NCBI GenBank assembly: GCA_029001845.1
Contig: JAREWP010000009.1
Span: 1 to 38,879 of the forward strand
DNA from: Candidatus Magnetocorallium paracelense
Lineage (GTDB): Bacteria > Nitrospirota > Thermodesulfovibrionia > Thermodesulfovibrionales > Magnetobacteriaceae
Direction: 5' to 3'
Length of the DNA: 38,879 nt
Shown here piece after piece: positions 1 through 38,879 of the stretch; position 1 is the first letter of the stretch, and every line of letters starts with the position of its first letter. The notes beneath the pieces were generated by a model. The model worked only from the letters and a program-made list of their open reading frames with translations, was not told the origin of the DNA and did no database searches. The position numbers and the translations under genes are program-made.

Positions 1-254
1 CCTTCACGATTTCACTATTCCTTTTACCAATAATCAGGCAGAGCAGGATATTCGCATGATGAAAGTACGACAGAAAATCTCAGGTTGCTTTCGTACTTAC
101 AATGGTGCCCTCTATTTTGCCCGTATCCGCAGTTATATCTCTACTGTCAGAAAACACAGCCAGGATATTCTCTCTTCTATTTACTATGCCTTGCTCTCTA
201 ATCCCTTTATACCTTCATATACTTAATGTCACATATTTATACCTGAGTAGTTAC
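1..254 (+). mobile_element. Right end of an IS66-family insertion sequence
   Basis: The transposase frame ends at 226 and the sequence CCTGAGTAGTTAC lies at 242-254. That string resembles the ends of dispersed elements elsewhere in the window (TGTGAACAGTTAC near 16044-16056, GTAACTGTTCACTGAG at 17065-17080). I infer that 254 is close to the right terminus. The left end and any target-site duplication lie outside the window, so the boundary is tentative. Confidence 0.5.
2..226 (+). CDS. IS66-family transposase, C-terminal end (cut by window edge)
   Basis: An open frame runs from the window edge to TAA at 224-226 (74 residues). It reads NNQAEQDIRMMKVRQKISG followed by a GCFRT segment and an IRSYISTVRKH helix. 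This is the conserved C-terminal part of IS66 (TnpC) DDE transposases, where the Glu of the NNxAE motif is the third catalytic residue. Only the end of the protein is in view, so I cannot tell whether the whole element is intact. The downstream end of the IS appears to lie about 28 bp after the stop. Family call is firm; completeness is unknown. Confidence 0.88.
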   Translation, partial: LHDFTIPFTNNQAEQDIRMMKVRQKISGCFRTYNGALYFARIRSYISTVRKHSQDILSSIYYALLSNPFIPSYT

Positions 255-309
255 CATTTTTTTAGTATAATGAAAATATAAAACTCCAATTGAGGCTGTA
301 TTTTCACAA

Positions 310-429
310 ATGAAAACAAAAGATTTCTCATCAATGGCAGGTACCTACATCAAGCAGGCAGAGGGATTTAAAGCTTTTGTTCCCATTGACTTACTCCTTT
401 TTTATTGTATCTGGCATTGTATTTATTAA
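310..429 (+). pseudogene. Possible remnant of a Fic-family protein N-terminus
   Basis: A 39-codon frame beginning MKTKDFSSMAGTYIKQ and continuing AEGFKAFVP matches the usual opening of Fic-domain proteins (aGTYxxQ, then yKAFxPxPLPP). After FKAFVP the reading becomes unrelated hydrophobic sequence and stops at 427-429, so the Fic catalytic domain is absent. It lies just outside the putative IS66 right end and could be debris from an earlier gene there. The match is short, so chance similarity is possible. Confidence 0.35.
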
Positions 430-504
430 GCAGTAAAAAAAATACTTCCTGTCCATTTTTAAAGAGTTTTTTTCATGGATAATCGTACTCGTGAAACATA
501 AACC

Positions 505-665
505 TAAAAAAAGCTGTCAGCGGTCAGCTGTCAGCAACCAGCTAAGAAAAATCAAAGCGTTCTGATAAATACAGTACTCACCTAAAGTGATATGCCGGTT
601 ATTATGCAAAACGTTGAAAACAGAGGGCTGATAGCTGAATGCTGATAGCTGAATGCTGTTTGTAG
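505..665 (+). repeat. Repeat family A, copy 1 (GCTGTCAGC/GCTGATAGC inverted repeat)
   Basis: The left arm carries GCTGTCAGC- and GGTCAGC-type units at 512-545. The right arm carries GCTGATAGCTGAATGCTGAT units at about 627-660. The arms are imperfect inverted repeats around a ~80 bp AT-rich centre. The same layout recurs at 8477, 17357 and 21275, with half copies at 24283 and 24677. No transposase is encoded, so this is a MITE- or REP-like non-autonomous element. Confidence 0.75.
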
Positions 666-755
666 AATAAATTATTATAGTAGTCATCACATAAAGAGTC
701 GCTTCATTATGTAACTTTCGCTCATTACAACTCATTCTCTTTGTATGTGGAGCCG

Positions 756-785
756 TTTCGTTTTTGACTGATTTTGTGGTAGAAT
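756..785 (+). promoter_or_regulatory. Weak candidate promoter for the ggt cluster
   Basis: TAGAAT at 780-785 is a good -10 hexamer. The best-spaced -35 is only TTCGTT at 756-761 (18 bp spacer), while a better TTGACT at 764-769 is too close (10 bp). Transcription from this -10 would begin at about 792-794, on or next to the ATG at 794, implying a leaderless message. No Shine-Dalgarno sequence precedes that ATG. Suggestive only. Confidence 0.3.
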
Positions 786-793
786 AGCGACTT

Positions 794-2491
794 ATGAAAA
801 TCAGCCGTTCAACGAATTCCCATATTGTAATAGAAGGCTCTGAAGGAATGGTTACGGCTCACCATCGTGATGCAGCGAGAATAGGAGCAGAGGTTCTTCA
901 AAAGGGAGGAAACGCCGTAGATGCCGCCGTAACATCCGCCTTTGCCATAGGAGTATTGCTGCCTGTCTGGAGTGGTATTGGCGGAGGAGGAGTGATGGTT
1001 GTCCGACTCGATGAAAGAGAGGGCGGTGCTATTAATTTTACTATGCAGGCGCCTGCTCTTGCCGGGGAAGATATGTATGTTCTCGAAGAGAAACGAAAGA
1101 TCAACCCTGTATCGCGACGCTTTTCCTTTCCTGCCGTTCGTGACAACGCCAATACGGAAGGCTACACATCGATTGCAACACCAGGTGCATTGGCCGGTCT
1201 TTGTAAGGCTCTTGAAAAATGGGGCACTATCGATTTGGACCAGGCCCTGCAGCCGGCGATCGAATTGGCCGAAAAGGGCCACCTTGTAGGTTCCACATTC
1301 GTTTTGGAGTTACTCGATTACTCCGATGTGCTTACAAAGCACGAGCTTAGCGCCAAACTCTTTTTTCCTGACAATATGCCCTTAAAATTGGGCGCCAGAT
1401 TGATACAGGCCGACTATGGAAAGACCCTTAAAAAGATTGCAAAAGAGGGTAAGGAGGTTTTTTATCGAGGTGAAATAGCAGAGTTGATTTGCCATGATAT
1501 AGAGAAAAAGGGAGGTTTCCTCAGATACGAGGACATGGCTCAATATGAACCTGTTGTTTATGACTCTCCGTTATCCATATCTTACCACGGTTTCGATATC
1601 TCTACAGTACCCGGTCCTTGCGGAGGACCTACGGTTTTAGAGATTTTAAATATTTTAAAAAACTTCGATCTCTCATCAATGAAGCCTCAAGACCCCGATT
1701 ACCTGCATATCCTGATCGAGGCCCTCAAATTGTCGGGAGTTGATCGTTTTACTTTTCTTGGTGACTCTGCCATTACCGGCTTTCCAATTGAAGTACTAAC
1801 GACATCGGATTACGGAAAGTCCAGAGCAGAATCGATAAACAGGAATGAAGCGGGACAATTCGAAGCAGGTGACCCATGGAGATTTTCTCATTTGTCAAAA
1901 CCTGAAAATTTCCCTCTCCCCGCCGGTCTTTCGCCGGATAAAGGGACCACCCATATTTCTGTTGTAGACAAACGGCGTAACGCCGTATCTCTGACTCAGA
2001 CAAACCAGGTCTTTTCAGGCGTATTAAATCCCGGAGTAGGCGTTATGATGAATAGCGGAATGGGTTGGTTTTGCCCGATACCGGGAACTGTAAACTCTCC
2101 AAAGCCCCGGGCATGGTGCCTTAACAACATGGCGCCTGTTATCGTATATAAGGACGGTCAGGTCAAGCTGGTGGCAGGCGCATCCGGAGGCAGGCAGATA
2201 TTGTCCGCAATGGCTCAGGTGATTATTAATTATATTAATTTCAATATGCCCTTACAGGCGGCTGTCGAGGCCCCGAGACTCCACGTAGAAACTGACGATC
2301 CGATGATCGATCCCCGTTTTGGAGAAGATGTAACGGAAGAATTGAGACGTCGTTGTCATAATGTTTTCAACGCGCCCGAGGTTTTTCTCCTGTGGCCCTT
2401 TGGTGAACCAAACGGAATTTGCGTGAAAGGACGAAATCTCTTCAGCGGAGTATCCCCCCTTGCAAAACCCGGTCACGGGGCGGGATACTAA
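794..2491 (+). CDS. ggt: Gamma-glutamyltransferase family protein (no signal peptide)
   Basis: A 565-residue Ntn-hydrolase of the GGT family, usual length. The N-terminal part shows the family opening (GMVTAHH, KGGNAVDAAV, IGGGGVMVV). The autoprocessing site is visible as GTTHISVVD, whose Thr would become the N-terminal nucleophile of the small subunit; it is followed by a normal small subunit (NSGMGWF, ASGGRQI). Known members cleave gamma-glutamyl bonds of glutathione and similar compounds or transfer the gamma-glutamyl group. Most bacterial GGTs are exported, but this one starts directly with the mature-like sequence and has no hydrophobic leader, so I infer a cytoplasmic enzyme. It heads a tight same-strand cluster with N-protected ornithine/lysine-type enzymes (next gene 7 bp away), which suggests a metabolic rather than a salvage role. 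The start at 794 has no clear ribosome-binding site. Confidence 0.88.
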   Translation: MKISRSTNSHIVIEGSEGMVTAHHRDAARIGAEVLQKGGNAVDAAVTSAFAIGVLLPVWSGIGGGGVMVVRLDEREGGAINFTMQAPALAGEDMYVLEEKRKINPVSRRFSFPAVRDNANTEGYTSIATPGALAGLCKALEKWGTIDLDQALQPAIELAEKGHLVGSTFVLELLDYSDVLTKHELSAKLFFPDNMPLKLGARLIQADYGKTLKKIAKEGKEVFYRGEIAELICHDIEKKGGFLRYEDMAQYEPVVYDSPLSISYHGFDISTVPGPCGGPTVLEILNILKNFDLSSMKPQDPDYLHILIEALKLSGVDRFTFLGDSAITGFPIEVLTTSDYGKSRAESINRNEAGQFEAGDPWRFSHLSKPENFPLPAGLSPDKGTTHISVVDKRRNAVSLTQTNQVFSGVLNPGVGVMMNSGMGWFCPIPGTVNSPKPRAWCLNNMAPVIVYKDGQVKLVAGASGGRQILSAMAQVIINYINFNMPLQAAVEAPRLHVETDDPMIDPRFGEDVTEELRRRCHNVFNAPEVFLLWPFGEPNGICVKGRNLFSGVSPLAKPGHGAGY

Positions 2492-2498
2492 AATAATT

Positions 2499-3533
2499 AT
2501 GAAAATTATCATAGATAAAATCGCCTCTGTAACGAAACACTGTCAATTACCGTCTGAAGTCGAACTTTCCGAAAAGGTGCTGTCAGCGGAAGGTGCTGTT
2601 TTGTGCGTGCATGTTCTTAACGAAAAGAAGGTATATAACAAACTCGAGCTCGTTACCGGCAGGCTTGCGACAGTGCAAAAGGGTGATATCATTGCCGTGG
2701 CCTTAGGTTCCAGAAGTGCTTTAAAGGGATATGTCGGTTCCGTACCGAAGAGAATCGGGAAAGGCGATATCATACAGCTTTTAAATCTCGGCGGCGTTGC
2801 CGGCGTACTTGAAAGCGCGAATCTTACGGAAGTGGGGCGAGCCTTTGATCTCGAAGTTCTCGGTGCTGTTTTAAGAAATGACAAAATAGTCAATATCAAG
2901 GATTACGCCGTCTATTCTCCTCAGAACGGGCTGGATAATGCAACACCGCTGATTCTCATATCGGGAACATGTATGGATTCCGGTAAAACCACAGTGGCCT
3001 GCGAAATCATAAAATTCGCCAACAGAGCGGGATACAGGGTGCATGCCGCAAAGATGGCCGGCGTTGCCGCCCTGAGAGACACGGAAAATATGTCCGATCA
3101 CGGAGCCAAGCTGACAACCTCTTTTTTGGATGCAGGTCTCCCTTCTACAGTTGGGGCGGAAATCTCGCTGCAATGTACAAAGGGTGCGATTAATTATCTG
3201 TCAAAGGGAAATCCCCATTTTATTATTATAGAGCTCGGTGATGGTATTTATGGCGAATACGGTGTCAGTGCGATCCTTGAAGATCGAGAGATAGGAGAGA
3301 ATATTTTATGCCATATCGGCTGCGCCCACGATCCCGTGGGCGCGCTGGGACTTACGGATTATGGTGAAAAAATCGGCAATCCCTTTCATATAATTTCTGG
3401 TCCGGCTACGGACAACAGCGTGGGGATTAAGTTTATAGAAAAAAATTGCGGCATACCGGGAATTAATGTATTTAACAAGCCGGAAAAATATCTGCCCATT
3501 ATTGAAAAAAGGTTGAAAAATGGAAAAAATTAG
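2499..3533 (+). CDS. DUF1611-like P-loop protein, dethiobiotin-synthetase-like fold
   Basis: The start chosen is the ATG at 2499, 7 bp after the ggt stop, giving 344 residues; an earlier in-frame ATG at 2460 would lie inside ggt. The N-terminal ~140 residues form a glycine-rich alpha/beta region I do not recognise. The C-terminal part opens with a Walker A motif, GTCMDSGKTT (residues 156-165), followed by a KMAGVAALRD segment and an acidic IIELGDGIYGEYG motif near 243-255. This pattern is closest to DUF1611/dethiobiotin-synthetase-like ATPases. One DUF1611 member, DgcN, has been reported as a D-glutamate N-acetyltransferase (recalled knowledge). That makes an amino-protecting role upstream of argC-like genes attractive, but this is inference. 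The gene overlaps the next start by 14 bp, implying translational coupling. Confidence 0.6.
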   Translation: MKIIIDKIASVTKHCQLPSEVELSEKVLSAEGAVLCVHVLNEKKVYNKLELVTGRLATVQKGDIIAVALGSRSALKGYVGSVPKRIGKGDIIQLLNLGGVAGVLESANLTEVGRAFDLEVLGAVLRNDKIVNIKDYAVYSPQNGLDNATPLILISGTCMDSGKTTVACEIIKFANRAGYRVHAAKMAGVAALRDTENMSDHGAKLTTSFLDAGLPSTVGAEISLQCTKGAINYLSKGNPHFIIIELGDGIYGEYGVSAILEDREIGENILCHIGCAHDPVGALGLTDYGEKIGNPFHIISGPATDNSVGIKFIEKNCGIPGINVFNKPEKYLPIIEKRLKNGKN

Positions 3534-4530
3534 AGCCGCCCTTGTAGGCGCCACCGGTTATACGGGAAACGAACTCCTGCGCATATTATTGCCTTCTCGG
3601 GAAGTCGAATTTACGACTCTCACTTCGGAGACTCATCAGGGTAAGAGAATAGCCGATGTCTGCCCTCAGTTGTCCTCCTTTTCTTCTCATACATTGGTTT
3701 CCTTTTCAGAGGAAATTTGGGAAAATAACGACGTTGTTTTTCTTGCTCTGCCCCATGGCGAAGCTCAGGAGAGGATAAAAACGGACAGGCAGCTCCCCAG
3801 GATTATAGATCTTTCAGGCGATTTTCGTTTAAAGAATCTTGAGGAGTTCAGGGAATTTTACGGTTTTGATCACAAGAATCCATCGCTTGTGGATGGCTTT
3901 GTTTATGGTCTTCCCGAGTTGAATCGCGAAGCTATTAAAAAGTCGCGTTTTGTATCCAATCCCGGTTGTTTTGCAAGCGCATCCATTCTGGGACTGATTC
4001 CCCTTACAGAAGGGAATCATATTCTACATGCCTTTATATCGGGATTTACCGGTTCCAGCGGCATAGGCAGACAACCTAAAATCGGCGCTCACCATCCTGT
4101 GAGAAATCACAATATTAAGGCCTATAAAGTAGGCGACCACCAACATCTGCCGGAAATTCAACAGGCTCTGAATTTCAGATCTATTGAATTCGTACCCCAC
4201 TCCGCGCCCTTAACGCGCGGAATTTTTCTCTCAGTTTTTGTAGAGCTGAAAGAAAAATTAAATCCCCGTGACCTTGACAGTATTTATAATGAGAGATATG
4301 ATTCAGAGCCTTTTATTCGAATTCGTAAAAATGTGGAATTAGCCGAAGTTACGGGATCGAACATGTGCGATATATCAGTGAAACTCATATCCTCCAATTA
4401 TGCCCATATAAGCGTTGCACACGATAATCTGGTAAAAGGAGCGGCAGGTACGGCAGTGCAAAATCTGAACATTATGTTTGGAAGAGACGAGACTGCCGAT
4501 CTGGACCATTTGTTACCGCTTTATCCTTAA
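3520..4530 (+). CDS. argC: N-acyl-gamma-glutamyl/aminoadipyl-phosphate reductase (ArgC/LysY type)
   Basis: 336 residues, full family length. An N-terminal Rossmann motif GATGYTGNELLRI (about 10-22) binds NADP. The catalytic Cys is C150 in SNPGCFASAS, and the second catalytic residue is the His in GDHQHLPE (205-212). Family enzymes reduce the acyl phosphate made by ArgB or LysZ to the semialdehyde. The NPGC site is ArgC-like. The GAHHPVRNH stretch near 189-197 and the terminal TGSNMCDIS...DNLVKGAAGTA segment recall LysY of the LysW lysine pathway, so substrate assignment is open. The gene overlaps the preceding one by 14 bp and is followed by the aminotransferase after 14 bp. Confidence 0.88.
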   Translation: MEKIRAALVGATGYTGNELLRILLPSREVEFTTLTSETHQGKRIADVCPQLSSFSSHTLVSFSEEIWENNDVVFLALPHGEAQERIKTDRQLPRIIDLSGDFRLKNLEEFREFYGFDHKNPSLVDGFVYGLPELNREAIKKSRFVSNPGCFASASILGLIPLTEGNHILHAFISGFTGSSGIGRQPKIGAHHPVRNHNIKAYKVGDHQHLPEIQQALNFRSIEFVPHSAPLTRGIFLSVFVELKEKLNPRDLDSIYNERYDSEPFIRIRKNVELAEVTGSNMCDISVKLISSNYAHISVAHDNLVKGAAGTAVQNLNIMFGRDETADLDHLLPLYP

Positions 4531-4544
4531 AAGGGAGTAGATAT

Positions 4545-5699
4545 ATGGATTCGTTAGAAAAGATTGCCGACAAATATCTTATTAAGACCTATGCTCAGTG
4601 GCCGATAACCATTGTTAAAGGTAAGGGGAGTTGGGTATGGGATTCCGATGATAAAAAATATCTCGATTTTTACGGAGGCCATGCCGTCGCCCTGCTCGGA
4701 CACTCTCCCGCTACCGTAGTAAAGGCCATAAACGAACAGGCAGAAAAACTTTTATTCTATTCCAATATCGTTCAAATCGAGCCTGCCATAGAGTTGGCAG
4801 AAAAACTCGCCCAAACACTTCAACCTGAACGGTATCAGCTATACTTTTGCAATCACGGTGCTGAAGCGAACGAAACGGCATTGAAAATAGCGCGTAAGCT
4901 GACAGGCAGAAAACAGATCGTCGCCTTTGAGAATTCCTTTCACGGAAGATCGATGACAGCCCTTGCAGCTACGGGAATTCGCAGTTATCACACTTTTACT
5001 CCCGATTTTCTCGATTACACAACCTTTGTCAAATGGGGAGATATGGAAGGCCTGAAAGAGGCTGTAAACAATAATACAGCCGCCGTTTTAGCGGAGCCGA
5101 TTCAGAGCATAGGCGGCGTAAATACAGCGGATGGGGAGTTTTTCAGGTCATTGGAGAATCTCTGTAATCGACATAAAACCTGTTTAATCTTCGATGAAGT
5201 GCAGACAGGCGTGGGAAGAACGGGAACATGGTGGTATGCAGAGGCATGTCATGTTAAACCCGATATCATCACCACAGCCAAAGGACTTGCCGGCGGTCTG
5301 CCCATAGGCGCTGTTTTAGTGAAAGAGGAGCAGGCAAAGGAGATTAAAACAGGCGATCTCGCCACCACCTTCGGAGGCAATCCCGTTGTATCGGCAGCGG
5401 CCGTGGCTGTCATGGAGACCATTATCGAGAATAACCTCCTTGAACATGTGCAGAGAGAAAGCTTGCGGTTTCAGGAAAGATTAAGAGAAATCCCGGGCGT
5501 AGAAGAAGTCAGGGGCGCAGGTTTTTTATTGGGAATCGAAACAAATGCGCCTGCCGGAGAAGTAACAGGAAAGCTGAGGAGTCGCGGCGTTCTTGCCGGA
5601 ACATCGCTAAAACCGAATACAATGCGTATTTTTCCGCCTCTAAATGCTTCAAGGGAGGAAATCGATTATTTTACAGAAACGCTGGCAGGTGTTTTGTAA
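4545..5699 (+). CDS. argD: Class III aminotransferase, acetylornithine / LysW-lysine type
   Basis: 384 residues, typical of ArgD/LysJ. The PLP-binding features are clear: FCNHGAEANE (101-110), SFHGRSMTALAATG (131-144), LIFDEVQTGVGRTG (214-227, with Asp217) and the Schiff-base Lys246 in TTAKGLAGGLPIGA. It transaminates the N-protected semialdehyde to the protected diamine using glutamate. HG replaces the more usual SG in the NSGAEAN motif, which is a small deviation. A GGGAG-like ribosome site (AAAAGGGAG) precedes the ATG. Position between argC and the kinase-deacylase fusion places it third in the pathway. Whether the product is N-acyl-ornithine or a lysine equivalent cannot be decided from this sequence. 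Confidence 0.9.
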   Translation: MDSLEKIADKYLIKTYAQWPITIVKGKGSWVWDSDDKKYLDFYGGHAVALLGHSPATVVKAINEQAEKLLFYSNIVQIEPAIELAEKLAQTLQPERYQLYFCNHGAEANETALKIARKLTGRKQIVAFENSFHGRSMTALAATGIRSYHTFTPDFLDYTTFVKWGDMEGLKEAVNNNTAAVLAEPIQSIGGVNTADGEFFRSLENLCNRHKTCLIFDEVQTGVGRTGTWWYAEACHVKPDIITTAKGLAGGLPIGAVLVKEEQAKEIKTGDLATTFGGNPVVSAAAVAVMETIIENNLLEHVQRESLRFQERLREIPGVEEVRGAGFLLGIETNAPAGEVTGKLRSRGVLAGTSLKPNTMRIFPPLNASREEIDYFTETLAGVL

Positions 5700-5732
5700 C
5701 TTTTTTTTAAATCGGAAATACTCGGAAAATTT

Positions 5733-7646
5733 ATGGAAGCATTAAAAAAATATTATATAAGAAAGTTTTACGGTAAAGTATTTGTCCTTAAATTCGGAGG
5801 AGAGATCCTTACCAATCCCTCTCGTCTGAACAATATCCTTCTCGATGTAAAGGAGTTGTGGGAAAACGGAATAAAAATCGCCATTGTTTACGGAGGAGGG
5901 CAACAAGCTGACGAACTCACCCGTAAATTGGGAGGAAAGGTTCAGAAGATAGACGGGCGACGCATTACCGGCGAGATCGACCTGGAAGTTATAAAAATGC
6001 TTTATGGCGGTCTTTTGAGTCTGGAACTTTTAGGGGCGATCAGACGGTTGGGCATAAAGGGAGTGCGCGTATCTGCTTTGGACGGAGACTTAATTGTCGC
6101 GAAAAAACGGCCTGTAACTACTATTGATTACGGTTTTGTAGGGGATATTGAAAAGGTTAATCCCGAAATCCTGATTAAGACGATGCGAGACGGTTATATC
6201 CCCGTTATTCCCGCCATAACGGCCGATAAAGATGGTAATGTGCTAAACACAAACGCCGATACGATTGCTACCAACGTAGCAGGCGCCCTGAAAGCGGAGA
6301 AATTGATCTTCTTCTCCAATACAGACGGTGTAATGGCCGAAGGGAAGCTGTTGTCCGTACTTACAACGGAGGAAGCATTACAGTTAATAGACGAGCAAAA
6401 GATCACCGGTGGAATGATTGTAAAGGTAACCAATGCCATGGAGGCCCTTAAAGCAGGCGTGCTGAGAGTACAGATTATTAACGGTATGAGTCCCCATTCG
6501 CTCCTTAAGGAAGTTCTTACCGATAAGGGCGCCGGCACGATGATACTTCAGCCTGTAGAGGAGAAGAGGTATCAAAAGGAGATTCAGGAAGAGTTCAAAC
6601 GTATTTCCACGGTGGAACTCTTACAAGAGCTGGTTTCTATTCCAAGCCCCAGCGGGCAGGAAGAGATGGTCGTTAAATTTCTCCTGAAATATCTGAAACA
6701 GCATTGCAGCCATGTATATATCAGAGATCGAAATATATGGGCGGTAAAGGGCGACGGCAAGAAGGTTTTATTGTTACAGGCCCATATCGATACAGTACCT
6801 GTTGTAAGCGGCTGGCAGGGAAATCCATTTGAACCCCTTGTTTCCGGTAATCGTTTAACCGGTTGCGGGGCAGCTGAGAATAAGGCAAGTGTCGCCGCCT
6901 TTGTTCATGCTTTTTTGGACTTGGAGTGTCCTTCAGACTGTCAGGTCGTACTTGCGCTTACCTGCGAAGAGGAGAGAGGGGATCAGGGTTTACAGCGGCT
7001 GCTATCGGACCTGCCTGTACCGAATGCCGCGATTATTGGCGAACCTACGGGTATGGAGATTCGGACCGGTCACAGAGGAAGAGTGGTCCTTGAAGGAAAT
7101 GTGCATACATCGGGCGGGCATACGGCCTTTGCTCAGCGGGAAGAGAATGCCGTTATTGCGGCAATGGAAGCTGTTAAAAAAATCGAGCAGCTCTCTCTGC
7201 CGGAACATCCTTTAATGGGAAAAGCCGGCTGGCAGGTAAGTTATTTTGAAGCAGGTGTGCCCGAACAGTACAATATCGTACCTAACCATGTGGTTTTTCA
7301 AATAGAAGGTCGCACCGTACCGGGAGTAAAAAACAGCACATTAATAGAAAAGGCGCAAAGTGTTGTGGATTTTCCTTTAAAAGTACTGATTAATCAGGCA
7401 GAGGCGAAAATCGTTTCCCCTGACGAAAAGATTGTAATGGCGGCGAAAAAAGCCCTAAACAGAGAAGAGCTTTGTACTGCCGGAGATTTGACGGATCTAC
7501 ATTGCCTGGAATGCCCGGGCATTATTTTCGGTCCCGAAGGCGGGAACATACACAAAGGAAACGAGTGGGTCAATATCGATTCCATGGAAAAGGTGGAAAA
7601 TATCCTGCCGATGATTATTAAGAATTATTTTACCGCTTGTGATTAG
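5733..7646 (+). CDS. Fusion: N-acetylglutamate/aminoadipate kinase + M20 deacylase
   Basis: 637 residues in one uninterrupted frame. Residues 1-272 are an amino-acid kinase of the ArgB/LysZ family: VLKFGGEI with K20, YGGGQQ (53-58), NTNADTIATNVAGAL (172-186) and a terminal GAGTMI. A ~20-residue charged linker follows. Residues ~290-637 are an M20 metallopeptidase of the ArgE/LysK/DapE family, with AHIDTVP (H351, D353), EEE (412-414), GEPT (E437), the dimer-domain GGHTAF and a final H607. The metal-bridging Asp of the usual GxGAxDxK motif is replaced by E382 in GCGAAENK. The two activities are the second and last steps of an N-protected ornithine/lysine route, so the fusion bundles phosphorylation and deprotection. 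It ends the cluster; no LysW carrier gene is seen in the window. Confidence 0.87.
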   Translation: MEALKKYYIRKFYGKVFVLKFGGEILTNPSRLNNILLDVKELWENGIKIAIVYGGGQQADELTRKLGGKVQKIDGRRITGEIDLEVIKMLYGGLLSLELLGAIRRLGIKGVRVSALDGDLIVAKKRPVTTIDYGFVGDIEKVNPEILIKTMRDGYIPVIPAITADKDGNVLNTNADTIATNVAGALKAEKLIFFSNTDGVMAEGKLLSVLTTEEALQLIDEQKITGGMIVKVTNAMEALKAGVLRVQIINGMSPHSLLKEVLTDKGAGTMILQPVEEKRYQKEIQEEFKRISTVELLQELVSIPSPSGQEEMVVKFLLKYLKQHCSHVYIRDRNIWAVKGDGKKVLLLQAHIDTVPVVSGWQGNPFEPLVSGNRLTGCGAAENKASVAAFVHAFLDLECPSDCQVVLALTCEEERGDQGLQRLLSDLPVPNAAIIGEPTGMEIRTGHRGRVVLEGNVHTSGGHTAFAQREENAVIAAMEAVKKIEQLSLPEHPLMGKAGWQVSYFEAGVPEQYNIVPNHVVFQIEGRTVPGVKNSTLIEKAQSVVDFPLKVLINQAEAKIVSPDEKIVMAAKKALNREELCTAGDLTDLHCLECPGIIFGPEGGNIHKGNEWVNIDSMEKVENILPMIIKNYFTACD

Positions 7647-7656
7647 TCTTAGATGT

Positions 7657-7697
7657 ATAGACAATCGTCAATCGTCAATCGAAAATCGTCAATTTAA
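7657..7697. repeat. Short tandem CAATCGTCAATCG / AAAATCGTCAAT repeat
   Basis: Between the convergent ends of the fusion gene and the ecsC-like gene, CAATCGTCAAT-type units are repeated about three times in tandem. It is too short to encode anything and no hairpin is obvious. I see no clear terminator in the 66 bp gap. Confidence 0.5.
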
Positions 7698-7712
7698 AAA
7701 GTTTCCTATTAC

Positions 7713-8357
7713 CTATAACGCCGGCTCCTCAATAAACATTTTTTTCGCAACCTTGCCTATGGTGAAGGTTGCGAATGAATCGGTGGCGCCCCCTATGACT
7801 CCGCCCAACAGAGGGATGCCCCTTCCGAGAAGGACGCCTCCTTTTTCCACGAACCGCGCAAGCAATCGGGTGCTTACGACTTGATGAATATGTATGATAA
7901 TGTGTGTTGTCAGTTGTTTGAGCGTTTCCTGACTAAGCGCCGCTCCAAGCCTGATCCCCACATCCTCCATTATATCCTTTGCCACATTACCGCATAAACA
8001 GATAAAGATCAATGTCCTCACTCTCTCGTCGTAAATATTATGCCCGCCCATGTGAGCGATGGCTGCAATCATTCGAATATGAAAGTACATGGCGGCCATA
8101 ATGCTCGCCGGCAAAGCAAAGGCCATCGTCGACAATCCGCCCAAACCGGACAGAAAACCGGAAGTACCGCATTTTAAAACCTGTACCTTTATTAAAGAGT
8201 CGACATTCTCTGATAACGATCCTTTTTTGTTCATAAAACCTTCCGCCAATTTCACTGCCGAATGTGAGCCCGTAACTCCGATAACCGCCTTATCATAGGC
8301 CCAGTTAAACGCCTTTATTACAGACTCTTTATCCGGTTTTTTTCTTTTCTTAAACAT
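7713..8357 (-). CDS. EcsC family protein
   Basis: 214 residues. The glycine-rich hydrophobic stretches (GTSGFLSGLGGLSTMAFALP near 89-108, and GVLLGRGIPLLGGVIGGATD near 175-194) and the helix AAMYFHIRMIAAIAHMGGH are typical of the EcsC family, named after the third gene of the Bacillus ecs operon. Its biochemical role is not established. The protein lacks a signal peptide; the hydrophobic parts suggest peripheral or membrane association. It is transcribed alone, convergent with the amino-acid cluster and divergent from pepN. The ATG at 8357 has only a weak ribosome site. Confidence 0.8.
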   Translation of the reverse strand: MFKKRKKPDKESVIKAFNWAYDKAVIGVTGSHSAVKLAEGFMNKKGSLSENVDSLIKVQVLKCGTSGFLSGLGGLSTMAFALPASIMAAMYFHIRMIAAIAHMGGHNIYDERVRTLIFICLCGNVAKDIMEDVGIRLGAALSQETLKQLTTHIIIHIHQVVSTRLLARFVEKGGVLLGRGIPLLGGVIGGATDSFATFTIGKVAKKMFIEEPAL

Positions 8358-8476
8358 ATTTTACCGAGCACAGGGGGAAGGGATGGCTCTATACCCTGAT
8401 TTAGTTTCTTCTAATGTTATTAAATATCTCACTATTTAATATCTACTTGTATATCTTTTCGGCATGAAATAATAAC

Positions 8477-8627
8477 TAAAAAAGCATTTAGCTGTCAGCC
8501 ATCAGCTTTTTTATTGGAGTACTTTATGTTTCAAAACACATTAATCCCTAAAGTGAAGCTTATTAGTGACATAATACTAGAACTTTCATAAGCTGAAGGC
8601 TGAACGCTGATAGATGACTGCTGTTAT
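8477..8627 (-). repeat. Repeat family A, copy 2 (reverse orientation)
   Basis: The reverse complement aligns along its length with the copies at 17357 and 21275: left arm with CAGTCATCTATCAGC, centre with AATAAGCTTCAC, right arm ending in GCTAAATGCTTTTTT. It lies 120 bp upstream of the EcsC start. Confidence 0.75.
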
Positions 8628-9117
8628 AAAGATAATAGTTTCTACTTTATATTCATATTTTACTAAATTATAAAAGTAACTCTCAATACTTAAGCAGATA
8701 TGTTGCGCTATCAATAAAATTTATAACAACACTTCGTAATAGAGAAAGATATGTGACATCCTGATGTACAGCCTCCATAGGTATGTATCAGTCATCTCTC
8801 CTCTATTGTCATCTGTTGTTTTAATTGCCTTCTATTCTTACATAAGGCTCTTCTCACCCTCTGAACCTGCCCGCCAAAGAAACCGGCATCAGCTTTTTGC
8901 ATAACTGATTGTAAAATAATGGCAAATTTCACTGTGATCGTATTTAATAACGGAAAGGAAGCGGTTTTTCCATGAAAATAATGGCGTGAATATGATATTT
9001 TATAAGGGATCATGTATCTGAGGTCTGTTTTTGCAAATAGTTGTAGAAGATATCTGTTAAGCTTTCTATCGGGGCATTGCAGTTTATACCCTGTAAAATA
9101 AACAGCAAAACAGCCAC
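8628..9117. other. Intergenic stretch without a supported gene
   Basis: About 490 bp between repeat A copy 2 and the pepN promoter region. A 129-codon minus-strand frame (8792-9181) spans part of it, but it overlaps the pepN start, has no recognisable motif and no ribosome site, so I do not call it. No RNA gene or clear hairpin is visible. Confidence 0.4.
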
Positions 9118-9145
9118 TTGTCTTAAACTGACCACTAGATACTAT
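9118..9145 (+). promoter_or_regulatory. Candidate sigma70 promoter for pepN
   Basis: TTGTCT at 9118-9123, a 16 bp spacer, then TACTAT at 9140-9145. The implied start point is about 9152, next to the ATG at 9153, and no Shine-Dalgarno sequence lies in front of that ATG. As with ggt, this hints at a leaderless message. Confidence 0.4.
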
Positions 9146-9152
9146 TCCTGTT

Positions 9153-11789
9153 ATGAAGAAACATGAAGCAAAATATCTCAAAGATTACAGACCTCCCCAT
9201 TATCTCATAGATAACATTGACCTTTCCTTTGAGCTGGGTGAAGAATTCACTACAGTCAGATCTAAACTCACTGTACGCAAAAACAACAATATGCCTGACG
9301 CCTCCCCCCTTTTTTTAAACGGTCCGGATATGGAACTCCTCTCCATATCGATTGACGGAGAGGCTCTGGCGGAACCTGAGTTTACGATCGAAAGCGCCGG
9401 GCTTACTGTTTACAAAACATCTCCCCTTTTTACACTGGACACAACTGTAAGACTTCAGCCCCAAAACAATACATCTCTGGAGGGTCTGTATAAATCGGGA
9501 GATATCTTTTGCACGCAGTGCGAAGCCGAGGGGTTTAGGAAGATTACCTATTTTATAGACCGCCCTGATGTGATGCCCAGATTCACATGTACAATAACTG
9601 CTGACAGAGAAAAGTATCCGGTGCTGCTTTCAAACGGAAATCCCGTTGACAGTGGTGAGTCCGAAGGGAATCGACATTGGGTCAAATGGGAGGATCCCTT
9701 TAAAAAACCTTCTTACCTCTTTGCCCTTGTCGCCGGTGATCTTGTCTGTATTGAAGACAGCTTTACAACTTCTTCGGGCAGAGAGATCGCCCTTCGTATT
9801 TATGTCGAAGAGATGAATGCCGGTAAATGCGATCATGCAATGTCCTCTCTGAAAAAGGCTATGAAATGGGATGAAGAAGTTTATGGCAGAGAGTACGACC
9901 TCGATATTTATATGATAGTCGCTGTCAACGATTTTAATATGGGCGCAATGGAAAACAAGGGGTTAAATGTCTTTAATTCGAAGTACATTCTGGCAAGCCC
10001 GGAGAGCGCTACCGATGCGGACTTTCAAGGCATAGAGGGAGTGGTTGCCCATGAGTATTTTCATAACTGGACAGGAAACAGGATTACCCTGAAAAACTGG
10101 TTTCAGTTGAGCCTGAAGGAAGGACTTACTGTTTTCAGGGATCAGGAATTTTCCTCCGATATGGGATCAAGATCGGTTAAACGTATTGCCGATGTAAGGA
10201 AATTGAGGGCCTTTCAATTTCCCGAAGACGCAGGACCTGCCGCTCATGCGGTGAGACCTGAGTCCTATATCCAGATGAATAATTTCTATACCCACACGGT
10301 TTATGAAAAGGGCGCAGAAGTGATTCGCATGATCCATACCATACTCGGTAAAGAGGGTTTCAGAAGGGGTATGGACCTCTATTTCGAACGTCACGACGGC
10401 GAGGCCGTTACAACAGAGGATTTTGTAAGTTGTATGGAAGAGGCCGGCAGCACTGACTTATCACAATTCACCAGGTGGTATTCCCGGGCCGGAACTCCTA
10501 AAATAATAATCAACGGAAAATATGACCCCGAAAGCAGGACATATACATTACATATGAAGCAATACTGTAACGCAGGTTCAGGTGAAGAGAAACAGAAACC
10601 CTTTCACATACCAATCGCTCTCGGTCTGTTAGACAATAACGGAAATGAGATCCCGCTGAAACCGGAAGAAGATAGAAAGAGTCAGGGGACCACGATTATA
10701 TTGAATCTTAAAAAGGAGGAAGATGACTTTACATTTACAAGCGTGCCCGATAAACCGATTCCTTCGATATTACGAGGGTTCTCCGCTCCTGTAAAGCTCA
10801 AAATCGACTATTCCGACGCAGAGCTCCTCTTTCTTCTTGCCAACGATAAAGACGAGTTCAACCGCTGGGACGCCGGACAGAAACTCTATTCGAAAATCCT
10901 CCTTGCACTGATATCCGACTATGGGAAAGACAAGGAATTGAAACTCCCCGATTCTCTTATAGAAGCATTCAGGAGAACTCTGTTGAATTCGAGCCTCGAT
11001 AAAGCTCTCATTTCTCAGGCTCTGACCCTTCCGGGGGAGACAGAAATCGGTGACATGTCCGATATTATAGATGTGGAAGCAATACACGAAGTCAGGCGTT
11101 TTATTTTAAACCGGATCGCCTCTGAACTGAAAGACGATTTCCTTCGTATATATAATGAGAATAAAGAAACCGGGGCCTACGAGACGGATCAGCTCTCCAT
11201 TGCAAAGAGACGCATAAAGAATCTTGCCCTCGCTTATCTGGGAACTCTTGAGACAAGAGAAGCGATAGATATAATATTCGGCCAGTTCAAAAAAGCAAAC
11301 AATATGACAGACACATTGGCTGCATTTTCGATCCTTTCAGATATAGAGTGCAGTGAAAATAAAGAGGCAGTAGATCTGTTTTATCAAAAGTGGAGTTCCG
11401 ATACCCTTGTTCTCGATAAATGGTTTGCAATTCAGGCAGGCTCACGCCTGGCCGGTACATTTGACAGAGTGCTGGAATTGTTGAACCATAAGGATTTTTC
11501 TCTGAGAAATCCGAATAAAGTGAGATCCCTTATCTCGGTGTTCTGCGATCAGAACCAGTTCCATTTTCATCGTATTGACGGAAAGGGATACGAGTTTCTT
11601 GCAGATCATGTCATAATTTTGAACAAAAGCAATCCTCAAATAGCTGCCAGGATGGTTGCGTCTTTTAACCGGTGGAAAAAGTTCGACCCCCAAAGAAGAG
11701 GATCAATGAAGTCTCAACTTGAAAGAATAGTCTCCTCACCGGATTTATCTGACAATGTATATGAAATAGTTTCAAATGCTCTGAATTAG
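9153..11789 (+). CDS. pepN: Aminopeptidase N (M1 family)
   Basis: 878 residues, close to the length of enterobacterial PepN. The exopeptidase motif GAMENKGLN occurs near residue 270. The zinc site is HEYFHNW with H300, E301, H304, and the third ligand E323 lies 18 residues after the second His. Family enzymes remove N-terminal residues from peptides in the cytoplasm, finishing peptide turnover begun by ATP-dependent proteases such as ClpAP (also in this window). Residues ~1-190 form the beta-sandwich domain, ~190-440 the thermolysin-like catalytic domain, and the rest the beta and helical C-terminal domains. No signal peptide is present. The next gene follows after 45 bp. Confidence 0.95.
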   Translation: MKKHEAKYLKDYRPPHYLIDNIDLSFELGEEFTTVRSKLTVRKNNNMPDASPLFLNGPDMELLSISIDGEALAEPEFTIESAGLTVYKTSPLFTLDTTVRLQPQNNTSLEGLYKSGDIFCTQCEAEGFRKITYFIDRPDVMPRFTCTITADREKYPVLLSNGNPVDSGESEGNRHWVKWEDPFKKPSYLFALVAGDLVCIEDSFTTSSGREIALRIYVEEMNAGKCDHAMSSLKKAMKWDEEVYGREYDLDIYMIVAVNDFNMGAMENKGLNVFNSKYILASPESATDADFQGIEGVVAHEYFHNWTGNRITLKNWFQLSLKEGLTVFRDQEFSSDMGSRSVKRIADVRKLRAFQFPEDAGPAAHAVRPESYIQMNNFYTHTVYEKGAEVIRMIHTILGKEGFRRGMDLYFERHDGEAVTTEDFVSCMEEAGSTDLSQFTRWYSRAGTPKIIINGKYDPESRTYTLHMKQYCNAGSGEEKQKPFHIPIALGLLDNNGNEIPLKPEEDRKSQGTTIILNLKKEEDDFTFTSVPDKPIPSILRGFSAPVKLKIDYSDAELLFLLANDKDEFNRWDAGQKLYSKILLALISDYGKDKELKLPDSLIEAFRRTLLNSSLDKALISQALTLPGETEIGDMSDIIDVEAIHEVRRFILNRIASELKDDFLRIYNENKETGAYETDQLSIAKRRIKNLALAYLGTLETREAIDIIFGQFKKANNMTDTLAAFSILSDIECSENKEAVDLFYQKWSSDTLVLDKWFAIQAGSRLAGTFDRVLELLNHKDFSLRNPNKVRSLISVFCDQNQFHFHRIDGKGYEFLADHVIILNKSNPQIAARMVASFNRWKKFDPQRRGSMKSQLERIVSSPDLSDNVYEIVSNALN

Positions 11790-11805
11790 AGTAAAAGGAG
11801 GAAGA

Positions 11806-11838
11806 ATGTTTTCCCTCCCGATGAATAGGATTTTATGA
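11806..11838 (+). CDS. Possible 10-codon leader peptide coupled to the CLC gene
   Basis: AAAGGAGG at about 11794-11801 is the best Shine-Dalgarno sequence in the area. It sits four bases before an ATG at 11806 that opens the frame MFSLPMNRIL followed by TGA at 11836-11838. That TGA overlaps the CLC start codon (ATGA at 11835-11838), the classic arrangement for translational coupling. The leader is in a different frame from the CLC gene. It may be only a ribosome-loading device, and such a short frame can arise by chance. Confidence 0.4.
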   Translation: MFSLPMNRIL

Positions 11839-13613
11839 GACCCCTCAGGGGCATATCAAAATTCTTCAACAAAATTTACTGCACGATCCGGCCCGGTGAG
11901 CATATGTCCACAATCATGCTCGCCCTCTTTGTCGGCACTGTAAGTGGCAGCGCAAATATCCTTTTCAGGACCATTCTGGAGTTCGCCAAGGAAAAAATAT
12001 TTATTGAAGGCCAACATTTTCTCCATATAGGCGAAAATATTACTTCAAGACTCGCCATGCCTTTACTTCCTGTCTTCGGCGCCATTCTTTTGATCGTTTT
12101 AGCTAAAATATTTTCCAATGAGGTGTACGGTTATAACTTTCATAATTTTCTTGAAAATGTAAATCTAAAAAGCGGTATTATAAATTTCAAAACCGTAATT
12201 CTTAAGATGATTGCCCCTGCCATCACTATCGGATCAGGAGGTTCGGCGGGAGTAGAGGGCCCTACGGCTCAGATAGGCGGCGGCATCGGTTCTCTTACAG
12301 GGCAATCCCTCCGTTTTTCCGGAAAGAGGATCACTCTCCTTATAGCGGCAGGTTCGGCAGGCGCCATAGCCGCCACCTTTAACGCACCGATCGCAGGCGT
12401 TATGTTTGCTATGGAGATCATACTGCTCGGTAATTATGAACTCATGTCCTTTGGCGCCGTCGTTGTATCCGCCGGCATGGCCACAGCGGTTTCCAGAAGT
12501 TACTACGGAGCGGACACTCTTTTTAAAGTACCCCAATATGAAATTATCGGAATAATTGAGACACCCTTTTATTTGCTTTTAGGGTTGTTTACAGGCATAT
12601 TGGCCGTAATTTATATAAAAGTTTTTTACAAAGTAAAGGACCGTTTTGCAGCTCTTCCTGTAAACCAACACCTGAAACCGGTTATTGGCGCATTTATGGT
12701 AGGCGTTATAGGGATTTTCTTCCCGCAGGTTATGAGTGACGGCTATGAATATATAACGGACTCCCTGTCCGGTCATTACGGTTTTTTACTCCTTCTAAGC
12801 CTCGTCTTTATTAAGATTTTTGCTACATCGCTGACCTTGGGCTCAGGAGGCGCAGGCGGTGTGTTCGCGCCTGCTCTCTTTATTGGCGCCATGGCCGGTG
12901 GTGCTTTCGGCCATATTGCGAATCACTTTTTTCCTGCCTATACATCGCAACCGGGGGCTTACGCTACTGTGGGAACAGGAGCGTTTCTGGCCGCTGCGAC
13001 ACATGCTCCTTTGACAGGCATGTTCCTGCTTTTCGAGATGACGGGAAACTATAAAATTATAATTCCCATCATGTTCGCAAGTATTCCGGGAGTATTTATG
13101 GCAAAGAGACTTTTAAAAGACTCTATCGATACGGTCGAACTTACAAGAAAGGGTATAGACCTTCATGCCGGCAGGGAAATGACAGTGCTCCAGTCGATAA
13201 AAGTGCGCGATGTAATGACAACGAAATTCGAAACAATAAATAAAGAGGCAAGCCTGAATGATGTTCTTTATCTTATAATCACCGGCAAAGGCACATATTT
13301 TCCTGTTACAGACAGTAATAACGATATGGTAGGTATATTGTCCATGCACGATATACAATCGGTACTTCTTGAAGAGAGAGTCAAGAGCGTTGTCACGGCA
13401 GGTGCTCTGGCCACGGAAGATGTGATCGTTCTCACTACCCTTGATACAATAGGTACGGCCCTTGAAAAATTCTCTATTAAGGATATTGACGAGATACCTG
13501 TCGTGGACTTTAAACATGAAAAGAGACTTGCAGGCATGCTTAGAAGAGGCGATGTGATAGCTGCCTACAATAGAGAGATGCTGATAAGGCAGTCCGAAAA
13601 AGCAAGCGTATAG
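11835..13613 (+). CDS. CLC-family chloride channel/transporter with CBS domains
   Basis: 592 residues. The membrane part (about 20-435) has the CLC signatures GSGGSAGVEGPTAQIGGG, with the gating Glu of the GxEGP motif retained, and GSGGAGGVFAPALF further on. A retained gating Glu is compatible with a Cl-/H+ antiporter, though channel function cannot be excluded. Residues ~450-580 contain paired CBS domains (VRDVMTTKFETI, then a second repeat ending VAGMLRRGDVI-like), which in relatives bind adenine nucleotides and regulate transport. It lies 45 bp after pepN, its ATG overlaps the stop of a possible short leader peptide, and it is 5 bp ahead of the phosphoesterase gene, so the three are probably cotranscribed. 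Confidence 0.92.
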   Translation: MRPLRGISKFFNKIYCTIRPGEHMSTIMLALFVGTVSGSANILFRTILEFAKEKIFIEGQHFLHIGENITSRLAMPLLPVFGAILLIVLAKIFSNEVYGYNFHNFLENVNLKSGIINFKTVILKMIAPAITIGSGGSAGVEGPTAQIGGGIGSLTGQSLRFSGKRITLLIAAGSAGAIAATFNAPIAGVMFAMEIILLGNYELMSFGAVVVSAGMATAVSRSYYGADTLFKVPQYEIIGIIETPFYLLLGLFTGILAVIYIKVFYKVKDRFAALPVNQHLKPVIGAFMVGVIGIFFPQVMSDGYEYITDSLSGHYGFLLLLSLVFIKIFATSLTLGSGGAGGVFAPALFIGAMAGGAFGHIANHFFPAYTSQPGAYATVGTGAFLAAATHAPLTGMFLLFEMTGNYKIIIPIMFASIPGVFMAKRLLKDSIDTVELTRKGIDLHAGREMTVLQSIKVRDVMTTKFETINKEASLNDVLYLIITGKGTYFPVTDSNNDMVGILSMHDIQSVLLEERVKSVVTAGALATEDVIVLTTLDTIGTALEKFSIKDIDEIPVVDFKHEKRLAGMLRRGDVIAAYNREMLIRQSEKASV

Positions 13614-13618
13614 AAGTT

Positions 13619-14836
13619 ATGCTTTCTAATAAAGCCCGAAACGGCAGGCGCCTTTCACCTCGGTCCAAACTCGAAAAAAAAATCCTCACACTTTTAACTA
13701 CAAGAAAGTTGTCTAAAATAATCTGGGCCATTAAGGGTTTTTTAGATAATGATCTCAATATCGTTTATCCCCAAACAGGAGGCGGCGTCGTAAACCTCTC
13801 TCCTGAACTCCCCCTGATTATCGTTTCCGATCTACACGGCCTGAGAGATTCTTTTGCAACATTATTGTTTAAGAGAAACTATTTTAACGGAGAATCGAAC
13901 CTGGACGTACTCCTTCAAGGCAAGGCGCAGATCGTTATGCTTGGAGACGCCTTACACAGTGAAAACAAAAGCCTCTGGACAAATAAACTCATAGACGAAT
14001 ATATGGACCAATATGTACATCATCACTTTTACGGCCCCATGCCTGCCGCAGAGAATGAAATGCTCGACTGTCTGGGAGCGGTGTCTGCTATTATGGCTTT
14101 ATTAAGGGAATCGTGCTGTTTTTATTATTTAAAGGGCAATCACGACAATATCGGTAACACCGAGACAGATGGAAACTCAAAGGTTTTAAAATATCTCGAT
14201 AATCACGATCACGGAGAAGGCGCAATCTTTAACGCTGCTATCGAGTCATGGATTGTAAGACATTTGTTAAAGAACGAAGGGAAAAGGTCATGGGAGGGAT
14301 TCATCGAGGAACGTCAAAAACTGGACGAAACATTAATTCATAAGGCCTCTTCCCTGGAAGTGTACTTTAAGCTTTACAATCAGTGGCTTGAAGACCTCAA
14401 CTATATGAAAGGCAAGGGGGGATGGATTTTTTATAATGAATTTGTCAATAAATATTCCGACTGGGAAAAGAGACTGCCTCTCTTTGCGCTCTACAAAGGC
14501 GTCTCTCACAATTTAGTGTTGTCACACTCTCCGCCCGGTCATCTCAAGATAAAGAGCATCGCCGAGATAGAGAGAAAAAAAGCGGAAGTCATATTCAACT
14601 TTACCTGGCCTAACGACAAGAAAGCAAGGGCCGGAGAGTTTGTACAACCAATTCTCGACCTGGCCTTTCCCGATAACAGGAAAGAAAGCAGTCTCTATAT
14701 TTCAGGACACATAAATACGGAAAAAGGTGTTGAGACACACCACGAAAACAGGCTTATGATTATAAACAAACCGGGATCGCTCGTTGTACTTATCGTCTAT
14801 CCCGGCAGGAAAATATTTGGTATAGATATAATTTGA
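13619..14836 (+). CDS. Calcineurin-like metallophosphoesterase
   Basis: 405 residues. The dimetal phosphatase motifs appear in order: IIVSDLHGLRDSF (near 67-79), VMLGDALHSE, YLKGNHDN, LVLSHSPPG and YISGHINTEKG. This arrangement resembles the PPP-type serine/threonine or dinucleotide phosphatases. The usual GDxxDRG motif is altered here to GDALHSE, so the substrate is uncertain. No signal peptide. Starts 5 bp after the CLC stop, implying a shared transcript; no functional link between the two is obvious. Confidence 0.82.
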   Translation: MLSNKARNGRRLSPRSKLEKKILTLLTTRKLSKIIWAIKGFLDNDLNIVYPQTGGGVVNLSPELPLIIVSDLHGLRDSFATLLFKRNYFNGESNLDVLLQGKAQIVMLGDALHSENKSLWTNKLIDEYMDQYVHHHFYGPMPAAENEMLDCLGAVSAIMALLRESCCFYYLKGNHDNIGNTETDGNSKVLKYLDNHDHGEGAIFNAAIESWIVRHLLKNEGKRSWEGFIEERQKLDETLIHKASSLEVYFKLYNQWLEDLNYMKGKGGWIFYNEFVNKYSDWEKRLPLFALYKGVSHNLVLSHSPPGHLKIKSIAEIERKKAEVIFNFTWPNDKKARAGEFVQPILDLAFPDNRKESSLYISGHINTEKGVETHHENRLMIINKPGSLVVLIVYPGRKIFGIDII

Positions 14837-14910
14837 TTACAGGATTACTATTTTAAATGTTTTGTTTTATAATAAATAAAAGTTAATTAGGAATTTTTTA
14901 ATAAATCTCG

Positions 14911-15864
14911 ATGAAATGCGATTATTGTAAAAAGCAGTTAAAGGAGTCTTATATAAAACTCGAAGGCAAGCTTTACCACAAAGAGTGCTATGAGTCCAAT
15001 GTCGCTCCTGTATGTCACCAATGCGGTAAAATTATTAACGGCCACTATATTATAGCTACTGACAAAAAATACCATAAAAGCTGTTATAACAGATATATTG
15101 CAGATAGTTGCGATGTCTGCGGGCAGCCTATTTATGGTGAGTACCTCTTAAATTATTGGGGACATAAATATCACTCTCAACATAAAAACGAATTCCCCCT
15201 GTGCCGATATTGCGGAAGGCTCATCTGCGACCGTCTGACTCAGGGCGGGGTGAAATACTCTGACGGCAGAAGCATATGCAGTCTATGCTACACAACATCC
15301 ATAAACGACAGGAACCAGATTAATTCCGCTTTAAAGGAAATAATCGACGAACTGCAAACCCACCGAATAACGATAGATTATAAAAATATTACGACAGAGC
15401 TTGTAAGCGTAAACGAGTTGGCTCGCATAATGGGCAGTTCCTATAATAATTACGCACAGGGAACGATGAGGTTGACTGAGCAGCTTGAAAACGGTGTTAT
15501 GAAAAGCAGATATATAAATATTTATATCCTTTTCGGCATGCCGAGAGTCAGATTTCTGAGTGTCCTTGCCCATGAGCTCACCCATGTCTGGATCAAGCTC
15601 AATTGCGATAAATTACCCTTAAAAGTGGAGGAAGGAACGGCGAATCTCATAAGTTATCTTATCTTAAAGAGAATTGGAAACAGTGAGGCCGAATATATTA
15701 TAAAGAGCCTGATGTCCGACGACGATCCTGTATACGGTGACGGTTTCAGGAAGGCAAAAGAAAGATTCGACAGGATGGGTCTGAATAATTATCTCTCCTA
15801 TTTGGAGCATAAAAAACCGATTTCAAAAAGAATAGCAGGCCTGGTGGAAGGAATTTTTTCCTGA
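14911..15864 (+). CDS. LIM-type zinc fingers plus DA1-like metallopeptidase
   Basis: 317 residues. The N-terminal third is a string of zinc-finger half-sites: C3-C6-H23-C26, C35-C38-H55-C58, C67-C70-H88/H91, C98-C101 and C123-C126. The first two have the CxxC-x16-HxxC spacing of LIM domains. The C-terminal part has the gluzincin site LAHELTHVW (H221, E222, H225) followed by KVEEGTANL with a candidate third ligand E240/E241. The HExxH-VEEG pattern is the one found in DA1, the plant LIM-peptidase that binds and cleaves ubiquitin-pathway substrates. Bacteria lack that pathway, so the substrate here is unknown. No signal peptide or membrane segment, hence probably cytoplasmic. It stands 74 bp after the phosphoesterase gene on the same strand with a weak ribosome site. 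Confidence 0.8.
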   Translation: MKCDYCKKQLKESYIKLEGKLYHKECYESNVAPVCHQCGKIINGHYIIATDKKYHKSCYNRYIADSCDVCGQPIYGEYLLNYWGHKYHSQHKNEFPLCRYCGRLICDRLTQGGVKYSDGRSICSLCYTTSINDRNQINSALKEIIDELQTHRITIDYKNITTELVSVNELARIMGSSYNNYAQGTMRLTEQLENGVMKSRYINIYILFGMPRVRFLSVLAHELTHVWIKLNCDKLPLKVEEGTANLISYLILKRIGNSEAEYIIKSLMSDDDPVYGDGFRKAKERFDRMGLNNYLSYLEHKKPISKRIAGLVEGIFS

Positions 15865-15933
15865 TCCGTCAAGATTTTAGACTGAATAGCAGGGTGAACT
15901 TTTATTACCATTCAGATGATTTAACCAAAAAGA

Positions 15934-15966
15934 ACATTCAGCCATCAGCACTCATCTGTCAGCTCT
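15934..15966. repeat. Fragment of repeat family A
   Basis: TTCAGCCATCAGCACTCATC followed by TGTCAGCT resembles one arm of the family A element. No partner arm is present nearby, so this is a degraded piece. Confidence 0.45.
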
Positions 15967-16027
15967 CTATTTTCAACGTATTGCCTGACAACTTTGCACA
16001 TCACTTTTGGGTGAACCTTATTTTGAC

Positions 16028-16057
16028 CTCTGACCTCAGATTGCTGTGAACAGTTAC
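16028..16057 (-). repeat. Repeat family B end overlapping the ParB-gene stop codon
   Basis: Read on the minus strand it begins GTAACTGTTCACAGCAATCT and continues GAGGTCAGAGG. This closely matches the outer end of the family B element at 17237 (GTAACTGCTTACAGTGATCT, GAGGTCTGAGG). Its first three bases overlap the TAA that ends the ParB-like gene. Confidence 0.6.
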
Positions 16058-17028
16058 AGTTCTTTAAGAATATCCTTTACCCCCTCTTTTGTTTTGGAAG
16101 AATTCATTGCCTGAAGTACTTCCCCCCATTTTCCGATATTTTCTATTTTAACGACTATTTCCACCGATTTATTTTCAAGCGTTTCATCCCACCTGATCTG
16201 AATGTTTTCAGGAAGCTCTAATTCTTCTGTGATTTTTAGAATATTTGAATTTACTTTTGTAAGTATTGGAAAACGTAATGTACGAATAAACTCTCTGAGC
16301 CTTCTGGTTTTTTCGGAGGGGTTGAGATCGGAATTGAGGATTTCAGTAAACTGAACATTGGATATGAAATCTTGAAAAGAGATGTTATTCGCCCTGATAT
16401 AGTCTTTTATATTAGCGGACAATTCATCTAAAACTGAAGCTGTTAATTGTAATGCATGTCTCTGTTTCATCATATATTCGAGGAGTTCCACAGGGTGATG
16501 GGTCAGGTTTAGAATCTGTTTGTAGGAAAATCGTTTTTCATGACAAAATTCCTTAAAGAGGCCGGGTAAAGAGCGTATTCTCAGGCATTCGTCTAAAAAA
16601 GTTCTGTGAGGCCGCAATCCGAGGGGTTTGCAGAGGTTGTGGAATATCCAATGATCCGGTACATTCAGAGATAAAGCAAAGCATATAAATTCTATTTTAT
16701 TTATAATACTTCTCCCTATATCTTCTCTCCTGGTATATAGAATGAGTGTGATAATATCTGTCAATTGAGTGATCTCGGGCAGGATTGAAATATATAACTC
16801 TTTGACGCCATTGTCCAGCGCAAAGGCGTGCCTCTTCATTCCGTCAATAAGGTGTAAATCGCCTTTGTTGTCTCTGTAAACAGTTAGAGGATCGACTATG
16901 CCAATCTTTTTCAGAGAAATTCCGAGCGCTTCTTTCTCTTTGCTATCTTCGGTAAAGAGACCCTTAATAAGGAAAAAGCTGTTTTCTGAAATAATACTCT
17001 TTGTTTCAATTTTTTCGATATATGTCAT
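16054..17028 (-). CDS. ParB/Srx-domain protein, stand-alone
   Basis: 324 residues. Near 30-75 the pattern EALGISLKKIGIVDPLTV followed by HLIDGMKRHAFAL is the ParB N-terminal domain (ParB boxes ExLxxSIxxxGixxPi and DGxrRxxAa). In true ParB proteins this domain binds CTP. A helical middle region (110-200) could be the helix-turn-helix part; the C-terminal ~100 residues match nothing I know. There is no parA, noc or parS-like site nearby, so a chromosome-partition role is not supported; a lone DNA-binding or nuclease-like regulator is equally possible. The stop codon is shared with a repeat end, so the C-terminus may have been altered by an insertion. Start codon ATG at 17028 with weak ribosome site. 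Confidence 0.65.
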   Translation of the reverse strand: MTYIEKIETKSIISENSFFLIKGLFTEDSKEKEALGISLKKIGIVDPLTVYRDNKGDLHLIDGMKRHAFALDNGVKELYISILPEITQLTDIITLILYTRREDIGRSIINKIEFICFALSLNVPDHWIFHNLCKPLGLRPHRTFLDECLRIRSLPGLFKEFCHEKRFSYKQILNLTHHPVELLEYMMKQRHALQLTASVLDELSANIKDYIRANNISFQDFISNVQFTEILNSDLNPSEKTRRLREFIRTLRFPILTKVNSNILKITEELELPENIQIRWDETLENKSVEIVVKIENIGKWGEVLQAMNSSKTKEGVKDILKEL

Positions 17029-17064
17029 GCACTACCGATTTCCATATTTTTATTTAAAAATTTT

Positions 17065-17237
17065 GTAACTGTTCACTGAGTTCGGGGTTCGGATATCTGT
17101 TTAAAGAATTTCCGTTATTTCATTAAAAAAAGGGCTCTGAATATCGTAGAAACGTTCATTGCATCAAAAAAAATCCTCAAAAAAGAACTCTTTTCGCTCT
17201 GACTGACCTCAGACCTCAGATCACTGTAAGCAGTTAC
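17065..17237. repeat. Repeat family B element with inverted ends
   Basis: GTAACTGTTCACTGAG at 17065-17080 is an inverted match to the segment ending ACTGTAAGCAGTTAC at 17223-17237. The ~173 bp element encodes nothing. Its ends resemble the right end of the IS66 remnant at the start of the window (CTGAGTAGTTAC), so it may be a non-autonomous IS66 derivative. It lies directly upstream of the ParB-like gene. Confidence 0.6.
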
Positions 17238-17356
17238 CATTTACCCAACCCTTCTAATATGCTCAATTAAATCCAAATTGTCAATCAATTATTTAACCTG
17301 CCTCCGGTAACTCCCTACTAAATCACAAGCTCAGAGTGCAATATAAATAATTAAAC

Positions 17357-17512
17357 CAAAAACAGCAGTCAGCTATCAGCTGTCAGCCTTCAGCTAAGGA
17401 AAATAGTGATATCAAGCTTAAAAAGAGCATCAAGTAAAGGGTGAAAGTTTTTTGAACTGTAAAGTGATGCAATTTAAAAGCTGATAGCTGACAGCTAAAT
17501 GCTTTTTTTAGG
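17357..17512 (+). repeat. Repeat family A, copy 3
   Basis: The left arm contains CAGCAGTCAGCTATCAGCTG and CAGCCTTCAGCTAAGG. The right arm contains AAAAGCTGATAGCTGACAGC and ends CTAAATGCTTTTTTT. The arms can pair into a long hairpin. It lies 150 bp upstream of asnS. Confidence 0.78.
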
Positions 17513-17559
17513 TTAAAAGCTCCATCAAAAGTTCCTGAAATAATGAAGATTTTAGAGAG

Positions 17560-17590
17560 TTGTCATCGTATAGCTTATATATGCTACACT
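17560..17590 (+). promoter_or_regulatory. Candidate promoter for asnS
   Basis: TTGTCA at 17560-17565 and TACACT at 17585-17590, with a long 19 bp spacer. It leaves an untranslated leader of roughly 65 bases before the asnS ATG. Spacer length makes it a modest candidate. Confidence 0.35.
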
Positions 17591-17662
17591 ATGGACAAAA
17601 GCAAGCGATGCCCGAACCCAAAACTGATACAAATGCGCCGGTAGCTGCATGAGGTATAGATC

Positions 17663-19108
17663 ATGATTAAGAGATTAAAGATAAAAGAGTTTTTTTTGTC
17701 ATCGACTCCCGGCGACAGGGTCACAGTGGCCGGTTGGGTCAGGACTAAGAGACAGAGTAAAAATGTGGCCTTTATTGCCCTAAATGACGGTTCTGTATTG
17801 CAGGATATTCAGATCGTAGTAGAACCTGATATCGTATCAGCCGACATCCTTTCCGATATACATACAGGAGCAGCAGTTAAAGTTGAAGGTGAAATTACGG
17901 AATCCAAAGGGCAGGGACAGGAGATCGAAATAAAGGCTTATGAGATTGAGATGACCGGTAAAGCTGATCCTGCTAAGTATCCATTGCAACCTAAAAAGCA
18001 CTCCTTAGAGTTTCTTCGTGAGAACTCCCATCTTCGATTCAGATCCAGAACATTTGGCGCCATATCGAGAATAAGGCACGCAATGATCTTTGGTGTTCAT
18101 AAATTCTTCAATGACAGGGGGTTTTTGAATATTCATACTCCGATCATTACAGGCTCCGATTGCGAAGGCGCCGGGGAGATGTTCAGAGTAACAACTTTAC
18201 CGCCTGGTCATTCTGAAAGCCTGAATAACGGGAATGTCGATTACAGCAGGGATTTCTTTGGCAGAGACACCAAATTAACTGTATCGGGCCAGCTTGAGGC
18301 GGAACTTGCAGCCCTCGCATTGTCTGATGTATATACCTTTGGGCCTGTTTTCAGAGCCGAGAACTCCAACACAAGCAGGCATCTTGCTGAATTTTGGATG
18401 GTAGAACCGGAAATGGCCTTTGCCGATCTCGATGATGATATCGGACTGGCCGAAGAGTTTTTGAAATATTTGATTCAATATTCATTGGATAATTGCCACA
18501 GAGACCTTGAGTTCCTGGAAAAGCGGCTTATTGAGGAAGACAAAAATGTAAAGGAGAGCGAGCGTTCTCCCATGCTGCTTCTCGATAAATTGAAGTTTAT
18601 ACTTGAAAACGATTTTACGCGATTGACATATACAGAGGCTATCGATATACTGATGAATTCCAAACTCAATAAAAAGAGGAAATTCGATTACGTTATAGAG
18701 CGATGGGGCGCGGATTTGCAATCCGAGCATGAGAGATATCTCGTTGAGAGGCATTTTAAAAGCCCTGTCGTTGTGACCGATTATCCAAGGGAGATAAAGG
18801 CCTTTTATATGAGATTGAATGACGATGAAGTAACGGTGAGGGCTATGGATATACTTTTCCCGGGAATCGGAGAGATCGTCGGAGGTTCACAGAGGGAAGA
18901 GCGATACGAAGTGCTTCAAAAGCGAATGAGAGAAACGGATATCCCTGATAAAGATTTATGGTGGTATCTTGATACTCGAAGGTTCGGTTCTGCTCCTCAC
19001 AGCGGTTTCGGGCTGGGTTTCGAACGTTTTTTACAATTCCTCACAGGAATGAAAAATATCAGAGATGTAATTCCCTTCCCGCGAACGCCTCATAATGCCG
19101 AATTTTAA
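17663..19108 (+). CDS. asnS: Asparaginyl-tRNA synthetase
   Basis: 481 residues, full length for AsnS. An N-terminal OB-fold anticodon-binding domain (about 1-110: VTVAGWVRTKRQSKNVAFI) is followed by the class II catalytic core. Motif 2 is GPVFRAENSNTSRHLAEF and motif 3 is GFGLGFERFLQFLTG. SDCEGAGEMFRVTT near 172-185 is typical of AsnS rather than AspS. It charges tRNA-Asn with asparagine in the cytoplasm. It stands alone between two repeat-rich gaps and converges with the lipoprotein gene at 19174. Confidence 0.96.
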   Translation: MIKRLKIKEFFLSSTPGDRVTVAGWVRTKRQSKNVAFIALNDGSVLQDIQIVVEPDIVSADILSDIHTGAAVKVEGEITESKGQGQEIEIKAYEIEMTGKADPAKYPLQPKKHSLEFLRENSHLRFRSRTFGAISRIRHAMIFGVHKFFNDRGFLNIHTPIITGSDCEGAGEMFRVTTLPPGHSESLNNGNVDYSRDFFGRDTKLTVSGQLEAELAALALSDVYTFGPVFRAENSNTSRHLAEFWMVEPEMAFADLDDDIGLAEEFLKYLIQYSLDNCHRDLEFLEKRLIEEDKNVKESERSPMLLLDKLKFILENDFTRLTYTEAIDILMNSKLNKKRKFDYVIERWGADLQSEHERYLVERHFKSPVVVTDYPREIKAFYMRLNDDEVTVRAMDILFPGIGEIVGGSQREERYEVLQKRMRETDIPDKDLWWYLDTRRFGSAPHSGFGLGFERFLQFLTGMKNIRDVIPFPRTPHNAEF

Positions 19109-19173
19109 TCTATAGACTATGGTATTGAATCTATAGACGTAAAAGCATTTTTAGAACCTGCAGGTTGTTCTGT

Positions 19174-19893
19174 CTATTTCCAGATTTTAAAAAAATCGAA
19201 GTAGGCTTGACCTGAATTAATTTCAGATGGTGGATCCAGATCGAATGTTTTTACACCGACACCAACTTTATGACTATTTACAGGCAAGCTTAGAGTTGTC
19301 AAATTAGTCCAGACATCATCCTGCCGAAGCTTCCAGAAAAAACTCCAATTGTTGCCTTTTTTCTTAATTTGGAGAAAGGCGGAATCACTTTGTAAATTGC
19401 GTCCTGAGATCATTAAGGATGTATTATCGCCGGTTTGCGTAACCATCAGACCGTTTGTCGTGTGGGGAGTCGTAAAGTCATGATTCGTAAAACCGAAAAA
19501 CAACCAGTTTTCGATGTCCTGAAATACAAATAATCCTATTTGAGTATTAACGGGCTGAGCAGAATTTTCAAGCGGGTCAGCGCTGACAAAGGTCTCTATC
19601 GTATAGTTTCCTCTCGGAGCAGAACGCAGTAAGAGGGGGGCTCCTCTTTTATAAGATGCTTTCCACAAATCCTGACGTCTTCCGGCTTCTATCTTAAGCC
19701 ATCCCGGATTCGCCGATAAAGTATAAGAATCGGGAGTTTTTTCATCGAACCAGTCATAACCGGACCGGAGTTGATCTGTGCTGAAGGTATCTATAAAAAC
19801 CGTTTTGCTGCAACCGCCAATAAAAATCGCTAAACAAATTAATAATAAATGCCTTACCCCCTGTCCGGCTTTTATAAAAGTCAGGTTGATCAT
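19174..19893 (-). CDS. Lipoprotein with DUF1349-like beta-sandwich domain
   Basis: 239 residues. A lipoprotein signal ends in the lipobox IGGC with Cys28. The rest reads as a concanavalin-like sandwich: an early FDWF-type opening (YDWFDEKTP), then GNYTIETFVSADP, NTQIGLFVFQDIENWLFFGF and WSFFWKLRQDDVW. These are features of DUF1349/beta-xylosidase C-terminal-like domains that often bind or sit next to carbohydrate enzymes. No catalytic residues can be named. A GGAG ribosome site lies about seven bases upstream of the ATG. Function unknown; probably a surface or periplasmic carbohydrate-associated lipoprotein. Confidence 0.7.
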   Translation of the reverse strand: MINLTFIKAGQGVRHLLLICLAIFIGGCSKTVFIDTFSTDQLRSGYDWFDEKTPDSYTLSANPGWLKIEAGRRQDLWKASYKRGAPLLLRSAPRGNYTIETFVSADPLENSAQPVNTQIGLFVFQDIENWLFFGFTNHDFTTPHTTNGLMVTQTGDNTSLMISGRNLQSDSAFLQIKKKGNNWSFFWKLRQDDVWTNLTTLSLPVNSHKVGVGVKTFDLDPPSEINSGQAYFDFFKIWK

Positions 19894-20225
19894 AAGAATA
19901 TCTCCTTTATTTAAATATTATGGTGATAATAATATGAATTTTTTTATTAAAATGATATGAAGAGTAGCAAAAGTTGTTTTAAAAAGTCAATTAATTATAT
20001 TTTATTTTTGAAAATATAGAACAACTAATGTGATATCAAAAAATTTTAATTTTCAGTAGTTGTTCCATCTGTCTGGTGGTTAAAGACAGGTCACAATAAA
20101 ATACAAAATGTAAAATTTCGTCTGTCCCTGTTTGACTTTTTGACGCATAATTAGTGAGTCGTTTTTTTGAATTGAATTATTGGATAGGGAAGGTAAACAA
20201 AACAAGTATCAAATGGCAGGGAATA
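19894..20225. other. AT-rich intergenic region upstream of the lipoprotein gene
   Basis: Very AT-rich sequence (long ATTTTTATT and TATATTTTATTTTTG runs), so it probably carries the promoter of the 19174-19893 gene, but I cannot single out one pair of boxes. A segment around 20070-20140 (AAAGACAGGTCACAATAAAA and CGTCTGTCCCTGTTTGAC) resembles debris of small dispersed elements. No coding frame. Confidence 0.4.
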
Positions 20226-20257
20226 TGGCAGGGAGAGAAAGTGCTGTCTCCCTGCCA
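20226..20257 (-). terminator. Strong hairpin after the exported protein gene
   Basis: TGGCAGGGAGA at 20226-20236 and TCTCCCTGCCA at 20247-20257 form a perfect 11 bp GC-rich stem with a 10-base loop, about 20 bases beyond the stop of the minus-strand gene at 20279. No clean U-tract follows on the minus strand, so it may act as an RNA-stabilising hairpin rather than a classic intrinsic terminator. Confidence 0.5.
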
Positions 20258-20278
20258 AAAAGCAGACACCCTCTCGGA

Positions 20279-21097
20279 CTACTCTTCCAGTACACTGAGC
20301 TTTGCATCGGAGTAGTGAGTAGACCATGTTAAACTAAAATCGCATGTATGAAATGGCCAGGCGGCAAGAGATTCGGCGGTAATAACGACACCCACGTTTT
20401 CCCCCCAGTAGGGCCGATAAAGATGGGCAACTCTCAAACCGCTCAAATCTTTTGTTTCATCGTCAATGGTTACCGATATATATTCTCGTTTATTGAAATC
20501 CACAACTATTTCATATGTATGCCACTCTGTGTCAGGAGCAACCGAAATTCCCGTATCTACCAGGTTTACAGGATCTGTATATACCTTAAACTTGCCCATA
20601 TCTGCTGTCCAGGGGTTTAAATCCCAGAGCATTACCGCCTCAAGCGAGACTTTGTTTATATCTATCAGCTCATTCCTTCCGTCCCAGAAATACATACCCA
20701 TATGGGCGTTGTTCGGCATTGTTTCGGAATAGGGATCAGGGATTTCCGGCAGTCTTATACGTCCGCTATATTTATATATGCCTAATCTGACAGGTTCTCC
20801 GTCGGGAAAATTCTCATTAATTGTTATGCCCCCGATCGCATTAACCCAGGTATGTCTCTTTTCCGGATTCGATGTAATCACGGCATAGGTTTCCTTTGAT
20901 TCCATGGATACATATTCTCCTGTGTCATAACATTCACAATCGGTTCCTCCGCCGGGGTTACATTCCGCCACCAGTTTGAAGTCATTCAGGTTTTGCGATT
21001 CATATAGCACCTTAAAGGACTGGTCTCCATATACGTTTGAAAGGGGAATTAATAATATAAAAACTAATACAATTGCCTTGATATCTGACTTATGCAT
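20279..21097 (-). CDS. Exported protein of unknown function, probable beta-sandwich fold
   Basis: 272 residues with a classical signal peptide (MHKSDIKAIVLVFILLIPLS, likely cleaved after VYG near residue 24). The mature part contains alternating hydrophobic strands and motifs such as GIYKYSGRIRLPEIP, HMGMYFWDGRNELID, WHTYEIVVDFNKREYI and NVGVVITAESLAAWPFH. These recall LamG/GH16-like concanavalin folds, but the ExDxxE catalytic signature of GH16 is not visible, so I do not call it a hydrolase. Three clustered cysteines (C46, C54, C56) may form disulfides, consistent with export. A good GGAGG ribosome site precedes the ATG. It is transcribed alone and may be functionally related to the DUF1349-like lipoprotein next door. 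Confidence 0.65.
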   Translation of the reverse strand: MHKSDIKAIVLVFILLIPLSNVYGDQSFKVLYESQNLNDFKLVAECNPGGGTDCECYDTGEYVSMESKETYAVITSNPEKRHTWVNAIGGITINENFPDGEPVRLGIYKYSGRIRLPEIPDPYSETMPNNAHMGMYFWDGRNELIDINKVSLEAVMLWDLNPWTADMGKFKVYTDPVNLVDTGISVAPDTEWHTYEIVVDFNKREYISVTIDDETKDLSGLRVAHLYRPYWGENVGVVITAESLAAWPFHTCDFSLTWSTHYSDAKLSVLEE

Positions 21098-21274
21098 TTT
21101 AACCTCCGTTTTTTTAATTATCTGATTTTTATTTATATGTCATGACATTAAGAATAATTATAGCAATTGCCATGCCATACTTCTCGTCGGATTGTTGTTA
21201 TTCAGATTTATGCTGCTTTGCCGGGGAGGTTTGAGATGTAACAGAGAAGTCTCTCATTGGCGGCGGCTTTATAA

Positions 21275-21438
21275 CTAAAAACGGCAGTCAGCTGTCAGCG
21301 ATCAGCTTTCAGCTAAAGAAAGTATTGATAATATGTCAATAATAAGCTTCACCTTATGGGTAAATGTATTTTGAACCGTAAAGCGTTGGAAATAAAAAGC
21401 TGATAGCTGATAGCTGACTGCTAAATGCTTTTTTTTAG
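21275..21438 (+). repeat. Repeat family A, copy 4 (best-preserved)
   Basis: Left arm from GGCAGTCAGCTGTCAGCGAT and right arm AAAGCTGATAGCTGATAGCT then GACTGC. The arms are inverted repeats of about 26 bp with two mismatches. The centre contains AATAAGCTTCACCTTA, also present in copies 2 and 5. Confidence 0.8.
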
Positions 21439-21682
21439 ATAAAAAATCGTTTTTTGCTTCTCTCTATGTAGCCGGGTTCATATCTTTTATGTAAAGTGTT
21501 ACATTTTTAAAGAGATACTTTTGATTATTCTGTCAATCGACCTGAGCAGTTATAACGATTGTAAATTAATTATTTTGATTGTTATAATTGCTGTCAGGCG
21601 ACTGAGACTCCTTAAGCAAAGAAGTTATGTTCAATGCACAGGAATTTTCATTTTTTTTTGCAGGTTTGCGAGCCATAAGCAA

Positions 21683-21765
21683 AAAATGTAGCCGCAGGCT
21701 TTAGCCTGCGCGAACCGTTGGTCAGCCGAACCCGACCGCAGGCTGAAGCCTGCGGCTACATTTAA
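21683..21765. repeat. Double-hairpin REP-like element (TAGCCGCAGGC type)
   Basis: ATGTAGCCGCAGGC...GCCTGCG at 21686-21710 and CGCAGGC...GCCTGCGGCTACAT at 21737-21761 are near-perfect inverted copies. Each arm is itself a small hairpin (GCAGGCTTTAGCCTGC and GCAGGCTGAAGCCTGC). This layout is typical of REP/BIME units moved by REP-associated tyrosine transposases. No such transposase is in the window. Confidence 0.8.
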
Positions 21766-21926
21766 AGACAACCGCCGAAGGTGTTAAACGGATCCCTGAA
21801 TTTCATTGTATGTATGACAGAACATGAATGATCAGGGGCGGGATACAAACCTGAACCTGTGCTTTTTAAAGGAGCCTCGGATCGTTGAGAGGATATCTGT
21901 TTTCCAAGTATTAAGAAAGGGGTCGT

Positions 21927-22130
21927 ATGATTATGGAAATGGGATCGACGAAAAATATCGAAACCATTCGGCAGGAAGGCGAGATATATACTTGCCCGGT
22001 TTGTAAGTATGAAGACGGCTTTCACGTCTCTTTTAAATTAAAAGGAGAGAGCAATAAAGCCGAAGTTATTCTTATCTGTCCAAGCTGCCACCACAGGTTT
22101 AGAATCGGCTTTACTACTGATTTGCTGTAG
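21927..22130 (+). CDS. Small zinc-ribbon protein
   Basis: 67 residues with two knuckles, CPVC (23-26) and CPSC (51-54), separated by a beta-rich stretch, then a short positively charged tail (HHRFRIGF). This is a zinc-ribbon fold seen in many small nucleic-acid- or protein-binding proteins. AAAGGGG lies just upstream of the ATG. It is not LysW: the C-terminal EDWGE-type acidic tail needed for carrier function is missing. Function unknown; flanked on both sides by repeat elements. Confidence 0.65.
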   Translation: MIMEMGSTKNIETIRQEGEIYTCPVCKYEDGFHVSFKLKGESNKAEVILICPSCHHRFRIGFTTDLL

Positions 22131-22145
22131 CTCCTGACTCAACAC

Positions 22146-22267
22146 CATTAACTTAAGGGGTGAAGCACCTTCCGACGTAAGCGGGTCATGTTTGAGAAGG
22201 CGCAGCGAAGCGGCGCCTGCGAGTTTAGCCGCTGAAGGCGGATGGTGCTTTGCTCCTTAAGTTAATG
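22146..22267. repeat. Inverted-repeat element with CATTAACTTAAGG ends
   Basis: A perfect 13 bp inverted repeat, CATTAACTTAAGG at 22146-22158 and CCTTAAGTTAATG at the other end, encloses an imperfect extension (GAAGCACCTTCCG versus CGGATGGTGCTTTG). A GC-rich core contains GGCGCAGCGAAGCGGCGCC. About 122 bp, non-coding, MITE-like. It fills most of the gap before the TolC-family gene. Confidence 0.7.
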
Positions 22268-22348
22268 ACATTAACTCCTGACTGCTGAATACCTGAACAA
22301 TTGAATCCGGTTAATATAAAAATCTCTCTCTGAGAGCTTGCACATTCA

Positions 22349-24256
22349 ATGGTGTCTGTCAGTATATCGATATTTATTAAAATAACAATTTTTATTCCTT
22401 TCATAATTTTTATCTCCTCCTTTTCCTCATTTGCTTCCACCGACAATTCAGATACGAATAAAGATGAAGAGATAGTGGCCTCCGAGTTCCTGATAACAAC
22501 GGCAGGCAATATGGAAAGTGAAGAGGAAATTAACAGAAGCGTGATCGACGAATTTAATAAGCGCGGCTACACTTTTATAAAAAATCCCGAATGGGTAAGC
22601 ATGACAAGGCGCAGTGCAGCACTTGAGGCATTAAAAAAGAATCTCACCATAAGTCAGGAGCTTGTCGGCAGGATGCTCGCCAAAACCGCTCTGATCGAGG
22701 CAGATGCTGTTTTTGATCCTGTATTGAATATATCTGTAGAGTATTCGCACGCCGACTCATTTGACAGAACGGAAAAAGATCTAAAATACAGCAAAGGGGC
22801 CTATTACGATCCGGAACTCGACAGTTATGTCTGGGCGCCCGATGAAAAGGGACCGATAGATTATCTCGGTTATGACCAGCCCAAACCTGAAGGCTATTAC
22901 CAGACGACTTTAACGGCAAACCAGGAACCCGTTACAGGTCCGACCAGAGTATGGGCCTATAATGTCAGTGTCTCTCAGGAGTTGAAAAGGGGAAAAAATT
23001 TCAATATAACTTACGAAACAATTTATCAGGATACCTTTTATGTAAACCATGGAGATACGGATATAGATGAACTTATCTCCTTTGGTTCCTATGAGAAACC
23101 CTGGATTTCGGTGATAGACGGTAGTATCGTTGTTCCTCTCCCCTTCACAAAAAGAAGATATTCCGACCCGGACCTCTCTCTTGAGCTTGCAGGGATCAAC
23201 GATAAAAAAGCCTATTGGAGCCTTCTTAAGATTATAAACTCTGTCCTGCTTCAGGTAGATTACGCCTTTTGGGATCTCACAGGCTCTGTCAGAAATCTTT
23301 ATATGACTGTCATTACAACAAAGGAAGTCGAGAATCTGCGTGCAAGGACAGAGAAGCTCTTTAGGTCGAGACGAATTGCCGTTTACAATAAAGCTCAAAT
23401 AGAAAGTGAACTTACAAGGACGAAGAGAAGCGAGGAAAAGGCATGGAATCAATATATAAAGGCGTCTAATAATCTGAATAATCTGCTGGGCAGGGGGATT
23501 GATAATAATCTGCTCCTTCCGAAGAGTTATCTTACGTCGTTGATGGAGACAGAAGAGAGAACGCTAGAAGAGGCTGTTCAAAGAGGTATTTCAAAGAATC
23601 CCGATATAAATCTGGCCAGGATGGACAGATTGTTTTTCAAAAAGACTCTTTATCAAAAAATCGGACGCGCAAGGCCGGATATTTATTTTAAAACAAGACT
23701 AAGCGCCGGACAGAGTAACAGCCTCTTCGGATTCGACTCTCTCTATGAGTCGGCAAAGCATATAAGTAATCCCGACTATATAAACCAGGATTACTCTCTG
23801 ACTTATTCTCTCGATATGTCTGATAGTGCCGCACGTGACATGGCCTATCATCAGGATGTTCAGAGAGAATATATAGTTAAAGATACTGAAAACAGGATCA
23901 TCAGAGAGATCAACGACTCACTTTCCGATATTACTATATTGAACTCCAGAGTGAAGATCGCTGAGAGAAACCTTGCTCTCGAGCACAGAGCCTACAAGAG
24001 AGCTCTCAGACTCCAGGCTTCGCGTCGGATTACGGAAGCAGAGATTATGATAAAGAGAGGCGATCTGTTCAGGTCGCGACAAAATCTCATTAACACCAGG
24101 ATAGCGAAAAAAAAGGCTGAGGCCGGGTTAATGGCCTTGCAAGGGGAGTTGGCCGAAAGATATGGCAAAGAAACATCGCCAAGCGATTTCGATCTTTATC
24201 GTCTGCACAATCTTTCCGAGAAAAAATCGATGTTTTTCTTTTCCGCTTTTCGCTAA
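22349..24256 (+). CDS. TolC-family outer-membrane efflux protein
   Basis: 635 residues, longer than E. coli TolC. A signal peptide (MVSVSISIFIKITIFIPFII, cleavage likely after Ala29) precedes an alpha-helical coiled architecture with two internal repeats: one around AALEALKKNLTISQELVGR, a second around EEAVQRGISKNPDINLARM. The helix VENLRARTEKLFRSRRIAVY and the tail RQNLINTRIAKKKAEAGLM are typical of outer-membrane efflux channels. Such proteins form the outer-membrane exit duct for tripartite pumps or type I secretion. No inner-membrane pump or adaptor gene adjoins it, so its partner is encoded elsewhere. The ~100-residue segment near 115-240 with many Tyr/Pro residues is an insertion relative to compact family members. 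Confidence 0.82.
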   Translation: MVSVSISIFIKITIFIPFIIFISSFSSFASTDNSDTNKDEEIVASEFLITTAGNMESEEEINRSVIDEFNKRGYTFIKNPEWVSMTRRSAALEALKKNLTISQELVGRMLAKTALIEADAVFDPVLNISVEYSHADSFDRTEKDLKYSKGAYYDPELDSYVWAPDEKGPIDYLGYDQPKPEGYYQTTLTANQEPVTGPTRVWAYNVSVSQELKRGKNFNITYETIYQDTFYVNHGDTDIDELISFGSYEKPWISVIDGSIVVPLPFTKRRYSDPDLSLELAGINDKKAYWSLLKIINSVLLQVDYAFWDLTGSVRNLYMTVITTKEVENLRARTEKLFRSRRIAVYNKAQIESELTRTKRSEEKAWNQYIKASNNLNNLLGRGIDNNLLLPKSYLTSLMETEERTLEEAVQRGISKNPDINLARMDRLFFKKTLYQKIGRARPDIYFKTRLSAGQSNSLFGFDSLYESAKHISNPDYINQDYSLTYSLDMSDSAARDMAYHQDVQREYIVKDTENRIIREINDSLSDITILNSRVKIAERNLALEHRAYKRALRLQASRRITEAEIMIKRGDLFRSRQNLINTRIAKKKAEAGLMALQGELAERYGKETSPSDFDLYRLHNLSEKKSMFFFSAFR

Positions 24257-24282
24257 GGAAGAGAATATCTTCTCCCGTTAAT

Positions 24283-24364
24283 TATACTCACCTGTAAGGT
24301 GATGTTTATTTTTTGCATAATGTCAGAAATTTTCTTAGCTGAAGGCTGACCTGCTGTTTTTAGT
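24283..24364 (-). repeat. Left half of repeat family A, reverse orientation
   Basis: The reverse complement starts CTAAAAACAGCAGGTCAGCC and runs TTCAGCTAAGAAA through a central CATCACCTTACAGGTGA. It matches only the left half of the full element at 21275. Its outer end faces the tRNA gene. Confidence 0.65.
24288..24314 (+). terminator. Probable terminator after the TolC-family gene
   Basis: TCACCT-GTA-AGGTGA forms a 6 bp stem with a three-base loop, immediately followed by the T-rich tract TGTTTATTTTTT. It begins 32 bases after the stop codon and is made from the central part of a repeat-A half copy. Confidence 0.5.
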
Positions 24365-24501
24365 AAAAAGACTTATCTTCCAAATCGATCCCGTCCCACT
24401 CACTGACTTCTTAAAGAAGAATTGAAGTAACTGCCTGCCTGTTGACAAGTTGAGAGAAGTCATGATAATATTAACGCATTCCAAAATGACTTTCAATCTG
24501 T

Positions 24502-24579
24502 GGTGAGCATAGCTCAACTGGTCAGAGCACTGGACTGTGGCTCCAGGGGTTGGGGGTTCAAGTCCCCTTGCTCACCCCA
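24502..24579 (+). tRNA. tRNA-His (GTG anticodon)
   Basis: A full cloverleaf can be drawn. Acceptor GTGAGCA (24503-24509) pairs with TGCTCAC (24569-24575). The D arm is GCTC/GAGC, the anticodon stem CTGGA/TCCAG with loop CTGTGGC (anticodon GTG at 24537-24539), and the T arm GGGGG-TTCAAGT-CCCCT. The extra G at 24502 opposite C at 24576 is the G-1:C73 identity pair special to tRNA-His. CCA is encoded (24577-24579). It stands alone, bracketed by two repeat-A half copies. Confidence 0.96.
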
Positions 24580-24676
24580 TTCCTGTTTACATTTCCCATC
24601 CGCCTGAATCGAAAAGCAGACACCAAAAATACGCCGGTTCACTTTCTTTCGTTTTATGTGTTAACATAAATAATCG

Positions 24677-24771
24677 TAAAAACAGTAGTCAGCTATCAGC
24701 GGTCAGCCTTCAGCTAAGGAAAGAATTGATGTTATGCCAATAATAAGCTTCACCTTACGGGCGAATCTACC
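24677..24771 (+). repeat. Left half of repeat family A, abutting clpS
   Basis: Begins AAAACAGTAGTCAGCTATCA and includes CAGCCTTCAGCTAAGGAAAG and AATAAGCTTCACCTTACGGG, matching the left half of the copy at 21275. The similarity stops essentially at the clpS start codon, so the whole visible clpS leader is repeat-derived. Confidence 0.7.
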
Positions 24772-25086
24772 ATGAGCGATGACAGACTTGATTTTCAGGA
24801 AGACACAGAGTCTAAAACCAGGGAAAAGATAACGACTCCCAGTTTGTACAGAGTCTTTATTTTAAATGACGACTATACGACCATGGATTTTGTCGTCATG
24901 GTGCTCGAACAAATTTTCCATAAATCCAAAGCAGAAGCCACAAGGATTATGCTTCATGTCCATAAAAAGGGGATGGGCCTTTGCGGAGTCTTTACAAAGG
25001 AAATCGCCGAGACCAAAATGGCGAGAGTTCACGATGCAGCAAGAAAAAACAGTTTTCCGCTGAGATGTATTATGGAGAAGGAATAG
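24772..25086 (+). CDS. clpS: ClpS adaptor for N-end-rule substrates
   Basis: 104 residues. The core is conserved: [17 protein letters not shown] (26-42), where the NDDYT segment forms the N-degron pocket, and [15 protein letters not shown] with the HxxG region. ClpS binds proteins with destabilising N-terminal residues and delivers them to ClpAP for degradation. Its ATG directly abuts a repeat half copy, and no Shine-Dalgarno sequence is visible. clpA follows after 7 bp, the usual clpS-clpA order. Confidence 0.94.
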
Positions 25087-25093
25087 AGCGCAA

Positions 25094-27397
25094 ATGATTA
25101 ATAAAGAGCTGGAGAAGACTATTGAGTCGATAATTCATGAGGCAAAGGCTCAGAAGCATGAATATCTATGTGTAGAGCATTTGCTCTATGCAATCCTGCA
25201 CGATAACAGAGGCGTAGATATAATTACGGCCTGCGGCGGTAATGTATCCAGACTCAACTCACAAATAAAGGACTTTTTTAAAGAAAACGTCCCTAAACTT
25301 GTAAAAACCAACGACTCCTATCCTCAGCTTACCATCGGTTTTCAACGTGTTCTTCAAAGGGCCATTCTTCATATACAGGCTGCCGGCAGAGTAGAGGCCG
25401 ACGCCGGAGACGTTTTAGCGGCCCTGTTAAACGAAGAGGAGTCTCATGCGGTTTTTTTTCTGAAAAAGGAAGGAATCACAAGACTCGATATTTTGAATTA
25501 CATATCGCACGGCATTCCGGGAGCCGGTAATGAGTCCGGCGCGACAGACGAAGAACCCTCCGGCAGAGGTAAAAAGCAGGCCCCTGCAGGCGATCCTCTT
25601 AAATCCTTTACCGTTGATTTGACGGACAAGGCGAAGCAGGGGGATATAGACCCCCTCATAGGTCGTGAAGGTGAATTGGAGAGGGCTATACAGATATTAA
25701 GCAGGAGACGAAAAAACAACCCCCTCTTTGTAGGCGAACCGGGAGTCGGAAAAACCGCGATAGTCGAGGGTCTGGCGCTGAAGATATTTGAAAAGGACGT
25801 GCCTGAACTGCTTGAGGGATCACGTATTTTCATGCTCGATATGGGCAGCGTACTTGCCGGTACGAAATATAGAGGCGATTTCGAAGCCAGGCTAAAATCC
25901 ACTATAGACAAACTGAAAAGGATACCTAAGGCCATGCTTTTTATCGATGAAATTCATACTGTCGTAGGAGCCGGAGCAACAAGCGGAGGCTCGATGGACG
26001 CCTCGAATATCCTGAAACCGGTGCTCGCTTCAGGTAAGCTGAGATGTATAGGATCAAGCACCTATGATGAATACAGACAGCACTTTCAAAAAGATAGAGC
26101 CCTTTCGAGACGATTTCAAAAAATCGATGTAGAAGAACCTACAATTAATGAAACCTACCGTATATTAAAGGGTTTGAAATCATATTACGAAGAGTTTCAC
26201 GGCGTAAAATTTTCTCCAAAATCGCTTTTGACCGCTGCAGAGCTCTCGGCCAGACATATAAACGACAAATTTCTGCCCGATAAGGCTATAGACGTAATAG
26301 ACGAGGCGGCGGCCCTTTTGAAACTCTCCCCCTCTTTTAAGAGGAAAAAGACGGTAACCCCTGTGGAAATAGAGAGTATTGTTTCAAAAACAGCCAATAT
26401 TCCCGCACGCAGCGTCAGCACTTCCGAAAGCGACAAACTTCAAAATCTCGCTTTTGAATTGAAGCAAAAGGTTTTCGGGCAAGATTCCGCTATCGACGCA
26501 TTGACCACATCCATAAAAAGGTCACGCGCCGGTCTTAGTTCACCTGACAAACCAATTGGCTCTTTTCTCTTCGCCGGACCCACCGGTGTGGGTAAAACAG
26601 AAATATCCAAACAGCTTGCCGAAATTTTAGGGATTAAATTCATCCGCTTCGACATGAGCGAATATATGGAAAAACATGCTGTTGCAAGGCTCATCGGAGC
26701 TCCTCCGGGATATATAGGATTCGATCAGGGAGGATTGCTGACAGAGGAAATAAGAAAGAATCCTTACTCTCTGCTTTTACTCGACGAGATCGAAAAGGCC
26801 CATGAAGATATTTTCGATATACTCCTTCAGGTAATGGATCATGCTACATTAACGGACAATAACGGGAAAAAGGCCGACTTTAGAAACACGATACTGATAA
26901 TGACATCGAATGCCGGAGCAAGGGAGATGGATAAAAACGCAATCGGCTTTGGAGAGAGAGACGATGACGGCATGTCCGAGAGCGATCATGCCATAAAGAA
27001 ACACTTCAGCCCTGAATTCAGAAATCGTCTTGATGAGATAATCACTTTCAAGCGTCTGACCACGGATATTATGGAAAAGATCGTTTTAAAATTTATCGAC
27101 GAACTGGGCATACAGCTTTCAGAGAAAAAAGTCGAAATCGATCTCTCCGATAAAGCGGTCAAGCGTCTTGCCGTAAAGGGGTACGATCATAAATTCGGGG
27201 CCAGACCGATGTCAAGAGTCATCCAGAAGGAGATTAAAGATATTTTATCTGACGAGATATTGTTCGGGCAATTGAAAAACGGCGGCAAGGTTTACATTGA
27301 TGTAAAAGATGACAGTTTCGCTTTTACCTATTCCGAAATCCGCTTTAATCGAGCAATTGAAGATAAAACGGCGAATCGGCCTCTCCTTCCTCTTTAG
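25094..27397 (+). CDS. clpA: ClpA, ATPase subunit of the ClpAP protease
   Basis: 767 residues, typical ClpA length. It has an N-domain (about 1-145) for ClpS binding, then two AAA+ modules. D1 has Walker A GEPGVGKT (~213-220) and Walker B MLFIDEIHT. D2 has GPTGVGKTE (~495-503), LLLLDEIEKAH and the pore-loop region GAPPGYIGFDQGG. A C-terminal arginine-rich sensor GARPMSR is present. ClpA unfolds proteins and feeds them to ClpP, which is not in this window. The pairing with clpS indicates N-end-rule degradation; PepN in the same window would complete peptide recycling. Confidence 0.95.
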   Translation: MINKELEKTIESIIHEAKAQKHEYLCVEHLLYAILHDNRGVDIITACGGNVSRLNSQIKDFFKENVPKLVKTNDSYPQLTIGFQRVLQRAILHIQAAGRVEADAGDVLAALLNEEESHAVFFLKKEGITRLDILNYISHGIPGAGNESGATDEEPSGRGKKQAPAGDPLKSFTVDLTDKAKQGDIDPLIGREGELERAIQILSRRRKNNPLFVGEPGVGKTAIVEGLALKIFEKDVPELLEGSRIFMLDMGSVLAGTKYRGDFEARLKSTIDKLKRIPKAMLFIDEIHTVVGAGATSGGSMDASNILKPVLASGKLRCIGSSTYDEYRQHFQKDRALSRRFQKIDVEEPTINETYRILKGLKSYYEEFHGVKFSPKSLLTAAELSARHINDKFLPDKAIDVIDEAAALLKLSPSFKRKKTVTPVEIESIVSKTANIPARSVSTSESDKLQNLAFELKQKVFGQDSAIDALTTSIKRSRAGLSSPDKPIGSFLFAGPTGVGKTEISKQLAEILGIKFIRFDMSEYMEKHAVARLIGAPPGYIGFDQGGLLTEEIRKNPYSLLLLDEIEKAHEDIFDILLQVMDHATLTDNNGKKADFRNTILIMTSNAGAREMDKNAIGFGERDDDGMSESDHAIKKHFSPEFRNRLDEIITFKRLTTDIMEKIVLKFIDELGIQLSEKKVEIDLSDKAVKRLAVKGYDHKFGARPMSRVIQKEIKDILSDEILFGQLKNGGKVYIDVKDDSFAFTYSEIRFNRAIEDKTANRPLLPL

Positions 27398-27417
27398 GAG
27401 TTGTCCGGACAGCTCCT
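27396..27417. terminator. Near-perfect 22 bp palindrome at the clpA stop
   Basis: AGGAGTTGTCC/GGACAGCTCCT overlaps the last two bases of the clpA stop codon and can form an 11 bp stem with one G-U pair and essentially no loop. No T-run follows, so it may be a terminator-like or RNA-stability hairpin, or a protein-binding site. Confidence 0.35.
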
Positions 27418-27501
27418 TAGGGTTGAGTCAAAAATATGATGAAATCTTTTAGAACAGGCCTCCAATCCCAACCGCTGTAAACATAGCGAAAGAGTAATCT
27501 C

Positions 27502-28494
27502 ATGAGTATTCCTAAGATCGCACTATTTTCCGGTAAAAATTTCAGCCAGGTTAATGTCTTACGTGACGTTATTCTGGAGGAGGGTGGCGACCCTGTTGTC
27601 TTTGATATTCAGTTAGGCGGTGAAGCAGCATCGGATATTGTTATTTCTGACAATAAAACAGCATGGAGAGGCGTGGATTTCTCCGATATCATGGCAGTTC
27701 ACATACGATGTACCTCTCCCAATACGTATCCTGCTCTGCCACCGATGCTTAACGATGTTTCATATAACGATCTCAGAACGTCTTATTTGAGAGAACAGAT
27801 TTATCAGTCCGTCACCTTCTGTTTCTTTGACTACCTGGCCTCAAGAGAAAGGCTTGTTATAAATCCGCTGACAACTGCCTATATAGATCACGACTCTAAA
27901 TCTCAATTCTACGAAAAGATGCGTTCTCATGGATTCGACGTTCCTGAGACTTTAACTACCAATGATCCCGATAGAGCCATAAAATTTATAAGCGACAGGG
28001 GAGAGGCTGTTATTAAGCCGGCCATAGGCGTCGGATCGACGAGAGTTGTAACTCCCGAGGGATTGAATCGACCGGAGGAGATTAAGAGCTGTCCCGTAAT
28101 GATTCAAAGCCGTATAGAGGGAAGTACATTAAGGGTTCACATTGTTGGCGATACAGTTGTCCTGGCACTTAAAATTATTTCCGAAGGCGGTGTGGACTCC
28201 AGGACGAACACCAGGCGGTTCGACTACATAGAGCTCCCTGACTCCGAAGAGGAGAAGATCGTCAGGGCTTCGAGAATGCTTGGCCTTCATTTTTCGGCTT
28301 GGGATATCATTGCCACTGACGATGGCAGGCATGTATATCTTGACTGTAATCCCGGTCCTTATATTATGTGGATAGGGCCTGAAAACGTCAGGGCGGTTTA
28401 CAGACAGCTTGCCCTTTATATGCTTACTTATGTAAAAACAGGCTCGATACAAAAGGCGTCGGAGAAGGTAGCGCCTTTCAGGCGTAAAGACTGA
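27502..28494 (+). CDS. RimK-like ATP-grasp ligase
   Basis: 330 residues. The ATP-grasp core runs from about residue 125: a nucleotide-binding GEAVIKPAIGVGSTRVV segment, the central VMIQSRIEGSTLRVHIVGD and the metal-binding end YLDCNPGPYIMW with the expected D-x-N acidic/amide ligands. The N-terminal ~110 residues are a small alpha/beta pre-ATP-grasp domain. Relatives (RimK, LysX, cyanophycin- and peptide-ligase types) join an amino acid or peptide to a carboxylate with ATP. The substrate cannot be named. A GAAAGAG ribosome site precedes the ATG. It lies 104 bp after clpA and is not close to the amino-acid cluster, so any link to it is speculative. Confidence 0.75.
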   Translation: MSIPKIALFSGKNFSQVNVLRDVILEEGGDPVVFDIQLGGEAASDIVISDNKTAWRGVDFSDIMAVHIRCTSPNTYPALPPMLNDVSYNDLRTSYLREQIYQSVTFCFFDYLASRERLVINPLTTAYIDHDSKSQFYEKMRSHGFDVPETLTTNDPDRAIKFISDRGEAVIKPAIGVGSTRVVTPEGLNRPEEIKSCPVMIQSRIEGSTLRVHIVGDTVVLALKIISEGGVDSRTNTRRFDYIELPDSEEEKIVRASRMLGLHFSAWDIIATDDGRHVYLDCNPGPYIMWIGPENVRAVYRQLALYMLTYVKTGSIQKASEKVAPFRRKD

Positions 28495-28528
28495 AGCCGA
28501 ATATCGAATGCAGAACAGGGAATGTTGA

Positions 28529-30781
28529 ATGATGAAGTGTTGTATCCCCTTATTTCCGTCGGGCGCCAAAAAATCGAAAAAAATTTTTCTCTCATTAGCT
28601 GTTTTTTTGTTTTTTTTCACACTCTTTTCCATGATTTCGTGTTCCGGCGGAGGCGGTGGGGGGGGCGATGACGGAGACGACACAACGGATGTAACGACAG
28701 ACGACAATGTTGACATCGGTTTATACAGTGCAATAGTCGTCGATTCCAACGACTATGTGCATATCGTTTATTACGATACCGTCAATCAGGCTCTTCAATA
28801 CAGAACCAATTTGTCCGGCAGGTGGATGACCTACACCATTGACAACGAGGGCGACACGGGATGGTATCCGTCGATGGCTGTAGATTCCGGGGACTCTTTG
28901 CATATTGCTTACTATGACGCCACACAGGGGATAGGAGACCTCAAATACGCTACAAACCGTAACGGTTTTTGGGAAATCATTGTCATAGACGGGGAAGGAT
29001 TTACAGGATGGCATCCTTCGATTACTGTCGATACAAATGACAATGTCCATATCTCTTACCACAATTCGGATGAAGGAGATTTGAAATATGCGACAAACGC
29101 TTCAGGTCTTTGGGAGACTGACACAGTGGACTCAGAGGGATATACAGGATGGTTTTCGTCCATTGCAGTGGATTCTTCAAACCGTGTACATATCAGCTAT
29201 TATGACGGTACAGAGGAAAAGGAAGATCTGAAATACGCATCCAACGCTTCCGGGGTATGGGTGTCGGAAGTACTGGACCGGTGCGGTGACACGGGCTACG
29301 ACACCTCTATTCTTATCGATTCGTTGGATAATGTGCATATCGGTTACTACGACAAATCAAATGCAGATCTGAAATATATCACAAACGCAAACGGATCGTG
29401 GAGCTCTTTTACAATAGACAACAACGGTTCTACAGGCCTGGACGCTTCGATGGCAGCGGACTCCGAGGGCAATCTCCATATAGCCTATTACAGGAGAATT
29501 GTTGCTGCTACATATGAAGTCGAGGCAGATATCTTTGCAGACGGAGAACTGAGATATGCAACCAACCGATCGGGTTCGTGGGTGTTTGAACTGCTTGACA
29601 ATACAGGAGGATTTACCGATCCCTCAGGCAATACGGGGATGAATCCGTCCATTGCCGTTGATTCGTCGGATAATATCCATATAAGCTATTACGATATAGA
29701 AAAGAGGGATATTAAATATGCCCTGGTCCGTAATAAAGACAGCTCAACCTCCGGTGATACTGTCGATATAGGGATCTACGATAACTATTTCATACCTTCA
29801 GCAGTTAATATCAACGAGGGAGACACCGTGAGGTGGACCAATTACGGCGATCATCCCCACTCGACATCGAGCGGCATCCATTGCGTGGGAGACGGTATAT
29901 GGGAGTCAGGAGAACTTACCGGCGGGGAATCCTTTTTCGCTACTTTAGAGGAGAGCGGTTATTTCTATTTTTTCTCCGATATAAACGAAGATTGTAACGA
30001 CAGCGCTATGACAGGTGTTGTTTCTGTCGGTTCCGGTTTTGAAGAGGTTACAGAAGACAAAATCACCCCTGAGATCGGAACGGCCGCAGTTTTCGATACG
30101 CAGGAGAAAGGCCATGTAGAGGGCCTTTGGAAGCAGGGAGGTTCTCTTACTCTCTCTGATTCGGAGACATCGATTTGGGGATATTACTATATCGATCTCG
30201 AGGAAACGGATTGGACAGTACCGGGCTTTCCCGAATTATTTGTAAATGTGCTGCAAAGAAGCAATGGCGCCGTGGAGATCGATTTTTCCCACCTCTCGAC
30301 ACCTGATATAATGGTTTACTCCGATTATCCCTATGACGGTCGTTTTGATTATCAGAATTCCTCTACAATCGATAAGAGTTTCGTTGAACATCTCTATTCG
30401 GACAGCAACGACTCTTCGGTGGAGTACTGCAACGTTTCCGATGAGAGCGGCGACGACTCCGTAATTCCCGCAGGTTATGTCAGTGCAAACAACATAAGAT
30501 TGGGCGCTGTGACAGATGCTGCGGAGTTGACATGGAATTCCGGCGGGGTTGAAAATACAGAATACGGCGCCTTGGCGGAGTGGGGATATTTTTCCGATAA
30601 TTTCGGTGTTCCTGTTGTTTTTGTAAAGATATGGACAGATGAAAAGGGCGGGACCGACGTCCGATTCATGAATGCCTCGGATTTATTGATAACGCTGTTT
30701 TCCGACTTCCAAAACGACGGCGCATACGATAATCAAAGCGTAACGGGCGGGGACAACCGATATGCGGAACACGGTTATTAG
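28529..30781 (+). CDS. Lipoprotein with seven propeller-type repeats and a cupredoxin-like domain
   Basis: 750 residues. A signal with lipobox SMISC gives a lipidated Cys38, followed by a Gly/Asp-rich linker. Residues ~65-405 contain seven repeats of about 45-55 residues with consensus SIAVDSsdNvHISYYD and DLKYATNasGsW plus a tGw end, consistent with a seven-bladed beta-propeller. Residues ~411-501 look like a plastocyanin-type domain (FIPSAVNINEGDTVRWTNYG, DHPHS, then AMTGVVSV). The usual copper Cys of the YxYxC motif is Phe/Ser here (YFYFFSD), so copper binding is doubtful. The last ~250 residues are unidentified. Predicted surface or periplasmic; function unknown. The region around the start resembles a dispersed ATATCGAATGCAGAACAGGG-type repeat, so the exact start (28529 or 28532) is uncertain. 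Confidence 0.75.
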   Translation: MMKCCIPLFPSGAKKSKKIFLSLAVFLFFFTLFSMISCSGGGGGGGDDGDDTTDVTTDDNVDIGLYSAIVVDSNDYVHIVYYDTVNQALQYRTNLSGRWMTYTIDNEGDTGWYPSMAVDSGDSLHIAYYDATQGIGDLKYATNRNGFWEIIVIDGEGFTGWHPSITVDTNDNVHISYHNSDEGDLKYATNASGLWETDTVDSEGYTGWFSSIAVDSSNRVHISYYDGTEEKEDLKYASNASGVWVSEVLDRCGDTGYDTSILIDSLDNVHIGYYDKSNADLKYITNANGSWSSFTIDNNGSTGLDASMAADSEGNLHIAYYRRIVAATYEVEADIFADGELRYATNRSGSWVFELLDNTGGFTDPSGNTGMNPSIAVDSSDNIHISYYDIEKRDIKYALVRNKDSSTSGDTVDIGIYDNYFIPSAVNINEGDTVRWTNYGDHPHSTSSGIHCVGDGIWESGELTGGESFFATLEESGYFYFFSDINEDCNDSAMTGVVSVGSGFEEVTEDKITPEIGTAAVFDTQEKGHVEGLWKQGGSLTLSDSETSIWGYYYIDLEETDWTVPGFPELFVNVLQRSNGAVEIDFSHLSTPDIMVYSDYPYDGRFDYQNSSTIDKSFVEHLYSDSNDSSVEYCNVSDESGDDSVIPAGYVSANNIRLGAVTDAAELTWNSGGVENTEYGALAEWGYFSDNFGVPVVFVKIWTDEKGGTDVRFMNASDLLITLFSDFQNDGAYDNQSVTGGDNRYAEHGY

Positions 30782-30800
30782 TTTTTTTATAAGCTTTAGT

Positions 30801-30835
30801 ATAGGGCGTCTAATCAGATTTTTCTTATGCCCTAT
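30801..30835. terminator. Candidate bidirectional terminator between convergent genes
   Basis: ATAGGGC at 30801-30807 and GCCCTAT at 30829-30835 form a 7 bp stem around a long AT-rich loop. It sits between the ends of the propeller lipoprotein (+) and the AAA ATPase (-) genes. The loop is large (21 bases) and neither side has a clean U-tract. Confidence 0.35.
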
Positions 30836-30872
30836 GCCTGAACAGAGATAGACAGAAAGTGTCACGCCGGTG

Positions 30873-32153
30873 CTAACTCTGTTTATCCAGCAACCACTTC
30901 CATAATGGCCTGATAATAATACGTAACCGATCGTTGGTCTCCTCATCGGTTGTATGGTCCGTCAAAATCAAACCTTCCGATAATTTATATTTCTTCATTG
31001 CCTCGATAAGTCCTTTTTTCTCTCTTTTTTCAGTCTCGGGATGAGATAAATCCATGGAAACCTGAATTGCATCGCTGATCTCAGACTGGTACTGACAGAC
31101 AAAATCGCACTCATACCTCTCCTTATGATAAAAAATGCCGGACCGCCGTCTTTTTAATTCAAGAAATACAATATTCTCCAACATCCGGCCATAGTCATTG
31201 GAAAAGCGGAAGCCTATTTGAGAACAAAAGGCAATATCGGAGCTGTATACTTTTTGGGGATTCATAATTTGCTTTTTAACAGAGTAATCATATTTCTTCA
31301 AATAGTAAAGGAGATAGGAGCTTTTAAAATATTCAAGATAATTTTTCACGGTGCTCAGGCTTTTTATGCCTGTTATTTTTAGTAACGTTTTATAGGAAAA
31401 GAGCTTGCCGGCGTTACTCATAAGATAGATGGAGAGCTGTTTTAGTTCCTCGGTGTGAGATATTTTATAGCGGGCGATAATGTCCCTGTAAAGTATATCC
31501 TGATAATACGCTTTTATAAGATTCAAATCCTTTTCCAGAGCAACCAGAGGAAACCCTCCGAATGCGATATATTCGTTAAAGCAAGATTTTATTTCCGCCT
31601 TTTTCCCTGTAGTAAGCATGTTTAAGTCATAATCGGTCTTCATAAATCTAAGATATTCCTTAAATGAAAAGGGGTACAGGTGAACAACCAGGTTTCTGCC
31701 GGTTAAAGAAGTGGCTATTTCCGAGCTTAAAAGAGTGGCGTTAGATCCTGTTATATAAATCTTTATATTCCTTTCATACATCCTGCTTAAAAATTGTTCC
31801 CATCCTTTTGTATTTTGAATTTCATCAAAGAAAAAGACAACATCTGAGGGCGATTCAGGCTGAAAGAGTTCTAAATGAAGCTGATATAATCTGTTAAAAT
31901 CTTCTCTCTCAAAGGAAGCGATTCGCTCATCGTCAAAATTAAAATAGAGACAATTACCGGTGGGCCGATTCAACTTCTCTCTTATAATGTACAACAGCGA
32001 GGACTTACCGCATCTTCTTATACCTGAAATAACGACGATCTGTCTGCTTTTCATGTATGGAGAAAGATCGATCTCCCTGTCAATCAGATATCTCTTTGAA
32101 AAAAAATCCTCTCTTTGATCCAGAAGTATTTCTTTTAATTGTTCCTCTCTCAT
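30873..32153 (-). CDS. AAA ATPase with DUF4143 C-terminal domain
   Basis: 426 residues. Walker A is GIRRCGKSS (44-52); Walker B is VVFFFDEIQN with D110-E111; sensor-type TGSNATLLSSE follows near 130. The C-terminal half (helical region, then YHKERYECDFVCQ near 345-357) is the DUF4143 module, which has a PD-(D/E)XK-like core. Such stand-alone ATPases are common in accessory DNA of bacteria and archaea; their role is not established. Transcribed alone, divergent from the Rpn gene, with a strong palindrome overlapping its probable promoter. Confidence 0.87.
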   Translation of the reverse strand: MREEQLKEILLDQREDFFSKRYLIDREIDLSPYMKSRQIVVISGIRRCGKSSLLYIIREKLNRPTGNCLYFNFDDERIASFEREDFNRLYQLHLELFQPESPSDVVFFFDEIQNTKGWEQFLSRMYERNIKIYITGSNATLLSSEIATSLTGRNLVVHLYPFSFKEYLRFMKTDYDLNMLTTGKKAEIKSCFNEYIAFGGFPLVALEKDLNLIKAYYQDILYRDIIARYKISHTEELKQLSIYLMSNAGKLFSYKTLLKITGIKSLSTVKNYLEYFKSSYLLYYLKKYDYSVKKQIMNPQKVYSSDIAFCSQIGFRFSNDYGRMLENIVFLELKRRRSGIFYHKERYECDFVCQYQSEISDAIQVSMDLSHPETEKREKKGLIEAMKKYKLSEGLILTDHTTDEETNDRLRIIIRPLWKWLLDKQS

Positions 32154-32266
32154 AATATATCGATAACTACTCCATGCAACGATTCCGTGAGTCTTCGTGA
32201 CATAGTCTGAAAAATAATATAGCCGGCGACTGAACGGCTGAAAAACCTTTCGTTGTCAAAGAACTA

Positions 32267-32296
32267 ATTATAACATAATTGTTCGTTGATAACGAA
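32267..32296 (-). promoter_or_regulatory. Candidate promoter of the AAA ATPase gene
   Basis: On the minus strand, TTCGTT (32296-32291), an 18 bp spacer, then a perfect TATAAT (32272-32267). The -35 side lies inside the palindrome at 32277-32301. Confidence 0.45.
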
Positions 32297-32301
32297 CAAT
32301 T
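32277..32301. promoter_or_regulatory. Perfect 11-3-11 palindrome, probable operator
   Basis: AATTGTTCGTT and its exact inverse AACGAACAATT flank the three bases GAT. It overlaps the spacer and -35 of the candidate AAA-ATPase promoter, the usual place for a repressor site. It could also act as a hairpin in RNA, but no gene ends nearby to need a terminator. Confidence 0.55.
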
Positions 32302-32441
32302 TTAACTGCCTCATTTTCTTATTTCCCCTTTCCAACACCCTTAAGCGTCTTCTCAATGAGAGATAACGGATTTTGGCGGACAATGTGGGAGTCAACTACA
32401 GTTTACGTGTTGAATCCATGCTCTATCACAATAAAGGGATG

Positions 32442-32470
32442 TTGATTTTTTATAGTAAAAACTATATTAT
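32442..32470 (+). promoter_or_regulatory. Candidate promoter of the Rpn-family gene
   Basis: TTGATT at 32442-32447, a 17 bp AT-rich spacer, then TATTAT at 32465-32470. Position 49 bases before the ATG at 32519 is suitable. Confidence 0.5.
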
Positions 32471-32518
32471 AAAGCTGTAATGAGTACATTATACCAATGA
32501 GTCTGAAAGTATAAAAAA

Positions 32519-33370
32519 ATGAAGTATTTAGATGTCAAAACGGATTACGCTTTCAAAAAAGTGTTTGGAAGCGAAGGCAGTAAAGGAGTGCTGATAAGCT
32601 TTCTGAATGCAGTAATAGATTTTGAAGGCGACGAGGAAATCAAAGACCTGTCAATCGTGGATCCCTATCAAATTCCATTAATAAAAGGTATGAAAGACAC
32701 CTATGTGGATGTAAAGGCGGAGTTGTCTGACGGAAAAAGGGTAATCATAGAAATGCAGGTGTTGAATGTAGAGGGTTTTGAAAAGAGAGTGCTTTATAAT
32801 GCAGCAAAGGCATATTCGAGTCAACTACAGAGGGCTGAGATATATACTTCCATAGAGCCTATTATTGCACTTACGATAACGGACTTTACAATGTTCGAAG
32901 AGACAGACAAAGTCATTAGTTATTTTAAATTGATCGAGAAAGAGAGTCTGATACAATACAGTGACGATATAGAGCTGATCTTTATAGAATTACCAAAGTT
33001 TGACAAAGAAGAGGAAGACCTGAAAGAGATCGCCGATAAGTGGATATATTTTATCAGACACGCCGGAAGTCTGGAATATATACCTTTGAGTCTGGAGAGT
33101 GAGGAAGAGATAAGAAGAGCTTTTGAGATAGCGAACACTGCCGGTATGGATGAGGAAGAGCTGGACGCACAGCAGAGAAGGCATGATTTCATCTATTTGC
33201 AAAAAAGCTCGATCGAATATGCTTTAAAGAGAGGGAAAGAAGAGGGAGTGAATGAGATGCAAAGGGAGGCTGTTATCAAGCTTTACAAAAGAGCCGCCAT
33301 GACTCCTGAAGCGATCGCTGAAGTGTTGGATATTGACTTTGAATTTGTTAAGGAAACATTGGAAAAATAA
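32519..33370 (+). CDS. Rpn-family recombination nuclease / PD-(D/E)XK transposase-like protein
   Basis: 283 residues. It opens with the family signature KTDYAFKKVFGSEGSKGVLI and has the nuclease core YVDVKAEL...VIIEMQV (Asp, then E-x-Q) near 64-81. This places it in the PD-(D/E)XK group related to E. coli RpnA-E, which promote RecA-independent recombination. The C-terminal ~60 residues are charged helical sequence ending in a small helix-turn-helix-like MTPEAIAEVLDIDFEFV. Such genes often occur in many scattered copies. It is in an accessory-looking patch with the AAA/DUF4143 gene. Confidence 0.88.
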   Translation: MKYLDVKTDYAFKKVFGSEGSKGVLISFLNAVIDFEGDEEIKDLSIVDPYQIPLIKGMKDTYVDVKAELSDGKRVIIEMQVLNVEGFEKRVLYNAAKAYSSQLQRAEIYTSIEPIIALTITDFTMFEETDKVISYFKLIEKESLIQYSDDIELIFIELPKFDKEEEDLKEIADKWIYFIRHAGSLEYIPLSLESEEEIRRAFEIANTAGMDEEELDAQQRRHDFIYLQKSSIEYALKRGKEEGVNEMQREAVIKLYKRAAMTPEAIAEVLDIDFEFVKETLEK

Positions 33371-33466
33371 AAAACAGAGATTAATAATCATCCCGCCAAA
33401 GAGAACTTTCCACCATAAAAAACGACAGATCATCAATAGTCAACATTTGTCGATAAATATTCCAGT

Positions 33467-33496
33467 TTGGCACAAGCATTATTTTTATGTTATCAT
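33467..33496 (+). promoter_or_regulatory. Promoter for the DUF4178-DUF350 operon
   Basis: TTGGCA at 33467-33472, an 18 bp spacer, then TATCAT at 33491-33496 (or TTATCA at 17 bp). It lies 70 bases before the first gene. The -35 also reads TGGCAC like a sigma54 -24 box, but the -12 GC is missing. Confidence 0.5.
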
Positions 33497-33566
33497 CTTG
33501 TAGTTTCACAACTTTCCGTTAATCTTAGGGCTCTAAAAAATCATTCAATATCGTTAAGGAAAAAAA

Positions 33567-34121
33567 ATGGGTTTTGGTGATTTGTTTCGTTGGAAAAAAA
33601 AGGAAGAGAACTTCGATCCTTTAAGAGACCTTACTCTTTCAAGACTTAAGGCAGGGTATCTCCTGGATTACGATATGAAAACATGGGAGGTAAGGGCTTA
33701 TAATAAGTATGAGTGGGACGGGGAATATACAGAAGAGTGGGAATTAAAGAGCGGCAGTGAGACAATGTTCCTGGAAAAAGAGGAAGACGACGGAGATGCT
33801 GACTGGTCGCTATCGTGGAAAGTGTCAATATCTAAAATCGACAAAAGTGTGGCAGAGCGTATTGCCAGGGATGAAGATCCCCCCGATGAAATCGTTTTTG
33901 AAGGCGAGAAATATTTTATGTCAGAAAGCGGGGCCGGTTACTTCCTGAAAGGCGGTACCGGACTTGGTGAAGGTTTTATCTCGTGGGAATATGAAGATGA
34001 ATCGGGCGAGAAGTTATTGACAATACATCAGTGGGGCGATAACGATTTCGAACTTTCCCGGGGAATATATGCAGAGGAGTATCAATTTACAAATATACTC
34101 CCCGGCGGGGAGTCTCGATAA
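33567..34121 (+). CDS. DUF4178 domain protein
   Basis: 184 residues, no signal peptide. The domain is recognised from DPLRDLTLSRLKAGYLLDYD, MKTWEVRAYNKYEWD, EEWELKSGSETMFLE and the glycine-rich GAGYFLKGGTGL, ending with FELSRGIYAEEYQF. The biochemical role of DUF4178 is unknown. It repeatedly accompanies DUF350 membrane proteins and polyamine aminopropyltransferases in other genomes (recalled context), and does so here as the first gene of the block, after a good promoter and an AAGGA ribosome site. Confidence 0.83.
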   Translation: MGFGDLFRWKKKEENFDPLRDLTLSRLKAGYLLDYDMKTWEVRAYNKYEWDGEYTEEWELKSGSETMFLEKEEDDGDADWSLSWKVSISKIDKSVAERIARDEDPPDEIVFEGEKYFMSESGAGYFLKGGTGLGEGFISWEYEDESGEKLLTIHQWGDNDFELSRGIYAEEYQFTNILPGGESR

Positions 34122-34153
34122 AAAGGGAGTCCTTAAATTACTGCTTTTTTAAT

Positions 34154-34187
34154 TTCTCACACAAAGACACAGAGACGCAAAGTTTTT
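34154..34187. repeat. CACAAAGACACAGAGACGCAA repeat fragment
   Basis: TTCTCACACAAAGACACAGA and the following GACGCAAAGTTTTTG form a fragment of a dispersed repeat. The related TCTCACACAAAGTCACAA recurs at 38420. It sits between two genes of the same operon. Confidence 0.5.
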
Positions 34188-34217
34188 GTTAAGACCCTCT
34201 CTTTCACAGATTTTTAT

Positions 34218-34952
34218 ATGAAGAATTATCGTATTACTAAACTATATCTTCTCTTAATCGTCCTTTTGCTCGCCTTGGCGGGATGCGGCGGGAAGGCCGA
34301 TCCTCTTTCGCAGTTTAAGGACGATCTTGTCAGGTTTCCCGAATACTCGCTTATACTCTTTGATATGAAGGAGGAAGGGAATTTCTTTAAGTCCTTTTTT
34401 CATAAGTATAAGATAACAACAGGGCGGAAAGAGAGAGGTAGGGAAGAGTTGGTTTATGAGTCCGTCGAGACGGACTGGATGGCTGTAGATGAATCCTTTT
34501 ACAGGAAATACGAAAATTATCTGGGCATGTCGATTCTGTCCAAAGACTCTGAAGGCAAAATCTCCGACGCAGCCCATCCTCCCGGTTACCAGTATGTAGG
34601 AGACAGCCGGTACGGCAGGTGGAATCGCGACTCATCGGGCAACTCCTTCTGGGAGTTTTACGGAAAATATATGTTTTTCAGCTCCCTCTTTAATATGGCC
34701 ACAGGGAGCATTTTCAGAAACGATTATAACGACTACCGCTCTTACAGAGACTCGGGAAGACCCTATTACGGGCCGAATAAGGAATACGGAACCTATGGCA
34801 GCAATACGAAAAAGACGAACAGCGATTTTTTCCAAAGAAGAAAGGCAAAGGACCTGTCCAGGAAAAAGAGCTTTGACCAACGGGTTAGCAAAAGAATAGG
34901 CAGATCGAGAACAAGCTCGTTTCGCTCAAGAAGCGGAGGCTTTGGTAAATAG
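34218..34952 (+). CDS. Lipoprotein with Arg/Ser/Gly-rich tail (YgiB/DUF4247-like position)
   Basis: 244 residues. The signal ends in lipobox LALAGC with Cys23. The middle part (FKDDLVRFPEYSLILFDMKE...WMAVDESFYRKYENYLGMS) is not a family I recognise. From ~150 the sequence turns Tyr/Arg/Ser/Gly-rich (NDYRSYRDSGRPYYG) and ends RSRTSSFRSRSGGFGK. A comparable basic Ser/Gly-rich end closing in GFG is seen in YgiB/YjfM (DUF1190) and DUF4247 lipoproteins, which occupy the same place in DUF350 clusters. I infer an analogous envelope role. Starts 96 bp after DUF4178, with no clear ribosome site. Confidence 0.6.
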   Translation: MKNYRITKLYLLLIVLLLALAGCGGKADPLSQFKDDLVRFPEYSLILFDMKEEGNFFKSFFHKYKITTGRKERGREELVYESVETDWMAVDESFYRKYENYLGMSILSKDSEGKISDAAHPPGYQYVGDSRYGRWNRDSSGNSFWEFYGKYMFFSSLFNMATGSIFRNDYNDYRSYRDSGRPYYGPNKEYGTYGSNTKKTNSDFFQRRKAKDLSRKKSFDQRVSKRIGRSRTSSFRSRSGGFGK

Positions 34953-34964
34953 AGGGAATTCGAT

Positions 34965-35810
34965 ATGATATTGGATGATGTAGTTACTTCGATCGTATAT
35001 CTTGCCGCTGTTTTTATTATCTTTATTCTGGCAAAGGTGATTTACGACCTTTTAAACAGAAAATTCAAATTAAACGAGGAACTGCTGGTTAAGGATAATT
35101 TCGCACTGGCCCTGGCCGTAACCGGTTACTATCTGGGAATTGTAATAGCTCTTGGCGGCGCCGTGGTGGGACCAAGCGCCGGTTTGACAGAAGATTTAAT
35201 AGACATATTTTTTTATGGTATCCTCTCTATTGTGATTATGAATATTTCGATTGTGATAAACGACAGGATCATCTTGCATACATTCGACAATAAAAAGGAG
35301 ATTATAGAGGATCGAAATCCCGGTACAGGCGTTGTGGAACTGGGAAATTATGTTGCCGTAGGTCTGATTATTCACGGCGCCGTGTCCGGCGAAGGGGGCA
35401 GCCTTATTACAGCCCTTGTGTTCTGGTCCCTGGGCCTTCTATCTCTGATTATCGCCGGTCTTTTTTATAATTTCATTTTACCATACAACTTACACGATGA
35501 AATCGAGAAAGATAACACAGCCGTTGGTATCGCCTTTTCAGGCGTGCTTATCGGTATGGGAAACGTCGTCAGAGCGGCGGTAAGCGGTGATTTTCATTCC
35601 TGGGGCGAAAATCTCACGTATTTTTTTGTAATTGTAATTCTTGGTCTTGCTCTCCTGCCTCTCATCAGATGGCTTACAGATAAGACACTCCTTCCCGGCG
35701 AATGTCTGACCAAAGAGCTGGTCAGTCAGGAACATCCCAATAAAGGCGCCGCGCTGATCGAAGCGTTTTCTTATGTGGCCTCGTCTTTTTTGATAGGCTG
35801 GTGTTTATAA
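34965..35810 (+). CDS. DUF350 (YjfL/UPF0719-type) membrane protein, duplicated domain
   Basis: 281 residues forming two repeats of the DUF350 unit. Each has the pattern of a charged loop followed by NFALALAVTGYYLGIVIAL (first, ~79-97 region) or NTAVGIAFSGVLIGMGNVVR (second), giving about eight membrane segments. DUF350 proteins are inner-membrane proteins of unknown biochemistry, found with PspA-like proteins and glutathionylspermidine or spermidine synthases. An AGAGGGA ribosome site precedes the ATG. It is 12 bp after the lipoprotein and 19 bp before the spermidine synthase. Confidence 0.86.
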   Translation: MILDDVVTSIVYLAAVFIIFILAKVIYDLLNRKFKLNEELLVKDNFALALAVTGYYLGIVIALGGAVVGPSAGLTEDLIDIFFYGILSIVIMNISIVINDRIILHTFDNKKEIIEDRNPGTGVVELGNYVAVGLIIHGAVSGEGGSLITALVFWSLGLLSLIIAGLFYNFILPYNLHDEIEKDNTAVGIAFSGVLIGMGNVVRAAVSGDFHSWGENLTYFFVIVILGLALLPLIRWLTDKTLLPGECLTKELVSQEHPNKGAALIEAFSYVASSFLIGWCL

Positions 35811-35829
35811 TCCTTCCCTTCCGCCTGAA

Positions 35830-37407
35830 ATGGAGTTAGCCGGCAGAAAAAAATTCGCTTCCACCCTTGACAGAGAGAAAAGCCTGCTCCTTAAATTCTG
35901 CGTATTTGCAACAGGGCTTTCAGGCATCGTAACAGAATATGTCCTGTCCACGCTGGCAAGTTATCTGATCGGTAATTCCGTTCTTCAATGGACTATCGTA
36001 ATATCTTTAATGCTCTTTGCCATGGGAGTGGGGAGCCGATTGAGCAAATATATTACCAACCATCTGCTGGAATTTTTCATACTTACGGAATTCGTAATTT
36101 CATTTCTATGCGCCGTATCGGCAGGGGCAAGCTTTTTGTCGTCTATTTATACCGTACATGTGGGATTTATCATTTATACCTTCTCCTTTACCATAGGACT
36201 GCTTATCGGCTTTGAGATACCGCTTATTACCAGAATCAACAGCTACTACGAGGAACTCCGAACCAATATTGCTTCGGTTTTGGAAAAGGACTATTTCGGC
36301 GCTCTTGCCGGCGGTGTTTTATTTGCCTTTTTCGCCCTTCCCCATTTGGGACTTACATATACTCCCATAGCCCTTGGTACGATAAATTTTACAGTGGCTT
36401 CCGTTCTTCTGTTCAGATTAAGGAGAAGTATACCCTATGTAAGATTGTTATACCCGAACTTCGCCTTTGTGCTTGTATCTATCATATTGCTCTTTATTTA
36501 TATTAAACCCATTATTCTCTATGGAGAGCAGAAGAAATACAAGGATACGATTATTTTTGAAAAACAGACAAAATATCAGAAAATTGTGCTGACAAGATGG
36601 AAAGATGATATTTGGCTCTATATTAACGGCAACGAGCAGTTCAGCAGCTTTGACGAAGAGAAGTACCATGAACCCCTTGTACACCCGGCCATGTCGCTTC
36701 TCGGGCAGAGAAATAATATCCTCGTTCTTGGCGGCGGAGACGGTCTTGCTCTCAGGGAGATTTTGAAATACAATGATGTGAAAAAAGTAGTGCTTGTTGA
36801 CATTGATCCGCAAATGACGGCGCTTGCAGGGGAGCATCCCGCATTGACCGGGCTAAACGGAGATTCCCTGAACAACCCGAAAGTAGAGGTGATTCATATG
36901 GATGCTTTTAAGTACCTCTCCAAAGTCAAAGATTATTATAACGTCATATTCGCAGACCTGCCCGATCCAAATAACATGGAATTGAATCTTCTCTATTCAC
37001 TGGAATTTTATAAGCTCGCTTTGAGACAACTTTCACGTGGCGGAGTTTTTGTAACTCAGGCCACGAGCCCCGTGTATTCTAAAAAGGCCTTTCTAAGTAT
37101 AATGAAAACCATGCAGGAGGCGGGTTTTACGGTACTGCCCTATCGTAACAGTATTCCTACCATGGGCGAGACAGGATGGATGCTTGGCGTTAAGCCAGGA
37201 CACATAACCGAGGAAGGGCTTAAGAGCATAATGGAAGGCATGGCATTCGATACAGTGGAAACGAGATTTTTAAACAGAGAGGCAATGATCTCTATGGTAA
37301 ATTTCGGTAAGAACGTATTTGAAGAAATAGATCGTATTGAGATAAACTCAAGGATTAATCCCGTGCTTTTCGGGTATTATAGAGAGGGTATGTGGGATTT
37401 CTACTGA
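35830..37407 (+). CDS. Membrane-anchored spermidine synthase (polyamine aminopropyltransferase)
   Basis: 525 residues. The N-terminal ~220 residues hold seven or so membrane helices (GLSGIVTEYVLSTLASYLIG onward). The C-terminal ~270 are a spermidine-synthase domain: ILVLGGGDGLALREILK near 297-313 binds decarboxylated SAM, VVLVDIDPQMTALA follows, and IFADLPDPNN near 375-384 carries the catalytic Asp region. Soluble SpeE makes spermidine from putrescine; this fused form occurs in DUF350-type clusters and its true product is not established. No speD lies in the window, so decarboxylated SAM would have to come from elsewhere. The stop overlaps the next gene's start by 16 bp. Confidence 0.88.
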   Translation: MELAGRKKFASTLDREKSLLLKFCVFATGLSGIVTEYVLSTLASYLIGNSVLQWTIVISLMLFAMGVGSRLSKYITNHLLEFFILTEFVISFLCAVSAGASFLSSIYTVHVGFIIYTFSFTIGLLIGFEIPLITRINSYYEELRTNIASVLEKDYFGALAGGVLFAFFALPHLGLTYTPIALGTINFTVASVLLFRLRRSIPYVRLLYPNFAFVLVSIILLFIYIKPIILYGEQKKYKDTIIFEKQTKYQKIVLTRWKDDIWLYINGNEQFSSFDEEKYHEPLVHPAMSLLGQRNNILVLGGGDGLALREILKYNDVKKVVLVDIDPQMTALAGEHPALTGLNGDSLNNPKVEVIHMDAFKYLSKVKDYYNVIFADLPDPNNMELNLLYSLEFYKLALRQLSRGGVFVTQATSPVYSKKAFLSIMKTMQEAGFTVLPYRNSIPTMGETGWMLGVKPGHITEEGLKSIMEGMAFDTVETRFLNREAMISMVNFGKNVFEEIDRIEINSRINPVLFGYYREGMWDFY

Positions 37408-38408
37408 AACTCTACCGCTTTCTCAGGCGGGAGGGATTTGTAAGGCTTTTAATCGTAGTCCTTTTTTTGATTCTTTTCGGCGCAACAGGGGCAAGCTATT
37501 TCGAAAAGGACTTATCGCCTTTAAATGCCCTGTGGTGGACACTGGTAACTCTCACTACAGTTGGTTACGGAGATATCTCTCCCATGACCTGGGGCGGGAG
37601 AATTATAGGTATTGTCCTGATGTTTTTCGGCATCGGGGTTTTAGGGTTATTCACGGCTACCATAGCAGGTGTGTTTGTGGAAAAAAAATTCAAAGAGGAA
37701 AAAGGTTTGATTGAGGTGAAGGCAAAAGGCCATTTTATCATTTGCGGATGGAATCACAGGGCCGAGGAGATTGTTAATGAGTTGCGCTCAAACCCTGATG
37801 CAACCGATAAAACTATCGTTCTGGTCGCAGATATCCCGTCCAAACCGATTGAAACAGAGGATTTTCATTTTATCCAGGGAGAAGTAACCGTCGAAAATTT
37901 GAGGAAGGCCAATATCAAAGAGGGGGGAACGGTCATTATACTTCTCGACGACAAGCTGGACGTGTACGCCAGAGATGCAAAGGCCGTTCTCAATACTCTG
38001 ACTGTGGAATCGGAAAATCCCGATGTCTATACATGCGTGGAACTTGTAAACTCCAATAATATCGATCACTGTATTCGCGCCAGGGCCGACGAAATTATTG
38101 TGGGAGAAGAGTACAGCGGTAAACTCCTTTGTCAGGCAGCGGTTAACCACGGTATCACGACGGTTATTTCGGAAATTCTAAGCAGGAAGTATGGAAACGA
38201 TCTATATAAGATAACACTCCCCGATTCGTATGAAGGGATGTCTTTTGTAGAGGTTCTTTCTCTTATGAAACAGGAGTCTAACTGCCTGATAGTCGCCATA
38301 CAGTCATTGTCGGGAGACGTTTTTCAAACAAATCCTTCGGCCGATTATGTCGTTAAAAAAGGAGACAGAGCCGTGGTGATATCCGATAAAAGACCAAAGG
38401 CTTTCTGA
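37392..38408 (+). CDS. Two-TM potassium channel with RCK (TrkA-N) domain
   Basis: 338 residues with a GTG start at 37392, overlapping the spermidine synthase stop by 16 bp, so translation is probably coupled. One membrane helix (18-35), the selectivity filter TVGYGD (56-61) and a second helix (about 70-92) form the pore. The cytosolic part (~105-330) is an RCK module: Rossmann-like GHFIICGWNHRAEEIVNEL, then a TrkA-C-like tail (DVFQTNPSADYVVKKGDRAVVIS). It conducts K+ under ligand control. In this operon it may couple membrane potential or K+ status to polyamine chemistry; that link is inference. Confidence 0.92.
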   Translation: MGFLLKLYRFLRREGFVRLLIVVLFLILFGATGASYFEKDLSPLNALWWTLVTLTTVGYGDISPMTWGGRIIGIVLMFFGIGVLGLFTATIAGVFVEKKFKEEKGLIEVKAKGHFIICGWNHRAEEIVNELRSNPDATDKTIVLVADIPSKPIETEDFHFIQGEVTVENLRKANIKEGGTVIILLDDKLDVYARDAKAVLNTLTVESENPDVYTCVELVNSNNIDHCIRARADEIIVGEEYSGKLLCQAAVNHGITTVISEILSRKYGNDLYKITLPDSYEGMSFVEVLSLMKQESNCLIVAIQSLSGDVFQTNPSADYVVKKGDRAVVISDKRPKAF

Positions 38409-38497
38409 TTCCATTTTTTCTCACACAAAGTCACAAATAAAAGACAATTAAGAAGTTGGACAGATGCTGATTCCGAGAAATCGTAATTAAAAAGTAT

Positions 38498-38518
38498 AGG
38501 AATTTCAAAGAAATTCCT
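38498..38518 (+). terminator. Hairpin after the potassium channel gene
   Basis: AGGAATTTC-AAA-GAAATTCCT is a perfect 9 bp stem with a three-base loop, 90 bases after the stop. Only a short T-run follows (CCTTT), so termination would be weak. Confidence 0.35.
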
Positions 38519-38527
38519 TTCAGGTCT

Positions 38528-38652
38528 CCTCTCCCCTTGAGGGGAGAGGATTACAAGGTGAGGGGTGACGGCGGAGAAGCGTTACCCTATCGAGTACTGT
38601 GTCGTACCCCCTCACCCCAACCCTCTCCCCCTTCAAAGGGGGAGAGGGAGTA
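38528..38652. repeat. CCTCTCCCC / CCCTCTCCC double-hairpin element
   Basis: CCTCTCCCC-TTGA-GGGGAGAGG at 38528-38549 and CCCTCTCCCCC...GGGGGAGAGGG at about 38621-38648 are two hairpins. The flanking GGTGAGGGGTGA and CCCCCTCACCCC are also mutually inverted. This is a widespread type of dispersed bacterial repeat. It separates the channel gene from the YbjN gene. Confidence 0.75.
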
Positions 38653-38764
38653 AGAGAAAAGTCGCTGTTAAAGCAGCTTGAAAAACTTTGTATTTTTGTG
38701 TGAAATTTACTTAGTAATGTTTGCCGCTTGCATTACGGTGAAACCTTAATTATGGAGGTGTTTT

Positions 38765-38879
38765 ATGTCCGAATATTTTGAGTTGGTAAAGGAATATCTT
38801 GTTGACCTGAATATCGGGATCGTTGAGGAAGACGAGAAAGAGGAACTCGTAATCGTAGAAGATGAGGAAAAAGGAATCA
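38765..38879 (+). CDS. YbjN-domain protein, start only (cut by window edge)
   Basis: The first 38 codons read MSEYFELVKEYLVDLNIGIV followed by an acidic EEDEKEELVIVEDEE stretch. This matches the opening of YbjN domains (CesT/type III-chaperone-like fold), where helix 1 is followed by a hydrophobic-acidic beta hairpin. GGAGGTG lies seven bases before the ATG, a strong ribosome site. It is on the same strand as the DUF350 block but separated by a 356 bp repeat-filled gap. Family call is from a short stretch only. Confidence 0.6.
   Translation, partial: MSEYFELVKEYLVDLNIGIVEEDEKEELVIVEDEEKGI

What the first reader, a model, noticed from the sequence alone, without database searches (positions are those of the whole stretch)
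794..7646. N-protected diamino-acid pathway joined to a cytoplasmic GGT and a DUF1611-like P-loop protein
Seen: ggt, a P-loop gene, argC/lysY-, argD/lysJ- and argB/lysZ::argE/lysK-type genes sit on one strand with gaps of 7, -14, 14 and 33 bp. Known: ArgB-C-D-E or LysZ-Y-J-K need an amino-protected substrate, normally made by N-acetylglutamate synthase or by LysX plus LysW; neither a synthase nor LysW/LysX is in the cluster. A DUF1611 protein (DgcN) has been reported to N-acetylate D-glutamate. Inference: the P-loop protein could install the protecting group and GGT could make, move or remove a gamma-glutamyl group, giving a previously unrecognised entry or exit step to ornithine/arginine or lysine.
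Basis: partly seen in the sequence, partly recalled or inferred. Interest (0 to 1): 0.72.

Follow-up and report, generated by a model that had tools for sequence, protein, structure and literature searches.

The report
New first enzyme for making arginine
Bacteria from several unrelated phyla, and one archaeon, carry an uncharacterised nucleotide-binding-type protein inside their arginine-making operon exactly where the known first enzyme is missing, so it very probably puts the protecting group on glutamate (likely succinyl rather than acetyl) and would be an unrecognised way to start arginine synthesis.

Summary
The five-gene cluster is real: ggt, P-loop gene, argC, argD and an argB::argE fusion, spaced 7, -14, 14 and 33 bp. 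It holds the only ArgC and ArgB over cut-off in a 99.6%-complete genome that lacks ArgJ and ArgA. All 20 searched relatives keep a canonical ArgC and ArgJ. The ArgC tree says the cluster was acquired horizontally.

The P-loop gene is the important part. A scan of 84,980 species found 56 full-length orthologues (36-56% identity) in Peribacteria/Peregrinibacteria, Micavibrio-type and other Alphaproteobacteria, Planctomycetota, Acidobacteria, other Proteobacteria and a Thermoplasmata archaeon. In 53, argC follows within 139 bp on the same strand, inside arg operons. Of 50 such genomes, 46 have no ArgJ, ArgA or Bacteroidetes-type ArgX. The P-loop protein therefore very probably N-acylates glutamate.

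Seventeen of 17 knotted transcarbamylases in these operons carry the published N-succinylornithine signature, so succinyl is favoured over acetyl, at least in those lineages. Activity is inferred, not shown.

GGT is in none of these operons and looks like a passenger. LysW-lysine is disfavoured by family scores; LysX/LysW were not searched genome-wide. The AlphaFold model (pLDDT 95) has a BioD/CTP-synthase/DUF1611-type P-loop domain; DgcN, a reported D-glutamate N-acetyltransferase, is among the structural matches.

The parts
2499..3533 (+). P-loop protein (344 aa), proposed L-glutamate N-acyltransferase/ligase (entry step); conserved Walker A G-T-C-M-D-S-G-K-T-T and E-x-G-D-G motif
   Evidence: 56 orthologues, 53 followed directly by argC; invariant G162 K163 T164, K185, R193, D194, D200, E245, G247, D248, G249 in 39 aligned orthologues; AlphaFold pLDDT 95.2, SIMIBI/BioD-type C-terminal domain
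3520..4530 (+). argC, N-acyl-gamma-glutamyl-phosphate reductase; the genome's only ArgC over the family cut-off
   Evidence: TIGR01850 338 bits, cut-off 233.6; only other hit is a 68-bit one below cut-off; groups with Peribacteria/Micavibrio operon ArgCs, not with its own family
4545..5699 (+). argD, class-III N-acylornithine aminotransferase (a second argD-like gene lies before argF elsewhere in the genome)
   Evidence: TIGR00707 392 bits, cut-off 410; second copy L143:3573-4772
5733..7646 (+). argB::argE fusion: N-acylglutamate kinase (about residues 1-285) plus M20 deacylase (about residues 288-637)
   Evidence: TIGR00761 195 bits over cut-off, only ArgB over cut-off in genome; M20 part best scores a succinyl-diaminopimelate desuccinylase model, 132 bits, below its cut-off of 284, and PDB 3ct9
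794..2491 (+). gamma-glutamyltransferase, no obvious signal peptide by eye, processing Thr motif TTH present; co-directional but probably a lineage-specific passenger
   Evidence: TIGR00066 393.7 bits over cut-off; aligned through the Thr-His segment to GGT 4y23; no hit in 80 fetched loci

Best explanation
The cluster is a horizontally acquired arginine (ornithine) operon that replaced the native argB, argC and argJ. The P-loop protein performs the missing first step: it puts an acyl protecting group on the alpha-amino group of L-glutamate. ArgB then phosphorylates, ArgC reduces and ArgD transaminates the protected intermediate; the M20 half of the fusion releases ornithine, which the genome's own OTC, ArgG and ArgH turn into arginine. 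In the homologous operons with knotted transcarbamylases the group is probably succinyl, and the same is the first guess here. Shown: gene content, conservation, and absence of ArgJ, ArgA and ArgX. Inferred: the activity of the P-loop protein, the acyl donor, and the identity of the group. The GGT is probably not part of the mechanism.
For: (1) Own genome: no ArgJ, no ArgA, only one ArgC and one ArgB over cut-off, both in this cluster; 20 of 20 searched relatives have canonical ArgC (413-465 bits) and 20 of 20 have ArgJ. argC-argJ is absent downstream of rpsI, where relative G024 has it (L053) and the own genome has about 0.9 kb without ORF and then a short IS110-type ORF. OTC, ArgG and ArgH are present. 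(2) 56 full-length orthologues; 53 have argC within 139 bp downstream, two others end at the contig edge. (3) The operons also hold argG, transcarbamylase, argD, argB, argE/AstE-like and argH. (4) ArgJ absent in 48 of 49 such genomes; ArgA over cut-off in 0 of 50, strong hits covering only the kinase domain; ArgX-type GNAT in 3 of 50. (5) 17 of 17 knotted transcarbamylases carry the N-succinylornithine triad (A/S/V/Q, P, V/I/E) against E, N, K in Xanthomonas AOTCase (rule in PMC4581275; carbamoyltransferase sequences were used in the same way in PMC7311316). (6) A Flavobacterium arg operon has a GNAT beside argG-argC-argD, next to the slot that the P-loop gene fills here. (7) Structural matches include DgcN 7xrj, titled N-acetyltransferase, Z 15.7.
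Against: No activity has been measured. The sequence does not reach the DUF1611 cut-off and BioD and CTP synthase match the model as well as DgcN does. Three Planctomycetota genomes also encode an ArgX-type GNAT, in two of them near the same operon, and one genome has ArgJ. One orthologue (L086) is not next to argC. The window genome and the Micavibrio-type loci use an ordinary OTC, so the succinyl inference is indirect there. S-NAGS, O-NAGS, C-NAGS and LysX/LysW types were not searched genome-wide.
Confidence: 0.78

Rival explanations
1. The P-loop protein is an L-glutamate N-acetyltransferase (a DgcN-like enzyme with L- instead of D-glutamate), and the pathway is the ordinary acetylated one with a non-homologous NAGS.
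For: DgcN 7xrj is titled an N-acetyltransferase and appears among the structural matches. The window genome and Micavibrio-type operons use ordinary OTC after deacylation. ArgB and ArgC score over the models named for acetylated substrates.
Against: 17 of 17 knotted transcarbamylases in the homologous operons have the succinyl signature. The Peribacteria deacylase is of the succinylglutamate desuccinylase/aspartoacylase family. The window M20 part scores highest with a succinyl-DAP desuccinylase model, though below its cut-off.
Confidence: 0.3
2. The group is gamma-glutamyl or another larger carboxylated acyl, attached in an ATP-dependent ligation (the fold is that of BioD/CTP-synthase amidoligases), which would give GGT a deprotecting or recycling role.
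For: BioD/CTP-synthase-type P-loop domain with the lysine that aligns with the BioD lysine; GGT 7 bp upstream in the window; a peptidase C26, gamma-glutamyl-GABA hydrolase-like gene follows argB in L089; selector residues might also admit a bulkier acyl.
Against: GGT has no hit in the 56 homologous operons. M20 or AstE-type deacylases are present in many of them. The C26 gene was seen in one locus, whose genome also has ArgJ.
Confidence: 0.08
3. The P-loop protein is an accessory (regulator, chaperone or nucleotide-dependent activator) of the arg operon, and an unrecognised GNAT elsewhere makes the N-acylglutamate.
For: SIMIBI NTPases include chaperone-type proteins such as HypB. Three Planctomycetota carry both the P-loop gene and an ArgX-type GNAT.
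Against: 46 of 50 genomes lack ArgJ, ArgA and ArgX. The gene travels with the operon across phyla and into an archaeon, and in the window genome it came with the genes for the protected segment while native argJ was lost.
Confidence: 0.12
4. The P-loop-argC association is incidental and the window cluster makes ornithine or a related diamine for a special product rather than arginine.
For: A distant relative (33%) lies in a Priestia plasmid cluster with annotated ornithine carbamoyltransferase, ATP-grasp, M20 and phosphoenolpyruvate mutase genes.
Against: The cluster holds the genome's only ArgB and ArgC while OTC, ArgG and ArgH are present. Homologous loci are arg operons with argG and argH.
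Confidence: 0.04

Closest known systems
DgcN (DUF1611), D-glutamate N-acetyltransferase, PDB 7xrj; DUF1611 structures 2g0t and 2obn
   Same: N-terminal domain plus C-terminal SIMIBI-type P-loop domain; structural Z 15.5-16.9; substrate would also be glutamate (DgcN activity from the PDB title and from memory of the literature)
   Different: Does not reach the Pfam DUF1611 cut-off (13 vs 25 bits); 11-14% identity in the structural alignments; sits in arg operons; BioD and CTP synthase match equally well
Bacteroidetes arginine pathway with succinylated intermediates (BT3761-type ArgX, SOTCase, BT3549; PMC7311316)
   Same: Operon with argG, argC, argD, succinyl-type knotted transcarbamylase, argB and M20 gene in many homologous loci; entry gene beside argG/argC
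   Different: Entry enzyme is a GNAT there and an unrelated P-loop protein here; the window genome uses ordinary OTC and an ArgB::ArgE fusion
Known N-acetylglutamate synthases (ArgA, ArgJ, S-NAGS, O-NAGS, H-NAGS, NAGS/K, C-NAGS; PMC4490483)
   Same: Same place in the pathway
   Different: ArgJ and ArgA are absent here; the P-loop protein shows no GNAT or ArgJ family match
Dethiobiotin synthetase (BioD) and CTP-synthase amidoligase domain
   Same: C-terminal P-loop domain fold (Z 15-17); lysine after the second strand aligns with the BioD lysine
   Different: Extra N-terminal domain of about 145 residues; different operon context; reaction unknown

Membership tests
DUF1611 / DgcN | Pfam PF07755 gathering score | tested here: not met
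   13 bits vs 25; 14 of 39 orthologues match at E<0.01 only
DUF1611 / DgcN | Same fold as solved members | tested here: inconclusive
   2g0t Z 16.9, 7xrj 15.7, 2obn 15.5, but CTP synthase and BioD score the same
DUF1611 / DgcN | N-acetylation of D-glutamate with acetyl-CoA, dgcA neighbour | not testable with these tools
   Activity needs an assay; dgcA was not searched for
ArgA-type N-acetylglutamate synthase | Kinase-like domain plus GNAT domain over TIGR01890 cut-off | tested here: not met
   0 of 50 genomes over the cut-off; strong hits cover profile 2-293 only
ArgJ ornithine acetyltransferase | TIGR00120 match anywhere in the genome | tested here: not met
   None in own genome; 1 of 49 P-loop genomes
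Bacteroidetes-type ArgX entry enzyme | ArgX-type GNAT present | tested here: not met
   Absent in own genome, present in 3 of 50 P-loop genomes
Arginine biosynthesis with succinylated intermediates | Knotted transcarbamylase with A/S/P/V/Q, P, V/I/E at Xcc 92, 185, 302 | tested here: inconclusive
   17 of 17 knotted enzymes in homologous operons meet it; the window genome has an ordinary OTC, so the test does not apply there
Arginine biosynthesis pathway | argB, argC, argD, deacylase, OTC, argG, argH all present | tested here: met
   argD just under its cut-off
LysW-dependent lysine/ornithine pathway | LysZ/LysJ/LysK models reach their cut-offs | tested here: not met
   LysZ models 103 vs 194-223, LysJ 279 vs 700, LysK 97 vs 363
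LysW-dependent lysine/ornithine pathway | LysX and LysW present in genome | not tested
   Not searched genome-wide; the RimK-like ATP-grasp at window 27502-28494 did not match the LysX model at E<=0.001

The most novel reading that the evidence does not exclude
A BioD/CTP-synthase-fold P-loop family is the L-glutamate N-succinyltransferase or ATP-dependent N-succinyl ligase of a widespread arginine pathway with succinylated intermediates, an entry enzyme unrelated to GNAT and ArgJ types, spread between bacterial phyla and to an archaeon and able to replace the acetyl pathway wholesale.
Probability: 0.42. Interest if true: 0.85.

Novelty: new variant of a known kind. Interest (0 to 1): 0.74.

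Why it matters
The first, committed step of arginine synthesis has been a gap in genome-based metabolic prediction for whole phyla (PMC7311316 describes such gaps and filled one in Bacteroidetes). A family that fills it in Peribacteria, Micavibrio-type Alphaproteobacteria, Planctomycetota and others would turn many predicted arginine auxotrophs into prototrophs, give the DUF1611-like proteins a second role, and show that the protecting group can change by swapping a whole module. It makes the question of who acylates glutamate in these phyla directly testable with one gene.

Tried and rejected
GGT as part of the mechanism: no hit in any of 80 fetched loci. LysW/lysine reading: LysZ/J/K cut-offs not reached, operons hold argG/argH. 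P-loop homologues in 396 phylum genomes: only paralogues, several beside ABC transporters, no arg genes. Unusual ArgBs of G002 and G008: stand-alone, no P-loop gene beside them. IMG/VR scan: nothing. First alignment A1 too divergent for a scan. PDB profile search with the 39 orthologues: no hit, so the link to DUF1611/DgcN is structural only. N-terminal domain folded alone without an alignment: pLDDT 41, not used, so its fold was not searched separately. The DgcN paper is not held in the library. Full-text searches for DUF1611 and for missing NAGS genes gave no paper on this family; the library is partial. Rows absent from the VIA-align list are not evidence against a relation.
Full report
Observation. 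Family searches identify GGT, ArgC, ArgD, an ArgB kinase domain fused to an M20 hydrolase, and a 344-residue P-loop protein that reaches no Pfam cut-off.

Own genome. The window is a whole contig of a 6.0-Mb, 99.6% complete genome. Its class is probably Thermodesulfovibrionia: the 8,370-bp contig of a same-class genome, G341:C89, has the same length, contig number and P-loop hit as CAMYND010000089.1, named a Thermodesulfovibrionia bacterium (an inference). ArgJ is absent. ArgC over the cut-off occurs once and ArgB over the cut-off once, both in the cluster. All 20 relatives in those searches have ArgC at 413-465 bits, and all 20 have ArgJ at 419-461 bits. In relative G024 rpsI is followed by argC and argJ (L053); in the window's genome about 0.9 kb without ORF and then a short IS110-type ORF follow rpsI instead. 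OTC (after a second argD-like gene), ArgG and ArgH are present elsewhere. So the organism appears able to make arginine, and only the genes for the protected intermediates were exchanged. In the ArgC tree the window protein groups with Peribacteria and Micavibrio-type operon proteins (99/95), while its 20 relatives form a separate clade (100/100). The window branch is long, so its exact place is unsure.

Conservation. A scan of one genome per species (84,980) found 204 relatives and kept 80. Fifty-six match nearly the full length at 36-56% identity; the next group falls to about 25-36% over partial matches. In 53 of the 56, argC starts within 139 bp downstream on the same strand; two loci end at the contig edge and one (L086) is a true exception. 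Around them lie argG, argD, argB, argH, a transcarbamylase, and in many an M20 or AstE-like deacylase. L109 (Thermoplasmata) is compact: argG, P-loop, argC, argD, transcarbamylase, argB, M20, argH. GGT has no hit in any of the 80 loci.

Missing entry enzymes. ArgJ is absent from 48 of 49 of these genomes. ArgA over its cut-off is absent from all 50 genomes including the window's; strong matches cover only the kinase domain, that is, the operon's own ArgB. The GNAT from a Flavobacterium arg operon, taken as the ArgX type, is found in 3 of 50; in two of these it lies about 3 kb upstream of argG-P-loop, beside a second M20 gene. So 46 of 50 have none of the three. This, together with position, is the main argument that the P-loop protein does the first step. 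Many of these genomes are metagenome assemblies of unknown completeness, so single absences are weak; the pattern is not.

Which protecting group. Seventeen loci (three Peribacteria/Peregrinibacteria, nine Planctomycetota, three Proteobacteria, one Thermoplasmata and one unnamed bacterium) carry knotted transcarbamylases. By name they match N-acetylornithine carbamoyltransferase, but PMC4581275 states that residues 92, 185 and 302 (Xanthomonas numbering) separate acetyl- from succinyl-specific enzymes. All 17 enzymes have A/S/V/Q, P and V/I/E there; Xanthomonas has E, N, K and the Flavobacterium enzyme S, P, I. PMC7311316 used the carbamoyltransferase sequence in the same way for Bacteroidetes. 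The Peribacteria operons carry a succinylglutamate desuccinylase/aspartoacylase-family gene. The window M20 domain scores highest with a succinyl-diaminopimelate desuccinylase model, below its cut-off, and PDB 3ct9, which I recall, without checking, as the Bacteroides BT3549-type enzyme. The window and Micavibrio-type genomes use an ordinary OTC, so there the group is inferred from homology only.

Structure and mechanism. AlphaFold with 39 orthologues gives pLDDT 95.2. The C-terminal domain (about 147-343) matches CTP synthase, BioD and DUF1611 proteins about equally (Z 15-17), among them DgcN 7xrj, titled an N-acetyltransferase. Walker A residues G162, K163, T164 and the E245-x-G-D-G segment are invariant; K185 aligns with the BioD lysine after the second strand. 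This fits either CoA- or ATP-dependent acylation of glutamate; the data do not decide.

Verdict. The operon membership and the absence of known entry enzymes are shown; the acylating activity is a strong inference (0.78); succinyl is favoured over acetyl but not proven. GGT is unsupported as a component.

Noticed in passing
window 2-226: C-terminal remnant of an IS66-type transposase at the contig edge, upstream of the cluster, in keeping with acquisition by transfer.
   Followed up: partly
L101:6562-7811 and L105:6568-7838: Planctomycetota with an ArgX-type GNAT and a second M20 gene after a succinyl-type transcarbamylase, about 3 kb upstream of argG-P-loop-argC; possible redundancy of entry enzymes.
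   Followed up: partly
L040:4727-13415: Priestia megaterium plasmid cluster between IS6 transposases: OTC-like, two ATP-grasp, split TPP enzyme, a distant P-loop relative (33%), M20, flavin oxidoreductase and PEP mutase-type genes; looks like a phosphonate product cluster.
   Followed up: partly
L010:3535-4638, L013:3433-4476, L041:7956-9053, L043:7881-8933: Paralogous P-loop proteins sit directly before ABC transporter genes in Nitrospirota and roseobacter plasmids; function unknown.
   Followed up: no
L060:14900-15973 and L067:12277-13371: Micavibrio-type arg loci carry a dimethylargininase/arginine-dihydrolase-like gene between argD and OTC.
   Followed up: no
L089:15556-16287: Peptidase C26 (gamma-glutamyl-GABA hydrolase-like) gene after argB in a P-loop arg operon that shows no argE; that genome also has ArgJ.
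   Followed up: partly
window 33567-38408: DUF4178, lipoprotein-like, DUF350, spermidine-synthase-like membrane protein and ion-channel/TrkA genes in a row on one strand.
   Followed up: no
window 27502-28494: RimK-like ATP-grasp ligase downstream of a ClpA/ClpB-type ATPase gene; nearest models are ribosomal-peptide maturases, not LysX.
   Followed up: partly
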